Positions 1-64,000 of a stretch of 64,000 nt of DNA are shown here, piece by piece. This stretch comes from a virus. How positions within the stretch are numbered: position 1 is the stretch's first letter; each line of letters begins with the position of its first letter. The stretch lies in IMG/VR virus record IMGVR_UViG_3300024259_000010, positions 62,001 through 126,000 of that record, one strand, 5' to 3'. A program made the position numbers and the translations under genes. The notes under the pieces were generated by a model. That model ran no database searches, was not told where the DNA came from, and saw only the letters and a list, made by a program, of their open reading frames with translations.

Positions 1-2844
1 TTTAAATGAAATTGTATACGTAGGTTCACCTTCCGAGTCAGGATATCTAAATGGAGCCCATCCAAATTTAGGTGGTACCATGATACCACCATCATTGGCT
101 TCAGCAGGAGCAGATGTTAATGGTACCCCAGACTCTTTTAAATACCATGTATCAGTATCAAAGGTTAATGTAAAGTTACCAGATACCCATTCAGGTAATC
201 CGCCATTTAAAGCAAACGTGAAGTCTGTAACATGTGTATTGAATGCATAATTATCTAACGTAATGATACGTGGAAATGCACGTATTAAAGAGTTAGCTAC
301 GATATTATTATCTAATTCAATATAACCGTAATAATCTTCTCCAACATCGATCTTTGTTATCTTTACAATCTCTCCAGTACGAGAGATTTCAAAGTCTTCA
401 AGATATGATACACCGTCTTCATCTGGTCTATACATATATTGACCAACTTGTTTTATCTTAATAAAGTCAGCACCAGATCCAGGATCGTATAAAACAAGAG
501 AACCATTAGTATCTCTAAGATAACTGTCAGTTGAATATTTTTGATTTATATTATCGGGATAAGTCTCAAATTCATGCTGATCATATGAAATATCAACAGC
601 AGTGAACAGCTCTTTAATAGTAGACCCGAATTTTACATTTAGATTATAAATAGACAATGTCTCAAATCCAATAGTAGCACTAGTTGTCAAATATTCATTA
701 TCTATTCCATCTAAGGTGGGAATAATAGAACCATTGAGCAATAGTGATATTGTGATATCATCATTAAGTCTAATAAACCCAGTTACACTATTTTCAAACT
801 TAAACTGAATGAGTTCGGGAGTGTTTATCCAACCATTAGTTTCAAGTTCAATATCATAAGTATATAACCCATTTTCATCAAATACAGCATCAACACCAGT
901 ATCATTATTATTCTTAAAAACAGTATTATTAAGTTTATTAACAGTAGATGCAACCACAGCAACATTAGTAGGTACTAATGGAGTAGGCAGTTCTTGTGCA
1001 TATGATGCTTTAACTTCAACACTAATAATATATTTCAAAATAGAAGTATTGCGATCACCAGCATCGGCATCAACTATTTCCATACGTTCGGCATTAATTA
1101 CAACATTGTTAATTGACAGTTGTATTTCAGCAGCAGCCTCTGCAACAAAATCTCTATTAATAATCTCTGGTGATTCTAAATCAAATGTTTCACCAAATGG
1201 TATATTATTTATAGTTGATACTTTATTATAGAAAGGATTGTATGTATATGTACTATTATTAAGATCATCAATAAATGCTTGTTGTGTTAGTGGGTTTTCT
1301 TTTTTGCTCTCCAATAATAACACTTCCGCATCACTCATCGGTTTAGCAATATCAGTATCTTTATTATAAAGGTACATAACATCAGGTGTCATTAGAAATG
1401 ATCCATCACGATATCGTCTAATATTTTTAATTTTATAATCATTACCAGATTCAATATCAGAAGTACGTAAAAGTGTTGTAATATCACCAGATGGTACAAT
1501 AGCACCTTTAACATCTCTAAGTTCTTTATAGCATAAATAAATTCTAGATGTAATACCATCTTTAAACTTACTAACTTTCATTCCAACATTAAGATCTTCA
1601 AAGTAGCCAACTAAATCCATAGGTGTGATTAACAATTCATCATTAAACGTATCATAAATAACACGGCGACGTAGATTAGTATAATCCATTCCAACACTAC
1701 CACCAATAATACGTTGATCAATTATCCCAATGTTAATATTATTTCTATTGGTTAACATAGATGAATATTTATCAGTACTTTCAACACCAGTAAGTGGGAA
1801 CTTGGCTGGAATTAATGCACCTGCTAATGGAGAAGTATCGATATCTACCTCACCTTTAGTAGCTAGAATTTCAATCTTGAGTTTATTACCTAACTGATCC
1901 TGTGTCATATATACAAATGGGATAGCTAGTTTGATAGACTTAGTTTCCTGCATAACCGTAACAATAGCTGTTGGCACATCCTCAGAATCTACATCATAAA
2001 TCTTTGAAGATAATGTTTGATGTAACTCAGTCCACGTCTCACCTTTTTCATCTACAAAAGTAGATTGTGAATGTGGTGATGGTTCCATGTATTCAATACT
2101 TGTACTATTGTTATAGTTCTCATAAACTTTGTTTGTATAAATACGAACAGCGTAGAACTCGTCTTCAAATGGATACTCTTTTACAAAAGGAGTAGCTTTG
2201 AAAACTTCTTCTTCATAGTAGGTACGTTCGAATTGATATGTAGGGATTTTAATGGATAGTAATTTAACAGTATCAACACTATAAATCCTACTCTCTAATA
2301 ATTCACTAGCAAGACCGAAGATTGGGTTAGTAACAGTTGTATCGTATACAACGGTAGCCGTGTCGGTATTTACATTGAAACGAATTTCAATTGGGTAATG
2401 TAGTGAGTAAGTATAATTACCAATTAGAAAAATAGTATCTCTAGGGATAATAGCTTTTCTATAAAGTATGTATTGTTCTGCTGTGTCATCATCAGCGTAT
2501 ACCGGTGGGGCTTCACGGAGACTATCCATAGCAACTACAAATTCTAGATTGGTACCAGATGGAGTAGCGAATAATCCAATGTAATCAAAATCTGACATAT
2601 GTTTATATAACGTCTCTGAGTTAGTTGCCCGAACTGGAAACGTATCATCTAATGCTTGAATAGTATCTTTAGTAATGTTAGATGACATAGTGGAGAATGA
2701 ATCTATTAAAAATGATGCGACGTTATTTGGAGTCAGTACACCATTCCCACCAGCTATCTGGCTTTCCATCCCCTGCAATATCTCATGTTGAATCCGGGAT
2801 GGAGCGGCATACAACTCAGTAATTTTTTCATTAGTTTTATTCAT
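1..2844 (-). CDS. Large baseplate-type virion protein, C-terminus beyond window
   Basis: An uninterrupted reading frame runs from an ATG at 2844 to the window edge, 948 codons without a stop, so the protein is longer than what is visible. The start is preceded by AAGGAATTTTTT. The N-terminus (MNKTNEKITELYAAPSRIQ) is followed by a segment containing LYKHMSDFDYIGLFATPSG and then long stretches of beta-rich, Asp/Thr/Asn-rich sequence without cysteines or membrane segments. This is typical of a large baseplate wedge or tail protein, and the start of the chain reminds me of jumbo-phage baseplate wedge (gp6/J-like) proteins. That family link is from memory and not proven. It sits 11 nt after the neighbouring virion gene on the same strand, so the two are probably co-transcribed from the late-type promoter near 3947. 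Confidence 0.55.
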   Translation of the reverse strand, partial: MNKTNEKITELYAAPSRIQHEILQGMESQIAGGNGVLTPNNVASFLIDSFSTMSSNITKDTIQALDDTFPVRATNSETLYKHMSDFDYIGLFATPSGTNLEFVVAMDSLREAPPVYADDDTAEQYILYRKAIIPRDTIFLIGNYTYSLHYPIEIRFNVNTDTATVVYDTTVTNPIFGLASELLESRIYSVDTVKLLSIKIPTYQFERTYYEEEVFKATPFVKEYPFEDEFYAVRIYTNKVYENYNNSTSIEYMEPSPHSQSTFVDEKGETWTELHQTLSSKIYDVDSEDVPTAIVTVMQETKSIKLAIPFVYMTQDQLGNKLKIEILATKGEVDIDTSPLAGALIPAKFPLTGVESTDKYSSMLTNRNNINIGIIDQRIIGGSVGMDYTNLRRRVIYDTFNDELLITPMDLVGYFEDLNVGMKVSKFKDGITSRIYLCYKELRDVKGAIVPSGDITTLLRTSDIESGNDYKIKNIRRYRDGSFLMTPDVMYLYNKDTDIAKPMSDAEVLLLESKKENPLTQQAFIDDLNNSTYTYNPFYNKVSTINNIPFGETFDLESPEIINRDFVAEAAAEIQLSINNVVINAERMEIVDADAGDRNTSILKYIISVEVKASYAQELPTPLVPTNVAVVASTVNKLNNTVFKNNNDTGVDAVFDENGLYTYDIELETNGWINTPELIQFKFENSVTGFIRLNDDITISLLLNGSIIPTLDGIDNEYLTTSATIGFETLSIYNLNVKFGSTIKELFTAVDISYDQHEFETYPDNINQKYSTDSYLRDTNGSLVLYDPGSGADFIKIKQVGQYMYRPDEDGVSYLEDFEISRTGEIVKITKIDVGEDYYGYIELDNNIVANSLIRAFPRIITLDNYAFNTHVTDFTFALNGGLPEWVSGNFTLTFDTDTWYLKESGVPLTSAPAEANDGGIMVPPKFGWAPFRYPDSEGEPTYTISFK

Positions 2845-2855
2845 AAAAAATTCCT

Positions 2856-3911
2856 TTAATAATTAACAAATACTAATCGGATTCTTCCACCCGAAGTATC
2901 TATCCATGGAGACCCTTTGAAGTTCTCATGTGGGTCGTAGGTTCTATCAACATAGGAAAGTTTCTCATTTAACACGGGCTTACGATGGACTCTTCTATAT
3001 CGATTGACTAGCATATTGAAATCCTGTAAAATTGTATACTTACCATATTCGATCTTATTAGCTACGAATGGTACAGTGAATTTACCAGAATCTGTATTAT
3101 AAATTTCAGCTTCTCCATAATTGAATATAGCTCCGAATGGAGCTGATCTAGGAAAGCACCCAGTTGCTTTAGCATACTTTGTGATATATTTCTTTGAAGG
3201 ATCTAATATGAATCTATAAATAGAAACAGTATAGTTCATACGTTGTGCTTCAATATCATCTTGGTAAGCAGGCATCATACCTTTTGTAACATAGCCCATA
3301 TACATCATCCAGAAGAAGAAGATAGCGGCTAGTGGCCCATTTTGAATATCCTTGAAAGTTAAGTTCAAATCATATGTCTTACTTAATTGATCATATCCTG
3401 TAGCGAATGTCTGATCTTCAGAATGGAAACCTGCATCGGTAGTCAATGTTTGTACAACTGGATCTGGAAATCCAGTAACACTCTGTAGTCCATTCATCAA
3501 TGGTACAAAGAACGGATTAGATGGATCAATAAGACCACACTTACTTACATGTGATTTAAAGTCAATGCAGTATTTAGTATCCATCATGCATTTAATTGCA
3601 TAACCCATAGATCTAGGATCTAGAGTATCTAGTGGAGCAAATTCAGCTCTTGATCTTAATGATCCTGATCGTAGACATAGTCGAGGTCTTGTTATAAATG
3701 TTAATCCTGTATGTTCAACATTAGGTGGTAACATGTTTCTGTGATATCTATCAATCCCACTAAAGAAGGTTTGGTATGTATTATAGAACCCGCCGCCACC
3801 GACAGATTTCGATACCATATCTAAATACTTTTTTTTCTCAGCGTCAGTGAGCTGAGCAATACCTTCAGCAGAAACTGGCCTATTTGGAAAATCATTTCTG
3901 TTGGGTGCCAT
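2856..3911 (-). CDS. Virion structural protein, unrecognised family
   Basis: This 351-residue protein starts at an ATG preceded by AAAAGGAGTTTTT, an excellent ribosome site. It has no signal peptide. A Gly stretch (VGGGGFYNTYQ, about residues 36-46) is followed by aromatic and Met-rich segments (FFFWMMYMGYV near residue 205), which may be buried packing rather than a membrane span. It is the first gene of a minus-strand pair with the large baseplate-like protein and diverges from the plus-strand gene at 4000. The shared intergenic region carries a TATG motif for each direction. Position and composition suggest a virion, probably tail or baseplate, component. I do not recognise the fold. Confidence 0.55.
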   Translation of the reverse strand: MAPNRNDFPNRPVSAEGIAQLTDAEKKKYLDMVSKSVGGGGFYNTYQTFFSGIDRYHRNMLPPNVEHTGLTFITRPRLCLRSGSLRSRAEFAPLDTLDPRSMGYAIKCMMDTKYCIDFKSHVSKCGLIDPSNPFFVPLMNGLQSVTGFPDPVVQTLTTDAGFHSEDQTFATGYDQLSKTYDLNLTFKDIQNGPLAAIFFFWMMYMGYVTKGMMPAYQDDIEAQRMNYTVSIYRFILDPSKKYITKYAKATGCFPRSAPFGAIFNYGEAEIYNTDSGKFTVPFVANKIEYGKYTILQDFNMLVNRYRRVHRKPVLNEKLSYVDRTYDPHENFKGSPWIDTSGGRIRLVFVNY

Positions 3912-3946
3912 AAAAACTCCTTTTATCTTTTTACTATTTTATCTAA

Positions 3947-3950
3947 CATA
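3947..3950 (-). promoter_or_regulatory. Late-type promoter motif TATG (minus)
   Basis: On the minus strand the sequence reads ATACTATGTTAGAT, with TATG 36 nt before the start codon at 3911. The same tetranucleotide in AT-rich context lies 29-37 nt before many structural gene starts in this window. TATG is the core described for phiKZ late promoters. The assignment is by pattern only. Confidence 0.4.
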
Positions 3951-3957
3951 GTATGAT

Positions 3958-3970
3958 GAATTTATGTATA
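3958..3970 (+). promoter_or_regulatory. Late-type promoter motif TTTATGTATA (plus)
   Basis: GAATTTATGTATA lies 30 nt before the start codon at 4000. The same string occurs in minus orientation at 23496-23508, 47018-47030 and (as TTTATGTGTA) 52524-52536, each 30-32 nt from a start codon. The repeat and its fixed spacing support a promoter element. Confidence 0.5.
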
Positions 3971-3999
3971 TTTTAAGTATTTTAAAAAAGGAGTAAAAA

Positions 4000-5283
4000 A
4001 TGAACCCAGCATTAGCAGCAGAAGTTGCAAATAAAGTTGCGCAAGAGGGTAAAAAACATGGAAAAATAAGTGAAAACTTATCTATGTTCTTTATTAGATT
4101 GATGAATCTAGACGGTGAGAACTTCAAATCACTTACTGGTATTTCAAAACAAGTACAGGTATCAAGCATGGCTTACATCGAAGATAGTCTTGTAAACACC
4201 GAAATCGCAGTTCCTCTAATGGGCACTCTAAACCAGATTTATCTTGGTTATGTATTAACTGCATTAAATATTTATAACTCTATCGGTCGCTCTAAGACAC
4301 TACGTGAAGTAGTAGGTCGTGTAGCAAATGAAGATATCTCATTACATATCTCTGAAGAGAATTTGATCGATCAACATTTTGGTAAGGCTAATGTTTCTAC
4401 TGAAGGACATGATGCTGCTAAGATCTATAACATTGAAGATGCTGTTAAGCATTTAGCTACTGGTCGTCTTATTGAATTTGAGTTCAATCTTAATTCTATA
4501 CAGATGTCTGAATTCGGAGGCGGTGGAAAAGATACAACTGTAGCAACGGATGTATCAGATAATTCTAGAGATACACGTTTTGAAAAAGATACAGATGCAA
4601 ATGGTAATGTTATAAGAGGCGATAATATGCATGAAGCCGGTGGTACTCTTAAAGAAAAAGGTGATACTACGAAAACTACTATTAAGTCACTACCAGGAGT
4701 TGTTAAAGTTCCTCTGTATGTTTCAGTCAAACCTGTGTTGTTACCTGAGTCAGTTGCAAAAGCTATCTTTAAGCTTAACTTCCCTATGTCTCTTAAGAGA
4801 CGTTGGATGCAAGTTAAGACACGTGAGATTAGTTTCTTCAAAGATTTCTTATTGTCATTAGACCTTATTAATCTTCACAAGAAAGCATTGCGTGCTGATA
4901 AGAACAATGTACTTTCTCGTTTCTATAACGACAAAGCTAAAAAAGACAGAATGCGTATTAAGTCTGCCATCTTTGGTAACCAGAAAAATAATCTGGCTAG
5001 TTCTATGATTATCATTTCTAAAGAGACATTTGATACTGTTGCAAAAGAAGCTAAACTTAACTTTGCTAATCCTAACGATCGTCAGAAGTTCTTCAATGAA
5101 TCATATTCTATGATGCTTGTTGTTGTTGACGAAATGTATGAGATGTGTGACATCTATTACAATGGTATTACCCAACCTAGTGAGATGCCTTACAAGGCTA
5201 TCAAGCAAGGGAATACTAAGTCCGGAGTTGACATGACTGAAATCATGAAGACTATTGCTAAGGGCTCTGCTCCTAGATTCTAA
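4000..5283 (+). CDS. Probable virion protein, unrecognised
   Basis: This 427-residue protein follows the ribosome site AAAAAAGGAGTAAAAA and a TTTATGTATA late-type promoter motif. The N-terminus is helical (MNPALAAEVANKVAQEGKKH). A middle section around residues 165-245 is Gly/Asp/Thr-rich and probably a disordered loop, and the C-terminal half is again helical and Lys-rich. There is no signal peptide or membrane segment. It is the first of three closely spaced plus-strand genes (4000, 5308, 6289), so it probably forms one late operon with them. I cannot assign a family. A head or neck structural role is an inference from the promoter type and neighbours. Confidence 0.5.
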   Translation: MNPALAAEVANKVAQEGKKHGKISENLSMFFIRLMNLDGENFKSLTGISKQVQVSSMAYIEDSLVNTEIAVPLMGTLNQIYLGYVLTALNIYNSIGRSKTLREVVGRVANEDISLHISEENLIDQHFGKANVSTEGHDAAKIYNIEDAVKHLATGRLIEFEFNLNSIQMSEFGGGGKDTTVATDVSDNSRDTRFEKDTDANGNVIRGDNMHEAGGTLKEKGDTTKTTIKSLPGVVKVPLYVSVKPVLLPESVAKAIFKLNFPMSLKRRWMQVKTREISFFKDFLLSLDLINLHKKALRADKNNVLSRFYNDKAKKDRMRIKSAIFGNQKNNLASSMIIISKETFDTVAKEAKLNFANPNDRQKFFNESYSMMLVVVDEMYEMCDIYYNGITQPSEMPYKAIKQGNTKSGVDMTEIMKTIAKGSAPRF

Positions 5284-5307
5284 TTTAAATAAAGGAAATA
5301 AATTATA

Positions 5308-6285
5308 ATGAACGCTAAACAAAAATTAGATAAGAAATTAAATAAGTTACTAGGTTCTAGAGGTGCATTCGTAAAACATTTCACCCTTAAGGATCTAGAA
5401 GCTTATATTGATATTCTTCTCGCATCACATATCAATATTAAAGTTGCTACTCGGAATATCCCTGATAGAATCTTTAATAGACTAGGCCCAGTCTTGTCTG
5501 CAAAATCTAGTGTTAGTAAACCTGGCTTTAAAGAATATAATCTTTATAAGTTAGCGTTAGCTAATCCTGTTAAAATCTTGGAAGACAGAACCGCTATGTC
5601 ATCTTTGGTAAATGCTAATGATGCATACATTGGTATTCTTAATGAACTCAAAGATAATCTTTCAGTGTATTTCACTAGTGATAAGATTAACTTGTTTAAT
5701 ATGAAATTATCACATGTTGTAATCATGAGTGTGTTATATCAGAGTGAACGTTTAAGTACGTTCTCTAAGTACATGTTGTCTATCGTGACATCTTGTATTA
5801 CTGGTTCCACCAAAGAGATTCCACAATACCAACTCCAGTACTGTTCTGATAACTATAAAGAATTAGCTATTACTATTTCTGAACTCATGAACAACTCTGG
5901 TGAAAAGAACTTCGGTAAGATTATTAATAACATCAAGATCAAAGCAGATGACTTTACTTTGATTTCAGATGATTCTAAATCACAAGTTGGTAGAATGAAT
6001 ATCAAAGGTTTAACTTCATCTGAAGATAAACTATTATCACGTGGTGTTCGTGGTCTATACTTACCTCGTAAGATTGGTGAGATGATCAACAATAAGCGTA
6101 ATGATAAACATAACCATCTCAAGAATGAGGAAGAATGGTTACGTGCTCAGATGGCTTTAGTCATTGCTAAGATGGAACGTATTGATGAAGACTCTCCTGA
6201 GTACATCAAACTGAAGAATGTTGTATCTAAGTACAATGATCTTATCAATAAGTACGAAAGAAAACAGAAAAAGTACGAGGATTAA
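5308..6285 (+). CDS. Unrecognised protein in late-type operon
   Basis: This 325-residue, largely helical and Lys-rich protein starts 24 nt after the previous gene, behind AAAGGAAATAAATTATA. The C-terminal third (about residues 255-325) is strongly charged and heptad-like, ending in KYNDLINKYERKQKKYED, so a coiled coil is likely. There are no cysteine clusters, signal peptide or recognisable catalytic motif. It is followed after 3 nt by the gene at 6289, which indicates translational coupling. The function is unknown. It probably acts with its operon neighbours. Confidence 0.5.
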   Translation: MNAKQKLDKKLNKLLGSRGAFVKHFTLKDLEAYIDILLASHINIKVATRNIPDRIFNRLGPVLSAKSSVSKPGFKEYNLYKLALANPVKILEDRTAMSSLVNANDAYIGILNELKDNLSVYFTSDKINLFNMKLSHVVIMSVLYQSERLSTFSKYMLSIVTSCITGSTKEIPQYQLQYCSDNYKELAITISELMNNSGEKNFGKIINNIKIKADDFTLISDDSKSQVGRMNIKGLTSSEDKLLSRGVRGLYLPRKIGEMINNKRNDKHNHLKNEEEWLRAQMALVIAKMERIDEDSPEYIKLKNVVSKYNDLINKYERKQKKYED

Positions 6286-6288
6286 AAT

Positions 6289-7290
6289 ATGAAGCTATTC
6301 AATATAGATCCTAAGAAATTGATTAAGAGTGTTAGAAGAGGCCACTTTGGTCAATACACTGGAATCGGAATCTTTTGTCAAACGGCTGCTGAATTCTTAC
6401 AGTTCATCGAGGATGTAAACTTCGAACCTACTAGAACTGCGGCATATGCTTATCTTAAAAATACAGGTGGTGGATTTAGACCTGGTGATGAAGCGTATGA
6501 AGCAGATGTAGATGAGACTGTTAAATTGTATCCAAAACAATTGAAAACATTATTCTATGCTAATCAGACTAAGATCATGCTTCTCTTTATCAATATTGTA
6601 TTTGAGAACATGCAACGATTGTCTGCTAGAAAATCATCTAAGAAGTATTCTAACATTTCCATCTTCCTTATTAACAATAGTGTACTAGAAGGACTTATTG
6701 ATGTTATGAGTGGTGTTAAACCTATTGCTCATATTAATGTCATGGAAGTTCTACAGCGTGAAGCTGTACATCAAGCTAATATTAAAGATGGTGAGACAAC
6801 TGATTCGTATGTATATTCAGAGAAGCAGTTAGATAAAGATCTTCTTAATGAACTTAGAAATAGAATGTGTGATGTTTATATGCACAGTCGCCGCAACTCT
6901 AATAACATTGTTGATAATCATGTGAATGAAAGAACTGTTATTGATGCTCTTAAGTTAATTGTAAAACCTGTTGTTAAAGAGAAGTGTCCTCAAGACAGTA
7001 TTATATTTGATTATACTACATTTAGTTTCATTAGAGATATCTCTAGAAACCCTTTGATGTATGGTCATCCTGATTTTGAGCTGACTAAAGAAGACGTTCT
7101 CTATTCTACTGATTATATTTCCATGTGGGCTAATCTTCCTCATAGACTACTTGCTAAGCGTAAATGTAAAAACCATAGAATGCTTCTCTGTATCGTAAAC
7201 ATGATCGTATTGGACGTTCTTATGAATAAGAATAACAATTGTAACAACGATGATATAGCACAACCAGTTGAGGCTGTCGGTAGTTGCTAA
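6289..7290 (+). CDS. Unrecognised protein in late-type operon
   Basis: This 333-residue protein starts at an ATG whose ribosome site (GAGGATTAAAAT) overlaps the end of the previous gene. It has a basic N-terminus (KKLIKSVRRGHFGQYTG), a Gly-rich turn (NTGGGFRPGD near residue 60), and a mostly helical remainder. The C-terminus is Asn-rich with scattered cysteines. I see no known motif. It is the last gene before an early-type promoter (7314) and a short transcription unit. Confidence 0.5.
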   Translation: MKLFNIDPKKLIKSVRRGHFGQYTGIGIFCQTAAEFLQFIEDVNFEPTRTAAYAYLKNTGGGFRPGDEAYEADVDETVKLYPKQLKTLFYANQTKIMLLFINIVFENMQRLSARKSSKKYSNISIFLINNSVLEGLIDVMSGVKPIAHINVMEVLQREAVHQANIKDGETTDSYVYSEKQLDKDLLNELRNRMCDVYMHSRRNSNNIVDNHVNERTVIDALKLIVKPVVKEKCPQDSIIFDYTTFSFIRDISRNPLMYGHPDFELTKEDVLYSTDYISMWANLPHRLLAKRKCKNHRMLLCIVNMIVLDVLMNKNNNCNNDDIAQPVEAVGSC

Positions 7291-7313
7291 CGTAGATGAT
7301 AAATATATAGACA

Positions 7314-7321
7314 TATATTAC
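7314..7321 (+). promoter_or_regulatory. Early-type promoter motif TATATTAC
   Basis: The sequence reads ACATATATTACCTATATAGA. TATATTAC is the core reported for phiKZ early promoters. The same extended block recurs at 17334, 25619, 39106 and, with one mismatch, 28987, always 37-61 nt ahead of the first open frame. Here that frame is a 9-codon minigene at 7360. Confidence 0.6.
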
Positions 7322-7359
7322 CTATATAGAAGATTAACTATAAAGGAAAGGTGATTAAT

Positions 7360-7389
7360 ATGTTTACTGCATTTATCCTATGTCTATAG
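7360..7389 (+). CDS. Nine-residue minigene behind early promoter
   Basis: ATG at 7360 is preceded by AAAGGAAAGGTGATTAAT, as strong a ribosome site as those of the long genes. The frame encodes MFTAFILCL and stops at TAG. It begins 46 nt after the start of the TATATTAC motif, the same spacing as the minigene before the GyrB-like gene. A leader peptide, a hydrophobic micropeptide, or a translation-start decoy on a short RNA are all possible. Chance occurrence cannot be excluded for a frame this short. Confidence 0.35.
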   Translation: MFTAFILCL

Positions 7390-7432
7390 TCAATCTTAAT
7401 AGATGACTATTTACAAAAAATTGTAATAACGA

Positions 7433-7480
7433 GTGATCCACATATATTTCTAAACAGATATATGTGGGTCACATTTTTTT
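7433..7480 (+). terminator. Stem-loop terminator
   Basis: GTGATCCACATATAT and its near-perfect complement ATATATGTGGGTCAC (one G-T pair) form a 15-bp stem with a 10-nt loop, followed by a run of T. It closes the short early unit from 7314. The next gene's ribosome site (TTTTTTGGAGATTTT) begins in its T-run. Confidence 0.75.
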
Positions 7481-7489
7481 GGAGATTTT

Positions 7490-8404
7490 ATGGAATTAAA
7501 TGATATGATGGATATGTCCATATTAATGGAATGTTCTAGAATTAATGAAGAAATTACCACAGGGTGTGAAGAACTCGATAGCCTCTGTGTAAAAGCAGAT
7601 ACTGTTAAAGGTTTCCTAGAAGAGATTCCGAAATTCGGAACTTCATCTGAACGTCTTAAAGAAATTCATGCGCACTTCACTGATAACAATATGGAGATTG
7701 GACTTTCTCTAAACAAACAAGCTTTCCTTGCTAATGCTACTATTGCATATGAAGAAAAACTTCATAATACGATTATGATGGCAATTAAAAAGATTTTAGA
7801 AAAGTTGAAAGAACTTATTAAAAACATTATTAGAATGAATCTAATTCTTGCTAATAAATTGAAAACTGAAACACGTTATGGTGTCATTGCTAATTTGAGA
7901 AAATATCCTGCTAATACTTTTAAAGGAGCTATTGTTCCTTTCTATAAGAAAGCTACATTGAATCCAGCCTTACAGACAATGAAAGGTATTGATTTCAATA
8001 AGATGGGGTCTAATGATCAATTACAGAATGCTTTACAACCATTACAGGTAAAAACATTTGATACCCTAGGATGGGTTATCAATGGTAATGTTATTTCTAA
8101 AGCACCTAGAAAAGAATTGTCTACAACCATGGTTGAACTTGGTTGGGCTATGGATGATCTCAATAGACTAGCTAATGACACTATTGGTTTATTGACTACT
8201 CCGTTTATTGATGGTAGAAGTGTTATCAAGAAACTTGAAGTTGAAGCCAAGTCTGTTAAAGGTACCGATGAAGCTATTAAGCTTCGTAATAAAATTAAGA
8301 ATATTAAAAGAACTACAAACTTACTACAGGATGTTTCTACCAGTATTGCGTGGTCTATCATTCTTATAATCAATAAGCTAAAAGCAGATTATAAGGGAGT
8401 ATAA
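7490..8404 (+). CDS. Helical protein, possible internal head protein
   Basis: This 304-residue protein starts behind TTTTTTGGAGATTTT. It is almost wholly helical. Residues around 85-130 form an amphipathic Lys/Leu/Ile-rich segment (MAIKKILEKLKELIKNIIR) that resembles the basic helical stretch in the protein at 31760-32647. The chain then ends in further helices, with no catalytic motif. It lies 2 nt upstream of the metallopeptidase-like gene at 8407, so the two are likely co-translated. A structural or DNA-associated head role is a guess from this resemblance. I do not recognise the family. Confidence 0.4.
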   Translation: MELNDMMDMSILMECSRINEEITTGCEELDSLCVKADTVKGFLEEIPKFGTSSERLKEIHAHFTDNNMEIGLSLNKQAFLANATIAYEEKLHNTIMMAIKKILEKLKELIKNIIRMNLILANKLKTETRYGVIANLRKYPANTFKGAIVPFYKKATLNPALQTMKGIDFNKMGSNDQLQNALQPLQVKTFDTLGWVINGNVISKAPRKELSTTMVELGWAMDDLNRLANDTIGLLTTPFIDGRSVIKKLEVEAKSVKGTDEAIKLRNKIKNIKRTTNLLQDVSTSIAWSIILIINKLKADYKGV

Positions 8405-8406
8405 TC

Positions 8407-9942
8407 ATGTCCTTTTTTCCTGGTTTAAATATCGATCTAGAACATGTTGCATATAAAGGATTAACTGCATCAAAATTAGCTAATGAATTAATGGCTTTTT
8501 TTCAAGAGTTTATTGATATAAGAGACAAGGGTCTTAAAGACGGTATTCCACAGGAAACTGTTATTAAAGAAGTTCGTACTAAGTTTACTAGCTTAACGAA
8601 TACTCTTAGATTCAGTAGGATTCTTAGAGAACATACTGGTGTTGATTATGATCTTATGTACAGCGTTAAGAGAATGGGTGGTACCTTTGCAACACAGATA
8701 AGATTCCAACCGGAATTCATCAAAGATACTAGAGACAACTTTGTCCTAGATAATTCTAAAGATGGAACTGGTAGAACTATACAATCTAAAGTAGCTGAGT
8801 TTCATAAAGCATTTGATCGTAAAGAAGGTAAGTTAGATAGATATGCTGTTCAAAATATCCTATCTGATAAATGTGTTATGTGGTTTGATGTTGACTGTGC
8901 ATTCTTTATAAACTTATATCATTCTAAATTTGAAAATCTTGCGGCTTCTGAAATAACTGCGATTGTATTACATGAGGTAGGTCATACTGTATCTGCTGCT
9001 GAGTATTTAAGTATATTCCATAATACAATTATAGACTTTGCTAAACCAGTTGAAGTTAATATAAGTAGTATAGAACAAGCTAAGGTTGAAGTAGCGGCTG
9101 TAAAGAAAGAACTTGCTTTTGCTAAGAGACATGGACATGATAAGAAATCTGTAGATGTATTTGAGAAAGTGATATCTAATTTAGATGACGCCTTTGAGAA
9201 AGATTATATCAAACAGAGGAATATCTGGTTCTTCTTATTAATTGTACCACTTACATTGTTCTTTATTAAACGTAATATTAAAATATGGACTATCAATAAC
9301 ATATGTTCTGAATCCATCGATGATCTTATTAGAAAAAATCCTAAGAAGAAGAGCTCTGATTTAAAGAGAACTTTAAATGATTATTCTAATATTGAATATC
9401 GTGCAGATGCTTATGTATCTATGCATGGATTAGGACCATCACTTATTGTAGCATTATCAAAAGTAACTGATGCTTGTATGGCATCTGGTTATAAAAATAA
9501 CTTAGCTAATCCTGATAATAACTTAATTATATATAACGTACATATGTATCTCACTTCATTATTATCCGGTGTTACTGGTGGTAATAGAGGGACATATGGA
9601 TCAGCGTCAAATAGAATGAAGAATACTAAACGGATTATGCTCGATGCTATGCGTGCTGATGATATACCTAAAGATGTTACTGCTAATATGCTTAAAGAGT
9701 ATGAGAAATTCCTCAAGTTAGAAGATTTCTATAAACGGAAATTATCTAGAACTGTTGAACAGAACCATAGACTATTTAATTTCTTCCATAGATTAAGTTC
9801 AATGAAAGATCTTATTAGTTTTGTATCTAAAGGTAAGATGGATAAAGATTACGAGTTCATACTTTCTTCTGCTAAAAAACTTATATCGAATGATTTGATA
9901 TATTTACAAAAGCGTGTTGAACAACAAGCTAATAATAAATAA
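8407..9942 (+). CDS. M48-like membrane zinc metallopeptidase
   Basis: This 511-residue protein carries the zinc motif HEVGH at residues 189-193 and a downstream ExxxD signature, EYRAD at 330-334. This is the arrangement of M48 (HtpX/Ste24-like) peptidases, where the two His and the later Glu bind zinc and the first Glu is catalytic. Between them lies a hydrophobic segment (WFFLLIVPLTLFFI, about residues 274-287) that is probably a membrane helix. The region before HEVGH (FFINLYHSKF) and the following helix are also family-like. The start is behind AGGGAGTATAATC, 2 nt after gene 7490. The substrate is unknown. Head maturation, cleavage of a host membrane protein or release of an anchored phage protein are all open. 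The zinc site is clear by eye; the M48 family call is an inference. Confidence 0.65.
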   Translation: MSFFPGLNIDLEHVAYKGLTASKLANELMAFFQEFIDIRDKGLKDGIPQETVIKEVRTKFTSLTNTLRFSRILREHTGVDYDLMYSVKRMGGTFATQIRFQPEFIKDTRDNFVLDNSKDGTGRTIQSKVAEFHKAFDRKEGKLDRYAVQNILSDKCVMWFDVDCAFFINLYHSKFENLAASEITAIVLHEVGHTVSAAEYLSIFHNTIIDFAKPVEVNISSIEQAKVEVAAVKKELAFAKRHGHDKKSVDVFEKVISNLDDAFEKDYIKQRNIWFFLLIVPLTLFFIKRNIKIWTINNICSESIDDLIRKNPKKKSSDLKRTLNDYSNIEYRADAYVSMHGLGPSLIVALSKVTDACMASGYKNNLANPDNNLIIYNVHMYLTSLLSGVTGGNRGTYGSASNRMKNTKRIMLDAMRADDIPKDVTANMLKEYEKFLKLEDFYKRKLSRTVEQNHRLFNFFHRLSSMKDLISFVSKGKMDKDYEFILSSAKKLISNDLIYLQKRVEQQANNK

Positions 9943-9946
9943 AAAT

Positions 9947-9984
9947 ATATAGTACTACTATCCTCACGGATAGTAGTACTATAT
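9947..9984. terminator. Bidirectional terminator between convergent genes
   Basis: A 17-bp perfect stem (ATATAGTACTACTATCC and complement) closes on a TCAC tetraloop between the ends of the 8407 and 9993 genes. An A-run on the left gives a T-run on the minus strand, so it suits both convergent units. Confidence 0.8.
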
Positions 9985-9992
9985 TATTCAAT

Positions 9993-10430
9993 TTATTCGA
10001 ATTGTTCTTTTGGTAGGTCTTTCTTATCAGTAAGCACTTTAACAAACATTTTCTCAGTTTGGAAGTGAGTAAGAATACCTTGCAGTTGAGCGAAATTAAT
10101 CTTATTGAATTGTACAACAACATTAGCAACAGCTGTTAACAGTTCATAATCAACAACCCAATTAAGGGCATATGCATTAATAGTAGCACCGTTCTTAATA
10201 AGGATGAAGTCTGCATTCTCAAGTTCAGAGAATGTAAACTGATCTTCAGGTGCTTGAGATTTAATAACCTCTTCATGAAACTTCAACACATCATCAATAC
10301 GTGTAGCCATGTCATATGTACACAGACCATGAATAACTCCAACCACTGGAGCTTTCTGATATGTGTTGTTTGTAATAATTTTAATTTCAGAACCAATATT
10401 GTCAATAATAAATTCTTTACTTATGTTCAT
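9993..10430 (-). CDS. Unrecognised protein coupled to chaperonin gene
   Basis: This 145-residue protein begins 2 nt after the stop of the GroEL-like gene, with AAGGACACCTGATT as ribosome site inside that gene's end. It is beta-rich at the N-terminus (GSEIKIITNNTYQKAPVVGV) and again around residue 95 (DFILIKNGATINAYALNWV), with a short helical region between. The tight coupling makes a chaperonin partner attractive, but I do not see a GroES-like mobile loop or barrel signature, and the length is greater than GroES or T4 gp31 (about 100-110). It is best recorded as unknown. Confidence 0.45.
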   Translation of the reverse strand: MNISKEFIIDNIGSEIKIITNNTYQKAPVVGVIHGLCTYDMATRIDDVLKFHEEVIKSQAPEDQFTFSELENADFILIKNGATINAYALNWVVDYELLTAVANVVVQFNKINFAQLQGILTHFQTEKMFVKVLTDKKDLPKEQFE

Positions 10431-10432
10431 AA

Positions 10433-12337
10433 TCAGGTGTCCTTATCTTGGTTGATATTAACACCATCAGGAATTAATACCTCATTCGTAAATAGGAACT
10501 TAATTGCAACTTCTCCAAAACGCTTCAAGAATTCAGTGTCGATAGATTTAGGTTGAATGATATTGGAGCTACCTCGCATAATATCATCTCTAGTAAACCA
10601 TCTAACCTCACCTGTAGTAACATCCATACTAGTCATATCTCTATCATAATCACGATTACCATAGATATAGTCTTTGAGTTCTTTTACTCTACTAGTTGGA
10701 AGCTTCTTACCACGTAGCTTCATCCCTAATCTAGTAAACGGATCAAGGTATTGTTCTTTTGGAATTGGAGCCTTGTCGATATATATAAGTTCTAGCATAG
10801 AATGAAAGGCATTCAAAAATATTTTAGCTATGTTTTTTTCTAAAAGATATGTTCCTCTCGAATCACTAACATTTTGAACTAAGCCAAAAGATTCGATATT
10901 TTCTCCATCAAAGTAAACCTTTTTGATCGACTTCTTGAGAGATTTATATCCACCCAAGGTAATCCCTTTGGATAGCGATTCTTTAACAGCTGCTAGCGCA
11001 TCTACAAGAACATCTTTACCTGCTCGATTATCATATCCAGATCCACCAATAACGATATAACCTTGTGCTTTACATTTAACAGCACTGGCAATACGTTTAG
11101 CAACGTCAGCCATATTAGATCCATCGTATACTTTAGCTCTAGAGTTTTTGATATCGTCTAGGAATTCATCAATTAGATAAACAAGAGATTTAGCTGGAGA
11201 AGTTTCTTTCTCCAATTCAGGATGAGAACCATCTACATTATACTCAACAAGATTCTTAATATATAAAGTTTCATTTTCATATTTAAAATCAATGTTGTTA
11301 AATGAGATAGAGGTATCCATCATATCTCTACGTAAATATCCAGTGGTAGCATATAGGGCTTCTAGATCATTAATAACAGGATGTTGCATCATAACTCTAA
11401 AGATAGTGATATCAACACCTTCTTTACGTCTAGTATAAAACAGTTCTGATAACTCAGATACAACTTTGGCATCCCTACCAAATCCAGTTATGATAACGAG
11501 AGGTCTATCTTCTGGTTTTCTATCGTTGATCTTCTTCTTGAGCTGTGTATATTCCAATCCAGTACAAGCAAGTTCACTAGATGTAACAATTAACTCGGAG
11601 TCTTCAGAATTGAATGTAGTACCGACCTCATTATTTAACATCTGATTACAGAGGATGAAAGCATTACATGAATATGAACTATCATCCACTTCAAGTTTAA
11701 ACTTCACATCAGTTTCTTTAATCTCTTTACGAAAGATGATAGTATCCCAAGCATGTTTAGGAAGCGTTGTCATTAACTCTGCTACCAATGAGCTTAGTTC
11801 TCTATCTCCATGTGAACTAGTTAGAGCTTGACTATATGCAATCTTATGTACAAAATCAGTATCACTAAGATCAATATCAATTGAGTAATTATGATCTAAC
11901 TCTTCAAGAACATTGTCACAGAATCTACCATATGCATCTAAGAAAAGCTTACGATTCACATATTGATTCTTATGTAAGTATTCTCTCAGTTGCGATAGTA
12001 GTTTTGTAGTGATCAACATACTTGATGTTGTACCGTCTCCAGCAGCATTATCAATCTTCTTACCAATGTAGGCAAGCATCTTTCTAGTTAACTCTTGGAT
12101 AGGGTTAATGTAAGTTACAGCATTGACGATATTAATACCGTCTGTTGTAAACACTGGTTCAGCTAATGGGTTAGTAGCATCAGGTGGTAACATTGCAAAC
12201 TTCCCATAAGGACCGCAATGGTTTTCTAATAGTTTACCTAGATCTTCTAGGGTCTTACACATAATATCATTAATACTATCTTGGTCGACAATATTACTAG
12301 CACCAATGTTAGTATTTAATACTTTCAAATTATCCAT
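10433..12337 (-). CDS. GroEL-like chaperonin (Hsp60 family)
   Basis: This 634-residue protein has the GroEL nucleotide site: GPYGKFAMLPP (about 42-52), FTTDGINIV (about 63-71) and DNAAGDGTTSS (96-106), matching the family's GPKGRNV, TKDGVTV and DAAGDGTTT. The later VDALAAV and ITLGGYKSL segments correspond to the conserved Asp and GGG region of the second equatorial half. It is longer than bacterial GroEL (about 548) and lacks the GGM-repeat tail. I chose the ATG at 12337 over an upstream in-frame start at 12367, because 12337 has a GGGAA site and overlaps the preceding stop by 8 nt (ATGGATAA), a pattern also seen at 15148 and 23023. Phage chaperonins of this type are known from phiKZ relatives such as EL. 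It presumably folds phage proteins. Confidence 0.9.
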   Translation of the reverse strand: MDNLKVLNTNIGASNIVDQDSINDIMCKTLEDLGKLLENHCGPYGKFAMLPPDATNPLAEPVFTTDGINIVNAVTYINPIQELTRKMLAYIGKKIDNAAGDGTTSSMLITTKLLSQLREYLHKNQYVNRKLFLDAYGRFCDNVLEELDHNYSIDIDLSDTDFVHKIAYSQALTSSHGDRELSSLVAELMTTLPKHAWDTIIFRKEIKETDVKFKLEVDDSSYSCNAFILCNQMLNNEVGTTFNSEDSELIVTSSELACTGLEYTQLKKKINDRKPEDRPLVIITGFGRDAKVVSELSELFYTRRKEGVDITIFRVMMQHPVINDLEALYATTGYLRRDMMDTSISFNNIDFKYENETLYIKNLVEYNVDGSHPELEKETSPAKSLVYLIDEFLDDIKNSRAKVYDGSNMADVAKRIASAVKCKAQGYIVIGGSGYDNRAGKDVLVDALAAVKESLSKGITLGGYKSLKKSIKKVYFDGENIESFGLVQNVSDSRGTYLLEKNIAKIFLNAFHSMLELIYIDKAPIPKEQYLDPFTRLGMKLRGKKLPTSRVKELKDYIYGNRDYDRDMTSMDVTTGEVRWFTRDDIMRGSSNIIQPKSIDTEFLKRFGEVAIKFLFTNEVLIPDGVNINQDKDT

Positions 12338-12719
12338 TATTATTTCCCTTGTCAATCTGGTTCTCAACAGCCGCCTTAGCAGCCTGCCTTGTTGTTATGT
12401 ATTCATCAGATATTTCTATGGCACGTTTATCATAAGCTCTGAATGTTACAAAATCTATATCATACAGATCCTTCAAAACCATGCCACAGATATCTTTGAA
12501 ATATACGGTTGTCCCCATTGGGTCTTCGTAAATTGTTCTGAAAGCTAATTCTTCAACTAGTTCCGAAAATATATTACAACCGTATTCTTCAATGTCTGAG
12601 AAATAATCATAAGTACTTGAATCGATAAATTCAGATTTAGATTTTTTATCGAATGAAGTATTTAGATATAGTTGGTATACAAATTTATCCATACCTTCTA
12701 TATCAGGCTTGTTATCCAT
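12330..12719 (-). CDS. Small acidic unrecognised protein
   Basis: This 129-residue protein is rich in Asp, Glu, Tyr and Phe in its first half (KFVYQLYLNTSFDKKSKSEF), and its C-terminal tail is Asn-rich. It overlaps the chaperonin start by 8 nt and lies 32 nt after the structural gene ending at 12752, so it is in one operon with both. I see no motif. No strong ribosome site is visible before ATG 12719, and its translation may depend on the upstream gene. Confidence 0.45.
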   Translation of the reverse strand: MDNKPDIEGMDKFVYQLYLNTSFDKKSKSEFIDSSTYDYFSDIEEYGCNIFSELVEELAFRTIYEDPMGTTVYFKDICGMVLKDLYDIDFVTFRAYDKRAIEISDEYITTRQAAKAAVENQIDKGNNNG

Positions 12720-12751
12720 ATACCTATCAAATATCTCGTGGTATTCTACGC

Positions 12752-14335
12752 CTAGCTCAAAGAGAGGCCCAGCTCGATCAATAACTGATAGGTAAGGTCG
12801 AAAAAAAGTCGTTCAACGTCCCATGCAATATAACCACTCTTTGAATCAACCGCTGTATCACAGTTCTCACAATTATGTGGACGGTACCCGATTAACACAC
12901 CCGGTGTCGAACGAATGAATTCAATAATCTTAGTATGGAACTCTTCATTACTATCATCATAACCTAGGGATTCTAGAATAGATGGATAAGCTTTCTTATC
13001 TTTAGTCGTAGTAACTTCTTTACCATCTTCCATAAGAGCGATCTCTTCGATCCAAGGAATATAGTTTCTATTAAAGTCAATAATAAATCTATTCAACAGT
13101 TCTCTGTTGCGGATATTATTAACATTATTAGTAGCAGCTACCATACTTGCAATAGTACTCTTAGCAAATTCAGAGTATTCTAACATTGAAGGTACATGAA
13201 GTTTGTACTTAATATCATTGTGCTCTAAAGCTGTAGATGAGTTAAGTAAGTTATCACGATATTCAGTAAGTTCTTCCGGTGTGATATCTTTCTTATCATC
13301 ATGGATAAACTCTAATGCAGCAGCAGAAACAACTTTGTTATTCAACAAGAATGTTTTCTGAATATCAAGAGTATACTTATTATCATGCTTACATTCCAAA
13401 CACTTGAGACCAATTTCAATCGGTTCTTTGTAGATCAATGAAGACATAGCCCATAGGATCACATCGTAGTCATGGAAAGAGATATTGCTAAACAACGTAG
13501 TGCTGTTAGACCATCCCTTTAAGTTACTAGATACAATACATACTGGTAGGATGTCCATGAACTTCTGTTTAATGAAGGCATCATGAATAGTGAATCGATA
13601 GTAACCAAGTAGGCGACCAAGTTCGGTATCATCCATATCAACACTGTTGAAGAACATATTCAACTCACCCATAGTCAATGGACGAATAACAATATGGAAT
13701 CCTGAGTTGTACAGATATACTTTCTTAAGACCGCGAAGCTTAGCTGTAAATGCAAGAGCAGCTTGTTCACCTTTAAGATCTTTACCAAATCGTCCACCGT
13801 GTGATGACTTCATTGCAATTGGATCTAGATCTGTAGTTTCAAGCTTCTTGAAAATTTCATTTACAGATTGGGCAGCAGCTGTTTGTGTTGAAGATCTAAG
13901 AATATCAATTAGGTCTGCAGCATATCCTTCTGGATTCTCCTGGAACTCTTTAGAATTAATAGTCTTAGCCTGAGTTTCTAATTCACTCTGTAGTTTTTCT
14001 TCAGTACCATAAGTGGCTGAAATTTCAAACTTATCTTTTACTTCAGGGTTGTCTTCTTTCTTAGTACCAACATTTGCACCAGGTAGTGAATCAGCAACTA
14101 CTGAATTCTTACTTCCACTTGTTGGTACGATTGGTGACCGTTTAATTTCAGGTTGTACTCCTGATGGTGTAGTTTGGTCTTCAACATGTTCTGGTTCCGT
14201 AGCTGGTTCTACAGGCGGTAAAAGACTTTCAGTGGCTTCTTCTTCTAACTCAGAAGTTTCTTCCGCAACCACTTCTTCCACAACCTCTTCAACTTCTTCT
14301 ACTGGGTCGTTAAACCCTGGATCTTTTTCTGACAT
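12752..14335 (-). CDS. Virion protein with acidic head and zinc-ribbon-like cysteines
   Basis: This 527-residue protein begins behind GAGGAAATACT. The first 90 residues are Glu/Val/Thr/Pro-rich and probably disordered. The middle contains a region (MGELNMFFNSVDMDDTELG) and a CLECKH pair (about residue 306), and a second pair, CENC, lies near residue 495. These pairs could form a zinc ribbon. The arrangement recalls T4 gp26-type baseplate hub proteins found in jumbo myoviruses, a weak link by memory. The acidic N-terminus resembles those of the 20628 and 32717 products. It probably forms an operon with genes 12330 and 10433 downstream. Confidence 0.45.
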   Translation of the reverse strand: MSEKDPGFNDPVEEVEEVVEEVVAEETSELEEEATESLLPPVEPATEPEHVEDQTTPSGVQPEIKRSPIVPTSGSKNSVVADSLPGANVGTKKEDNPEVKDKFEISATYGTEEKLQSELETQAKTINSKEFQENPEGYAADLIDILRSSTQTAAAQSVNEIFKKLETTDLDPIAMKSSHGGRFGKDLKGEQAALAFTAKLRGLKKVYLYNSGFHIVIRPLTMGELNMFFNSVDMDDTELGRLLGYYRFTIHDAFIKQKFMDILPVCIVSSNLKGWSNSTTLFSNISFHDYDVILWAMSSLIYKEPIEIGLKCLECKHDNKYTLDIQKTFLLNNKVVSAAALEFIHDDKKDITPEELTEYRDNLLNSSTALEHNDIKYKLHVPSMLEYSEFAKSTIASMVAATNNVNNIRNRELLNRFIIDFNRNYIPWIEEIALMEDGKEVTTTKDKKAYPSILESLGYDDSNEEFHTKIIEFIRSTPGVLIGYRPHNCENCDTAVDSKSGYIAWDVERLFFDLTYQLLIELGLSLS

Positions 14336-14350
14336 AGTATTTCCTCAATC

Positions 14351-15148
14351 CTATTTCTTTTTCTTTATATAAATAAAACTTAATATGGGGAATGATGAAA
14401 CAGTGTTCATCGCATCCTCATATGTGTAATAAAATCTGACAACCCCACCGACAATTCCGATGTTGATATATAGTTTAGCATCTTTTTGTTTCTTAACAAA
14501 CTCGCTTATACTTACAGATGTTATTCCTTCAAACTGTGGTAACTTAAATGGTTTATATCCTGTAAAATCAAACTCAAGAATATTAACATTAGATTTAATA
14601 AAAGGTGTCCAATCTACTTCATGTTTAACCCAACTATTGGGATTACCATAAAGATCTATAAAACTATTAAACATATCTTCAATATAATCACGCTCAATAT
14701 GAGACATCTTAAAGACAACTGGGAATTGTACAACGGTATCTACCTTCTTTACTTTACGTGTTTTGTTAACATATAAATATGTTCCACAATCAGATATATG
14801 TAGTACTTCAGTAATTCCTTTTTTATCTTTATGTTCACGTATTAAAGCTTGTACTTCAAATATATTTACAGCACATCCTCTAGTGTCACCTAATTTATCT
14901 ATTGGTAAATACACACTAAGCATCTTAATGAAATCAATGTTCTTCTGATCCACCGAATGAATAGTATCTTCAATAGTTGGACGTACAATCAATAACTCTG
15001 ATGGTTCCAATGTTGAATACACTGCTCTATTCGGTGTGTCATTAAACATATAAATGTAACGTTGTTTTCTACAAAACAAAGAAGAAAAATATTGTTTCCA
15101 TAATTTCTTAAATGGTTTATCATCAATGTCGTATTTTAGATCATCCAT
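14351..15148 (-). CDS. Unrecognised protein coupled to DNA polymerase
   Basis: This 265-residue protein starts behind AAAGGATATTT, and its ATG overlaps the polymerase stop by 8 nt (ATGGATGA). It is a mixed alpha/beta protein with alternating beta segments (TEVLHISDCGTYLYVNKTRK; KLYINIGIVGGVVRFYY) and a basic tail ending in IYIKKKK. The coupling suggests a replication role, such as a clamp, accessory or single-strand-binding factor, but no family signature is visible. Treat this as context only. Confidence 0.45.
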   Translation of the reverse strand: MDDLKYDIDDKPFKKLWKQYFSSLFCRKQRYIYMFNDTPNRAVYSTLEPSELLIVRPTIEDTIHSVDQKNIDFIKMLSVYLPIDKLGDTRGCAVNIFEVQALIREHKDKKGITEVLHISDCGTYLYVNKTRKVKKVDTVVQFPVVFKMSHIERDYIEDMFNSFIDLYGNPNSWVKHEVDWTPFIKSNVNILEFDFTGYKPFKLPQFEGITSVSISEFVKKQKDAKLYINIGIVGGVVRFYYTYEDAMNTVSSFPILSFIYIKKKK

Positions 15149-17240
15149 AAATATCCTTTAACATTAACTTTTGTTTTGAGTAACCAACACCCATGTTTAA
15201 ACTATCTAGTGTTAGATATACAGGGTTAACATTATAGTAAGCAAGATGTCTTGTATCAATCAATGGTAGTAACTCATCTGGTACTTTATTTTGAGTTGCT
15301 TCAATAAAGAACGATGAAGGCCATTTCTTATTTATCTCAATGAACTGTTTAAACTTATCATGGATAACTGGGTCCATTTCTTTTAGTTGTGCAAAATATA
15401 GTTCCGTTGGTTTAATTATTTTCAACAAACGTAATTTATCCGGAGGACGGATCTCACCATATTTCTCACCAAAGATAAAGTTCCAAGCCTTCGTATAAAA
15501 GAATGCTGTTCTATCAGCATCATCGTAGTCATCTGCATTACCAAATGAAACAATAGGAAGGAATTGTAATTCACCCTTTTTAAGAGATGTATCAATCTTG
15601 GTTTCAAATGCAACTGTCTTGTCGATAATATCAGTAGCAGAGATAGCCCCACTCATGACGGGTTTAAGAATATCATTAATCAAAAGATTACTAGCAAACT
15701 CTTTCGCTTCCATTGACGCACTGACACCTCGGATACTTGCACCCTTAATATCAGGTTTCATCTCATTCAGGAATACTCCTTCTTGAACCTTAATAATACC
15801 AGCATACACTTTCTTAATGTCAAACAAAAGAAGGGATGGATAAAGGAATTCATTCTTCATCTTAATATCTGCAATATCATCTCCAGTTGCCCCAATACCA
15901 ATAATGTATTTACCCATCGTATCTGCATTAGCTTCAGATAACCAATATGTTACTAAGGCCGCAATGTTGTAACTACCATGAACAATCTCTTCTCCACCTG
16001 TAAACCAAACTGCCCAGTCTTTCGCTGTATAGATAACAGAGTCTGTATCCGACACAACAACTGCTTGTCTCTGCATAGAACTTCTATGCAATGCATGTTG
16101 GAAATTAATATCGTGGAAAACAAATGTATCAAATAGATTATTAAATACGTCTAGATGTTTAGAAACATTTCTATGTACTTGTACACACATCTTCGCTGCT
16201 TCTGGAAACTCTTCAACAATGTCTTTAATATTAACATCTTTTAATTCATTAGACACGACCGTTGTAACGATAGCCATAATGTCACCATTGCATTTATAAT
16301 ACATATCAGGTGTTATATCAGAATCTATCTTACCATTAGGTTTTGTATTAAATACATTACTAACTAGAGGTTTGAATATTTCTTCATTTTCCATTAACAA
16401 ATGTTTTAAGTTATTGTGATAATATATGAAATCAATAATGTGTTGTGGTAACTGCATTAAATAATCGATTACGTATGTTTCTTCTAACTTAATACTTCTA
16501 TCGTACAATTGTATCTGTTGATTCAAATATCGTAACAGTGTTCCAAATTCAATATGCTTAAGACCATATTTATTTATTGTTGTGTTAATAGATTTAGCTG
16601 AAGGACCATAGTTCATAACAATTGAAATTAAGTTAGTAACTTCTTCAATATTAAACAATGGTAGATTACCACCTAAGAATTGTTCACAACATGTGAATGA
16701 ATTTGAGATCAACATACGAGCAGTTGATGTAACTGCGTTATAAGATCCTTTGTCATAGAAAAGATTTGATGCTGATCCATAACCACCAGGTAATGCATTA
16801 AGTTTTACTTTAATAGCATTCTGCTCTGCTTTATATTTAGCAGCCAGTTCTTTATTACCATCTGCTACAGCTTTAAACATTTTCTTCTTAACTGATGATC
16901 TGAACTTTAATCCATCTTTAACCAATGCTGATACAAATGATCGTTTCTTAGTAACGGGTACATACAAACTACCACTTGGTGATACAATAGCATCTTTTAA
17001 TATATTTGCAAACTCAGTAAACTTTAGAGTTTGTTGTTCAAGTTTTCCATCAGCGACTGTTCTAACAACATCAATGTTTGGTAGACTAACATTATCTTCA
17101 ATTTGTTTATTCACAAATGTTGTCGCCTCATCCTTTGATATATTCTTAGATGTCATAAGGAATCTAACCATGTTTTGAACATAGGTTTCACACAAAGATG
17201 ATCTATCAATTTTACTTACTGACCGCTTCTTTCTTTTCAT
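15141..17240 (-). CDS. Family B DNA polymerase, palm-fingers-thumb part only
   Basis: This 699-residue protein shows family B polymerase motifs. The fingers helix begins near KKRSFVSALVKDGLKFRSS and leads to motif B KVKLNALPGGYG (N148, Y154, G155). Motif C SDTDSV contains catalytic D398 and D400. A later KGASIRG segment fits the KxRG-type thumb/primer motif. A DxxSL string at D12-L16 is a candidate for motif A at the very N-terminus, 136 residues before motif B, which is a normal spacing. No 3'-5' exonuclease domain precedes it, so the enzyme must be split, with its N-terminal half outside this window. The distance from motif B to C (about 250 residues) is far above the usual 55-70, implying a large insertion. 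The start is behind GAGGTATAAATTTT. Confidence 0.8.
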   Translation of the reverse strand: MKRKKRSVSKIDRSSLCETYVQNMVRFLMTSKNISKDEATTFVNKQIEDNVSLPNIDVVRTVADGKLEQQTLKFTEFANILKDAIVSPSGSLYVPVTKKRSFVSALVKDGLKFRSSVKKKMFKAVADGNKELAAKYKAEQNAIKVKLNALPGGYGSASNLFYDKGSYNAVTSTARMLISNSFTCCEQFLGGNLPLFNIEEVTNLISIVMNYGPSAKSINTTINKYGLKHIEFGTLLRYLNQQIQLYDRSIKLEETYVIDYLMQLPQHIIDFIYYHNNLKHLLMENEEIFKPLVSNVFNTKPNGKIDSDITPDMYYKCNGDIMAIVTTVVSNELKDVNIKDIVEEFPEAAKMCVQVHRNVSKHLDVFNNLFDTFVFHDINFQHALHRSSMQRQAVVVSDTDSVIYTAKDWAVWFTGGEEIVHGSYNIAALVTYWLSEANADTMGKYIIGIGATGDDIADIKMKNEFLYPSLLLFDIKKVYAGIIKVQEGVFLNEMKPDIKGASIRGVSASMEAKEFASNLLINDILKPVMSGAISATDIIDKTVAFETKIDTSLKKGELQFLPIVSFGNADDYDDADRTAFFYTKAWNFIFGEKYGEIRPPDKLRLLKIIKPTELYFAQLKEMDPVIHDKFKQFIEINKKWPSSFFIEATQNKVPDELLPLIDTRHLAYYNVNPVYLTLDSLNMGVGYSKQKLMLKDIYG

Positions 17241-17333
17241 AAAATTTATACCTCATTTGTTTCTTCAAACAATGTCCTCAATGAGTATTTTTTAAACAAT
17301 AGGGTATCCGTGTTATTCAATAAATTATAGGCA

Positions 17334-17341
17334 TATATTAC
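17334..17341 (+). promoter_or_regulatory. Early-type promoter motif TATATTAC
   Basis: GCATATATTACTTATATAGA lies 48 nt before the small gene at 17382, in the divergent gap between the DNA polymerase and the small-protein operon. It shares the extended CATATATTAC-N-TATATAGA block with the sites at 7314 and 25619. Confidence 0.65.
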
Positions 17342-17381
17342 TTATATAGATAAACTGATTTAATAATGAAAAGGAAAGCTT

Positions 17382-17486
17382 ATGCGAAAGAAGATTCTAA
17401 CGAAGTCACAAAAGGAAGCGCTTATTCGTAAATTGGATAGAAGTATTCAAGAAACCGAACAAGCTCGTAAAGATACCAGAAAATAA
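17382..17486 (+). CDS. 34-residue basic protein, first gene of early unit
   Basis: The ATG follows AAAAGGAAAGCTT. The product starts MRKKILTKSQKEALIRKLD and ends in KDTRK. It is a short, highly basic, probably single-helix protein without cysteines. It opens an early unit of three small genes (17382, 17504, 17739). Its charge suggests nucleic acid or host-protein binding, which is inference. It is too short for family assignment. Confidence 0.55.
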   Translation: MRKKILTKSQKEALIRKLDRSIQETEQARKDTRK

Positions 17487-17503
17487 ATAACCGGGAGTAT
17501 CAG

Positions 17504-17659
17504 ATGGAAAAAAATTGGAAAGAACGCTTTGCTGGTAACAAAGACATGGTGATTGTAGCAGCTGAGGGTGCAATCGAAGGTGCAAAAGATGCCGCTATTA
17601 TTTTAGGTGGTATTGGTATTTTCTTTGCCTGCGTTAAGTATTGCAAAGATAATAATTAG
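17504..17659 (+). CDS. 51-residue single-pass membrane protein
   Basis: The product has a polar N-terminal half (MEKNWKERFAGNKDMVIV) and a hydrophobic segment (AAIILGGIGIFFACVKY, about residues 30-46), ending in KDNN. The segment is probably one membrane helix. The EGAIEGAKDAAIILGG string parallels TYTGVKEGGKIVLGT in the next gene, so the two look like diverged copies. A GGGAG site lies about 8 nt before the ATG. The function is unknown. An early membrane protein, for example one acting on the host envelope, is possible. Confidence 0.6.
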   Translation: MEKNWKERFAGNKDMVIVAAEGAIEGAKDAAIILGGIGIFFACVKYCKDNN

Positions 17660-17738
17660 ATAACTACACCAGTGATGAGATATTCACTGGTTAATAATTT
17701 TTCGCGAAACAAAATACTAAATCCTAAAGGAGGATATT

Positions 17739-17906
17739 ATGGCTGAAGAAGAAGAAGCATTGGTTGTAGAAGGTGAACAAAAAGAAGGTGTCAATTGGCG
17801 CGGTGTCGCCCACGACACATATACTGGAGTAAAGGAAGGCGGCAAGATTGTACTTGGTACACTCGCTGTTGTCGGTCTTTGTAAATATATCTTCGGTGGT
17901 GATTAA
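17739..17906 (+). CDS. 55-residue single-pass membrane protein, paralogue
   Basis: The ATG follows AAAGGAGGATATT, an optimal ribosome site. The product starts with an acidic head (MAEEEEALVVEGEQKEG), then NWRGVAHDTYTG and a hydrophobic GKIVLGTLAVVGLCKYIFG (about residues 35-53). Its plan matches the 51-residue protein upstream: soluble head, G-x-K-x-G hinge, one membrane helix containing a Cys. A strong terminator follows 10 nt after the stop. Confidence 0.6.
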   Translation: MAEEEEALVVEGEQKEGVNWRGVAHDTYTGVKEGGKIVLGTLAVVGLCKYIFGGD

Positions 17907-17915
17907 TCACTGTTA

Positions 17916-17949
17916 AAATATAACCCTGTAAAAGGGGTTATATTTTTTT
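17916..17949 (+). terminator. Rho-independent terminator of small-protein unit
   Basis: AAATATAACCC pairs with GGGTTATATTT across a short loop, and the right arm runs into TTTTTTT. It ends the early unit that began at 17334. Confidence 0.8.
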
Positions 17950-18309
17950 GCCCACATTTGAATGACGGCTACGCCTATGCTTATATCAGGGGGTGTAAAT
18001 TTATGTATTATAATTTAATCATCAATTAAAATAAAAAGAATAGAAAATACGATAGTGTTTGACTCGCGTGCGCGTATAGTACAGAGTACTTAATACTACG
18101 TATATTAAATATAACTATATATTATACGTAGTATATATATATTTATATATATGTTATATACTTGCACGCGCCTGCGCGCGAACTAACGCTCCGCGTTCTC
18201 TCCCCCTCTATAAAATAGGTAAATTGATTATTTTTTTAATTTTTAATAAATGAACACCTATTGACATTATATGGACAAAACTATATTATTTAAATAAAGG
18301 ATTTACAAT
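17950..18309. other. Non-coding region with nested inverted repeats and GC islands
   Basis: About 360 nt contain no supported gene. Inside is a 12-bp perfect inverted repeat (ATACTACGTATA at 18093-18104, complement at 18123-18134) around an 18-nt AT loop, nested within a second pair (CGCGTGC at 18065-18071, GCACGCG at 18164-18170). The flanks are GC-rich islands, out of character with the AT-rich genome. The centre is pure A/T over long runs. This could be a replication origin or a protein-binding hub. No T-run follows, so it does not look like a terminator. Confidence 0.6.
18270..18273 (+). promoter_or_regulatory. Possible late-type promoter motif TATG
   Basis: CATTATATGGACA places TATG 37 nt before the start codon at 18310. 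A TTGACA-like string overlaps it at 18261-18266, but no matching -10 box is at proper spacing. Confidence 0.3.
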
Positions 18310-19302
18310 ATGGATACATTAGACTACTATAAAGAAGTTATAGATATTATATTGAAATCATCTGAGAGCATCACCGAGTACATGATACTTAAGTATGGCG
18401 TTGATGGTGTTAATGATTTTGAAAACTATGATTTACGTAATGTGTATACTGAATGTCTTAAACTGTTACTTGAAGAACTACATCAGATAGGTATTGAATT
18501 TAATGAAACTACTGATCTAGAATACAACTCTGTGGTTACAAGAGTAGCAATTCTATTACGATATATGTTTGACAAGAAAGAACTCAATATACATATTAAT
18601 TCATCCGAGACTATAAAGACAGCTGTTCATGATTACATCAATGATGGTAATTACAATGAAGATCTGTTTATCACTGGATTAATCGAAACACTGTTTGAAG
18701 TAAATAAGCTATCTCTAAATTGGGAGTTCTTACACCGCAATAGATTTACATTTAAAAATACTGACAAGTTGCTTAAGCATGTATCAGTAATCATGGATAA
18801 GGATTTGTATATAACAGATGATCATGCAGATAAAATCTCTAGATACATTGTTGCAATTGTTAACCATGTTAATTTCGTAAGAGAGACAGTACAGTTTGTA
18901 TTAAGTAACTATGTAGCTGTTCTTGATTACTCAATGTCTGATTTTGATTTCAAATTATATGATGTAGATTTAAATAGAATACCTGTGGAATACATTGATA
19001 TTTATTTAGATGAAAGTGATCCTCATCCAGTATGTACTAAACGTGATGGTGATATAGATTTCATTACTTCTCATAAGAAAGCTAAAGATCATCATTTTAA
19101 TTATTATATTGAGAATGGTAATAAGACACCTACGTTCAAACAGATTGTAGTATTGTTTGCTGAGTATTTAAGACCTCATTTATCTATTGAACAGAACATG
19201 GAAATGTTTACAGTTCTGACAAACAAAGCCTCTTTTAAAGAATCTGATGTAACCATATTAAAAGATTTGGTTAATTTATATTTTGAAAAGAAGAAAGGTT
19301 GA
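18310..19302 (+). CDS. Unrecognised protein coupled to RNA polymerase gene
   Basis: This 330-residue, acidic, mostly helical protein starts behind AAATAAAGGATTTACAAT. Tyr, Asp and Leu are abundant. A segment around residues 245-270 contains PHPVCTKRDGDIDF and several His/Lys residues. It ends 3 nt before the RNA polymerase beta'-like gene, so it is translated together with it. A subunit or assembly factor of that polymerase is a fair inference, but there is no motif to support it. Confidence 0.5.
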   Translation: MDTLDYYKEVIDIILKSSESITEYMILKYGVDGVNDFENYDLRNVYTECLKLLLEELHQIGIEFNETTDLEYNSVVTRVAILLRYMFDKKELNIHINSSETIKTAVHDYINDGNYNEDLFITGLIETLFEVNKLSLNWEFLHRNRFTFKNTDKLLKHVSVIMDKDLYITDDHADKISRYIVAIVNHVNFVRETVQFVLSNYVAVLDYSMSDFDFKLYDVDLNRIPVEYIDIYLDESDPHPVCTKRDGDIDFITSHKKAKDHHFNYYIENGNKTPTFKQIVVLFAEYLRPHLSIEQNMEMFTVLTNKASFKESDVTILKDLVNLYFEKKKG

Positions 19303-19305
19303 TAG

Positions 19306-20604
19306 ATGTTTATTAAATACATTAAGCCTAGAATGGAAAGATTGTTAGAACGTGCATTCTTATTAAACACATTCACATACTTATATGATCGGCCTGTTGT
19401 AGGAGTTGATGATCCTAATCAAGAAGATATTTTTTTTCTTAAAAAAGACATGACTCCAGCTACTGCTAGATATGGATACTATGTGGGAGAAACCTTAGTA
19501 GAGATCCCAGTATCAAAACATAACACAGGTGCACCGTTTTCTATTTACAATCATATCAAAATTAAGAATGGTGACATAGCTAACTATACTTCAGAATCAG
19601 AAATTGATACAACCATTGGTAGATTTATTTCAAACTACATAGTAGTAGTATCTATTGTAGGAGATAAGATCCCATACCACAATGACATATGGGATATTAA
19701 GAATCTTCAAAATCAATACTCACAATTGATATTGGATGGTAAAGCACCAGCTACTGATTATAGAAAATATATTGACCATGGGTATTTCTTAGCTCATTTT
19801 TCTGAACTATGTGTTCCTACACTAACTGAAAAAGCAATGACTACAGATCCTCAAATACCTATTCGTAAAGCTGAGCTACTAGAGTTACATAAAGATGAAT
19901 TAAGTGATCCTAAAGTAGTGGCTGCAATCGAAGAAGAGCTTATCAATATGGATAAAGCTTGGATCAAAGGCGATCCTGCTGAAGGGTTCTATGGAGCATC
20001 TAAGAAATCGTACAATGTCCAACGTAAGAAAATGCACATCATGGTTGGTGGAGTTGAAGACTTCAATCCAGATGGTGGAACTATTACTATATCGCATTCA
20101 TTAAGTGAAGGTATTAATGCAAAAGCATTTGCCGCTGTTGCTAATGAGATTAGAAAAGGTCATTATGATCGTGGTAAAGAAACCGCTAAAGGTGGTGAGA
20201 TGACCAAGTTCATTTTCAGAGCTTTCCAAGATATTAAAATTACTGAAGATGATTGTAAAACTAAACGTGGTATCCCAGTTGTATTTGGTGATATACTTAA
20301 CATAGAAGATTTTATAAGTCGTATGATATTAGTTGGTCCTGACAAGAGAGAGGTTGAGATCACTAGAGAAAATATGAAATCTTATATCGGTAAGACTGTT
20401 ATATTACGATCACCTATGACATGTGCATCTGAATTAGGACTATGTTATCACTGCAGTGGTCTTAACTTTAAAAAATTAAATATCGCTAACCCTGGTGTAA
20501 GAGCTATTGAAATTAGTTCTAAGTTTATGTATGCTTCTATGTTATCAATGCATGGAACAGCCATTCAAACTAATCAGATAAATCCAGAAGAATTCATTGT
20601 TTAA
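19306..20604 (+). CDS. RNA polymerase beta'-like fragment (bridge helix and zinc domain)
   Basis: This 432-residue protein aligns by eye with the beta' subunit from before the bridge helix to the start of the trigger loop. Residues about 265-312 (SEGINAKAFAAVANEIRKG, KGGEMTKFIFRAFQDI) correspond to the bacterial bridge helix region, followed by ITEDDC (bacterial VTEDDC). C317, C373, C380 and C383 form the second beta' zinc site: the bacterial CX6CX2C is exact here (CASELGLCYHC), with a shorter first gap. The chain then stops at HGTAIQTNQINPEEFIV, where bacterial beta' would enter the trigger loop. The active-site NADFDGD is not in this chain. It is therefore one piece of a split polymerase, as in phiKZ-type phages. 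Other pieces may be the 35497 and 40324 products. Confidence 0.75.
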   Translation: MFIKYIKPRMERLLERAFLLNTFTYLYDRPVVGVDDPNQEDIFFLKKDMTPATARYGYYVGETLVEIPVSKHNTGAPFSIYNHIKIKNGDIANYTSESEIDTTIGRFISNYIVVVSIVGDKIPYHNDIWDIKNLQNQYSQLILDGKAPATDYRKYIDHGYFLAHFSELCVPTLTEKAMTTDPQIPIRKAELLELHKDELSDPKVVAAIEEELINMDKAWIKGDPAEGFYGASKKSYNVQRKKMHIMVGGVEDFNPDGGTITISHSLSEGINAKAFAAVANEIRKGHYDRGKETAKGGEMTKFIFRAFQDIKITEDDCKTKRGIPVVFGDILNIEDFISRMILVGPDKREVEITRENMKSYIGKTVILRSPMTCASELGLCYHCSGLNFKKLNIANPGVRAIEISSKFMYASMLSMHGTAIQTNQINPEEFIV

Positions 20605-20627
20605 AAATTAATTAAAGGAGAAATATT

Positions 20628-21353
20628 ATGGCTAAAAAGAAAAAGAAGAAACCAGCTCAGGAGAGTACCAATATGGAAAATGTAGGAAATGAAGAAAGCA
20701 CTGAAGTAACCGAATCTGTAGAAGTTTCAGAGGAGGTTGTGGATGAAACATCTGAAACAAATGAAGAAGCATCGGTTGAAGAAACTGTTGCTAGTGAACA
20801 AGTCTCTGACGAGGAACAATCGGAAGAAGCTCCATCTGAAGAAACTGCTGAAACACCAGAAGAAGCTAAGACGGATATTGTAGAAATTGCATCAGAACTT
20901 GGTGATAAACTTTCTACTATGCCTCCAGTTGAAAAGGTTGAAGTTGTTGTTGCTAGTGAGAATGATAAGATTCGTGCTAAGTTAAGCGCATACGTTACAG
21001 CATTCCGTAAAGGTGGACAGGTTGTTAAATCCAAAGATACTATCAATAAATTCGCTGTGGAATTAACACGTATCCTTATGCTCATCCATAAGACACAAGA
21101 TGTTAAAGTACTTGATACTTATCTTGAGTTCATGGTTGAAGCACGTGATTGTAACTGTGATGTTGTTTATGCAATGGATCATATCATTAAGAATGGAACA
21201 CGTGAACGTAATTCTATTATGATCATGCATAGTACATTCAGTATTTTGGCACGTTCTGTTAAAAAGAATACACCATTTGCCATTAAAGATGAAGTTGTTC
21301 GTAAAGACCTTAACAATAAAGCTATCGTTAATTACATCTTTGCAAAGAAGTAA
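20628..21353 (+). CDS. Protein with Lys/acidic N-terminus, unrecognised
   Basis: This 241-residue protein follows AAAGGAGAAATATT, 23 nt after the polymerase gene. It starts with MAKKKKKKPAQ, continues with an about 85-residue Glu/Ser/Thr/Val-rich disordered section, and ends in a folded helical domain (about residues 105-241) with RDCNCDVVYAMDHI. The disordered composition resembles the 12752 and 32717 products. It lies last in the 18310-21353 operon and is closed by a terminator. The function is unknown. Confidence 0.5.
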   Translation: MAKKKKKKPAQESTNMENVGNEESTEVTESVEVSEEVVDETSETNEEASVEETVASEQVSDEEQSEEAPSEETAETPEEAKTDIVEIASELGDKLSTMPPVEKVEVVVASENDKIRAKLSAYVTAFRKGGQVVKSKDTINKFAVELTRILMLIHKTQDVKVLDTYLEFMVEARDCNCDVVYAMDHIIKNGTRERNSIMIMHSTFSILARSVKKNTPFAIKDEVVRKDLNNKAIVNYIFAKK

Positions 21354-21361
21354 AATAAATA

Positions 21362-21395
21362 AACTAGTACTGTGGATCACTCCACAGTACTAGTT
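21362..21395. terminator. Bidirectional terminator between convergent genes
   Basis: AACTAGTACTGTGGA and its perfect complement form a 15-bp stem on a TCAC tetraloop, between the convergent ends at 21353 and 21405. Confidence 0.8.
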
Positions 21396-21404
21396 ATTAA
21401 TTCT

Positions 21405-22202
21405 TTATTTTTTGAATTGCTTTAATACATTCAAATATAAGATAGGTAGTTCAGCTGCTTTGTTACATAGATCAGCAGTTAAATCAAATACAGCATTAAG
21501 CTTTTTAATATCAGTAATGTCATTATCTTTCATCATAGATATAAAACTATAAATATTAATATCATCAAACTCATTTCTAAAATCAATAGCAATAAGATTA
21601 ACAATACCTTTTACAGTATTACCAGCTTCAATAAGTTCTTCACTTGATGTCCACTGTAGAGCTTGTATATTATCCTCTCCATATGAGATGTACTCATCCT
21701 TCAATAATTCATAATTTACGATAGAATAACCCAATGATTCTAAGGTGTTATTTATCGATAGAGTATCATTTTCTGATTTGAGCAATCTTTCACATATGAT
21801 ATCTTTTAGTGATTTAAACTCAGTAAATGTAAGTAACATATCTTCTAATAATGTTTTACGATAGAATAGTACTACATCATCTTTAATTTCAAGATCTTCA
21901 GCTTTGATGGAATCGATGGAAGCAAATACTTCTTTCTGTGATTCTACCATTGATGTAATACATGAATTAATGTCAGTGAAGTACTGATGAACTTTATTAT
22001 ACAGTGCATCTTTACATAATGCTTGTAAGTCTTCAACTGAGCTTTCAGTCTGTAACACATGTTGTAATAACTTATGTGAAGATGAATCAGGAGTTGACAC
22101 CATAGCAATACAAGCTACATTGGTCATAGATTTCATTTCTTCAGTTATAGTTTCAACTCGGTTACGTAAGTTTGTTATTGTGCCATGTTGTTCTATATTC
22201 AT
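21405..22202 (-). CDS. Unrecognised helical protein
   Basis: This 265-residue protein starts behind TAGGAAAATTAAAA, 11 nt after the gene at 22214. It is acidic and helical throughout, with repeated Leu/Ile/Glu heptads and few aromatic residues, so coiled coil is likely in the first half. No membrane segment or enzyme motif is visible. It is the last of a three-gene minus operon (23465 to 21405), which starts at a TTTATGTATA late-type promoter motif. Confidence 0.5.
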   Translation of the reverse strand: MNIEQHGTITNLRNRVETITEEMKSMTNVACIAMVSTPDSSSHKLLQHVLQTESSVEDLQALCKDALYNKVHQYFTDINSCITSMVESQKEVFASIDSIKAEDLEIKDDVVLFYRKTLLEDMLLTFTEFKSLKDIICERLLKSENDTLSINNTLESLGYSIVNYELLKDEYISYGEDNIQALQWTSSEELIEAGNTVKGIVNLIAIDFRNEFDDINIYSFISMMKDNDITDIKKLNAVFDLTADLCNKAAELPILYLNVLKQFKK

Positions 22203-22213
22203 TTTTAATTTTC

Positions 22214-23023
22214 CTATAACGAGTATTGTATAATGCTTGCAATTCGTTGGAGGTCTAATGATGCTGCTTTGCTAAACGCAGTAACCTGATCTCTATAGAC
22301 ATCAGTCAGACCTTCCCATTTTTCTAGTTGATTTTTAACAGCTGGTATTTCAATACCGTGTTTAATATGTCCAATATCCAAATTCTCAATTAGATTATTG
22401 TAACAATATATTTTTGTGGCAGTAACAGCTATTTCAGCAAATCTGTCAACAGCTTCACTATTTAGATTAGTCATCTCTGTATCATATGCAACTCTACATG
22501 TAAGTGTCCAATCAATATGTGCTCTAGGAGATGGATGTAATCTAATCATACCACCATGTAACAATTGTACATGAGGTGTAGTAGGCGATCCACCAATACC
22601 AGACTTAGATGTAAGCATAGTCTGTTGAGCTTTATCTAATGCAGATAAATGCACTCTTGGATCATGCTGATATAGAATAGTTGATTGTACTGCCCCAGTG
22701 TATGAGAAATAAGCCGGTCTGTTTCTAGGTGTGTATTGTAAACGATGTACTTCAATAATTTCACGATTGTCTCTAGCTTCAGGTGGAATTCTATAAACAG
22801 TAAAAGGAGCTTCATCCTTAACCATTTCATTCCAATCCTTCTTCAGATCAATCTGTACTGTTGTACCACCACATAAGTTACAGTCAACAAGTACAATCTC
22901 TTCAATAACTTTCTGGTGAATATCGTTAGCCATACCTAAATTATCATCGAATGCTATCTTCAAGACAAACTTAGGTAATGTGTTTAGGATTCTAGTTAAT
23001 GATGTATCTACTGCATTATTCAT
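22214..23023 (-). CDS. Probable virion protein, unrecognised
   Basis: This 269-residue protein begins at ATG 23023, because AGGTGG precedes it at good distance and its start overlaps the previous stop by 8 nt (ATGAATAA). A longer frame would begin at a GTG at 23032. The sequence has a CNLCGG motif near residue 50, a Pro/His/Arg-rich segment (VQLLHGGMIRLHPSPRAHID, about 149-168), and mixed alpha/beta character. Neck, tail completion or head-to-tail roles are possible from the late promoter of its operon. I do not recognise the fold. Confidence 0.5.
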   Translation of the reverse strand: MNNAVDTSLTRILNTLPKFVLKIAFDDNLGMANDIHQKVIEEIVLVDCNLCGGTTVQIDLKKDWNEMVKDEAPFTVYRIPPEARDNREIIEVHRLQYTPRNRPAYFSYTGAVQSTILYQHDPRVHLSALDKAQQTMLTSKSGIGGSPTTPHVQLLHGGMIRLHPSPRAHIDWTLTCRVAYDTEMTNLNSEAVDRFAEIAVTATKIYCYNNLIENLDIGHIKHGIEIPAVKNQLEKWEGLTDVYRDQVTAFSKAASLDLQRIASIIQYSL

Positions 23024-23465
23024 GTTCACCACCTATTGGAATTATTTCACCATCGAGAATCTTTTCACCGGTTGTTGAGAACTCAGCTTCAACAGCTTCC
23101 GCAGCCTTCTCCATGTTAACACTATTTTCAACTGGTTTACCACCACCATTGAGGCTAATCATATGTAATAGCTGAGTAACAGACTTAGCAATCTCTTGTG
23201 AATTAGATTCACCTTTCTGCATGAGTTGTACTTTAACATTATCGAGAGCACTCTTTTCTTTACCTTTCAGTAGTCCATCAAGACTATTGATAACGGCCAT
23301 AAAACTTTCTCGGTCTTCAGCAGAACTATCTTTAATACTGAACTTGAATTCACTAACAGCTGTGTGCAGTGTAGCGATAAGTTCATTTCTGATAACGGCT
23401 GTTGATGCAAGACTAGTGTCTAAATTGTCAAAAGCTCTCTCCATTGGACTTGCTTGTTCAGTCAT
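23016..23465 (-). CDS. Small acidic helical protein, first gene of late operon
   Basis: This 149-residue protein is helical, with a hinge near LHMISLNGGGKPVENS (about residues 104-119). It contains no Cys or Trp. It starts behind AAAGGATATATAA and is preceded by the late-type motif at 23496-23508. The stop overlaps the next gene's start. The function is unknown. An assembly or scaffold partner of the 22214 product is a reasonable guess. Confidence 0.45.
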   Translation of the reverse strand: MTEQASPMERAFDNLDTSLASTAVIRNELIATLHTAVSEFKFSIKDSSAEDRESFMAVINSLDGLLKGKEKSALDNVKVQLMQKGESNSQEIAKSVTQLLHMISLNGGGKPVENSVNMEKAAEAVEAEFSTTGEKILDGEIIPIGGEHE

Positions 23466-23495
23466 TTATATATCCTTTCAATTAAATTCTATTTA

Positions 23496-23508
23496 TATAC
23501 ATAAAATG
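23496..23508 (-). promoter_or_regulatory. Late-type promoter motif TTTATGTATA (minus)
   Basis: The minus strand reads CATTTTATGTATA, with its near edge 31 nt before the start codon at 23465. The same 13-mer occurs at 47018-47030. Confidence 0.5.
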
Positions 23509-23572
23509 TTCAGTTTAATTTATATAATTATAAGGGTATTGCCGATTTATTAAAAAACTAATAATGCAATTA

Positions 23573-23576
23573 TATG
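23573..23576 (+). promoter_or_regulatory. Late-type promoter motif TATG (plus)
   Basis: AATTATATGACGA lies in the divergent gap, 29 nt before the start codon at 23605. Confidence 0.35.
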
Positions 23577-23604
23577 ACGATCTAACTAGAAAAGGAGAAA
23601 TATC

Positions 23605-24084
23605 ATGGACGAAAATAAATTGTTTACACTCGGTAAAGAATTGGGCGAAGTCGCCGGTACTATTAATACAGCTATGGCTGACAAGAAGATTTCACTTGTA
23701 GATGGAATCGCCATCGGCAAAGAAATTGCACAACTTGGAATCTTTGCTGTTAAACATCGCGAGCTTTTAGTTGAAAGCTTTGGTAATGGAATTAGCGTTG
23801 ATGAACGCAATGACCTGAATGCAGGGTTTAAAGAAGGTTATGAAGATCCTACTGGTGAAACTGAAAACCTTGTTGAACTTATGTTTGAAGCTGCATTATC
23901 CATTGCAACTGGTATCTCGATCTTTGTTGATGTGAAGCGTGCTAAAGAACTTAAGGAAGAAGCTGAAAAAGAAGCAGCTGCTGCATCTGATGATGTAACT
24001 GAAGCTCCAGCTATTCCTGAAGAAGGTGATACTGCTGATGCAGCTGACTCTGTGGATGAACCTACAGAACCCCCCAGTGAGTAA
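23605..24084 (+). CDS. Helical protein with acidic Ala-rich tail
   Basis: This 159-residue protein follows AAAAGGAGAAATATC. Residues 1-110 are helical and hydrophobic in patches (LVELMFEAALSIATGISIFV), which may lie against a membrane. Residues 115-159 are Ala/Glu/Asp/Pro-rich and disordered (EAPAIPEEGDTADAADSVDE). The EAPAIPEEGD string resembles the AVPEDDEE motif repeated in the 32717 product. The function is unknown. Confidence 0.5.
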   Translation: MDENKLFTLGKELGEVAGTINTAMADKKISLVDGIAIGKEIAQLGIFAVKHRELLVESFGNGISVDERNDLNAGFKEGYEDPTGETENLVELMFEAALSIATGISIFVDVKRAKELKEEAEKEAAAASDDVTEAPAIPEEGDTADAADSVDEPTEPPSE

Positions 24085-24102
24085 GTAGTTGAATATCCTA
24101 TT

Positions 24103-24152
24103 ATGTAAGGTACTAAGGGTTAATTCCCTTAGTACCTTACATGTTTCTTTTT
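24103..24152 (+). terminator. Rho-independent terminator
   Basis: ATGTAAGGTACTAAGGG and its perfect 17-nt complement enclose a 6-nt loop, followed by GTTTCTTTTT. Confidence 0.8.
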
Positions 24153-24181
24153 AACCATATTATGCAAACGAAAGGAATTAT

Positions 24182-24358
24182 ATGAGTATTAAATCTATTG
24201 CGACTATTATGTCAGCAACTGTTAAGATTATAGATAATATCAAGGAAGCTTGGAGACTTTATAATATCGAACAGACTGCCAGAAAGAAATCAAAGAAGGC
24301 TAATTCTAAATTAGGCTCATTAAGAGAACGGAATAAAAAAGCCAATGAAGATAAATAG
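24182..24358 (+). CDS. 58-residue basic protein, first of lysis-like cassette
   Basis: The ATG follows ACGAAAGGAATTAT. The product has a helical N-terminus (MSIKSIATIMSATVKIID) and a Lys/Arg-rich C-terminus (ARKKSKKANSKLG). Its last 14 nt overlap the lipoprotein gene in another frame. Overlapping small genes next to a lipoprotein recall spanin pairs, although this protein has only a weak candidate membrane helix near its start. Confidence 0.5.
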   Translation: MSIKSIATIMSATVKIIDNIKEAWRLYNIEQTARKKSKKANSKLGSLRERNKKANEDK

Positions 24359-24569
24359 TATCATACTAGTGTTGATAGCTCTCCTATTCACAGGTTGTGT
24401 TAGTCCCATAACTAATGACAACAGTGAAGCACTACTAAACAGTGAACGTATTATTTGGTTATCTGATAACTTGTCAACTAACGAGTTCCAAGTCTTTGCA
24501 GACTATATGGAAGAAGAAGTAATACCTACTGTTATACAATTAGAAAAGAAGGTTGATCAATACCGATGA
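24345..24569 (+). CDS. Small lipoprotein, outer-membrane-spanin candidate
   Basis: This 74-residue protein has a type II signal peptide: KINSIILVLIALLFTGC with the lipobox LFTGC, so Cys18 would become the lipidated N-terminus. The mature part is about 57 residues, acidic and helical, ending in QLEKKVDQYR. It overlaps the genes on both sides (24182 and 24566). Size, lipobox and overlap fit an o-spanin-like protein that links membranes at lysis, but the classical proline-rich region is missing. A surface-exclusion lipoprotein is the alternative. Confidence 0.6.
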   Translation: MKINSIILVLIALLFTGCVSPITNDNSEALLNSERIIWLSDNLSTNEFQVFADYMEEEVIPTVIQLEKKVDQYR

Positions 24570-24769
24570 CATTGAAACAAGTAGAGAATTCAAAATACGC
24601 ATCGCGTAAATTCTTACTATCTGTTTCCGTATTTATATGCACTACAATATTTGCATTTATGGGTAAAGTTAGTGGTAGTGACATAACAATAATTTACTCA
24701 ATCGTACTAGGTGGACATCATGCTTCTAATTTATTAGAGGGCAAAATTAAACCAAAAAAAGATGACTAA
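24566..24769 (+). CDS. Two-helix membrane protein, holin-like
   Basis: This 67-residue protein overlaps the lipoprotein stop by 4 nt (ATGA). It has two hydrophobic stretches, FLLSVSVFICTTIFAFMG (about 16-33) and ITIIYSIVLGGHHASNLL (about 40-57), with a Lys-rich tail. The YASRKF start and GSDI turn resemble a common family of small phage membrane proteins often labelled holins. No endolysin is visible in the window, so the lysis role is an inference. Confidence 0.5.
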   Translation: MTLKQVENSKYASRKFLLSVSVFICTTIFAFMGKVSGSDITIIYSIVLGGHHASNLLEGKIKPKKDD

Positions 24770-25029
24770 TAACTTTTTAATGGTACTGATTATTATATAG
24801 ATTAAGTAGGTTTGTTTTTAAAAGCGGGTGGAAGTGGAATTTCATAAATCTAAAATAAAACTATCTAAATCTGGAAGTTATTCTGACCCGTAACTTCCAC
24901 TGTCATACGACGCTGATATGCTATAGGCTGTTGTGGCCTATAGCATATTATTTTTTTGTCTTTCATTTTAGTTCAGATATATACTACTTATTTAGATTAA
25001 CTAATTTAAATAAATAAGAAAGGTATAAT
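24770..25029 (+). ncRNA. Candidate non-coding RNA with competing hairpins
   Basis: No reading frame with a ribosome site is visible here. GTGGAAGT at 24828-24835 and TGGAAGTTA at 24872-24880 can each pair with the same stretch, TAACTTCCAC at 24891-24900, so two structures exclude one another. A 13-bp terminator follows at 24916. This layout fits a small RNA or a leader with alternative folds. There is no independent evidence of transcription. Confidence 0.3.
24916..24957 (+). terminator. Rho-independent terminator
   Basis: ATATGCTATAGGC and its complement form a 13-bp stem over a 7-nt loop, followed by TATTATTTTTTT. Confidence 0.8.
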
Positions 25030-25503
25030 ATGAAAATTGAGGAATTAATAACACATAAAGATATAATCAGTCGTTCATTGAAAGATGTGCCACATTTGGT
25101 ATACGTAGCTGATATAAGAATAGTTGATGGAGAGGTCCTGCTTTTCGATCGCATCATAGCTTCAGGTGTCGAGAAAGGAACTGCGAAGTTGCTCATCAAG
25201 AATGCTACCATCAATTTTGATGGAGTATGTTTACCGGGTCCAATTGAACTCGTAGCTGAAACATTAGAATGTTCAAATTCTATTCTTAAGGATGTACGTT
25301 CTACACAGCAATGTGCAGCAAAAGCTTCAGAATATGCCCAGAGTATTGGACATGAAAACCCATTCATAATTGTATGGATTTACACCAAGGAAAAGAAATG
25401 GGTTACATCCAGTTCTACCTGTACAACACCAACGTTACTACAGATCATGTATAATGATATTTCCAATACGGAATTAGAAGATACTACAGATCTTGAATTG
25501 TGA
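25030..25503 (+). CDS. Unrecognised small protein
   Basis: This 157-residue protein starts behind AGAAAGGTATAAT. Its first half alternates beta segments (LVYVADIRIVDGEVLLFDRI), with a GVEKGTAKLLIKNATINFDG section like a beta-sandwich or beta-helix repeat. The middle is Cys-containing and helical (STQQCAAKASEYAQSIGHE). No known motif is seen. It forms its own unit between two terminators. Confidence 0.5.
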   Translation: MKIEELITHKDIISRSLKDVPHLVYVADIRIVDGEVLLFDRIIASGVEKGTAKLLIKNATINFDGVCLPGPIELVAETLECSNSILKDVRSTQQCAAKASEYAQSIGHENPFIIVWIYTKEKKWVTSSSTCTTPTLLQIMYNDISNTELEDTTDLEL

Positions 25504-25511
25504 TTAAATAT

Positions 25512-25542
25512 GGGGCCGTAAAACGCCCCTAATTTTTTTTTT
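25512..25542 (+). terminator. Rho-independent terminator
   Basis: GGGGC and GCCCC enclose an 8-nt loop and are followed by ten T residues, 8 nt after the stop of the 25030 gene. Confidence 0.75.
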
Positions 25543-25618
25543 AATTAATTAAAATTGACATTATATACGTAGACCGGGGGATAGATATTTGATAAATATT
25601 TCAACCTGTATATAGACA

Positions 25619-25626
25619 TATATTAC
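25619..25626 (+). promoter_or_regulatory. Early-type promoter motif TATATTAC
   Basis: TATATAGACATATATTACTTTATTG precedes the minigene at 25664 by 45 nt and the GyrB-like gene. The extended AGACATATATTAC block is identical to the one at 7309-7321. Confidence 0.65.
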
Positions 25627-25663
25627 TTTATTGTACAATATAATTTATAAATAGGAGTTAAGT

Positions 25664-25708
25664 ATGAATATCAATTTCACGAGCGTTAATTTTTGGAAAG
25701 GTAGATAA
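25664..25708 (+). CDS. 14-residue minigene leading the topoisomerase operon
   Basis: The ATG follows AATAGGAGTTAAGT and encodes MNINFTSVNFWKGR. Its last codons (GGAAAGGTAG) supply the ribosome site for the GyrB-like gene 3 nt later, so its translation could couple to or limit that of the topoisomerase. It matches the 7360 minigene in distance from the promoter motif. The peptide itself may be without function. Confidence 0.45.
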   Translation: MNINFTSVNFWKGR

Positions 25709-25711
25709 TTT

Positions 25712-28168
25712 ATGGCTAAGAAAAAATACTCAGATTCTTCCATTGTTTCATTGGAGGGTCTAGAACATATTAGACATCGTCCTGGTATGTATGGAGTAGA
25801 TCCATTTACTAAGCAAGGTATACATCTACTTGTAAAAGAAATACTGGACAATAGTGTCGATGAAGCCAGAATGGACCCTAATAATAAACATGTGATTAAA
25901 GTATGTTTCATTAAGAAGGGAAAAGGATTCCAATGTATCGTCCATGATAAAGGACGTGGTGTTCCATTGAACAAGATTGTCCCTGTGTTTACAAAACCTG
26001 GTACGTCTGGTAAATGGGGTGACTCTTATGATGCATCTGGTGGTACACATGGTGTTGGTGCTAAAGCAACAGTTGCTATGAGTTCCATGTTTTGTGCTAT
26101 CTCTTCAGTAGCAGGTCAAGGACGTGCAGTTCTTACTGTGAAAGATACTGATGTAACAAATCATAAAGTTGCTAAAAGCAAGAAGATTAAAGAGTCTGGT
26201 ACAACAGTTGTGTTTGAACCAGATCCTGAGATCATGCCGAACGTAATGGACTTCTTCGATGAAGATAATGCATATGATGACTTAAGATCATTGATGGAAT
26301 TCATTTCTGTATTCGTTCCAAATATTTCATTTGAGATATCAACATATTCAGTACCAGTTAAATACAAAGATCTATTAGGTGATATGAATGATATTCATAC
26401 GATGCTTAATACTCTCCCAGTTGAAATAATTGCAAATACTGAACATGTGTTAGAACGTGAACAATACTTACTTAAACAGATTGGATCTAACTCTAGAGTT
26501 ATTTGGAATGGTGGAACGGTTATACAAGAACCTATCTCTATTAAGATAACATCTGGTAAAAATAAAGATAAAGAAGAAGTCTTTAAGAAGATGAGTTATG
26601 AAGTTAATTTCTTTATGACTACAGATCATCTAATGCGACCACCGGGAACACTTGGTGCAGTAAACATGATCAACATCAATGATAAACAATCTGTACATAA
26701 CACTGGGTTAGACTTTGCTATTAAGAATAGTTTGATAGATTTTATGGAAGAAAAATATAAAGAGTTCTTTACTGACTTTTATACATTACCTATCCATAAG
26801 ATATCTATTGTCAATTGGCAACACGCTACATTCACAGGACAGCATAAACATCGGTTTACTAACAATGACTTCTCACATGGGTTTAAGAAATCTCTATCTG
26901 AACATTTTGCTCTCAAAGGCAAAGAGTATTGGAAAGAGTTATATGACCTTATCTCAGAAGATATCATTGCCAAGTATGATCGTAAAAATAAGCTTGACTT
27001 AAATCTAGCTAAGTCTGATAAGAACCTTGCGTTCGAGTTAAATACATTAGGTTGTTTCTATGAGTGTCGTTCATCTGACAGTAGTATTACAGAATTGATT
27101 ATCTGTGAAGGAGCTTCAGCTGGTGGTTGGGCTAAACAAGGACGTGATGCTGATACACAAGCTATCTTCCTATTGAAGGGTAAGCCGGTAAATGCATTAC
27201 AACTAGGTTTCCAAGCATCTATGAAGAATAAGATCTTTAATGATCTGGTTAAAGTATTAGGTACCACTCCTGGTGATACTGAACTTGAAGATCTTAGATT
27301 TGGTAAGATAGTTATTCTTGCTGATGCGGATAGTGATGGTTATCATATCTCAGCTTTGATTATCGGGATCTTGAATGAAATCAATCCACAAATATTATTG
27401 ACAGGTAAGGTTGCAATTGCAAGCCCACCATTATACATTGTGAAGATTAGAAACAATTCATTATTCGTACGTGATAAACAAGGATTGCTTGAGATTAAAT
27501 CAGAAGGTTATAAAGCAGTATTTGATATCAAACTTGTAACGGATGGGAACATAGCAAAAGCATATTCACTAAGATCAGATTATTATAAATCGTTCTGTCA
27601 TATGGTTGAGCATATCGGTTCTATCTTTAATAAAGTTGGTAATAAACTAAATATTGACGCTATTATCCTAGAGCAACTTACTCACTGTATTGATGATATT
27701 GAAACTTTGAACCCTACTGCCATATGTAAGAAATTGGGACTTAAGAGCTGTACATTTGAAAAAGGTTCCAATTCATTAATTCTAGATATTGGTGAAACAG
27801 ATATCGCCGTTCCATTAAATGGTTTGGTTGAGGATGTTAAGAAGTTTATTATACCTGAGTTAAAGATGATTAATTATGATCGAATTGACTTCATGGTATC
27901 TACACGACTATCACCACTATATCAAAATGAATTAATGAGTATTACAGAACTGTACTCTATATTTGAGAAAGTTAATAGGGAGTATGGTATCACACGAATG
28001 AAAGGTCTAGGTGAGATGGATAAGAATCATCTTAAGATGACATGTCTTGATCCTGCAACTAGAACATACATTAATGTGATAGCGCCAAGCTCAGTGGAAG
28101 CTATTTACAATCTATTAGGTGTTAACACTAAAGCTAGGAAAGAACTAGTTAATAGAAATGTTAAATAA
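25712..28168 (+). CDS. Type IIA topoisomerase ATPase/TOPRIM subunit (GyrB/ParE-like)
   Basis: This 818-residue protein has all landmarks of a GyrB/ParE subunit. The N-terminal GHKL ATPase carries HRPGMYG (22-28), E43 and N47 in KEILDNSVDEA, the DKGRGVP box and a GTHGVGAKA lid. The TOPRIM domain carries EGASAGG (E466), LLKGKPVNA, and DADSDG with D538, D540 and D542 for magnesium. The C-terminal GITRMKGLGEMD completes the family pattern. With the GyrA-like subunit at 29462 it would make a heterotetramer that cuts and passes double-stranded DNA, for replication and packaging topology. It is led by an early-type promoter and a minigene. The chain is a single gene, unlike the split gp39/gp60 of T4. 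Confidence 0.93.
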   Translation: MAKKKYSDSSIVSLEGLEHIRHRPGMYGVDPFTKQGIHLLVKEILDNSVDEARMDPNNKHVIKVCFIKKGKGFQCIVHDKGRGVPLNKIVPVFTKPGTSGKWGDSYDASGGTHGVGAKATVAMSSMFCAISSVAGQGRAVLTVKDTDVTNHKVAKSKKIKESGTTVVFEPDPEIMPNVMDFFDEDNAYDDLRSLMEFISVFVPNISFEISTYSVPVKYKDLLGDMNDIHTMLNTLPVEIIANTEHVLEREQYLLKQIGSNSRVIWNGGTVIQEPISIKITSGKNKDKEEVFKKMSYEVNFFMTTDHLMRPPGTLGAVNMININDKQSVHNTGLDFAIKNSLIDFMEEKYKEFFTDFYTLPIHKISIVNWQHATFTGQHKHRFTNNDFSHGFKKSLSEHFALKGKEYWKELYDLISEDIIAKYDRKNKLDLNLAKSDKNLAFELNTLGCFYECRSSDSSITELIICEGASAGGWAKQGRDADTQAIFLLKGKPVNALQLGFQASMKNKIFNDLVKVLGTTPGDTELEDLRFGKIVILADADSDGYHISALIIGILNEINPQILLTGKVAIASPPLYIVKIRNNSLFVRDKQGLLEIKSEGYKAVFDIKLVTDGNIAKAYSLRSDYYKSFCHMVEHIGSIFNKVGNKLNIDAIILEQLTHCIDDIETLNPTAICKKLGLKSCTFEKGSNSLILDIGETDIAVPLNGLVEDVKKFIIPELKMINYDRIDFMVSTRLSPLYQNELMSITELYSIFEKVNREYGITRMKGLGEMDKNHLKMTCLDPATRTYINVIAPSSVEAIYNLLGVNTKARKELVNRNVK

Positions 28169-28178
28169 TTGAATAAAC

Positions 28179-28214
28179 ATGGGGTATGAAATACTACCCC
28201 ATGTGATTTTTTAA
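28179..28214 (+). terminator. Stem-loop after GyrB-like gene
   Basis: ACATGGGGTA pairs with TACCCCATGT across an 8-nt loop, followed by GATTTTTTAAAGG, which also supplies the next ribosome site. It may attenuate rather than fully stop transcription into the operon. Confidence 0.65.
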
Positions 28215-28227
28215 AGGTAAAATATAT

Positions 28228-28983
28228 ATGGAACCTGAAAGCGTAATTAAAGTACCAGATAAAAACATATTTATCAATGATACAATCTTTAATATACATG
28301 AACGACTTTGTGGCAATTGTACCAACAGATTCCTTATAGAAGCATATCTATATATGATTATAAATATTCGAGAGATTGGATATAATGAAAAATTAAAACA
28401 AGTTGATCAACATTATGTTGATACAATAAAAATGATTATTCAAATGATTATAGATAGACTCACGGAATTAAACAATGGTACAATCTATGGATTTTTTATA
28501 GGTGATAATAATATCCAAAGTTATGCATCACTATTAAACTGTATTAAGTATAAAGATCATCCACTTGATGTAATACTTATGTTTTTGATTATTATAAATT
28601 ATAAGTTTAATGTATTCCTGTCAAAAGATTTAAATATAAAATCTGATGTGTGGGAAGAAATTAATATTTATAAGATATTAGTTCGCAGATCATCTGTTAT
28701 GCAAGAATCAAAAGTGGTGAACAACACTGCAGTTTTTGATAGAGTATTAGATGATGAGATGAGAATCGATAAACTTTACATGAAGAACTGGTTGATAACT
28801 AATCTGTATAATAATAGATTGTTTAACAACTTGAACAATAGAGATTATCTAGTGAACCATACCGCACTAGTATCGTTTATGTTATATTTTGTCACATATG
28901 TGTATTCCACGCAATATAGATATATAGATGAAGTGTATACGTTTCTTGATAAACATATACATGAAGTCTTATCGGATAAATAA
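28228..28983 (+). CDS. Unrecognised helical protein between topoisomerase genes
   Basis: This 251-residue protein starts behind TAAAGGTAAAATATAT. It is rich in Ile, Asn and Tyr, almost entirely helical, and has a CGNC pair near residue 29. Hydrophobic stretches (PLDVILMFLIIINYKFNVFL) are probably buried helices. It has no recognised family. Its place between GyrB-like and GyrA-like genes hints at early DNA metabolism. Confidence 0.45.
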   Translation: MEPESVIKVPDKNIFINDTIFNIHERLCGNCTNRFLIEAYLYMIINIREIGYNEKLKQVDQHYVDTIKMIIQMIIDRLTELNNGTIYGFFIGDNNIQSYASLLNCIKYKDHPLDVILMFLIIINYKFNVFLSKDLNIKSDVWEEINIYKILVRRSSVMQESKVVNNTAVFDRVLDDEMRIDKLYMKNWLITNLYNNRLFNNLNNRDYLVNHTALVSFMLYFVTYVYSTQYRYIDEVYTFLDKHIHEVLSDK

Positions 28984-28986
28984 GCA

Positions 28987-28994
28987 TATATTAT
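28987..28994 (+). promoter_or_regulatory. Variant early-type promoter motif TATATTAT
   Basis: GCATATATTATTTATATAGA matches the 17334 site in 19 of 20 positions and lies 37 nt before the start at 29024. Confidence 0.5.
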
Positions 28995-29023
28995 TTATAT
29001 AGAATCTAAGCAGAAGGGTCAGA

Positions 29024-29452
29024 ATGATAAAAGAGATGTTAAAGACGTTAGATGATATCGATACGTCACAACAACCAGAAGAGGATCATCCAATCGGTGG
29101 AACTGAAGTGTTCACTGAGGATGACATATTTAAGACAGATAATATATTATCACGTCTAATGAGAGCTGTTTTTGTAAAAGAGAAAATAACTATTCAAGAG
29201 ATTACATTTAAGCAACGAGAGTTCCTAATAACAATGGATACCGATCCTGCTAAATTCTCTACAGCAAGAACAAACCTTATCGCAGCATTATGCCGAACAT
29301 CAGTTTCATTTAATAAATTCTATGAAGCTATCGTAAACATACTTGGTTACAAGATGGATATAACGGTAACACTAACAAAGAACGGTAAATCTAAATCGTT
29401 CACATATAGTGAGATTGTTCCATCTCAAAGTAACGCAGATAGAAATGTATAA
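29024..29452 (+). CDS. Unrecognised small protein upstream of GyrA-like gene
   Basis: This 142-residue protein follows CAGAAGGGTCAGA and an early-type promoter. The first 35 residues are acidic and disordered (TSQQPEEDHPIGGTEVFTED). The rest is a small alpha/beta domain ending in VTLTKNGKSKSFTYSEIV. It ends 9 nt before the GyrA-like gene. No motif is recognised. An accessory to the topoisomerase is possible from context alone. Confidence 0.45.
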   Translation: MIKEMLKTLDDIDTSQQPEEDHPIGGTEVFTEDDIFKTDNILSRLMRAVFVKEKITIQEITFKQREFLITMDTDPAKFSTARTNLIAALCRTSVSFNKFYEAIVNILGYKMDITVTLTKNGKSKSFTYSEIVPSQSNADRNV

Positions 29453-29461
29453 AGGAGTGAT

Positions 29462-31708
29462 ATGGAAGGTGTAGAACATAATTCAGACACTGTCCAAGCC
29501 GATGCTATTATTGAAGACTATTTGACTGAATACGGTATACACACCCATCGTACTAAGATCACTAATGTGATTGATGGGTTGAAGCCAGTCAATAGACGAA
29601 TACTATTAGTTCAGGATACGACAACACCTCGCAAGGTGGCTGCCATAACAGGTAGTGTCATGGAAAAGTATCACCCACATGGTGATGCAGCTATAACAGA
29701 TTCTATTGTTAGAATGGCACAGCCGTTTAATATTAAGATAACGTTATTGCACAGTACATCAAACATTGGCGACTATGGTGGTGAAACCGCTGCAGCTGGT
29801 CGATATTTAGATGTAGGAGCTTCACAGTTTGCAATTGATTGTTATAGTAAAGGTATTGACAAGAAGACCTTTGAGTATCAACAAACAGAGATTGGTGATG
29901 GTAATGTAGAACCTAAGTTCTTTATTCCTAAATTACCAATGGCTTTACTTGTTGCAAACTTTGGTATTGGATTAGCGTATAAATCAGAACCCGTTACATT
30001 AAATATGGGTGATGTATGTAAGCTAGTAAACAAATATCTAAAACTTAAAACACAATATGGAAAAGCATTATCTTACGAGTTGTTGTATACAAAGCTTGCT
30101 AAGTATTGTATTCCAGATTTTCCAATCAACGTATTACTACGAAATAAACAACAGTTGTTAAATAGTTATGAACAGGGTTCATTCTCCGTATCAACTTTAG
30201 TAGATGGTACTATGGATATATCCCCACATTCAATTACAATTAGAACTATGCCTTATGGTGTTAAACCAAAAGAGATATGGGCTAAATTGGGATTAATGCG
30301 TAAAGATAAAGCAACTAACTTTGTTAATTCAAATATTCAACGTATTGAGGATTATGGTAATGGACCAGATGAAACACAGATTGTATTATCATTAAAACGA
30401 GGTATTTCCCCATTCTCTATACTAACTGAATTAAAACACTTGATTGGATTTACAAAACGTTGGACACCCAATTACTTGTATTCAATGCCTGACAATAGTC
30501 TTAACTATCTCAATCCAATTACTGTAATGGAAGCTTGGTATGAAGAACGTACTAAATCTATCAAAGCAGAACTTAGAATTGGACAACGGCGTAACTTGGA
30601 AGAGATACGTAAAGTAACAGCACTGATTAAAATTGGTGATAATATTTTAGACGTTGTTAAGATACTACGAAATGCTACCTCAGTAGAAGATGCGTATCCA
30701 TTGCTTATGAAAAAGTATGAGTTGACTAAAGCTCAGACTATGACTATCATGAAGTATCAATTAGCTAACATTCCAAAGAAATCCAAAGAGGAACTCGCGG
30801 TAATGTTAGCCAATGTTAAAGAAGCAAATAATGAATTGCAATCTAAATTCTTTAATATTGATAAGCAGATATCTCAAGATGCTGAGACACTCATGACTAG
30901 GTATCCGGTGTATGCAAAACGTTCCTGTAATACTTCAAAAACCATTGGTTACATAGCTACTATGGGAGGGGTAATTCAGTTCAGTTCATATGAAGAGTTA
31001 TTCTCTTTATTAACAGAATTTACAAAACAAACTGTAAAAATGGAATTATATCCACATAGGCCTAAGCATAAATATCTAATGCATGAGTCAACAGTTATGT
31101 CTAACGATACAATATCATTACCTAAAGAGAATGTAGGTACTCGTATTGTAGCATGTAAGAATATGTTAAAGTATACTATCGTGTTAGATAAGAAACGTTG
31201 TGTGTTCCGTATGAACAAGATTGTACATGCTAATCTAGGTAAGAGTAAATTGTTCTATACCAATGATCGTATTATCTCCATATCTAAAACAGGTGATGTT
31301 CAATCTTTGAATGCATCTGATATACCACTTAGAAATAATATTAATAGTAGAGGTGTTAATTCAAATCATGCATTCATTGGTAGTTTACCAGATGATGAAT
31401 TCTGGGTTGCGTATTCAATTGAGAAAAACATTATAGTATTCCAAAAGGTACAAATTGGTGGAAGGATTATGCTACCACCAGGAACAATAACTAAGACTCA
31501 TATATTTGGAATATTCCCAACGACAGGTGTAGCTGGGTTTAGTATATCAGATGACTGTGTTAGTAAGAGTGCTATTAGACATATCTTAGTTGAAGATACC
31601 TCAGTATTCAATACTGATAAAGTTGTAATTAAAATTAATAGTAAAGTTAATAATGATTATGATGTTAAGATCAGTAACATTGCAGGTCTATATAGAATCA
31701 ACAAATAA
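29462..31708 (+). CDS. Type IIA topoisomerase cleavage subunit (GyrA/ParC-like)
   Basis: This 748-residue protein starts behind AAAGGAGTGAT. It has the GyrA/ParC core: DGLKPVNRRIL (38-48), KYHPHGDAAITDSI (69-82), GNIGDYGG-like NIGDYGGE (101-108) and the catalytic tyrosine Y115 in AAGRYLDV. Residues about 400-500 contain the coiled-coil stalk (KKSKEELAVMLANVKEANNE). The C-terminal 230 residues are beta-rich, like a reduced DNA-wrapping propeller, but no GyrA box (QRRGGKG) is visible, so decatenation or relaxation is more likely than supercoiling. It acts with the 25712 product. Confidence 0.93.
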   Translation: MEGVEHNSDTVQADAIIEDYLTEYGIHTHRTKITNVIDGLKPVNRRILLVQDTTTPRKVAAITGSVMEKYHPHGDAAITDSIVRMAQPFNIKITLLHSTSNIGDYGGETAAAGRYLDVGASQFAIDCYSKGIDKKTFEYQQTEIGDGNVEPKFFIPKLPMALLVANFGIGLAYKSEPVTLNMGDVCKLVNKYLKLKTQYGKALSYELLYTKLAKYCIPDFPINVLLRNKQQLLNSYEQGSFSVSTLVDGTMDISPHSITIRTMPYGVKPKEIWAKLGLMRKDKATNFVNSNIQRIEDYGNGPDETQIVLSLKRGISPFSILTELKHLIGFTKRWTPNYLYSMPDNSLNYLNPITVMEAWYEERTKSIKAELRIGQRRNLEEIRKVTALIKIGDNILDVVKILRNATSVEDAYPLLMKKYELTKAQTMTIMKYQLANIPKKSKEELAVMLANVKEANNELQSKFFNIDKQISQDAETLMTRYPVYAKRSCNTSKTIGYIATMGGVIQFSSYEELFSLLTEFTKQTVKMELYPHRPKHKYLMHESTVMSNDTISLPKENVGTRIVACKNMLKYTIVLDKKRCVFRMNKIVHANLGKSKLFYTNDRIISISKTGDVQSLNASDIPLRNNINSRGVNSNHAFIGSLPDDEFWVAYSIEKNIIVFQKVQIGGRIMLPPGTITKTHIFGIFPTTGVAGFSISDDCVSKSAIRHILVEDTSVFNTDKVVIKINSKVNNDYDVKISNIAGLYRINK

Positions 31709-31721
31709 AATATTAAAGATA

Positions 31722-31758
31722 ACACGGTACTGCATTACGCAGTACCGTGTATTCTTTT
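31722..31758. terminator. Terminator between convergent genes
   Basis: ACACGGTACTGC and its complement form a 12-bp stem over a 5-nt loop, followed by ATTCTTTTTTT. Confidence 0.8.
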
Positions 31759-31759
31759 T

Positions 31760-32647
31760 TTATTTTTTTACAACCTGTCCAAGTAACTTACCATATGTTA
31801 ATGTAACATGTACTGAGTACATATATGAAGCATACATTAGACTATTGAAATTTTTTAATGTTTCCACTGGATCTAATTCAGGATGTTCATATCCAAACTC
31901 ACCAAGCTTAATACGTTTTAATAAATTCTCAATATGTAGTAACTTCTTATATATAACTCTTGAGAACTCAACATTAGTTTCACAGTCTTGTATGAACTCA
32001 GATATGTTACTATTATCGTAGAACATTTTTCTTCCACGTTTCTTCATATCTAAATTCAAAATATGTGGAGTTACGTTTTTAGTCACAAAAAACCCAAGTT
32101 CTTCACGGGTATTTACCCAAGTATTCTTAGACATCTTCTGGTTGAAGATACATATGTTGGATGCTAATTTATTGTGATAGTTCTCTAATTCCTGATTACT
32201 GATAATGGACTTTTTATCATCCATAGATATAGCCATAGTAAAATAATATTTACCAGTTGATCTAAATTTAACACTTTCAAAACGTTTTAATTTTTTAAGA
32301 GTAAATTCATTCTTATCAATAATACGTTTAAAGTTAGATTTGATATTCATAACTAATCTTTTGATCAGATCGAACATACGTCTAATAATATCTTTAATAG
32401 TTGAATTAATTGCTTCAAGAGATTCTTGAATATCCTCTAGTACATCCTCATTATCATTAGATAAGTTTATAACTCCATCTAATTCAGATCTAACTAATTC
32501 AGATACTGTTTCGGTGACACCATATTCTCCAATAACAGAATGTAAACTAGATAGATTACTAGAGGTTACTCTGAGATCTAATATATCATTGTACATCCGT
32601 TCTATATGTAAAGAATATGATTGATATTCTCTATTGGTATCTAACAT
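31760..32647 (-). CDS. Helical protein, internal-head-protein-like
   Basis: This 295-residue protein starts behind AGGAAAAAATC. Residues about 41-70 (GEYGVTETVSELVRSELDGV) match the start of the 32717 product (QFGIDDSMVSLLKGELKDI) in spacing and character: E/QxG-V/I-x3-V/M-S-x-L-x3-EL. I associate this pattern with the N-terminal module of internal or minor head proteins of jumbo phages. It is followed by a basic amphipathic helix (IIRRMFDLIKRLVMNIKSN). A packaged, DNA-associated virion protein is an inference. It sits downstream of the 32717 gene, separated by a terminator. Confidence 0.45.
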   Translation of the reverse strand: MLDTNREYQSYSLHIERMYNDILDLRVTSSNLSSLHSVIGEYGVTETVSELVRSELDGVINLSNDNEDVLEDIQESLEAINSTIKDIIRRMFDLIKRLVMNIKSNFKRIIDKNEFTLKKLKRFESVKFRSTGKYYFTMAISMDDKKSIISNQELENYHNKLASNICIFNQKMSKNTWVNTREELGFFVTKNVTPHILNLDMKKRGRKMFYDNSNISEFIQDCETNVEFSRVIYKKLLHIENLLKRIKLGEFGYEHPELDPVETLKNFNSLMYASYMYSVHVTLTYGKLLGQVVKK

Positions 32648-32668
32648 GATTTTTTCCTAAGAAAATAA

Positions 32669-32707
32669 ATATAACTAGTGTGATAATTAATATCACACTA
32701 GTTATAT
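32669..32707 (-). terminator. Terminator downstream of acidic-tail gene
   Basis: A 17-bp perfect stem (ATATAACTAGTGTGATA) over a 5-nt loop lies 10 nt after the 32717 stop on the minus strand. Confidence 0.75.
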
Positions 32708-32716
32708 CATTTATGA

Positions 32717-35353
32717 TTAGTAATATTGCCCTGTGGTAGGCACTTCTTCAGACTCATCATCTTCAACGACTTCTTCGTCGTCTTCTGGAACAGCTACTTC
32801 TTCTTCAGAAGTAATTTCCTCAGATGTTTCTTCATCAGATTCTTCATCAGATTCATCTTCTTCTGTTGATTCTTCTTCTGTAGACTCTTCTTCTTCCGAA
32901 GTTTCCTCTTCAGTAGTTTCTTCCTCAGTAGATTCTTCTTCCGAAGTTTCTTCATCAGATTCTTCAGTAGTGTCGTCATTTGCTTCAGAGATTACATTGT
33001 CAGCATCTTCGGCAAACTCTTCACCAGGTTCCGCTTGTTCCTCATCAGACTCTTCCTCAGTAACTTCATTTTCATCAACTGATTCTTCTTCCTCAACGGT
33101 TTCAGATTCTTCAATTTCTAATGGAGCAGGTTCTTCACTTTCAGATGCTTCAGTCTCTTCAACTACTTCCTCTTCTTCAGTAGACTCTTCCTCAGTAGAT
33201 CCCTCATCGGACTCTTCTTCAGTATACTCTTCTTCTTCTTCGGCTGTAATCTCTTCTGAACCCTCTTCTTCTTCAGGAACGATTTCAACTTCTTCACCAT
33301 CTTCAGATGGAGCTTCAATTTCTTCATCATCCGCTGGGACAGCTACTTCTTCATCTTCACTATCTTCAAGAATTTCTTCACCATCTTCTTCAACCTGAGT
33401 TTCTTCAGAATCATCATCTAAGTCTGCAGCTTCACTAGGAGTCTCTTCTTCCGAAGGAGCTTCAGTTTCTTCCACAGTCTCTTCTTCAGTTGTTTCCTCT
33501 TCCACGACTTCTTCCTCGGAAGTAACTTCTTCCTCTTCAGAGCCTTCTTCTACAACTTCTTCTTCGATGATTTCTTCTTCAGAACCTTCTTCTTCAACCA
33601 CTTCTTCTTCAGAAGTAACTTCTTCAGCAGGTTCTTCATCTGGAACTACTTCAGTTTCTTCTTCAGCGGGCATATCTTCAACGACTTCTTCGTCGTCTTC
33701 TGGAACAGCCACTTCTTCTTCTTCAGAGGTAGTTTCTTCAGTTTGAACTTCTTCATCAGCCTCAGCTTCTTCTTCTACCTCTTCACCTTCTTCTTGAGCA
33801 GGTGTTTCTTCGATAGGTTCATCTGAATCAGTTTCAACAGTGTTTTCTTCTTCGTCTTCTGCAGTGATTTCACCAGGACCATCGTCAGTGGTTACTTCTT
33901 CCACAGGATCAACTTCTTCGAATTCACCTGGTTTATGAGTATCAGTCCCGTCACCATCATTGGCTTCAATAACTTCTTCTTCTTCCTCTTCTGGGACGGC
34001 TGTATCAGCATCTTCGTCAGCTTCCTCTTCAGGTTCTAACTCAGAGGAACATTTGCCTTCAATATCTGTTTCTTCAGATTCTTCTTCTTCAGAAGGTTCA
34101 TCATCAACAACAGGTACATCACCCTCTTCAACAACTTCGTCTTCAGATTCTTCTGGTACTTCAGTGTCCATAGCTTCAGAGACTTCCGCTTCACCTTCTT
34201 CAGGGATAGCAACTTCACCATCATCAGCATCTGAATCACCGGTATGAACTTCATCAGCGTCTTCTTCTTCAACTTCATCAGCTTCTTCAGTGTTATTCTC
34301 ACAAGCTTCAGGTGCACCAGCAGCGGCTACTTCTTCTTCCAATGAATCCTCGGTTTCTTCTTCGGTGGATTCTTCTTCACCTTCTTCAACCACTTCTTCA
34401 TCAGCATCTTCAGTTGTTACTTCAGCAACAGTATTGTTTTCAACTTTATCAAGAACGTTAATACAAGATTCAAGATAAGTTACAACTGATGTATTGATAG
34501 CAATGATTTTCTTAGAAAGTTCTGACATAGCTGTGGATAGTTCAATGTAACCTTCAGCTTTATCTTCACGTAGATCAGTAAGAGCTTCAATTTTAGTCAA
34601 TTTACCACTGATGTCTGAGTTAAGCTTAGAAATGTTAGCACATGTTTCAAGAACAAGTTTAGCAGATGTTAATGCATCCTGTACCATTCCAATATCTTTT
34701 ACAGATTTTTCCATCAGAACAATATCACTAACTTTAAGTTCAACTAAAGCTTTAACAGCATCAGCATCACCATCGAAGCTATTACTTGCAAGCATTTCAG
34801 CAACAGGTGAGAATAAGCTAAATGCGCTTACAGCTTCTTCAGCAAATTTCATAACATCCGAAGAAGGACAAGAAACTGCAGTTACATCAGCACCCCATTT
34901 AGGATCAGTGATCTTAGCTACAGTAGTAATGATGTCGTTCAGCTTAGCAGACAGTGAAGTCTGTAAGTTAGAGTACTCAGCTAATACCGATTCAATACTA
35001 TTCTTGAGAACCATTGCAGAATCTTCAATCTTCTTGTCAACAGTTTCAATAGAGTTATTGATTTCAGTAACGGTGGACTCAACATCTTTTTCTTCAAATG
35101 AAGGAGCAATGTCTTTAAGTTCACCTTTGAGTAATGATACCATGCTGTCATCGATACCGAATTGGCTAACAACACGTACGATGTCAGTTAGATTGTTTTT
35201 AGCGCTAGCCATTTTTTTCAACATGACAAAATGAGATTCGTGTTTGGTGACAGCATCAAACAGTTTGTTTTCAGCATTGATAATTTCCGATACAGAAATA
35301 CCTGCTAACTGGGTCTGTTCTCCAGAGGATAGATTGGTTATTCCTAATTTCAT
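32717..35353 (-). CDS. Head-like protein with a 550-residue acidic low-complexity tail
   Basis: This 878-residue protein follows AAGGAATTATT. Residues 1-310 form a helical domain with the QFGIDDSMVSLLKGEL module shared with the 31760 product. From about residue 315 to the end it is almost only Glu, Asp, Ser, Thr, Val and Pro, a giant polyanion. The tail contains at least five related copies of a motif like EEVAVPEDDEEVVED (also AVPADDEEIEA, TAVPEEEEEEVIEA, VAIPEEGEAEV). The coding DNA is purine-only for long runs. The polyanion could occupy or mimic DNA inside the capsid, or act as an assembly scaffold removed by proteolysis. Both are inference. It ends PTTGQYY, a possible recognition tail. 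Confidence 0.55.
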   Translation of the reverse strand: MKLGITNLSSGEQTQLAGISVSEIINAENKLFDAVTKHESHFVMLKKMASAKNNLTDIVRVVSQFGIDDSMVSLLKGELKDIAPSFEEKDVESTVTEINNSIETVDKKIEDSAMVLKNSIESVLAEYSNLQTSLSAKLNDIITTVAKITDPKWGADVTAVSCPSSDVMKFAEEAVSAFSLFSPVAEMLASNSFDGDADAVKALVELKVSDIVLMEKSVKDIGMVQDALTSAKLVLETCANISKLNSDISGKLTKIEALTDLREDKAEGYIELSTAMSELSKKIIAINTSVVTYLESCINVLDKVENNTVAEVTTEDADEEVVEEGEEESTEEETEDSLEEEVAAAGAPEACENNTEEADEVEEEDADEVHTGDSDADDGEVAIPEEGEAEVSEAMDTEVPEESEDEVVEEGDVPVVDDEPSEEEESEETDIEGKCSSELEPEEEADEDADTAVPEEEEEEVIEANDGDGTDTHKPGEFEEVDPVEEVTTDDGPGEITAEDEEENTVETDSDEPIEETPAQEEGEEVEEEAEADEEVQTEETTSEEEEVAVPEDDEEVVEDMPAEEETEVVPDEEPAEEVTSEEEVVEEEGSEEEIIEEEVVEEGSEEEEVTSEEEVVEEETTEEETVEETEAPSEEETPSEAADLDDDSEETQVEEDGEEILEDSEDEEVAVPADDEEIEAPSEDGEEVEIVPEEEEGSEEITAEEEEEYTEEESDEGSTEEESTEEEEVVEETEASESEEPAPLEIEESETVEEEESVDENEVTEEESDEEQAEPGEEFAEDADNVISEANDDTTEESDEETSEEESTEEETTEEETSEEEESTEEESTEEDESDEESDEETSEEITSEEEVAVPEDDEEVVEDDESEEVPTTGQYY
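32759..33709 (-). repeat. Direct repeat in the acidic-tail coding region
   Basis: A 36-nt string is identical at 32759-32794 and 33674-33709, encoding the AVPEDDEEVVED motif both times. The whole segment is a field of degenerate GAA/GAG/TCT-type codon repeats, which makes replication slippage likely. Confidence 0.7.
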
Positions 35354-35496
35354 AATAATTCCTTATTTTATTAGTGATATACACTAGATTAGTTTACACT
35401 ATATAATGTTTATATTCTTCCATAAATATATTTGTTTTAAATCATTCATATCGTTCATAGTATAGACTAAAATAATATTTAAATAAGAGGTTCTAC

Positions 35497-36186
35497 ATGG
35501 AAACTTCAGAAAAAAGAAAGAAAGCTGAAGCATATATCTTACAGTCAATAGCGACATTAGATAAACATGCTTCCGGTGATAACATAAAGAGATATAAAGC
35601 AATGTTTGCTTCTATGTCTGATACACAATTTGATAAGTACATGAAAACATTACGTGATAATAAAACATGTATTTATATGTATATGCCTAATATGACGAAA
35701 CGTCCTAAAATAGGTGACCTACTTACTATTGCTAAGAAATTAGGTATTAAGATGTTCCATAGGATTAAGATTTACGATACTGCTACTAATAAGTATTACT
35801 TAACTAATGAGACATATCCTATATTTAGACTACCAATACGAAGACTACAACAGTTCTTAGAAAAGAAAATTTCTATTCCACATGGTGATAGTAAAATCGA
35901 TTCATTAACTGGTCAAGTAGCATTTGATGATAGAGCTGCTAAGATTACTAATCCTGAAATTCAGGCATTACAATCTAAAGGTCTTGATAATACGTTACAT
36001 GAATTCGTATCTATCCGTGGTGGTAACATTGAAGCTTATGGTGGTGAGTTTAAACGACAGGCTGAAGAAACCGGTGTTGTACTATTACAGGATATCACAG
36101 GTGGTAGTAAAACACGTTCAGCTGTTGTAACTCAGTTATTTTTAGAAGGATTAATGTTGGAAACTAATTTAGCAGGAGATCTATAA
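35497..36186 (+). CDS. RNA polymerase beta C-terminal-like fragment (candidate)
   Basis: This 229-residue protein starts behind AAATAAGAGGTTCTAC. Its second half resembles the end of the bacterial beta subunit. SLTGQVAFDDRAAKITNPEI (about 136-155) parallels PLGGKAQFGGQRFGEMEV, and QALQSKGLDNTLHEFVSIRG (156-175) parallels [20 protein letters not shown]. An upstream FHRIKIYDTATNKYY matches the YMLKLNHLVDDK region in position. This is alignment by eye with few invariant residues. If right, it is the clamp-anchoring piece of the split phage polymerase. Its stop overlaps the next start (TAATG), so it is translated with the virion protein at 36186, which would also fit a virion RNA polymerase. Confidence 0.5.
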   Translation: METSEKRKKAEAYILQSIATLDKHASGDNIKRYKAMFASMSDTQFDKYMKTLRDNKTCIYMYMPNMTKRPKIGDLLTIAKKLGIKMFHRIKIYDTATNKYYLTNETYPIFRLPIRRLQQFLEKKISIPHGDSKIDSLTGQVAFDDRAAKITNPEIQALQSKGLDNTLHEFVSIRGGNIEAYGGEFKRQAEETGVVLLQDITGGSKTRSAVVTQLFLEGLMLETNLAGDL

Positions 36187-38195
36187 TGGCTAAACCAATT
36201 TTTATTACTGCAACTGAGCGACCTACTGAGAAACCAGTTAATCTTGGTAACGACTTATTATCTGTAAAAGAAGTAAGTACTTTAAGTTCTGGTATTAAAC
36301 AAGTACTTGAGTCTAAAACAGGTATTGCGATTAAATCTGACTTAGATCTAATTAAGGCTAAAATAGCTGTACTTAAAGGGGTTAATAAAGATCCAGTTAC
36401 GGCTATTGGAACAGATGAGACCAGTGTTATTCAGGTATCTGATCAAGAAGCTGTTGAAACATTAGAAGAGTTAGAAAAACAGTTAGCATTAGGTGAAGCT
36501 AATAAAGAAGCGTGTCCTGACTTAGGTTTTGACTGTGGATGGTTTGATGCTTCAGGATTATTAAAAAAGATCAACCTAAAGAAATATGCTAAGTCAGCAG
36601 CTGATTCACTTAAGAGTGTGTTTGATATGGCCAAGTCATGGGGAGCATCTGCTAAGAAGACTGCTTCAGATTTATTCGGTACTGTTATTTCATGTACTAA
36701 ATATCTTGCATCCCAGACTATTAAAGGCATTAATAAATTATCTAAGAATATTGCCAAGTTTGGTAACTTAGATATGCTTAAGCAATTAAGTGATGCTATT
36801 AATAAGAATACTAAAACAGATCCAAGTAGTTTCTTTGATGTATCTAAGTTATTTGGAGATACTGTTAAAAATAGTGATACTAAAAGTTTATCATTAACAA
36901 GTATATATGCAGCGCTTACTTCACTAGCTATTAAACCTAAAGCATTATTGTCCCCATTTGATAAATTAATATCATCATTTAGTTCAACAAAGAAGTCTAA
37001 GCATAAATCTCCTTCCAAGAGAAATGTAGTATCTACTGCAAAAATTGGAAGTATGACTGCGCCTAATACTACTACTAATGGAATGAATGAAACGTTTACC
37101 ACATTTACTGAAACATCGGTAGATGAGAATCGTTCTAATATTATCAATGAAGCAATTGCATCTTATGATGAAACATTTGGAACTGGTCCATTAACAGTTA
37201 CAATGAATGCAGATAATGAGATAAACTCTATAGCTAATGAAGATGGTATTATTATTGCATATCTAAATGGTAATGACGTATGGGTATATACTGTTGATTC
37301 AAATGGTAATCCATATACATTAGATAATAACGGTAAGCCTGTTGTGTTATATGATGCAAATGGTGTGATCATACCTCCACCTGAACCAGTTGAAGTTTAT
37401 AATGAGAATGGTTTGTTAATAACCCCATCGCCTACTACATCTGTTATAAAAGGTTTTGATGTAGCTGGTAATCCTATATCAGTACCTGCACTAGTGCCAA
37501 TATCTGGATTCAATTCAGATGGAGATCCTATTGTAGGTTATACTAATGGATCATTACCACCTTTGTTAGAAGTAGATATCAATGGATCACCAAAATCATT
37601 AACGACTGATCCTGTAACAGGTGAAACTATACCTGGTCCTGTGACCGGTATAAATGTTGTCAATGGCGTGTTGCCAAGTCCTGGTGCAACTGGTGTCACT
37701 ATGGATAGTTTAAATATGGCGGCTTCAACAAGTGTGTTTATTGCTAATGGGAATATACCTGCATTGGTTGTAGATAAGACAGTTGAATCAGTTATTAAGC
37801 AAGATCCTAAAGTATTAGACAATGGTGGATCGGAAGTTCCAATTGTATCTGTTATTAAAAATAATACTGTTGGTAACAATGCTGCTAAGATTGCTAAACT
37901 TGCAAGTAAAGATCACTTCACTCAACTTATTGAATCTAATGATCCTGTATCTGTAGATACTTATAAAGAAGAGTTGGTTGCTAAGCAAGATGCTAATAAT
38001 TGGTATATAGGTGAAAATACAAGACCTGTTGAAAAGGTTACTGTTATAGATCCTAATGAACTACTAGTATCATTACAGGTAACTGATAGGAGACGATCTA
38101 TGTCATTACAAGGATTATCTGCTACCGAGAGGTCTATTGCAATAAATAGACACTTTAAGAATGAATATACTAAAGTACACAATACGTTTAAATAA
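36186..38195 (+). CDS. Virion protein with Gly-Asn repeat section
   Basis: This 669-residue protein begins inside the stop of the preceding gene. Residues 1-280 are helical with a CPDLGFDCGWFDASG motif near 117-131. Residues about 355-495 contain repeats of D-x-x-G-N-P/K-P-x-x-L type (DSNGNPYTLDNNGKP, FDVAGNPIS, FNSDGDPIV, VDINGSPKS), a beta-rich section like some fibre or carbohydrate-binding repeats. The C-terminus is basic and helical. No enzyme motif is visible. A structural virion role is likely; the partner is unknown. Confidence 0.5.
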   Translation: MAKPIFITATERPTEKPVNLGNDLLSVKEVSTLSSGIKQVLESKTGIAIKSDLDLIKAKIAVLKGVNKDPVTAIGTDETSVIQVSDQEAVETLEELEKQLALGEANKEACPDLGFDCGWFDASGLLKKINLKKYAKSAADSLKSVFDMAKSWGASAKKTASDLFGTVISCTKYLASQTIKGINKLSKNIAKFGNLDMLKQLSDAINKNTKTDPSSFFDVSKLFGDTVKNSDTKSLSLTSIYAALTSLAIKPKALLSPFDKLISSFSSTKKSKHKSPSKRNVVSTAKIGSMTAPNTTTNGMNETFTTFTETSVDENRSNIINEAIASYDETFGTGPLTVTMNADNEINSIANEDGIIIAYLNGNDVWVYTVDSNGNPYTLDNNGKPVVLYDANGVIIPPPEPVEVYNENGLLITPSPTTSVIKGFDVAGNPISVPALVPISGFNSDGDPIVGYTNGSLPPLLEVDINGSPKSLTTDPVTGETIPGPVTGINVVNGVLPSPGATGVTMDSLNMAASTSVFIANGNIPALVVDKTVESVIKQDPKVLDNGGSEVPIVSVIKNNTVGNNAAKIAKLASKDHFTQLIESNDPVSVDTYKEELVAKQDANNWYIGENTRPVEKVTVIDPNELLVSLQVTDRRRSMSLQGLSATERSIAINRHFKNEYTKVHNTFK

Positions 38196-38197
38196 TT

Positions 38198-38992
38198 ATG
38201 AGAACTATAAACTGTCACTTGATATACCATTTGGGAGATTGTATAGCAGCTCTCCATTTCTTAATTAATTGCACTAGGATAAATCCAGTTAGGTTTAATT
38301 TCTCTTGTAGAGAAGACTACCATGGTCAGCTACAGGAGATTATTGAGTTTCATACTGATGTTATTACTTTAGTACCATTAAATGCCCCTGTTATGGAGGC
38401 TACGTTCGATGAGGACTCTATTGATTTATGGATAAGTGCTTCAGGGGTTAATTGGTTTGAACCATCTAAAATGTTAAATGGATTCATTGATCAATCAACA
38501 TACTTCTTATTCCATTGGATTGAAGTTGCTGAGCAGATGAATATTATATGTCCATTTAGAAACAAATACGATATTATACATAACCAAGAAGTGTTATTAG
38601 AACCATTAGACTTCACCGATAAGTTTGATTATTTATTCATCAATAGTAATCCAGCTAGTGGACAATGTTCCGAATACACTGTTGAACGTTCTGATGATTT
38701 TATAGAGAGGTTGCAACATAACTCACGAAGTGTTATAACAACTAGAAAAGTTGGTGACATTCCATGTACAACAGATTACAATTTATCTATTGTAGATATT
38801 GGTAAATTATCCATATCAAACGTTAGTAATATATTTGCTATTAATACAGGTCCTATTCATTTATGTATGAATAAATGGTCCATACCTAAATTAGATAGAT
38901 TTTTTATTTGGGCATCTATGGAGACATTTAAATACGGTCCTAATTTTAGATCTGAGAAATATTTATCACACTTTATTGATAATGAACTTTAA
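38198..38992 (+). CDS. Glycosyltransferase family 9-like protein
   Basis: This 264-residue protein starts 2 nt after the previous stop, with no visible Shine-Dalgarno, so translation probably re-initiates. It has a Rossmann start (INCHLIYHLGDCIAALHFL, like the LGD box of heptosyltransferases), YLFINSNPASGQ in the middle and FAINTGPIHLCMNKWS (about 224-239), matching the GPxTGPxHLA nucleotide-sugar site of GT9 enzymes. It is shorter than bacterial heptosyltransferases (about 320-350). It could decorate a virion protein or host surface sugar, with substrate unknown. A strong terminator follows. Confidence 0.55.
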   Translation: MRTINCHLIYHLGDCIAALHFLINCTRINPVRFNFSCREDYHGQLQEIIEFHTDVITLVPLNAPVMEATFDEDSIDLWISASGVNWFEPSKMLNGFIDQSTYFLFHWIEVAEQMNIICPFRNKYDIIHNQEVLLEPLDFTDKFDYLFINSNPASGQCSEYTVERSDDFIERLQHNSRSVITTRKVGDIPCTTDYNLSIVDIGKLSISNVSNIFAINTGPIHLCMNKWSIPKLDRFFIWASMETFKYGPNFRSEKYLSHFIDNEL

Positions 38993-38997
38993 ATAAT

Positions 38998-39047
38998 ATA
39001 GGTAGAAGTGAGCATCAGCTCACTTCTACCTATGTCTTTTTTTAATT
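38998..39047 (+). terminator. Rho-independent terminator
   Basis: ATAGGTAGAAGTGAGC and its perfect complement form a 16-bp stem on an ATCA tetraloop, followed by GTCTTTTTTT. Confidence 0.85.
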
Positions 39048-39105
39048 AGATATCACATATTATACTCTTTGTTTTTTATTAGTTATTCCAACTAATTTTC
39101 AAACA

Positions 39106-39113
39106 TATATTAC
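39106..39113 (+). promoter_or_regulatory. Early-type promoter motif TATATTAC
   Basis: AACATATATTACCTTAATAGA lies 61 nt before the gene at 39167, directly after a terminator. Confidence 0.6.
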
Positions 39114-39166
39114 CTTAATAGATATTGTGAACATAAGCAATAAAAATTTTCAAGGAAGGTAGTAAT

Positions 39167-40309
39167 ATGGAGAATAAACATATCGTATATGAGAAGAGAG
39201 AAATGGAGGCTCTTCCAATTGAGAAAGAAGGACTCTATAATGAGTTACTTGTTTCCAATGGAACAAGTAATCCAATATACTTTATTAATCAAGATAACAC
39301 TAGAGCAATTGTTCACCCCGATCAAAATTTAAGAAATGGTAAGGTAACTTTATTTAACCGAGTCGCTGCTGGTACTGAACAGAAAAGATATGTACCAGGG
39401 CAAATGGGTAAAGTAGAAAAACCATTATCTACCAAGATAGCAACAATTGATAGATCGGAAATTGAAAAAGGTTTCTGTTATGTTGAGAAATTTAATATAG
39501 TTTTAGCAAATATGGATATTGGAGAATCTCTTAAACATCCTAAGAATGTTAAAGAATATACAGAAGTTTTAGCTGATGTGAATTCCTCATTATGTGGAAC
39601 TAACTCATTAACTATTACAGTAGCCATTAATGATCCTCTTGGTAGAGTTTCTAAAATGTATGCATGTATAGGTGGTAATGTTTGCGCAGTAGTATGCACC
39701 GCTCAAACAACCAGAGATAGTCTAACTAGAATAATAGTATCTACTTGTAGTAACGGTAGTGTAAAAGAACAAGAAGATACTGACATTGAAGAAATCCATA
39801 AAACGGGTTTCTTTGCTTGTAATAGTTTTGACACTCTTATAACATTGGGATTAGATCCAAATATAGCTCTTAGCGAATACGGTAAGAAGCAAGCTAGGCG
39901 GGAAGCACAGGTATTAGAAGGTTTCAGAGAGAGTATAAATGATGATCATGAAGTAGCTACAAAAGAATTAACTACTAAAGTAAAAGATCTATCTGCAAAA
40001 ATTGATGAAAAAGATATACAGCTTCGTAAAGCAAAAACTGATAAATTAGCATTAGAGGGTGATCTTGAGGTCAAGGAAGGCATCATCAATCGTTATAAAG
40101 CATCTGCAGAATGGGATGCTGTAAAAATTAAAGATAGGATGGCAGAAGGTATAAATAGATCTAAATCGGAAGAGCAATATTATAAGACTCGCCGAGCACA
40201 GGATTCATGGAAAACCGATGTTGTTAAAACTGTCGGAGGTACGATAGCTGTTGTAGCAAGTGCATGTGTGGGAGCAGCTATTAAAGAATATTTAAACAAA
40301 AGAACATAA
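39167..40309 (+). CDS. Early tail-anchored coiled-coil protein
   Basis: This 380-residue protein follows CAAGGAAGGTAGTAAT. Residues 1-240 are a mixed alpha/beta domain with conserved-looking Cys (LSTKIATIDRSEIEKGF; YACIGGNVCAVVCTAQTT). Residues about 250-345 are a charged coiled coil (DLSAKIDEKDIQLRKAKTDK). The end has a single hydrophobic helix (TVGGTIAVVASACVGAAI, about 354-371) followed by KEYLNKRT. That order suggests a tail-anchored membrane protein. With its own early promoter it would act at the start of infection, perhaps at the host inner membrane. No family is recognised. Confidence 0.5.
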   Translation: MENKHIVYEKREMEALPIEKEGLYNELLVSNGTSNPIYFINQDNTRAIVHPDQNLRNGKVTLFNRVAAGTEQKRYVPGQMGKVEKPLSTKIATIDRSEIEKGFCYVEKFNIVLANMDIGESLKHPKNVKEYTEVLADVNSSLCGTNSLTITVAINDPLGRVSKMYACIGGNVCAVVCTAQTTRDSLTRIIVSTCSNGSVKEQEDTDIEEIHKTGFFACNSFDTLITLGLDPNIALSEYGKKQARREAQVLEGFRESINDDHEVATKELTTKVKDLSAKIDEKDIQLRKAKTDKLALEGDLEVKEGIINRYKASAEWDAVKIKDRMAEGINRSKSEEQYYKTRRAQDSWKTDVVKTVGGTIAVVASACVGAAIKEYLNKRT

Positions 40310-40323
40310 GGGGTCAATCATCT

Positions 40324-41853
40324 ATGTGGCATACACGTATTAAGCAGGTTACTGACAAGATACCTAGATTCAACGATTACCTATTAAAGGATTTCAGATC
40401 CGATAAGATAGACAACATTCCAGATGTATTAGAAAATCTATTTAGACAGACTATTACAGTTCTTGATAATTACATTGGACCAGATAAGCCTAAATTGAAA
40501 TACATAGGCTATAGAGAACTCACACCAGATGAACGAGTTGCTGGAATAAGAAACCGTGCTGGTTATGCACGTAATTATTCTATTAGAGAATCACTATGTC
40601 GGAATATTGAATTCATATTTGAGTTTCAAAATGAAAAGTATTCTATGTACATCGATGTTCCCTATGTAGATAATTACGCAGTGACTATTGAAGGTGTACC
40701 ATTTTACCCTATCTTTACTATCGTGGAACGCGGTGGTGTATACAGAAGTGATAATCTTGTAGTATTACAAGTGATGCGTGCTAAGTTAAGATTCTGGCGT
40801 GACAATGTTGAGAAATTTGTTACGATAGAGGGAGAGACTTATACCGCATGTAATATTACAGCTAAGTTACATCAAGCGTCACGTGCTAAACAAAAGAAAC
40901 CACCACTGATCTTACATCATCTTTCCAATCATGGATTGATTAGGACATTAGAAATGTTAGGAGTTGAGAAAACAATATCATTAGTACAACAACCCATAGT
41001 CGATAAAGAGTATGGTCATATTCGAGTACGAGATGATATATTTATCAGAGTCCATTTAGCAACTTTTGAAAAGAATGCAAAGCGTGTTGTAGTAAGTCTA
41101 CTTCATATCTTTAACTTCTGGAAGAAGTTTACCTTTGAGCAATTATTTGATACTAAGTATTATGTATTTGCCACGGGTAAGTGGAACTATCCTAACGTAA
41201 CAAACATTCACCTGTTGTATGATAATGCGATGGAATATATCAATATGAATAAAACCATTATTGATCCAGCGTCTAAGAAACAACATAGTTATGTAGGCAT
41301 TGTGTACGATGACCTTGACGGATTAATGACATACATGTTTAACAATATAGATTACCTTATTGTAGAATACAGTCAAAACAGTAACAACCTCTTCACCAAG
41401 AAAATAGCAGTTTCTGATCAGATGCTATCTTCCATGATTAAGAAGTTTAATACAAAGTTACTCGATGAGATTGTTAATACCAAGGTTGGTCTTAGACATG
41501 AAACCATTAAGAAGTTAATGTATCCGCAGTCTTATATTCAATGGGTTAACAAGAGCCCTATGTTTAGAGGACAACCTACTATTCATAATGATAACTTCCT
41601 ATTAAGTATAGGAAAAACAAAATTCAGAACAACCGCTAACACAGAGATGACTAATGATAGAGTTGGAAACAACTTATCATTTGGATTATTGAAAGCTGAT
41701 CCAAGCTTTATTGTAGTAGAATCGATTACTGTTTATCCGAGTAGTAATCCAGTTATTGCAGGGTCAATTAATCCATACTTACAAATCGATGATGGTGGCT
41801 ACATTATACGTCCTGATTGGGTCGACGAGATCGAGGACATTTTTGACAAGTAA
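40324..41853 (+). CDS. Possible RNA polymerase beta N-terminal fragment
   Basis: This 509-residue protein follows AAGGGGTCAATCATCT. YSMYIDVPYVDNYAVTIEG (about 103-121) and VPFYPIFTIVERGGVYR have the shape of the bacterial beta segment VYMGEIPLMTDNGTFVING, followed by VSQLHRSPGVFF. Near the C-terminus, VYPSSNPVIAGSINPYLQID could correspond to the [20 protein letters not shown] region. The size (about 500) is like the beta N-terminal pieces of phiKZ-type polymerases. The match is suggestive only. Otherwise it is an unrecognised protein with basic middle and acidic end. It lies between the 39167 and 41880 genes in one operon. Confidence 0.4.
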   Translation: MWHTRIKQVTDKIPRFNDYLLKDFRSDKIDNIPDVLENLFRQTITVLDNYIGPDKPKLKYIGYRELTPDERVAGIRNRAGYARNYSIRESLCRNIEFIFEFQNEKYSMYIDVPYVDNYAVTIEGVPFYPIFTIVERGGVYRSDNLVVLQVMRAKLRFWRDNVEKFVTIEGETYTACNITAKLHQASRAKQKKPPLILHHLSNHGLIRTLEMLGVEKTISLVQQPIVDKEYGHIRVRDDIFIRVHLATFEKNAKRVVVSLLHIFNFWKKFTFEQLFDTKYYVFATGKWNYPNVTNIHLLYDNAMEYINMNKTIIDPASKKQHSYVGIVYDDLDGLMTYMFNNIDYLIVEYSQNSNNLFTKKIAVSDQMLSSMIKKFNTKLLDEIVNTKVGLRHETIKKLMYPQSYIQWVNKSPMFRGQPTIHNDNFLLSIGKTKFRTTANTEMTNDRVGNNLSFGLLKADPSFIVVESITVYPSSNPVIAGSINPYLQIDDGGYIIRPDWVDEIEDIFDK

Positions 41854-41879
41854 CCAGTATTAATAAATAAGGAATATAA

Positions 41880-43382
41880 ATGAACGGATATCAAATCGCT
41901 ATTGAAAGACAACTTCCAAATGTCTTAAGTTATTTAATTCAACAACGACAGATTGATCAACAAGCGGCTAATAATGTATTTGGTGCGAAAGATCAATGGA
42001 TGTCTGGTCTAATTCAGAATATGCCAAGGCATGAAATATCTGAAGTTGACTTACAGAATCTTATTGCAAATTATGTATTGCAGATGATTCAGAACATGAA
42101 CAGACCGCAAAGTACATTTGGCATGGGTATGCAACAACCACAACCTATGGTAGCATCCGGATGGGGACAGCCTCAACAAAATACAAATGTATTCGGACAT
42201 CAAGCCAATGGTGGTATGGGTGGTGGAGGCGGATTCAATGGGTTTAATCAACCAATGACTGCACCAACAGCACCAGTAAGTGATGCTCCTATATTTGGTT
42301 CAAGTAAACCAGTTACAACACCTATGTCTGTACCAACTGAGACGCATGAAAACCATGTTGAACGTGTTGAGCAAAACATCGAACCTGTTGTTACACCAGT
42401 TAGAGAATACAACCCTACGTGGGATCATGATAAAGAAAATGTTATCGTGGAAACTAAGGAAGTTGACAACTTGTCAATTACTAAGTTCTTATTCCCAAGT
42501 GATGAGGTTGAGAAAACATTTAACCTATTGCTAATTGACTATGCACATCCTGTTGCATCTAAGTTAGCATTGCACGACATTGTTTCACTTGGCACAAATA
42601 ACTCACGATACATTGCCAAGATTAATTATAAACGTACAATCGTTGAAGAAGTATCAACAAAAGAAATGACTCCTATCATCAAATACTTGAACGAGTTAAC
42701 TGAGAAAGAGAACGTATCTGCTGTCAATAAAATGAAAGCAGTATATAAGTATCTGAATACGTTACCTCGTGGTATGTTTGTCATCTTTGAGAAGATTCTG
42801 ATTGAGCGGTTTAACCTGTGTCTTAAGACCAAATATTTACAGGTACGTGAAAACATGAACATCAACATTAATATCACATCTCTAGATTCCATTATTGATT
42901 TCTTACCCGAGAAGAATTGTATGGACATCGAAAAGATTATTACTGTTGAAGGATATGCAAACGCATTGGAGTTCGCATTAACATATACATTGGACGTTCT
43001 CAAGACTATCCGTATGAATGCTTCACAAGAAGCTATCGTCGAAGGTCTGAGAATTAGTGGTGATATGAATAACATTGCCGATATTGGTAAACTGTTAAAC
43101 AATCCTACGCAAGAAGATATTGATACGATCCTTGAAACTAAAGCTGTAATGACATTTGATGCTATTACGTTTGTAACAAATATGGATCTTGAAACATCTG
43201 CAAGTATGTGTGATATATTGAATGGTAAAAAGTACTCTATTTATAATAAGTGTACTTCAGCCATCGATAAGGTGTTGACGAAATATGCAACGTCTCCATA
43301 TCCGTATCAGATTCTTGATACGAATGGTAGATCAATTCATTTCTGTTTCACAGCAGACCACACATTTGTGTACTCAGAGTAA
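41880..43382 (+). CDS. Protein with Gln/Asn/Gly-rich linker, unrecognised
   Basis: This 500-residue protein follows AATAAGGAATATAA. Residues 1-75 are helical (YQIAIERQLPNVLSYLIQQR). Residues about 76-190 are a low-complexity linker of Gln, Asn, Met, Gly, Pro and Thr (QQPQPMVASGWGQPQQNTNV; HQANGGMGGGGGFNGF), followed by a 300-residue helical domain. Such Q/N/G-rich linkers can drive self-association. No enzyme motif is visible. It closes the operon and is followed by a bidirectional terminator. Confidence 0.5.
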   Translation: MNGYQIAIERQLPNVLSYLIQQRQIDQQAANNVFGAKDQWMSGLIQNMPRHEISEVDLQNLIANYVLQMIQNMNRPQSTFGMGMQQPQPMVASGWGQPQQNTNVFGHQANGGMGGGGGFNGFNQPMTAPTAPVSDAPIFGSSKPVTTPMSVPTETHENHVERVEQNIEPVVTPVREYNPTWDHDKENVIVETKEVDNLSITKFLFPSDEVEKTFNLLLIDYAHPVASKLALHDIVSLGTNNSRYIAKINYKRTIVEEVSTKEMTPIIKYLNELTEKENVSAVNKMKAVYKYLNTLPRGMFVIFEKILIERFNLCLKTKYLQVRENMNININITSLDSIIDFLPEKNCMDIEKIITVEGYANALEFALTYTLDVLKTIRMNASQEAIVEGLRISGDMNNIADIGKLLNNPTQEDIDTILETKAVMTFDAITFVTNMDLETSASMCDILNGKKYSIYNKCTSAIDKVLTKYATSPYPYQILDTNGRSIHFCFTADHTFVYSE

Positions 43383-43390
43383 ACTGAATA

Positions 43391-43437
43391 ATATAGCACT
43401 ACTACCCGCAAGGGTAGTAGTGCTATATATTTTTTTA
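43391..43437. terminator. Bidirectional terminator between convergent genes
   Basis: A 17-bp perfect stem (ATATAGCACTACTACCC) closes on a GCAA (GNRA-type) tetraloop, followed by ATTTTTTTATT. Its stem resembles that at 9947. Confidence 0.85.
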
Positions 43438-44394
43438 TTACGGGGTAGTATTGGTTAATACAGTATCACCTGCAATAACACTAGATCCATTTGTAATCAC
43501 TAATGGTAATCTAACTGTACTACCTGGATTAGAAAGGTCAATAGCTGTCATACAACGATGGATACATAATTGTGTACCAACTGCTTCGGTGTATAGATCA
43601 GATCCAGCATTTACAGCTTGTCCATCAATGTTAAGCACATCGACTACCATGTCTTCACCAGAATAGAACCCTACTTCACTTATGTAAGCATAACGTCTAT
43701 TGTTATCTCTAAGAACAAGAACATACTCTTGAATATCATTAGCAGTAACAATAGCTTCACATTCATAACTAACTTCAATATGATGTGTAATTTCACCATA
43801 GTCAGTAGACTTCTTAAGTTTGGCTTCTAGTTCTTCAGGAGTCAAAGTGTCAGGATTAAAATGATTCGCAGTAACATATACATCTCCCTGTGTAGAATAG
43901 TAATCAGTCTTAAGACCTGTATCCACAGCTACCTTTTGTGTATCTACTCCATCAAACACTGTAATCTTTTTCAGGTAATATGCAGCATATTCTATACCAT
44001 CCACTTCAATTACTTTACGCATACGGAAATCATCAAGTGATGTATCGCCACCTTCTTGGTCAACCCGAACAACACGTAAAGGAATTGCTTTATGTATATC
44101 TAAGTTTTCAGCACTTGGTCTATATGGTGATGTTGGTGATAAGTAATCTAAATCAGTTCCACTAACACCTTCAAGTTCTTCCACATATGCTCCACTAATA
44201 CCAACCCCAAAGTATCTAATCTTCGGGATACCGACAGGTGGAACAATTCCATGCACTTCATATTTTTTATTTATTGTATGGTCTAAGTTAATCAGTGATC
44301 CGGTCTCATTTGACAAATCTTTCTGATTGATCAGCTGTACACGCAATCCAGTTATTGTATTAACTGTATGCATATTGCTATATATGCTCGTCAT
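43438..44394 (-). CDS. Virion tail/fibre-type protein
   Basis: This 318-residue protein starts behind ATAGGAGAATGAT, 12 nt after the 859-residue fibre-like gene. It is beta-rich, with VPPVGIPKIRYFGVGISGAY (about 51-70) and many Asp/Thr/Gly turns, ending in an all-beta region (RLPLVITNGSSVIAGDTV). No membrane segment is visible. The sequence has the feel of phage tail attachment or neck-appendage proteins in phiKZ-type phages. It is in an operon with the 44407 gene. Confidence 0.5.
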   Translation of the reverse strand: MTSIYSNMHTVNTITGLRVQLINQKDLSNETGSLINLDHTINKKYEVHGIVPPVGIPKIRYFGVGISGAYVEELEGVSGTDLDYLSPTSPYRPSAENLDIHKAIPLRVVRVDQEGGDTSLDDFRMRKVIEVDGIEYAAYYLKKITVFDGVDTQKVAVDTGLKTDYYSTQGDVYVTANHFNPDTLTPEELEAKLKKSTDYGEITHHIEVSYECEAIVTANDIQEYVLVLRDNNRRYAYISEVGFYSGEDMVVDVLNIDGQAVNAGSDLYTEAVGTQLCIHRCMTAIDLSNPGSTVRLPLVITNGSSVIAGDTVLTNTTP

Positions 44395-44406
44395 ATCATT
44401 CTCCTA

Positions 44407-46986
44407 TTATTCATAAATTATTCTACCCCACTTTGAGTTTATTCTAATGTCATTAATATATTTACCAAATGTATCTACCGGATCATGTAACACAGCTTTA
44501 TATAAAACATTATTAGCAACTCCTTCAGTTATTGATATAACTGATATCCGAGATTCATCGTCTACATAAGCGGATGCTCCACTACGATCCTGTTGATATG
44601 TTGGATTAACATATGATGGAGAACAATCAGTTGATCGTATATAATATTTATAATAAATGAATTTTTTTAAGTCACCATTATTATCAATTAACACCATTCT
44701 ATTAATATTATTAGATGCATCTAAAATAGGTGCTGATATACTATTCAGTACATCTATGTTGGATTCTTCAAATATACCATTATAGATATCATAAAGTCCT
44801 TTATTATAAAGGGAAATAAATGAGAAAGAATGTAATTTAACAATCTCATGTATTTCAGTATCACCAGAAATATACTCATCTACCATTTCAATATCATCAT
44901 AATCTCTAAATACAAATAATTTATATCTTCCTAGTTCAGAAGATATGATTTTATTACTATCTATAATGATCAAAGATTTACTCAGTCCACCACTGTGGTC
45001 AACATTTGGTACAGTATCTTGTACTTCAACATTTACAGGACTTCCAGTGAATACATTATCTATTAATCTAATAGATCCATCTATTAACTTTACTACTAAT
45101 CTATCTTTACTAGCACTACTATACATGTCAACAGGAGAATTTGTTAAATCCAAATAACCAGTTGCCAATATTGAATCTGCAGTATATGATACTTTAAGAA
45201 TAGTATTACTACCAGATACGATCATAGCAAACGCTGGTTCATCATATATCTTTGATACTTTAACATATGTTGCTGGTGTAGACGGTGCTGGTAAGCCACT
45301 ATCGTACCCATAGAAAAGAGCATATGTTCTAGCAGAGTATAACGATAGATATTCACCATTCCTACGATATAGATATACCTTTGTTGTAGTAATGACGATT
45401 AATTGATCATCTTCATACGAAACCAGATCTAAAATATCACCTTGTACATCTAAGAAAGATCCTAATCCTAATTCATAAAATCTGCCAATATCATTATTAC
45501 ATACATAATAAGTCCTATCTCCAAGTTGTCTACACATATAGACATTATCTATGAGACCAATATCTATCTCACCAACATTTTCCAATAACATGGAATCATT
45601 GACATTATGTTCAGAATTTTGAAAGACTAATGTTAATTTTTTATTTAGTGTAGGTACGGTATGTGATAAATTTTCTACATGATCTGGGACTGGGAACTCC
45701 TCAGAATCACCCCAGTTATCTGGAGCTTTGCTATATTGTTGTTCACCATAGTAATACATATTTCGAATACCTTGTGTATATATACGTAGTTTTAATGCAG
45801 AAGATACATCATCCAAAGCACCATTATTCATATTTATAATATTCACTTCATATCCGGTTGCTTCTACAATATCTACAGGCGCGCCTGAAAATCCTTCCCA
45901 TCCAACAAATGCAGAGAATTGAGGATGTGGAGCAATTGGCATCTCAGGTGGATAATCAGTAGACATACCAATGTTCATATCTGCAGGAAACTTTACTAAT
46001 TGCCCTCTAGTACCTGGAGCAAAGAAACGTCTTGTATGATCATTGTCTACTATGTAGACATCTGAATATGGTTCACCATACATATATTGAAGTATCTGAA
46101 CATCTGCAGTGTCTGAATCACCTTCTTTGGACACTTCACATCTTTCAAAATAACTAGGCAGTAATTGTGGTATGGTAGTACCATCAGTGTCAATAGTTGA
46201 GAAGTAGTCTGTATTCTGATAGTAATGTTCATGGTTGAACTTTAATAGTCCACCGCTTGCAATACCATCTATCTCAACATCATCCACATCCCACTCATCA
46301 TAATAACAATGTTGTTCCAATACGATCTCAACCACTGGAATATCACCATCGTCAAATTCCATAAGAGGAGAATTAGCTTTACCAAATACATAGTTAGGCG
46401 AATTATCATGTGTGAAGAATAAAGCATTGGATGTAGAGCTACCACTAATCGGTGCCATTTCCAAATGTCTAGTGTGTTTCAATACAGTGATTTTTCTTTC
46501 TGTGTTTAACTCACTCTCATGTGGAGTATTAACAGTTAAGTAATTTGTAGATGCTGAAAGTAAGTTAGCAGTAGGTTTGTCATTATTTGAAACATCTCCT
46601 ACATACATTGTAGTAAAGAATATATTCTGAGAATAATCTACAATTACTTTGGCTGGATCAGTAGTGGTGTTCACAATTTGAGTTGCAGCACCAGATGGAT
46701 ATATAATAACATCATCTGTATTATCTGCATTAAACGTATCACCCTCTAATGTATTACTGGATTGAGCACCAATGAATTTTCTAAGATATGGTTTAGTACT
46801 CCCCTCAGTATATAGCGTGGCGTTCATTGACATATCACACAGACAAAAATCTTTTAATGCACTCAAACCGTATTCTGTAATAAGTGCCATGAATGGTTCT
46901 TGTGTTCCGAAATCAGCAACTTCTCCAACAAGCTTACCTACTCGCACAGAAGCACCTATATTAAACATAGGTATTTGTTTATACAT
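44407..46986 (-). CDS. Tail fibre-type protein with propeller-like repeats
   Basis: This 859-residue protein starts behind CAGGAGATTTGAATT. Near the N-terminus it has LITEYGLSALKDFCLCDM (about 37-54), similar in place and form to FITESGLEKIREDWF in the 49162 product, which suggests a shared virion-docking module. From about residue 480 it shows beta blades typical of propellers (QLIVITTTKVYLYRRNGEYL; RLVVKLIDGSIRLIDNVF). A late-type promoter motif precedes it at 47018. Host recognition or tail decoration is likely. Confidence 0.55.
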   Translation of the reverse strand: MYKQIPMFNIGASVRVGKLVGEVADFGTQEPFMALITEYGLSALKDFCLCDMSMNATLYTEGSTKPYLRKFIGAQSSNTLEGDTFNADNTDDVIIYPSGAATQIVNTTTDPAKVIVDYSQNIFFTTMYVGDVSNNDKPTANLLSASTNYLTVNTPHESELNTERKITVLKHTRHLEMAPISGSSTSNALFFTHDNSPNYVFGKANSPLMEFDDGDIPVVEIVLEQHCYYDEWDVDDVEIDGIASGGLLKFNHEHYYQNTDYFSTIDTDGTTIPQLLPSYFERCEVSKEGDSDTADVQILQYMYGEPYSDVYIVDNDHTRRFFAPGTRGQLVKFPADMNIGMSTDYPPEMPIAPHPQFSAFVGWEGFSGAPVDIVEATGYEVNIINMNNGALDDVSSALKLRIYTQGIRNMYYYGEQQYSKAPDNWGDSEEFPVPDHVENLSHTVPTLNKKLTLVFQNSEHNVNDSMLLENVGEIDIGLIDNVYMCRQLGDRTYYVCNNDIGRFYELGLGSFLDVQGDILDLVSYEDDQLIVITTTKVYLYRRNGEYLSLYSARTYALFYGYDSGLPAPSTPATYVKVSKIYDEPAFAMIVSGSNTILKVSYTADSILATGYLDLTNSPVDMYSSASKDRLVVKLIDGSIRLIDNVFTGSPVNVEVQDTVPNVDHSGGLSKSLIIIDSNKIISSELGRYKLFVFRDYDDIEMVDEYISGDTEIHEIVKLHSFSFISLYNKGLYDIYNGIFEESNIDVLNSISAPILDASNNINRMVLIDNNGDLKKFIYYKYYIRSTDCSPSYVNPTYQQDRSGASAYVDDESRISVISITEGVANNVLYKAVLHDPVDTFGKYINDIRINSKWGRIIYE

Positions 46987-47017
46987 AATTCAAATCTCCT
47001 GTTAGTTAATTAAATTC

Positions 47018-47030
47018 TATACATAAAATG
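47018..47030 (-). promoter_or_regulatory. Late-type promoter motif TTTATGTATA (minus)
   Basis: The minus strand reads CATTTTATGTATA, ending 32 nt before the start at 46986. It is identical to 23496-23508. Confidence 0.5.
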
Positions 47031-47064
47031 GGGGATATCATTATTTTAGAATAAAGTAATAAGA

Positions 47065-47096
47065 CTAGTATGGTGTCCAATTGGACACCATACTAG
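47065..47096. terminator. Perfect 32-nt palindrome, terminator-like
   Basis: CTAGTATGGTGTCCAA and its complement abut with no spacer, so the hairpin has an AATT turn. It lies 17 nt after the stop of the 47113 gene on the minus strand. T-runs are weak on that side. Confidence 0.65.
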
Positions 47097-47112
47097 CTAT
47101 ATTTATATTTGT

Positions 47113-49092
47113 TTATCCTTGAGCACTAATAGTATCTTTATCACCATCAATATATCGCTGGAGATACATATTCTCTCTTTCACAATTGTCAACTAAATCT
47201 TTATCATAAGAATAGTTATATTCAGGTATAGAAAAATCAGTACCACATACTTCATTTAAATATACGAGATTATCAGATGGTTTCCACAATGGAACAAATG
47301 TAATATTTGGTGCATTATATAATAAATATCTACATATACGTGATTGTAATAATTTATTATATGATAGATAGTCTTCACTTATTGATCCACAAAATGTTCT
47401 AAACTGATTTTTTAATCGACCTTCTAATATAGCATTATAAGAAGGAGAATTTATCACATTATGTAGATCTTTCATATGCATTCGTTTATGCAAATGATCA
47501 CTCAAGTACATTTTATTAAATCGGTATATAACAACATCTTCCGGTTTATGTAATAAAATAAAGAATTTGTAATCTTCTATAAATTTAGGCAACCACCTAT
47601 CTCTATAGTAGAATACTCCATTAGTCACATTACGCCCTTCTAATTTTTTTACACGATTCCATAAAGTATCTCTGTTTTTATAACCATCACGATTGAACAT
47701 AATAGTACTAATAACCGCTTTTTCATTTTTATAAATTTGGTACCTTTTACTAACAAGTTCATTTTCAATGGGTTTAATAGTTTCATTAATACCTTTTCCA
47801 GATACATGGTAAAATGTATCCATATGATATATAGATTCATGTTCCATTCGTTCAGCTACAATAGTCATGTCTTTCAATCTACTGACAGCTGATTCTTTAT
47901 CAACTTCTACTGATACCGGTACATATTTTTTAACTTTATCATATACATAATCAACTATATCTTCATATGAATTAGTAGACGATACTACAAGTTTGTCGTA
48001 ATCACATACGAAATAGTTATTTTCTGATGCACCCACGGAACAGGCTCTTCGATTCATACCAGGTTCACGTCTCCTAGAGAAAGCATATAGAACATTGCAT
48101 TGTATCATGTGCTTAAAATCTATACACGTATCTACTGACTTTAATACACGAACAGCTTCATCATCTGAATATGTTAAAGGCGTAGGATCAGATTCATGCT
48201 TTATAGTTCTAACTTTTTTATCTGGTGAAAATAATCCATATAAAACATTAACTAATATATCTCCTCCTGAATCTTTATCACCGGCTTGAATTATCAGCAA
48301 AAAATCTTTCACTTTATAATTCACATTTCCATAATACTTAATATTCTTGATAGTTGATCCCCAGAATCCATGGTCGAACATTGCTCGCCCTTTACCTTCT
48401 TTAGATATTAATGTTTTATTCTCGGTTGGGTTAAAATAACCAGCTAATGCACCATAGCCAGATTGTATAGTAATCAAGTTCTTTGCTTTATATAGATAGT
48501 AGAAATCTCTATCCGGTGATATAGATGATCGTAATGTAACACTATGTCCTAGTTTGGTAAATGCTATGATCAACTTATCCATAGTATCAATATCAGCTTG
48601 TAACCGGTCTTTAGAAAACGATTTTGCCGTGGGGTAATGTAATCCTATAACAATAGTTACTTTTTTTAGATTGATATCACGTAACTTATGTTTTATCAAT
48701 CTCATGTAATTCTTAAAATCATCTTTCACTGTTACTAATTGATCGCTGAGACGTAATGCTATAACAACCTCATCATCTTCAGGTACATCATAATCCTTGC
48801 AATGATCATTTAAAATTTCAACAAATTTTTCTTCAGAATATAATTCTTTATTATCAATACACCAGTTTAAATATTTGTACATGAATGTGTCTTCATGTTT
48901 TTGATCATTGAGAATATTCCATTCAGCGGTATTGTTTCTCTTATACGCATCTGATAGTCTATAAGCTGTTCTATCTGTATTTATAAGACGTATGTCACAT
49001 ATATCTTTAAATCTAGGATGTTCCATATCTAGATATTCAATAACATCACCCACAGATCCACAATCATCTAAATTATAACAAAAATCACTCAT
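47113..49092 (-). CDS. Possible glycosyltransferase-type protein, two domains
   Basis: This 659-residue protein starts behind AAAAAAGGAATAAGTAATT. Residues about 105-215 resemble the fucosyltransferase/NodZ-like fold: VVIALRLSDQLVTVKDDFKN (a D-x-R/S-L-x-D type box), VTIVIGLHY, and DFYYLYKAKNLITIQSGYGA, which looks like the acceptor-site helix before a Ser/Gly motif. A second region (about 250-400) and a basic C-terminal third (about 440-659, with many Tyr/Arg) are unrecognised. It lies between two tail fibre-like genes, so a role in modifying or binding surface sugar is plausible. The call is low confidence. Confidence 0.35.
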   Translation of the reverse strand: MSDFCYNLDDCGSVGDVIEYLDMEHPRFKDICDIRLINTDRTAYRLSDAYKRNNTAEWNILNDQKHEDTFMYKYLNWCIDNKELYSEEKFVEILNDHCKDYDVPEDDEVVIALRLSDQLVTVKDDFKNYMRLIKHKLRDINLKKVTIVIGLHYPTAKSFSKDRLQADIDTMDKLIIAFTKLGHSVTLRSSISPDRDFYYLYKAKNLITIQSGYGALAGYFNPTENKTLISKEGKGRAMFDHGFWGSTIKNIKYYGNVNYKVKDFLLIIQAGDKDSGGDILVNVLYGLFSPDKKVRTIKHESDPTPLTYSDDEAVRVLKSVDTCIDFKHMIQCNVLYAFSRRREPGMNRRACSVGASENNYFVCDYDKLVVSSTNSYEDIVDYVYDKVKKYVPVSVEVDKESAVSRLKDMTIVAERMEHESIYHMDTFYHVSGKGINETIKPIENELVSKRYQIYKNEKAVISTIMFNRDGYKNRDTLWNRVKKLEGRNVTNGVFYYRDRWLPKFIEDYKFFILLHKPEDVVIYRFNKMYLSDHLHKRMHMKDLHNVINSPSYNAILEGRLKNQFRTFCGSISEDYLSYNKLLQSRICRYLLYNAPNITFVPLWKPSDNLVYLNEVCGTDFSIPEYNYSYDKDLVDNCERENMYLQRYIDGDKDTISAQG

Positions 49093-49120
49093 AATTACTT
49101 ATTCCTTTTTTAAAGAAAAA

Positions 49121-49152
49121 ATACATAGTAGGGTTTTACCCCCACTATGTAT
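49121..49152 (-). terminator. Terminator with embedded TATG motif
   Basis: ATACATAGT-A-GGG pairs with CCCACTATGTAT (one bulge) and is followed on the minus strand by a T-run. Its distal arm contains TATGTAT 32 nt before the start at 49092, so the stop of one unit and the promoter of the next may overlap. Confidence 0.6.
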
Positions 49153-49161
49153 TGATTTAAC

Positions 49162-52100
49162 CTACCCGCGATTCCATATATTCTCAATAACAATATTGCT
49201 CAATATACTATCGGCGACTGGTTCAGGAGTATTTAAAACAAATGCCCATGAAACAGCTTCAACGTAGTTATCTGCGATAGGGATAATCATACCAGTATGG
49301 AAATTATCCATATTGTTAAATACAATTGATCCTACTACCTTAGATTTTTCAACACTATTCAATGTCCGTGCCGTATGATAAAATATTTTATCAACAGCCT
49401 TACCAGCATATACATATACATTATCACTGATAACACCTATTACTTTAATTGCAAAAGAAGATGCCAGATTATAGGAATCTGATCTTACACCAAATTCATG
49501 ATCTGTGATAATAAGTCTACCATTACCATCCCTCATACATAATTCATAACCATTGTTAATAAGTTCTCTATAACCATAAGTGTTACCACGTTCAATTGTA
49601 GCTGTTCCAATAGGGTCGTCCCAGTTAATACTAGAGATGTCAATGTTATCAGATCTATAACCAAGCTCACTATATGCAACACTGAGTCTATCACCTAATA
49701 GAGCAGATGATATATTAGTTACATTAGCACTTACATTATCACATAAATGTAATGGAGCATCTAATGTTGAAAATGATATAGCATCACATAGACAAGAGAT
49801 AATGGATAACTGATTGGTAATTGCATATAATCTAGTACCATCGTGTGCAAGTCTAGGTATTGTTAATAAGATATCATCTCTAACTACATTTACATTTGCA
49901 GTACCTTCTATTTCAAGTTCACCAACAGTGTCTTCCAAATCCATAGTATCATTAACAGTTGAATATACTTCAAGGGTTAACGAATCTTGATCAGTAGCAT
50001 GGTTATTATAACCTCGTGAAACTACAAAACTATCAGTTCCAGGAATTGTACAGAATGTAGTCCACGGTTGAGATGTTCCATCTATAGAGTGCAATATGTC
50101 TATAGTACCAGCATCATATGACACCAGGTATCGCCATGTATCAGTTGCTACAACAAACTTAAATGTATCATTATCAGTTTCGTAAACTATAGCTATATCT
50201 AGAACAGTAGTAGCACCAGTTTCGGGAGTGTAATCCATACCAGGTACTTTAAATCTATTAGAAGAAACATTATCTCCAGATATATTTACAATTGCTGCTA
50301 CATTGTTTGGTTCTGATAACAGATTAGCTTCAGTCCATGATATAAATTCAACAAATCCATCATCCTGCATTACTGCTGAGATTGTATCTGTAAATTTATA
50401 GAATCTAACAGCTTTAGATACAACACTGAGTTCCTTAGCTGCATTATGGAATGATGCTAAGTTGGTAGATATCTGTGTGGAGTACTCATGATCAACATAA
50501 CGCATAGGACTTGCTGTATTGGCACTATCAAATAATACAGATGTGGTTGTATTCAATTTACAGAATGCATCCAATCTAGATAAGATAGTTCCTTTTTCCA
50601 ATTTGTCCAATGTTAAGTTGAAATTATGAATAACACCAGATGGATATTCGATAAATCCTACATTATGTAGTTCGATAGCAGTAGTGCCAGAACTAACTAC
50701 AACTGTTTGTTTCCAAAGTAGTTCTGTATCAGTAACTTGGAAAAGTGTTACAACACCATTATCCTCAACTGCTACAAATCCTGGATTCAAAGCCTCATAG
50801 TCAATACTATTTAACAGTACCATAGAAGAGATAGCAGACGTTGGCGTATTAGATAATAATCGATTATCATCAATATAAGTAAACGTAGCTCCACCTTCCA
50901 GTAGTAACATAACTGTTTGAGAATTATCTGAAGCAACCAAATAGGTATTAACTCCAAGTGATACCACTTTCGATAATTCACCAATAGGTTTAGATGTTGT
51001 ATATGGATCTAAATCAGAAGTTGTGTCTGCTGCACCACTAAGGATATTCCATTTCGTTATATCATATGTTCCACTGATAATAACAATATTGTCTTCATCG
51101 ATTTTATCAAAATCAATTGCAACGGGACTACCTGCGGTTGCTAGATAATTTACTGTATTAAAAGCCGGTGGGTATAGAGTAAATACCCCAGTTGCATGAT
51201 CTATGTTGTAAGCGATTATATTACCGGAAACAAGAACTAAGCATACACCATTATCAGCAGTATGTCCAGTAGGTTCAAAATAAAGTATCTTTTCAATATC
51301 TGGACCAGTGCTAAGCTCGGTATCTAATAGGACAATATTACCATTAGCAACACTGTATGATTTTAGATCATTGCCAGATCCAGTAACATACATCGTATCA
51401 GTCACCCGTGTCATATCTTTAACAACATCTGTAGTAACTAAGGTGGCTTTATCTTTTACTTCATAGATGTTAGAATTATTAGCTTCGAGATCACGTGTCT
51501 TATTAGATACGATAAGGCTTAACCCAGTGTATCTAGAAAACTTTCCTTCAAGGATTGTATTCTCAACAGTAGGTGGAATTGTGACACCAGTAAGAGGATT
51601 GATATATGAATAATAACCTTCTTTGAACTCTCTATTATGCACAGCACATGCAGTTTTGATAGTCCCATTGTAACCACTAATAGTACTAGAGATACCATCA
51701 ATTGGATCGCATGATATTTTTCTAACCAATGTTACTTTAACATAAGGTGCTTCACCATTCTGGAAGGTCAAAGTAACATTACGTCTACCGAACAATGTAC
51801 TGTATGAACCACTATCGCAATCACCAACCACTGATTGTCCATCAATAGTAAGATCTGGAGCAATTTGACTATCATCAAGTGTGTTGGTCCAACCGATCTC
51901 AGTAAAAGTAATCGGTGCAGTTACAGGATCGAAGAACACACTTCTTGTATTAGTGATAGTGACCATTTCATTAGATGGGTCTAATGACTTCTTATTGAAG
52001 ATACCATCCCCACCAGTATCGTAATTACTTGAAACTAATTTAGGGTTTTCAAGTTTTTCAAAATACTCCTCCGCTATCCAACCATTACCATGAAACTCCG

Positions 52101-52494
52101 CAGTAGACCCTGTAGCATAAAATACATAACTACCACCACCACTAGCACCAGCGTTGTAACCAGTTAGTTGAATAGTCTGGTGATCTTCTGTTAACAATAC
52201 ATAGTTACCATCCTTTGTACCATCTGGAGGATTTCCAGAAGGAGTGTAGTTAGTAAGAGTTACAAATGCTTCACCTGCATTTTTAGAAATAGTTACTGGG
52301 TTAGGTGCAAGTGTTTCACCAGTACCCAACATAACGTAATTTGTCATGTTAGCAAACCAGTCTTCACGTATTTTCTCTAAGCCCGATTCTGTGATAAAGT
52401 TATGATCTTCTTCTGTTATCCAGGTGACTTTACCATTGACATGTTTGCCAACTTGAAAGATTACCCCAATGTCTCTTGAATTTTTAATATTCAT
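49162..52494 (-). CDS. Large tail fibre-type protein, propeller-like
   Basis: This 1110-residue protein starts behind AATAAAGGAAGTTTAAT. The N-terminus has HNFITESGLEKIREDWFANM (about residues 27-46), the docking-like module shared with the 44407 product, and SGGGSYVFYATG near 115. The rest is a long series of beta blades with Val/Thr/Asp/Gly (NIVLLDTELSTGPDIEKILY; GVVTLFQVTDTELLWKQT), suggesting one or more beta-propellers. It lies downstream of the radical SAM gene behind its own late-type motif (52524). Receptor binding is an inference. Confidence 0.55.
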   Translation of the reverse strand: MNIKNSRDIGVIFQVGKHVNGKVTWITEEDHNFITESGLEKIREDWFANMTNYVMLGTGETLAPNPVTISKNAGEAFVTLTNYTPSGNPPDGTKDGNYVLLTEDHQTIQLTGYNAGASGGGSYVFYATGSTAEFHGNGWIAEEYFEKLENPKLVSSNYDTGGDGIFNKKSLDPSNEMVTITNTRSVFFDPVTAPITFTEIGWTNTLDDSQIAPDLTIDGQSVVGDCDSGSYSTLFGRRNVTLTFQNGEAPYVKVTLVRKISCDPIDGISSTISGYNGTIKTACAVHNREFKEGYYSYINPLTGVTIPPTVENTILEGKFSRYTGLSLIVSNKTRDLEANNSNIYEVKDKATLVTTDVVKDMTRVTDTMYVTGSGNDLKSYSVANGNIVLLDTELSTGPDIEKILYFEPTGHTADNGVCLVLVSGNIIAYNIDHATGVFTLYPPAFNTVNYLATAGSPVAIDFDKIDEDNIVIISGTYDITKWNILSGAADTTSDLDPYTTSKPIGELSKVVSLGVNTYLVASDNSQTVMLLLEGGATFTYIDDNRLLSNTPTSAISSMVLLNSIDYEALNPGFVAVEDNGVVTLFQVTDTELLWKQTVVVSSGTTAIELHNVGFIEYPSGVIHNFNLTLDKLEKGTILSRLDAFCKLNTTTSVLFDSANTASPMRYVDHEYSTQISTNLASFHNAAKELSVVSKAVRFYKFTDTISAVMQDDGFVEFISWTEANLLSEPNNVAAIVNISGDNVSSNRFKVPGMDYTPETGATTVLDIAIVYETDNDTFKFVVATDTWRYLVSYDAGTIDILHSIDGTSQPWTTFCTIPGTDSFVVSRGYNNHATDQDSLTLEVYSTVNDTMDLEDTVGELEIEGTANVNVVRDDILLTIPRLAHDGTRLYAITNQLSIISCLCDAISFSTLDAPLHLCDNVSANVTNISSALLGDRLSVAYSELGYRSDNIDISSINWDDPIGTATIERGNTYGYRELINNGYELCMRDGNGRLIITDHEFGVRSDSYNLASSFAIKVIGVISDNVYVYAGKAVDKIFYHTARTLNSVEKSKVVGSIVFNNMDNFHTGMIIPIADNYVEAVSWAFVLNTPEPVADSILSNIVIENIWNRG

Positions 52495-52523
52495 ATTAAA
52501 CTTCCTTTATTTAAAAAATTGTT

Positions 52524-52536
52524 TACACATAAAATG
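52524..52536 (-). promoter_or_regulatory. Late-type promoter motif (minus)
   Basis: The minus strand reads CATTTTATGTGTA, 30 nt before the start at 52494. It differs from the 47018 site by one base. Confidence 0.5.
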
Positions 52537-52570
52537 GGTAACTTATATTTTTTTATATTATATGTTAAAG

Positions 52571-52606
52571 CATACATAGAGTGGGTATATACCCACTCTA
52601 TGTATG
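52571..52606 (-). terminator. Terminator of radical SAM gene
   Basis: CATACATAGAGTGGGT and its perfect complement form a 16-bp stem on an ATAT loop, 12 nt after the stop of the 52618 gene. Confidence 0.8.
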
Positions 52607-52617
52607 ATATTTTAGTT

Positions 52618-53982
52618 TTATTTATCTTTGTTCTTATAGCGTTCTGGTACAGGCTTATTTATAAGTTTGTACAAATGATCTCTATCTAAATCTGTCACTA
52701 ATCTCATAGCAGTTTTCATGCGTAATTTATTACCCACGCATTTCATTTCAACATTATCATCAACATCATTTGTTTCAGAATGAGTTTTATTATGTTGTGG
52801 ACATGTTCCAGCACATACACCTCGTATATCACAATCTAAACAATTTGGATTCCAACCACTTCCGGTTGTTAACCACGGTGCACGTAGTTTAGGATCGATA
52901 CCAGTTTCAGCATCACCGATTTTACAATCTGTTACACATTGACATGCATGTATTTCACCATTGAATCCAATAGTTATATAATTTCTACCAGCACCACATG
53001 CCATCATTTTAGGTCGTGGTGTTAAAAAATTCCTAAGGTAATTATTTGTTAAATCAGGCCACTTGATAGATTTATCTTTATGTGTTTTACTCAAGAACCA
53101 GTCTACAGCTATATCTAATTGTTGTTCTAAATTAGAAGACCACTCTTTAAGTTGTTCTGGTGTATACCCAGGGATAATTGCTTCTCTTAAGTGAAATGTG
53201 ACACCAAGACCATTCTTGAGAAGGTTATTAAAGAATATTAACTTATCGCGCATGATAAGTGGTCCACCTTGCCCATAGTCCCCAGTACAACTCCATTGTA
53301 TCCTTCTTATTAATCTAGGGTGTGTCTTTTTGAGTCTATACATCATATCAAAAAGTTTATCATATGATCCTTTGCCATTACCAAATATCCTAGTCCTATC
53401 ATGAATCTCTTTAGGACCATCACATGATACTTTAATAGATATACCATTATCATTGAACCAGTCAGCGATTATTTCATCGCCTTCCCAATCTTTAATATGT
53501 TTAGATATTTTATCCTCAAGCAATAACCCATTTGTTGTCACATGGAATTTAGTCTTATCATATGTAGATTTGATATACTGTTGGACTTCATATACCGTTT
53601 TAAAGTTTACAAGAGCCTCACCCCCCATATATGTAATGGAAATACTTTTATACTTATCTGCTGGCAATTGTTTATCAAAGAAATATTTAATTTCCTCAAA
53701 ATTCATATTATTAGTATTAATTGCATCGTTTTCTATAAGATTATCCATAGCATAGCAATACGTACATCTCATGTTACATAATTTAGTTGTAGTTATAGCA
53801 ACAGACATTGTCTCGTCACTAATTTTTGTAGGTTTTGTATAGTTTGGTATATCTCTAGTAGGCTTAGTATGAGTTACTATATTCTCTGCATTTTTTTGAT
53901 TAGCTGCAATCATATAACTGTGATTTAGATTGTTCATTACAATTTTTTTATCACTTCCCATGACATCATATATTTTCAACAT
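52618..53982 (-). CDS. Radical SAM/SPASM peptide-modifying enzyme
   Basis: This 454-residue protein starts behind TAAGGAGTAAAAAACTAAT. The radical SAM site is C69-x3-C73-x2-C76 (TTKLCNMRCTYCYAMDN), followed by TYMGGEALVNF, the GGE box that contacts SAM. The C-terminus has a full SPASM pattern for two further iron-sulfur clusters: CGAGRN, GEIHACQC, CLDCDIRGVCAGTC and a final MKC. This is the layout of anaerobic sulfatase-maturating enzymes and of RiPP enzymes that make thioether or carbon crosslinks. No sulfatase is present, but the gene directly upstream encodes a virion protein with a Cys-rich tail, a candidate substrate. No separate leader-binding domain is visible in the first 55 residues. 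Iron-sulfur assembly would rely on the host. Confidence 0.9.
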   Translation of the reverse strand: MLKIYDVMGSDKKIVMNNLNHSYMIAANQKNAENIVTHTKPTRDIPNYTKPTKISDETMSVAITTTKLCNMRCTYCYAMDNLIENDAINTNNMNFEEIKYFFDKQLPADKYKSISITYMGGEALVNFKTVYEVQQYIKSTYDKTKFHVTTNGLLLEDKISKHIKDWEGDEIIADWFNDNGISIKVSCDGPKEIHDRTRIFGNGKGSYDKLFDMMYRLKKTHPRLIRRIQWSCTGDYGQGGPLIMRDKLIFFNNLLKNGLGVTFHLREAIIPGYTPEQLKEWSSNLEQQLDIAVDWFLSKTHKDKSIKWPDLTNNYLRNFLTPRPKMMACGAGRNYITIGFNGEIHACQCVTDCKIGDAETGIDPKLRAPWLTTGSGWNPNCLDCDIRGVCAGTCPQHNKTHSETNDVDDNVEMKCVGNKLRMKTAMRLVTDLDRDHLYKLINKPVPERYKNKDK

Positions 53983-54021
53983 ATTAGTTTTTTACTCCTT
54001 ATTACTTATTATTAAAAATCC

Positions 54022-54041
54022 TGGGGGTATTACTACCCCCA
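54022..54041 (-). terminator. Short stem-loop between virion gene and radical SAM gene
   Basis: TGGGGGTA pairs with TACCCCCA over a TTAC loop. It is a short stem with a moderate T-run, so partial read-through into the radical SAM gene is likely, giving less enzyme than substrate. Confidence 0.55.
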
Positions 54042-54050
54042 TTTATTTAG

Positions 54051-57000
54051 TTATTCTCCACCTGAACCCTGATTTTCGGAACCGTGACAACCACCAGTAC
54101 AAGTTTGATCCTCTGGATCACATTGTGCTTGATCCTCATTGTCATCACATGCAAGATCGGCACATCCTTGATCTTCACCTGGATCACATGTTGTCTCATT
54201 TTCAGATTGACAACCTTGTTCTTCCTCTGCCCCACTACAACCTTGTTCTTCAGCAGGATCGCAATCGAAGTCCATAGCCTCTTCGTCATCACATGTTGTA
54301 ACTTTGGTATCACCACAATCTACAGTCAGTCCTGCATCAGTACAAGTAACAGTTGGTGCATTTTCAGAGCAACCAGCTATTTCATCACACGTACAATCTA
54401 ACCCAATCTTTTCACCATTATTTCCACATCCACCACTAGGAATAGGTTCTTCACACAAATCATTACCCTCGTAGCAATCCCCAGGTCCTGCATTATATTC
54501 ATAACAAATTGGGCAACTGATTTCAACGTTCAAACATATTGGAGATGATATAGTATCATTAACACATAGAACATCTTCTAAAGTACATGTAACACCTGAT
54601 ACACAATCAACATCCATATAATCTTCACCTGCATCACATTGAACACCGTAAATAATCTGTAACGATTTTTCTAATGACCCTGAAGGTATATTGTACTCAT
54701 CACCACATAAAGAACCATCGATCTCCATATTGATATCTAACGTTGGTCTATTTACATAACCATCGGAACATAGATTACCTTCTACTACAGATGTAGTATT
54801 AAACAAATCATATTCCTTAACATTAGTGTTTATCAAACTAGCTTCCACAAGTTTTGTATATAATTCAGTTGAATCAGCAGTTCCCTTAATAAGGTTCCCA
54901 ACAATAATTTTTAATACAGATTGTACAGTACTTCCAGGTATTTCATATGTAATAGTTTCTTGGTAGTTAGCTGGTAATAAAGCTGCACTTACTAGCTTAG
55001 TATAAAGATCAAGTTGGTCTTTAGAACTACGTAAAATAGCACCTACAATAATATCGATAGATGATTCAGTAACGGATGGCGCTATGCTGTACCCATCTGT
55101 ACACATATTACCTTCTATTGAATATTCTAACTCAATTGCTTCTTTAACACTATAACTATCAGTACATAACTTACCATCTTCAAGAGCTGGTATTATATAC
55201 GTAGCATCTTCAGAAGTAGGACCATTTAAATGTGAACTAACAAGTTTCCAATATATCTCATTGGAACCAGTAATACTTTTAATAATATTACCCATTTCAA
55301 TTTTGTTAAATAATTTGGTCACACTAGCTAGATCATACTCTACCTGTCCATCAAGATTACTCTTATAGTGATGATATATAATAAACGGAGGAGGAGGAGG
55401 ATCTTCACGTGGTACTACAATAAAGGTAGGATCGTCATCTATTGGTACAATAGGATCAGCAGGTTCAGTTCCTAGAATAGGACCAATTTTAGGTGCAATG
55501 AATTTAATACTAGCATCCGAAGGTATAGCAAGTTCAAACTGTGCAGTATCATCGTAGATAATAGAACCAAGGATTTCATGATCCTTTACTAGTGAACTAG
55601 TATCAAAGAACGTGATATCATAAGTACACATCTGTACGAACAACTGTCGCATGAGCTTTTGTTCTTCTGCAGTTAGATCACCAAACTGTACATAGTCGGA
55701 TTCTTTGATTGGTAACATCTGTACTAGAATCTCTTCCATCAAATCACCAAAGGCAATCTTAGGATTGTCAGCAGCATTCAATGAATCAGTTAAGTTCCGC
55801 AAAGAATCATTTGTATCAAACCATTCTTCATATGTAGTGATAGAACCAAATGTGTCATACTCAATATCAACAATCCCTATTTCTAGTAACTGGTAATATA
55901 AATAATCAAATGACCTATTATATACTTTATCTGAATTGGTCCTGACCTTAATAAAGTCAGATAGCTTATCGCCATATGTTGTATCCATCCAAGAAACAAG
56001 CTCTTCTTTACTAGAGAAGTTATGACCCTGTTGTACAAGTGTACGAGTAGTCAAATCAGGTGATGGATTATTCTTAGCATCGATATTCGTTAGACGAATA
56101 ACTTCATCTGCATCTGGAGTAGCCCCATCTGGTAAACCTAAAAGATATCCCTGTAAGTTTGGTTGGAAGATATAATCAATATTAATAGTAGATACATCAT
56201 TACTTGCACCATGAATCTCCAATAGAAATTCTTTTGTGATTTCAGCAAGGTTTAACTTAAACGGTCTTCTGACTGAGAACTTAGTAGGTATTTTAGATGG
56301 ACCTGGATATGTAACGTATGCTCCAATAAAGTTATTAGCATTCTGATTTGTAATCAAAACGCGAGACTTATCGAAGATAACATCCTTATCAATAAAGTTA
56401 TCAATATTATCAGGTGTTAATAATACTGTAGGTGCTTCAGCACTATATAAACAATATTGGAACAATGCAAATGCTTCTTTTATAGTTAATGGTAAACCAC
56501 CAGAGACACGATCTGATCGAACATTAATAAGATTATCATAATCCACAGTACATGATGTATTCTGGTTAGATAACATATATGTGAATGACTCTAAAGCATA
56601 CTTGATATATTCAAGCCCGATCTGATAACTAACATTAGTTCTAACAAACTGTACAAGTTTAGTTGGAAGTGTTGAGTTCTCAATTCTTGATAATTTATAA
56701 TCTTGTTCATCTAATAGATCAGGTCCAATATCAGGTTCAATACCATCATTAACTTCCTGAGCATAAGTAGTTGCTAACGTTTGTTGCATTGCTTCGATAT
56801 TACCAATATTAATATAGTCTTTAGTAATATCTTTAGATAAAACTTGTGATGTAGGTACACATCGAGATTCCGAACCAGATGTTTCAATAGCAACATATTT
56901 AGATACGAGAGTGATGTTATAATCTTTAAGTAGATTATTAGCAAGGATCTCAAGAGTTTCAATAGTACCTTTATGATTAAGAAGATATCTAATATTCTTA

Positions 57001-58037
57001 TACATAAACATCTGTTGTTTATCGTTCAATACATCGCGGTAATCACCAATACCTTTAGATTTCAGATATGCCCAAATAAGATCAGTGTGAACTGATGCTG
57101 TATGCATATTATCAATACGCTGTTGTAATACTACATTTGGTAACAATGTCCACAAGATGGTCCAATAAATAATATGACCATACTTTTCAAACTCCATGTA
57201 TTCAGGTACATTCCATCTTTCATTGAATACGATTAAGAATGATTGTAGTGCTTGTACAATAGAACCAAGTTCACTGTACTCTAAGAACTGAGGCTGTAGT
57301 TCAGTACCCTTTGCTGAATAACCAATTAATTCAAAATCATTAACTTGTATTAGATTGTTTTCCATATCAAAACAAATCTTACTATTGTTATATGCTTTAG
57401 TGTATTCATCAAACTTGTCTATATTAGAAATGTAAGTTTCCCATGCAGGAAGATTAGTCTGCTTAAGAATCAGCTCTTCATCTGCATCCAATACATCCAT
57501 ATGGATATGTTCTAATATTGTAACTGGGTAGAAAATATTCTTAATCAAATCTGCTTGATCAGGATAACGTTCGAGTAGATCAGTAAAACCATCTCTGTTG
57601 TAATAATAGAAATAACTAGTCTTACGCAATCTAGAGTCATTTAAAGTACTCTTAGTAAGGGGTATAGTACCATTTAGTCTGTGGGTTTCACCGGCTTCAA
57701 CACTACCACCTAGATCAGTATAATCATCAATAGTGAGCAAGTCTTGCACACGCATTACCATAGGTGTGTTGTTCAATCCAGCTGGATCTTCAGCATGGTT
57801 ATATGAAGCAAGTTCTGGATATAACAAATCACCATCTACTGTAAGATTGGCAATATCCGCAGTATTAAAAAATTCACCCTGTAAATTAATAACATAGGGA
57901 TTATGAGCATCTTTAATCTCATCTATTGTCAATGCTTCTAATTTATTTTTATAGTACTGTTTCATATACGGATTGTATACAGAAATAGTCTGCAGAAATC
58001 CATAAATTTCTTGAATAAAGATAGACATATTGTTCAT
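54051..58037 (-). CDS. Large baseplate/tail protein with cysteine-rich C-terminal tail
   Basis: This 1328-residue protein starts behind AATGAAAGGTTTTAATT. The first 900 residues are a large folded region with very few cysteines, typical of a jumbo-phage baseplate protein. A Pro run (REDPPPPPF, about 868-876) leads to repeats: three related helical units (EIYWKLVSSHL, DLYTKLVSAAL, ELYTKLVEASL) and four GxxC-T/S/G-D-x-Y motifs (KLCTDSY, NMCTDGY, NLCSDGY, SLCGDEY). From Cys1134 to the end, 195 residues hold 25 Cys, with C-x3-E/D at 1134, 1249, 1259, 1267, 1284, 1297 and 1306. The radical SAM/SPASM gene is next downstream. I propose, without proof, that the tail is crosslinked by that enzyme. Disulfides or metal binding are alternatives. 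Confidence 0.7.
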   Translation of the reverse strand: MNNMSIFIQEIYGFLQTISVYNPYMKQYYKNKLEALTIDEIKDAHNPYVINLQGEFFNTADIANLTVDGDLLYPELASYNHAEDPAGLNNTPMVMRVQDLLTIDDYTDLGGSVEAGETHRLNGTIPLTKSTLNDSRLRKTSYFYYYNRDGFTDLLERYPDQADLIKNIFYPVTILEHIHMDVLDADEELILKQTNLPAWETYISNIDKFDEYTKAYNNSKICFDMENNLIQVNDFELIGYSAKGTELQPQFLEYSELGSIVQALQSFLIVFNERWNVPEYMEFEKYGHIIYWTILWTLLPNVVLQQRIDNMHTASVHTDLIWAYLKSKGIGDYRDVLNDKQQMFMYKNIRYLLNHKGTIETLEILANNLLKDYNITLVSKYVAIETSGSESRCVPTSQVLSKDITKDYINIGNIEAMQQTLATTYAQEVNDGIEPDIGPDLLDEQDYKLSRIENSTLPTKLVQFVRTNVSYQIGLEYIKYALESFTYMLSNQNTSCTVDYDNLINVRSDRVSGGLPLTIKEAFALFQYCLYSAEAPTVLLTPDNIDNFIDKDVIFDKSRVLITNQNANNFIGAYVTYPGPSKIPTKFSVRRPFKLNLAEITKEFLLEIHGASNDVSTINIDYIFQPNLQGYLLGLPDGATPDADEVIRLTNIDAKNNPSPDLTTRTLVQQGHNFSSKEELVSWMDTTYGDKLSDFIKVRTNSDKVYNRSFDYLYYQLLEIGIVDIEYDTFGSITTYEEWFDTNDSLRNLTDSLNAADNPKIAFGDLMEEILVQMLPIKESDYVQFGDLTAEEQKLMRQLFVQMCTYDITFFDTSSLVKDHEILGSIIYDDTAQFELAIPSDASIKFIAPKIGPILGTEPADPIVPIDDDPTFIVVPREDPPPPPFIIYHHYKSNLDGQVEYDLASVTKLFNKIEMGNIIKSITGSNEIYWKLVSSHLNGPTSEDATYIIPALEDGKLCTDSYSVKEAIELEYSIEGNMCTDGYSIAPSVTESSIDIIVGAILRSSKDQLDLYTKLVSAALLPANYQETITYEIPGSTVQSVLKIIVGNLIKGTADSTELYTKLVEASLINTNVKEYDLFNTTSVVEGNLCSDGYVNRPTLDINMEIDGSLCGDEYNIPSGSLEKSLQIIYGVQCDAGEDYMDVDCVSGVTCTLEDVLCVNDTISSPICLNVEISCPICYEYNAGPGDCYEGNDLCEEPIPSGGCGNNGEKIGLDCTCDEIAGCSENAPTVTCTDAGLTVDCGDTKVTTCDDEEAMDFDCDPAEEQGCSGAEEEQGCQSENETTCDPGEDQGCADLACDDNEDQAQCDPEDQTCTGGCHGSENQGSGGE
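54054..54640 (-). repeat. Cys-x3-Glu/Asp repeat tail of the 1328-residue protein
   Basis: The last 70 residues consist of units such as CDPAEEQG, CSGAEEEQG, CDPGEDQG and CDDNEDQAQ, a degenerate protein repeat of 8-9 residues. It extends upstream to Cys1134 with more irregular Cys spacing. It has no match by eye to EGF, laminin or knottin spacing. Confidence 0.75.
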
Positions 58038-58069
58038 AATTAAAACCTTTCATTGTTAGTATTTTAATT

Positions 58070-58073
58070 CATA
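58070..58073 (-). promoter_or_regulatory. Late-type promoter motif TATG (minus)
   Basis: The minus strand reads CCTATTATATGAATTA, with TATG 33 nt before the start at 58037. Confidence 0.4.
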
Positions 58074-58120
58074 TAATAGGTTACGATAATTAATTATTGA
58101 TTTAATAAAGTCACTCATGA

Positions 58121-58124
58121 TATG
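58121..58124 (+). promoter_or_regulatory. Late-type promoter motif TATG (plus)
   Basis: TGATATGAATGAATTTTA lies 34 nt before the portal start at 58158, in the same divergent gap as the minus motif at 58070. Confidence 0.4.
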
Positions 58125-58157
58125 AATGAATTTTAAAATCTTATAAGGAGTAGTTAC

Positions 58158-60761
58158 ATGAGAAATGATTCTATAGCAGTTAGAACAAAAGAAAGGTTAT
58201 TGTCCCTACTTGGGATTGAGTCCTCTTTGAATAAAGAGAATACAAATAATCTTGTGGAGAAATTAAAGAGACCTGGGCAGTTTAGTAATGTTGAAGAACA
58301 GTTACTACGGTCATCTATAAACAATACACAATCGCATTCTATTGATAATCTTAAACACGATATGTTAGCAATATCCACTGATGTTAATAAGAAGATTGAT
58401 CATAACAAATCGTTCCAGTCAATGGTACCTGAGATAGGTAAAGCCAAGACAGTACTAGTACCATCTATTCTATCACCTAGTGATATGTTTAGTAATTATG
58501 TAACATGTGATCTAGATACTGATAAACTAGATGAAGTTACTAAATCAAAAATTATAGAAATCATTAATGTCCGTATGAATGATAGATTGAAGATCGGTAA
58601 TCTATTATCTGAATGGATCGGTGATGCATTGTTCGACTACGGTGCAGTTCCTGTTATGACTCTTCCTAAGAAAGCCATTTCATTGTTAGTTACGAGTATT
58701 GCACATCAGGAAGATGAAAATGCTCAACAAGCTACATCAGATACCCTTGGTATTAATCCTAAGAAGAGAATTGATGAGAATGAACAAAAGGATGGAATGA
58801 CTTCTGTTAGTTATGAAATCGCTATTGACAAAGTTGACTTATATGGTAGAACGGATGACTCTGTTGAAATCTCAACTGAAGATCAGAAAGTAATTGACAA
58901 AGCTGGTGATATTGATTTTGTAGATATTGAAATAGATACTGAAGATTATGAAGCCGGAATGATGACTACTGATTATTCAGATGCTGAGAAGATTGAAGAG
59001 AGAGAGGCTGTATTAAAAAAGGTTAATAATAGTCAATCTGATCTTATTAAATCATCTACTGAACTTATCAAAGAAAACTTTAGTCTATCTATTGACACTA
59101 GAAAAATAAACAATGTTAAGACTAAAGAAAGTAATATTAATAAAAAAGTTCAAGAGAAGATGGATGCTTTAATGCAAACATCTGGTTCCGAAAAGATTTA
59201 TACTATTTCTGATGTAGGCTACCCCTCTGAAGATGATGAGCCTTATATTCAGAAGCTTCCTACTAATGCAGTTATTCCTATCTTTGTTCCTGGTGCACCA
59301 AGTTCACATATTGGTTACTTTGTAATCATTGACCAGTTTGGTAATCCTATCGATGAGTCTTATTCATATGTAAGTGAGAACCATACTCTTGGTACTCCAT
59401 ATCTTGCAACAATGAATGATATCTCAAATAGAGACTTAGGGGCATCAGCTAAGAAGTATAATATTCTTTCTACTGTTTTTGAATTAACATTGAAAAAGAC
59501 GATTGAAGAATCTATCAAGTCTATAGGTGTTGATGCAGCAAGCTTTCCTGATGACAAGAGACTCTATTCTTGCCTATTCAATAGAGCACTTCACAAGCAG
59601 CGTGTAACCTTATTATACGTACCTACAACTCATATGACTTACTATGCATATGATTACAGACCCGATGGTACTGGTAAAGGATTAATGGAAGATAGTTCCT
59701 TCATCATTAGAATGAGAACTTCATTCATGATTGCTGAAGTTTTATCTGCTCTTAATAATGCTACTGATAGACATAAGATCTCATTTGATCTTGGTGATAA
59801 TAAAGGTACTAACGTAGAGCAAGTCATGGGTCTATTGAAAGATAGTTTCATTACTAAGTATATGTATAACCTTGATCATAATCCAATGAATGTTATGCGC
59901 GATATTATTGCACGTAGTGTATCTATCGTTCCAAAAGAAATTGGTGGTATTACAAATCTTAATCTTGATACTGAAACTACTCAAGGACAAGCTGGTAATA
60001 GTAAACCTGAAGTAGCTGATAACTTAACTGATATGATCATTACATCGACTAAGGTTCCAGCTTCTATCTTCAATGCATTGAATGATGCTGAGTTCTCAAG
60101 GTCAGTGGCTACAAACAACTTACTCTTCGCAAACTTCATCAGATTCCTTCAAGGTATTACATGTAATAAAACTGAAAACATTGTTAAAGGATATGTCCGT
60201 AACTCTTATTCAGTATTGAAAGAAATTATCGAAGTGCTTAAAGAAAACAATTGTGATGTTGATACTACTGAAAAGCTTAAGCTTATGTTAGACCACATCG
60301 TTTCAAATATCTTTGTGACACTACCATCACCTGACATCTCTCCTGATAAGGCTAGATATGCAGAGCTGGAAGAAGTTATCAAAACTATTGATGCTATTGC
60401 TGAGAAACTAATCCCTGATGATATGATCGTCCTTGAAGATGATAAGTCAGCAGAAACACTTAAAGCTATTCGTGCTAGTATTGTTGTTGATCTAGTTAAG
60501 GAAGCAGTACATAAGATTGGTGCTGGTGGTATTATCGATACGACTATGTTCGATGATGATAATATGGATATATTAAAATTAGAAAAATATAATCATATCT
60601 TCCATAACTTCTCTGCTGCTATTGCAGCACTACAGAATTCACTTAAACCAGGTGCGCCTGCTGAAGGTGGAGAGACTGATGAGACAACTGATGATGGTGA
60701 TGATGATGTACCATCTGCTTCATGGGAAAGCCTAGAAGAAAAAGACGACACTACTGAATAG
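58158..60761 (+). CDS. Portal vertex protein
   Basis: This 867-residue protein follows ATAAGGAGTAGTTAC. Its plan fits a T4 gp20/phiKZ-type portal: a long N-terminal helical region, a beta-rich clip/wing segment (KLPTNAVIPIFVPGAPSSHI; IGYFVIIDQFGNPIDESYSY), MRTSFMIAEVLSALNNATDR with the VSIVPKEIGGITNLN section, and the KVPASIFNALNDAEFSRSVA segment typical of the stem and crown region. The C-terminus is acidic and disordered (APAEGGETDETTDDGDDD). The size is close to phiKZ-type portals. It would form the dodecameric ring through which DNA is packaged. It is alone in its transcription unit, with its own late-type motif. Confidence 0.75.
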   Translation: MRNDSIAVRTKERLLSLLGIESSLNKENTNNLVEKLKRPGQFSNVEEQLLRSSINNTQSHSIDNLKHDMLAISTDVNKKIDHNKSFQSMVPEIGKAKTVLVPSILSPSDMFSNYVTCDLDTDKLDEVTKSKIIEIINVRMNDRLKIGNLLSEWIGDALFDYGAVPVMTLPKKAISLLVTSIAHQEDENAQQATSDTLGINPKKRIDENEQKDGMTSVSYEIAIDKVDLYGRTDDSVEISTEDQKVIDKAGDIDFVDIEIDTEDYEAGMMTTDYSDAEKIEEREAVLKKVNNSQSDLIKSSTELIKENFSLSIDTRKINNVKTKESNINKKVQEKMDALMQTSGSEKIYTISDVGYPSEDDEPYIQKLPTNAVIPIFVPGAPSSHIGYFVIIDQFGNPIDESYSYVSENHTLGTPYLATMNDISNRDLGASAKKYNILSTVFELTLKKTIEESIKSIGVDAASFPDDKRLYSCLFNRALHKQRVTLLYVPTTHMTYYAYDYRPDGTGKGLMEDSSFIIRMRTSFMIAEVLSALNNATDRHKISFDLGDNKGTNVEQVMGLLKDSFITKYMYNLDHNPMNVMRDIIARSVSIVPKEIGGITNLNLDTETTQGQAGNSKPEVADNLTDMIITSTKVPASIFNALNDAEFSRSVATNNLLFANFIRFLQGITCNKTENIVKGYVRNSYSVLKEIIEVLKENNCDVDTTEKLKLMLDHIVSNIFVTLPSPDISPDKARYAELEEVIKTIDAIAEKLIPDDMIVLEDDKSAETLKAIRASIVVDLVKEAVHKIGAGGIIDTTMFDDDNMDILKLEKYNHIFHNFSAAIAALQNSLKPGAPAEGGETDETTDDGDDDVPSASWESLEEKDDTTE

Positions 60762-60780
60762 AGTTGCACTGAACAAATAA

Positions 60781-60822
60781 ATATACTACTACAGGTTGCT
60801 TGCGCAACCTGTAGTAGTATAT
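60781..60822. terminator. Bidirectional terminator between portal and tail tube genes
   Basis: A 19-bp perfect stem (ATATACTACTACAGGTTGC) on a TTGC tetraloop lies between convergent genes, with ATTTTAAT on the right. It is the longest stem in the window. Confidence 0.85.
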
Positions 60823-60835
60823 ATTTTAATATCTT

Positions 60836-61684
60836 TTATTCAGCAACTAAGCTATCAACTTCACGCTGGATACCAGATTTAGCAAGGTTCTCGTTAACTT
60901 CTTCCAAGTATGGAGTACGTTCACCAGAGTATCTGATCTTAGCATCTTGCATAATGGTAGCGATTTCAACACCCATTTCACGGGTACGCTTATTATGTTG
61001 GAGATGACCAGAGAAGGTAACAGTACGATCCATAGTTTTAGAAGTTGCAATATTTCTTTCAAGTCCTAAAGAACCACCAGGGTCGGTCGGGAACATGTTA
61101 GAAATGAATGCAGCATCAACGATGTTCTTAGCCAGCTGGCTAGGATCATATTGGATAGCCAATACAGACATGGAGTAAGTAGAAGATAAGAACTGTAAGT
61201 TCTCGTCATCAAACCGACCCATAGATGCATTGGTATCCGGATCTTGAATGTCCTTCATCCACTGTACGAAGAGGTTCCAGATCAAGTTACCAGTTACTTC
61301 CGTAAAGGTAAATGAAGGATTAACCGCTGCGCGTTTAGACTGAGTAGGAACCTGCAGCTGCTGTCCATCATGGCCAACAGGAGTTTCACTAGTCTCCAGT
61401 GAATAAGTTACATCAATTCCGCTAACTGATTTAGCATGAGTTTCGATAAGTGTTTTAATAGTTTCACCAACTACGTTATTACCAGTGTTGGTATACATAG
61501 ATGGTGTATGCATTACAATAAATACAGTTGGAGTGAATACTAACGGAGTAGCAGCGTCCAAGGACACTTCACGTAACCCAACACCCAGGTTTGACCCATG
61601 GTCTAGGTTAGCTCCGATTTGGTTTTCACCCAAACCTAATGCAGTTGCTTCTTGTAACAGATGGTCTTTAAATTGATCGCTCAT
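60836..61684 (-). CDS. Tail tube protein
   Basis: This 282-residue protein sits 5 nt after the sheath gene, the usual sheath-tube order. It is beta-rich without Cys, with FVIMHTPSMYTNTGNNVVG, SFTFTEVTGNLIWNLFVQWM (a tube-type hairpin followed by helix) and TVTFSGHLQHNKRTREMGVE near the C-terminus. The length is close to the tube protein of phiKZ (about 290). It would assemble as stacked hexamers inside the sheath. The ribosome site is weak (GGGTAATCACT), so translation may be coupled to the sheath gene. Confidence 0.75.
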   Translation of the reverse strand: MSDQFKDHLLQEATALGLGENQIGANLDHGSNLGVGLREVSLDAATPLVFTPTVFIVMHTPSMYTNTGNNVVGETIKTLIETHAKSVSGIDVTYSLETSETPVGHDGQQLQVPTQSKRAAVNPSFTFTEVTGNLIWNLFVQWMKDIQDPDTNASMGRFDDENLQFLSSTYSMSVLAIQYDPSQLAKNIVDAAFISNMFPTDPGGSLGLERNIATSKTMDRTVTFSGHLQHNKRTREMGVEIATIMQDAKIRYSGERTPYLEEVNENLAKSGIQREVDSLVAE

Positions 61685-61689
61685 AGTGA

Positions 61690-64000
61690 TTACCCTTCAA
61701 ATCCGGTACGTCTGCAAATAATATCGAGATTCCATACACGCTGTGCAGGACCGCCAGTAAGTATGATCTGTACGTGATGTACAAAACCGAGTTGTGCTTC
61801 TTCTTCTGTCTGATACATGGATACTTCGAATCCGTAACGTCCAGCAAGCATATGCCCGAGTTTCTGTTCTAGATCATTAATGACCATAGCATATGTAGCC
61901 TGTACATTAACATCGTCTACTCCAGCATACTTAGCCCATACAGGCAGAGTCAACTGTTTGATGTAGATAATGGTATTAACAAAACTATCGAGTGCAAGCA
62001 CACTAGTATCGTTAGCATATACAGATTTCAAACCTGGGAAATGTAAGTGTGTCATATCGTAGTACTGACAGTAGTTTACATTATTACCCCACAAGCTACG
62101 CTTGGTTGGTTTGTCATATGGGAACCATGAAAGCTCACGGAACTGATCTACTTCAGAGTACGGCAATCCGTTAGGCTGCTGTTTGATGTAGGTCAAGTTA
62201 TGATACTCAGCAATCTTAATTGCATACCAGATAGTGTGAGGAACATCTTTCTTGTAGTACTCGCCATTCAAGACGCCATACTGCCCGAAGATAGATCCAC
62301 GACATGCACCAGTACCAAACAGTTCTGATTCAGGATTCAAGACAATCTTAGCAGTCAGCATATCACCAGTAGCGATAGACATAGCTTCATCTTGATCTGA
62401 TCCAGACCATGTGGACATAACAATTTTGATATCATCACGGAATGACAAGAATGCAATAAGCTCATCTTTAAGAGCAACGCTATATCCAGTATCAATAATA
62501 GTATTGAATGGGAATTTAGCTTTGTCTTCAATCTGAGGATTAAAGGTTCTGTCATAGAATTTCTCAATGAGTGCTTCAATTCTATTAGTACCGAGAGGTC
62601 CACCAGTATCGTCATCCAAAGATGCGCCATCAATATCAGTATCACCATCACTACCATCAGTTAAGTAATCTGGGGTAGAGGAAACGAATTCGCTCATTCC
62701 AGCTTCTCTTACAATCGCAGGAGTATTGAAACCATAATCAAGATTATCACCAAGTACTATTTCAGCATAACCAGAATAAGTAATAAGAACATCTTCTGCC
62801 CATGAAATTTCATAAGTACCAGCATTGTCAATAACGTCAGTTACGAAAACTTGTGTCCCGTCAATGAGTAATTCCATTCCGATATCCGGAGATACTTCAG
62901 TGGCAGTAAACTGTGAAACATCACCAGGGACATCAACAGTACAACCAGTCTCTGCGATATTAGCAACTGTCATAGTAACATTAGCACCACCATTAAGAGC
63001 AATAACTATATCAACCGAAGTACCATCTATTTCACCAGTAGTTCCAACAGGAGCATCCCACGTTAGTAAGATATTCGAGCCGTCAACTTCAACAGTATTG
63101 ATAGTAGTAGTTTCAGCATTGCCAAATGTAACAACATCGTCAATCTGTGGAGATGGAGCATGTGGTGTAAACAGATTCTTAGAAACAGTTTCAGTTACAT
63201 TACCAGTATGTTCAAAGGCATCAACAATATTGAATGCATCCACATCATTAGGATTCTCTTCATCGAAGTCACCAAGTGCAACCTCGTTATATGAGGTAGG
63301 ATCTTCAGACTTAACAATAATTTTACCGTTAAGGATATTGATCTTATATGCTTTGGTATCATCTTCTTCATAACCAACAATCGGGTTAGAGATCGAATGC
63401 CATGGATCAGCTGGTGTCTGTAAGATTTCAGCTCCACCAAGTTCTTTTTTGACGCTCAAAATAGAATCATCAAAGAATTTAGAATACATATCATCTTGAA
63501 TTTCTTTTACATAAGCAGGGTAGAAATGTGCATTGACAGGAGAAACATATGAAGCATCGAAATAACGACCAAACATATTTTCAAAGTCAACATTAATACC
63601 ATCTTCAACGGTACCGTCAATAGTAGCAAATTCAAATGAGTAAGGACTGTATTTAGTTTTTACAAAACTAAATGTGCTAAATCCATAATCTTTTTGAACA
63701 AACCCTAATTCAAGGAACGAAGATTTACTAGAATTAATTCTATCATATGCAGCTTCAATGTCAGAAGTATTGTTCCATAAACGGAATCCAAGATCATTAC
63801 CATACTTACCTTCATTAGTAACATCAAATGCCATAACAGGAACAGTGTTACCACTATTAGTAGCCTGTATGTTAGCGATCGATTCACCGACTTCAAGTTT
63901 TCTATAAGTATAAGTATAATCAACTGATCCAGAAGTTGGAATGTTACACTCTAAAACATAAGAGGCTTTGGCCATAAGCTTTGTACCAGTACCATCATTG
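61690..64000 (-). CDS. Tail sheath protein, N-terminus beyond window
   Basis: The C-terminal 761 codons from ATG 63975 are visible, but the frame stays open to the window edge (upstream residues NDGTGTKL). The ATG at 63975 lacks a ribosome site, so the real start is probably outside. The C-terminal domain, with LPVWAKYAGVDDVNVQATYA, INDLEQKLGHMLAGRYGFEV and the final RVWNLDIICRRTGFEG, is the conserved sheath core that binds the tube. The middle (about 250-430 from 63975) is a beta-rich insertion with Val/Thr/Asp, likely an outward-facing domain. The contractile sheath drives DNA injection. The next gene is the tail tube protein. Confidence 0.8.
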   Translation of the reverse strand, partial: NDGTGTKLMAKASYVLECNIPTSGSVDYTYTYRKLEVGESIANIQATNSGNTVPVMAFDVTNEGKYGNDLGFRLWNNTSDIEAAYDRINSSKSSFLELGFVQKDYGFSTFSFVKTKYSPYSFEFATIDGTVEDGINVDFENMFGRYFDASYVSPVNAHFYPAYVKEIQDDMYSKFFDDSILSVKKELGGAEILQTPADPWHSISNPIVGYEEDDTKAYKINILNGKIIVKSEDPTSYNEVALGDFDEENPNDVDAFNIVDAFEHTGNVTETVSKNLFTPHAPSPQIDDVVTFGNAETTTINTVEVDGSNILLTWDAPVGTTGEIDGTSVDIVIALNGGANVTMTVANIAETGCTVDVPGDVSQFTATEVSPDIGMELLIDGTQVFVTDVIDNAGTYEISWAEDVLITYSGYAEIVLGDNLDYGFNTPAIVREAGMSEFVSSTPDYLTDGSDGDTDIDGASLDDDTGGPLGTNRIEALIEKFYDRTFNPQIEDKAKFPFNTIIDTGYSVALKDELIAFLSFRDDIKIVMSTWSGSDQDEAMSIATGDMLTAKIVLNPESELFGTGACRGSIFGQYGVLNGEYYKKDVPHTIWYAIKIAEYHNLTYIKQQPNGLPYSEVDQFRELSWFPYDKPTKRSLWGNNVNYCQYYDMTHLHFPGLKSVYANDTSVLALDSFVNTIIYIKQLTLPVWAKYAGVDDVNVQATYAMVINDLEQKLGHMLAGRYGFEVSMYQTEEEAQLGFVHHVQIILTGGPAQRVWNLDIICRRTGFEG

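Follow-up and report, generated by a model that had tools for sequence, protein, structure and literature searches.

A radical SAM/SPASM enzyme encoded in the tail module of a phiKZ-like phage probably modifies the Cys-rich C-terminal tail of the protein encoded next to it, most likely by installing covalent crosslinks other than disulfides, as judged from sequence comparison across phages. Crosslinks made by radical SAM enzymes have been described in small secreted peptides and in some enzymes. The maturase class described here is a known one, and what is likely to be new is the kind of substrate and its setting, namely large virion parts. A literature search, with preprints and most subscription papers outside its scope, found no paper proposing radical SAM modification of phage virion proteins, and a large survey of jumbo phages does not mention radical SAM enzymes (PMC7824862).

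Enzyme and tail-protein genes are neighbours in a phiKZ-like tail module

The window, the whole 64-kb stretch of DNA analysed here, spans positions 62001-126000 of a virus record that is 235,833 bases long. It is phiKZ-like: genes for a tail sheath (phrog_3242), a tail tube (Phage_TTP_14) and a portal-type protein (phrog_3004; PDB matches PHIKZ129 and the Goslar portal) adjoin the enzyme/tail-protein pair. Both ORFs of the pair are real, lie on the common - strand and are separated by a gap of 68 bases. The features of the locus, in window coordinates, are:

52618-53982, - strand: radical SAM/SPASM enzyme, 454 aa (PF04055, TIGR04085, AlphaFold model)
53755-53778, - strand: radical SAM motif C69-N-M-R-C73-T-Y-C76 (sequence)
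52738-52998, - strand: SPASM region C329...C415, with seven auxiliary-cluster cysteines at PapB spacing (sequence, TIGR04085, PMC10470005)
52936-52938, - strand: Cys349, aligned with the essential Arg372 of PapB (alignment, PMC9413430)
54051-58037, - strand: tail protein of the PHIKZ128 type, extended at its C-terminus, 1328 aa (PDB sequence matches, phrog_3222)
56358-57665, - strand: conserved core of the tail protein, residues ~125-560 (comparison with relatives)
54639-55457, - strand: extension with internal repeats, residues ~861-1133 (past the end of most relatives' proteins)
54054-54638, - strand: Cys-rich acidic tail, residues 1134-1328, the proposed substrate (25 Cys, 50 Asp/Glu, 2 Lys/Arg)
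54022-54041, - strand: terminator-like hairpin between the enzyme and tail-protein genes, an 8-bp stem followed by GGATTTTTAA
52571-52606, strand unassigned: terminator-like hairpin beyond the enzyme gene, 16-bp stem

Given the hairpin between the two genes, a common transcript is not required and they may be transcribed separately, although for an enzyme this is of minor consequence. Locus comparison showed that p318 is the first or second gene after the tail-protein gene in relatives; in the window, a four-gene block led by the enzyme gene and continued by genes for 1110-, 659- and 859-aa proteins separates the tail protein from p318. The enzyme gene is the only radical SAM gene of the 235.8-kb record.

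Motifs and predicted fold point to a SPASM-type peptide maturase

Sequence models support the assignment of the window enzyme as a SPASM-type peptide maturase. A sequence-only reading of the locus had described a complete radical SAM site and SPASM cysteines within one gene, and both were confirmed, by the sequence itself and by TIGR04085. The CxxxCxxC motif consists of C69, C73 and C76, and PF04055 scored 44.4 bits (cut-off 29.5), which places the protein among radical SAM enzymes. The SPASM cysteines are C329, C347, C381, C384, C390, C394 and C415; the SPASM model TIGR04085 scored 36.4 bits against a cut-off of 27, and the Pfam SPASM model was not among the matches reported in a Pfam search of the enzyme. 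In PapB the ten cysteines of the three clusters are C119/123/126, C352, C370, C408, C411, C417, C421 and C440 (PMC10470005), and the window enzyme has all ten with nearly the same spacing. An AlphaFold model computed from 47 sequences (pLDDT 81, pTM 0.84) found its nearest solved fold in CteB (5wgg/5why) with a TM-score of ~0.7. In the tree, the enzyme occupies a long branch outside the other phage clades, with PapB as its nearest row (24% identity) and without a supported clade. As a single-sequence query against viral_contigs, it found no relative.

Assignment to PapB itself is a different matter. NF047865 (PapB) was the best NCBIfam model for the enzyme, at 127.3 bits against a family cut-off of 340. 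In PapB, Arg372, located two residues past the AC1 cysteine Cys370, is essential and is thought to hold the carboxylate (PMC9413430, PMC10470005); the alignment places Cys349 of the window enzyme at this position, which is Arg in the bona fide PapB members L218 and L219 and Cys in none of the 86 other SPASM enzymes examined. The N-terminus comprises 68 residues before the first cluster cysteine (C69) versus 118 in PapB, and the AlphaFold model contains only a strand-strand-helix element there; a full RRE is therefore not evident. The CXXX-repeat maturase model TIGR04115 reached 59 bits against 350, and the tail cysteines are spaced mostly at 7-10 residues rather than every 4, which leaves the pair outside that family as well. 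PapB was the best or second-best model also for phage SPASM enzymes located beside CxxxC or CNCNYCT repeats that have no C-x3-D/E, so PapB likeness is no predictor of linkage. We rejected the notion that PapB likeness alone predicts Cys-Asp/Glu chemistry, since these phage enzymes score equally well or better against PapB.

The tail protein ends in an acidic domain dense in Cys

Residues ~125-560 of the tail protein matched the PDB sequences 36za_sR, 11lx_Bh (Goslar) and 9xqs_C (PHIKZ128) with E-values of 2e-14 to 9e-8, and the match to phrog_3222 (E 9e-36) identifies the protein as PHIKZ128-type. The Goslar homologue forms six chains of an entry whose other subunits include the sheath and is thus a tail component; a baseplate location is putative. 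The window protein adds ~470 residues, made up of an internal-repeat stretch followed by the 195-residue Cys-rich tail. The original description of an upstream, same-strand, 1328-residue virion-type protein with 25 Cys in its last 195 residues and about five in some 900 residues proved correct: of 34 Cys overall, five precede residue 900, four lie in 958-1111 and 25 in 1134-1317. At the genome rate of 1.17%, 2.3 Cys would be expected in the last 195 residues (binomial 2e-18), and the density is far above chance. The same tail contains 50 Asp/Glu (26%) and 2 Lys/Arg. The densest 150-aa stretch of the protein holds 21 Cys, compared with 10 in the second-densest ORF of the 235.8-kb record. An origin of the tail by frameshift or in a wrong frame was rejected, as its codon score was 0.49 versus -0.27 or lower in the other five frames.

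The motif statistics are less striking than the Cys density. All seven C-x3-E/D sites listed in the sequence-only reading are correct, but the actual count is 11, since 1151, 1168, 1215 and 1317 had been missed. Shuffled sequences give 6.3 such sites (p = 0.021, for one of ten spacings tested), and the distal 88 residues contain 7 versus 3.4 expected (p = 0.017). An acidic residue follows within 7 positions for 23 of the 25 tail cysteines, and shuffles give 21.7. Taken alone, the C-x3-E/D motif thus shows a modest excess that is not clearly beyond chance. Neither a single-sequence query with the tail protein nor a degenerate DNA pattern of the CDPxExQGC unit returned a relative or a match in viral_contigs, and on the basis of these searches the acidic tail type is known from one phage only.

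Enzyme and Cys tail are jointly absent from the relatives checked

We fetched 80 viral loci with relatives of the tail protein, many of the records being fragments. No Cys tail was present in the loci with an identifiable ORF, where the maximum was 5 Cys per 150 aa, and the relatives' tail proteins usually end near residue 700-860. A relative of the enzyme was absent from 49 of 50 records with a tail-protein relative, again many of them fragments, the exception being a distant, shorter radical SAM protein. In the closest relative (L018), the 1211-aa tail protein bears a (nearly) Cys-free extension, and the 82-kb record holds no enzyme. Enzyme and Cys tail are therefore jointly present in this phage and jointly absent from the relatives checked, a pattern supported by these comparisons. 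Homologous phages that keep the enzyme and lack the Cys tail, which had been named beforehand as evidence that would speak against the proposal, did not occur among the PHIKZ128-type phages examined.

SPASM enzymes adjoin Cys-rich proteins in other phages

Other phage SPASM loci were gathered by enzyme similarity alone, dereplicated by clustering at 50% identity and scored for whether any protein encoded on the same strand no more than 6 kb away reaches 12 Cys per 150 aa. Such a neighbour was found in 11 of 18 SPASM clusters (12 of 18 when L147 is counted) and in 0 of 12 clusters of non-SPASM phage radical SAM enzymes (Fisher p = 6e-4); at thresholds of 10 and 14, p was ~0.002, all thresholds having been set after examples were seen. 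Six or seven of the 18 SPASM clusters, as well as Achromobacter phage JWF, had no Cys-rich neighbour within 6 kb. The co-occurrence of SPASM genes and Cys-rich proteins across phage genomes, which the earlier reading had suggested looking for, thus recurs in several separate lineages. As the window enzyme lies outside the other phage clades, the pairing looks convergent.

The neighbours differ in their Cys patterns. Beside SPASM enzymes we found proteins with 33 Cys and CTGxC (L202:11485-12198), with 27 Cys and CNCNFCT in a gene run that includes a head-tail adaptor (L211:4628-5161), and with 54 Cys (L147:8762-9907); further Cys-rich neighbours occur in L214 (4967-5485), L207 and L204, and proteins ending in an S74 chaperone adjoin the enzymes of L099 and L132. 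A fibre-like protein whose final 150 residues contain 28 Cys (L101:5352-7058) passes TIGR04114, a curated radical-SAM-target repeat, and the best model of the adjoining enzyme is the maturase TIGR04115. Several radical SAM genes are also present in Ralstonia phage RP12 (PMC5468394). As a separate observation, a TIGR04114/TIGR04115-type pair in a Vallitalea locus lies downstream of genes that, by sequence reading, resemble a prophage distal-tail module.

The pairing extends to cultured phages. Those resembling the Salmonella phage SPN3US have a radical SAM gene pair that is separated from a virion structural protein by two ORFs of ~130 aa, which encode 20-23 Cys; in SPN3US itself the two ORFs lie at about 143413-144220 of NC_027402.1, - strand. 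Many annotations lack these small ORFs or place them in another frame. The Cys proteins and the paired enzyme were each found in 61 phage records of the same genera, as compared by counts and not record by record, with three bacterial contigs set aside from the enzyme count. In Campylobacter phage CP220, baseplate genes are found near both gp140 (534 aa, 35 Cys, CDCNYCT repeats) and gp136, an enzyme of the SPASM type, and the set of records with the CP220-type Cys protein is identical to the set with the SPASM gene (15/15). The authors of the CP220 genome paper remarked on the repeat and, separately, on the radical SAM genes, for which they proposed a metabolic role (PMC2853527). A comparison of the window Cys tail with the CP220 Cys protein found no similarity.

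Proposed explanation and alternatives

We propose that the enzyme would act inside the infected cell on the Cys tail of the PHIKZ128-type tail protein, where SAM-derived radicals and auxiliary iron-sulfur clusters would join Cys sulfur to carbon of nearby residues; the virion would then carry a tail domain locked by covalent links other than disulfides. We infer the tail as substrate, a thioether as product, and stiffening or adhesion as role. Modification of the neighbour's Cys tail appears the most likely function, on the evidence of an association repeated in several enzyme lineages kept apart by the tree. The initial claim that the enzyme crosslinks the tail protein is favoured by the maturase class, the tail-structural neighbour, the joint presence and absence, and the recurrence, but its PapB chemistry is not firmly supported (Arg372 replaced by Cys349; NF047865 at 127 versus 340). 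The broader idea that a phage enzyme may modify a virion protein gains strong new support from the recurring association. More generally, we lean slightly towards a scenario in which unrelated tailed-phage lineages would have independently recruited SPASM maturases to crosslink their own virion proteins covalently through Cys, in a RiPP-like manner. The Cys code would differ from lineage to lineage (acidic irregular, CxxxC, CNCNYCT or S74-linked), and the phiKZ-like tail protein of the window would represent the acidic type.

A narrower form of this explanation, PapB-type ranthipeptide chemistry joining Cys sulfur to the Asp beta- or Glu gamma-carbon in the C-x3-D/E motifs of the tail, is rather doubtful. 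Its appeal lies in PapB being the best NCBIfam model and a bona fide PapB the nearest tree row, in the richness of the tail in acidic residues, with its 11 C-x3-[D/E] sites and 23 of 25 Cys followed closely by an acid, and in the genuine PapB cluster L218, which has the same layout of an acidic C-x3-D peptide and an enzyme. PapB moreover accepts CXnD with n = 0-6 (PMC9413430). The Cys at the Arg372 position, a score far under the family cut-off, the weak motif enrichment, with acid proximity close to the shuffle value, and the unsupported placement in the tree all weigh against it.

It is unlikely that the Cys tail is simply an adhesive domain of the usual kind, rich in disulfides or binding metal and formed independently of the enzyme, which would then have a different target of phage or host origin, for example the 1110-aa neighbour or a sugar. 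The terminator-like hairpins flanking the enzyme gene do give it the look of a separate cassette, Cys349 sets its active site apart from known classes, and the block formed with the 1110-, 659- and 859-aa genes is absent between tail protein and p318 in relatives, so that all four may have arrived together for several reasons. However, coincidence would then have to account both for relatives lacking enzyme and Cys tail together and for the pairing recurring across phages, and the record holds no other Cys-dense protein. The same cassette-like hairpins could mark the enzyme gene as a moron, a metabolic passenger that serves the fitness of the host, the role that Timms et al. (2010) proposed for the radical SAM genes of CP220/CPt10 (PMC2853527). 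We regard this as improbable, since the enzyme belongs to a peptide-maturase rather than a metabolic class and sits inside a tail module, and since the association with Cys-repeat proteins is confined to SPASM-type genes.

If modification of virion proteins by such enzymes is true, it would explain the one to a dozen radical SAM genes in some phages that have so far been called metabolic. It would add a route of covalent stabilisation of virus particles beside disulfides and isopeptides, and would offer a source of enzymes for crosslinking large proteins at their ends. With the pairing present in the cultured phages SPN3US and CP220, the idea is directly testable there, and amber mutants of SPN3US are available (PMC5694885). 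The analysis also exposes two small Cys-rich genes per SPN3US-like genome that are missing or misframed in many annotations.

Comparison with known systems

The window tail protein shares its conserved core with PHIKZ128 and Goslar gp35 (9xqs, 36za, 11lx), but the known members lack a Cys tail. In Goslar and PhiEaH1 the tail-protein gene lies beside the portal gene, and the window likewise has a portal-type gene nearby. CteB, a SCIFF thioether maturase, is the best structural match of the predicted enzyme model (TM ~0.7), although the two share 18% identity and SCIFF maturases act on a short peptide; the AC1 cysteine is followed by Gln-Cys in the window enzyme and by His-Gln in SCIFF-type comparators.

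The TIGR04115/TIGR04114 CXXX-repeat system resembles the window in that a SPASM enzyme adjoins a protein densely packed with Cys repeats, and in L101, L202 and locus L269 this architecture puts the target in a phage or prophage setting. In contrast to the window tail, TIGR04114-type targets are rich in Gly/Ser/Thr with a Cys every 3-4 residues, and TIGR04115-type enzymes form their own tree clade, which excludes the window enzyme. The PapB/PapA ranthipeptide (freyrasin) system also combines radical SAM and SPASM domains, ten cluster cysteines at matching spacing, and an adjacent acidic, Cys-rich target with C-x3-D/E. While that target is a short precursor peptide, the one proposed here forms the C-terminus of a tail protein of 1328 aa.

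Gene block around the enzyme

In the window, the radical SAM/SPASM gene does not stand alone between the tail protein and p318. Whereas the two genes are adjacent or nearly so in relatives, here they are separated by a block in which the enzyme is accompanied by three further genes, none with a Pfam or PHROG assignment:

44407-52494, minus strand: genes for proteins of 1110, 659 and 859 aa

Terminator-like hairpins flank the enzyme gene on both sides (52571-52606 and 54022-54041), as in a self-contained cassette.

Cys-rich proteins at other loci

Radical SAM genes, several of them with SPASM, stand in unbroken runs of two to four per phage (or bacterial) locus at L214, L204, L190-L199, L147 and L220, and it seems possible that one Cys protein is modified by multiple enzymes there. 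In the proteins of 240-265 aa adjoining three radical SAM genes (L190, L184 and L209), the 15-19 Cys follow an irregular pattern rich in aromatic residues; that of L190 has no PHROG match.

L190:5648-6373; L184:4621-5340; L209:6123-6920: irregular-pattern Cys proteins
L269:5881-8892: 332-aa protein with 56 Cys and SPASM enzyme, Vallitalea genome
L309:2200-3804: Campylobacter phage CP220 gp140, 534 aa, CDCNYCT heptads
L308:4100-4492 and L308:4503-4907: SPN3US Cys-rich ORFs, phrog_6085
L102:8003-8386 and L102:8398-8796: phiEaH2 Cys-rich ORFs, phrog_6085

Because it follows genes resembling a distal tail protein and tail hub, the Vallitalea pair is probably prophage tail equipment. The gp140 coding region overlaps an intragenic 21-bp repeat reported in the CP220 genome paper (PMC2853527), and the N-acetylneuraminate pyruvate lyase annotation of its counterpart in CP21 and WX1 looks wrong. 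SPN3US-like genomes each encode a pair of conserved Cys-rich ORFs (127-143 aa), absent from many deposited records or annotated in a different frame, whose N-terminal part is closed by a tail-fibre-like motif around CGGTCSW.

Add-ons in phiKZ-like relatives

L018:7977-11612: extended PHIKZ128-type protein in the closest relative
L019:10916-11656: protein of 246 aa that follows p318 in a different phiKZ-like phage

The L018 extension comprises about a dozen SATDxEILSxL-like repeats without Cys. The L019 protein is a further Cys-containing add-on, near the same place as the window insertion; its WSACSAPCG resembles a thrombospondin type 1 repeat.
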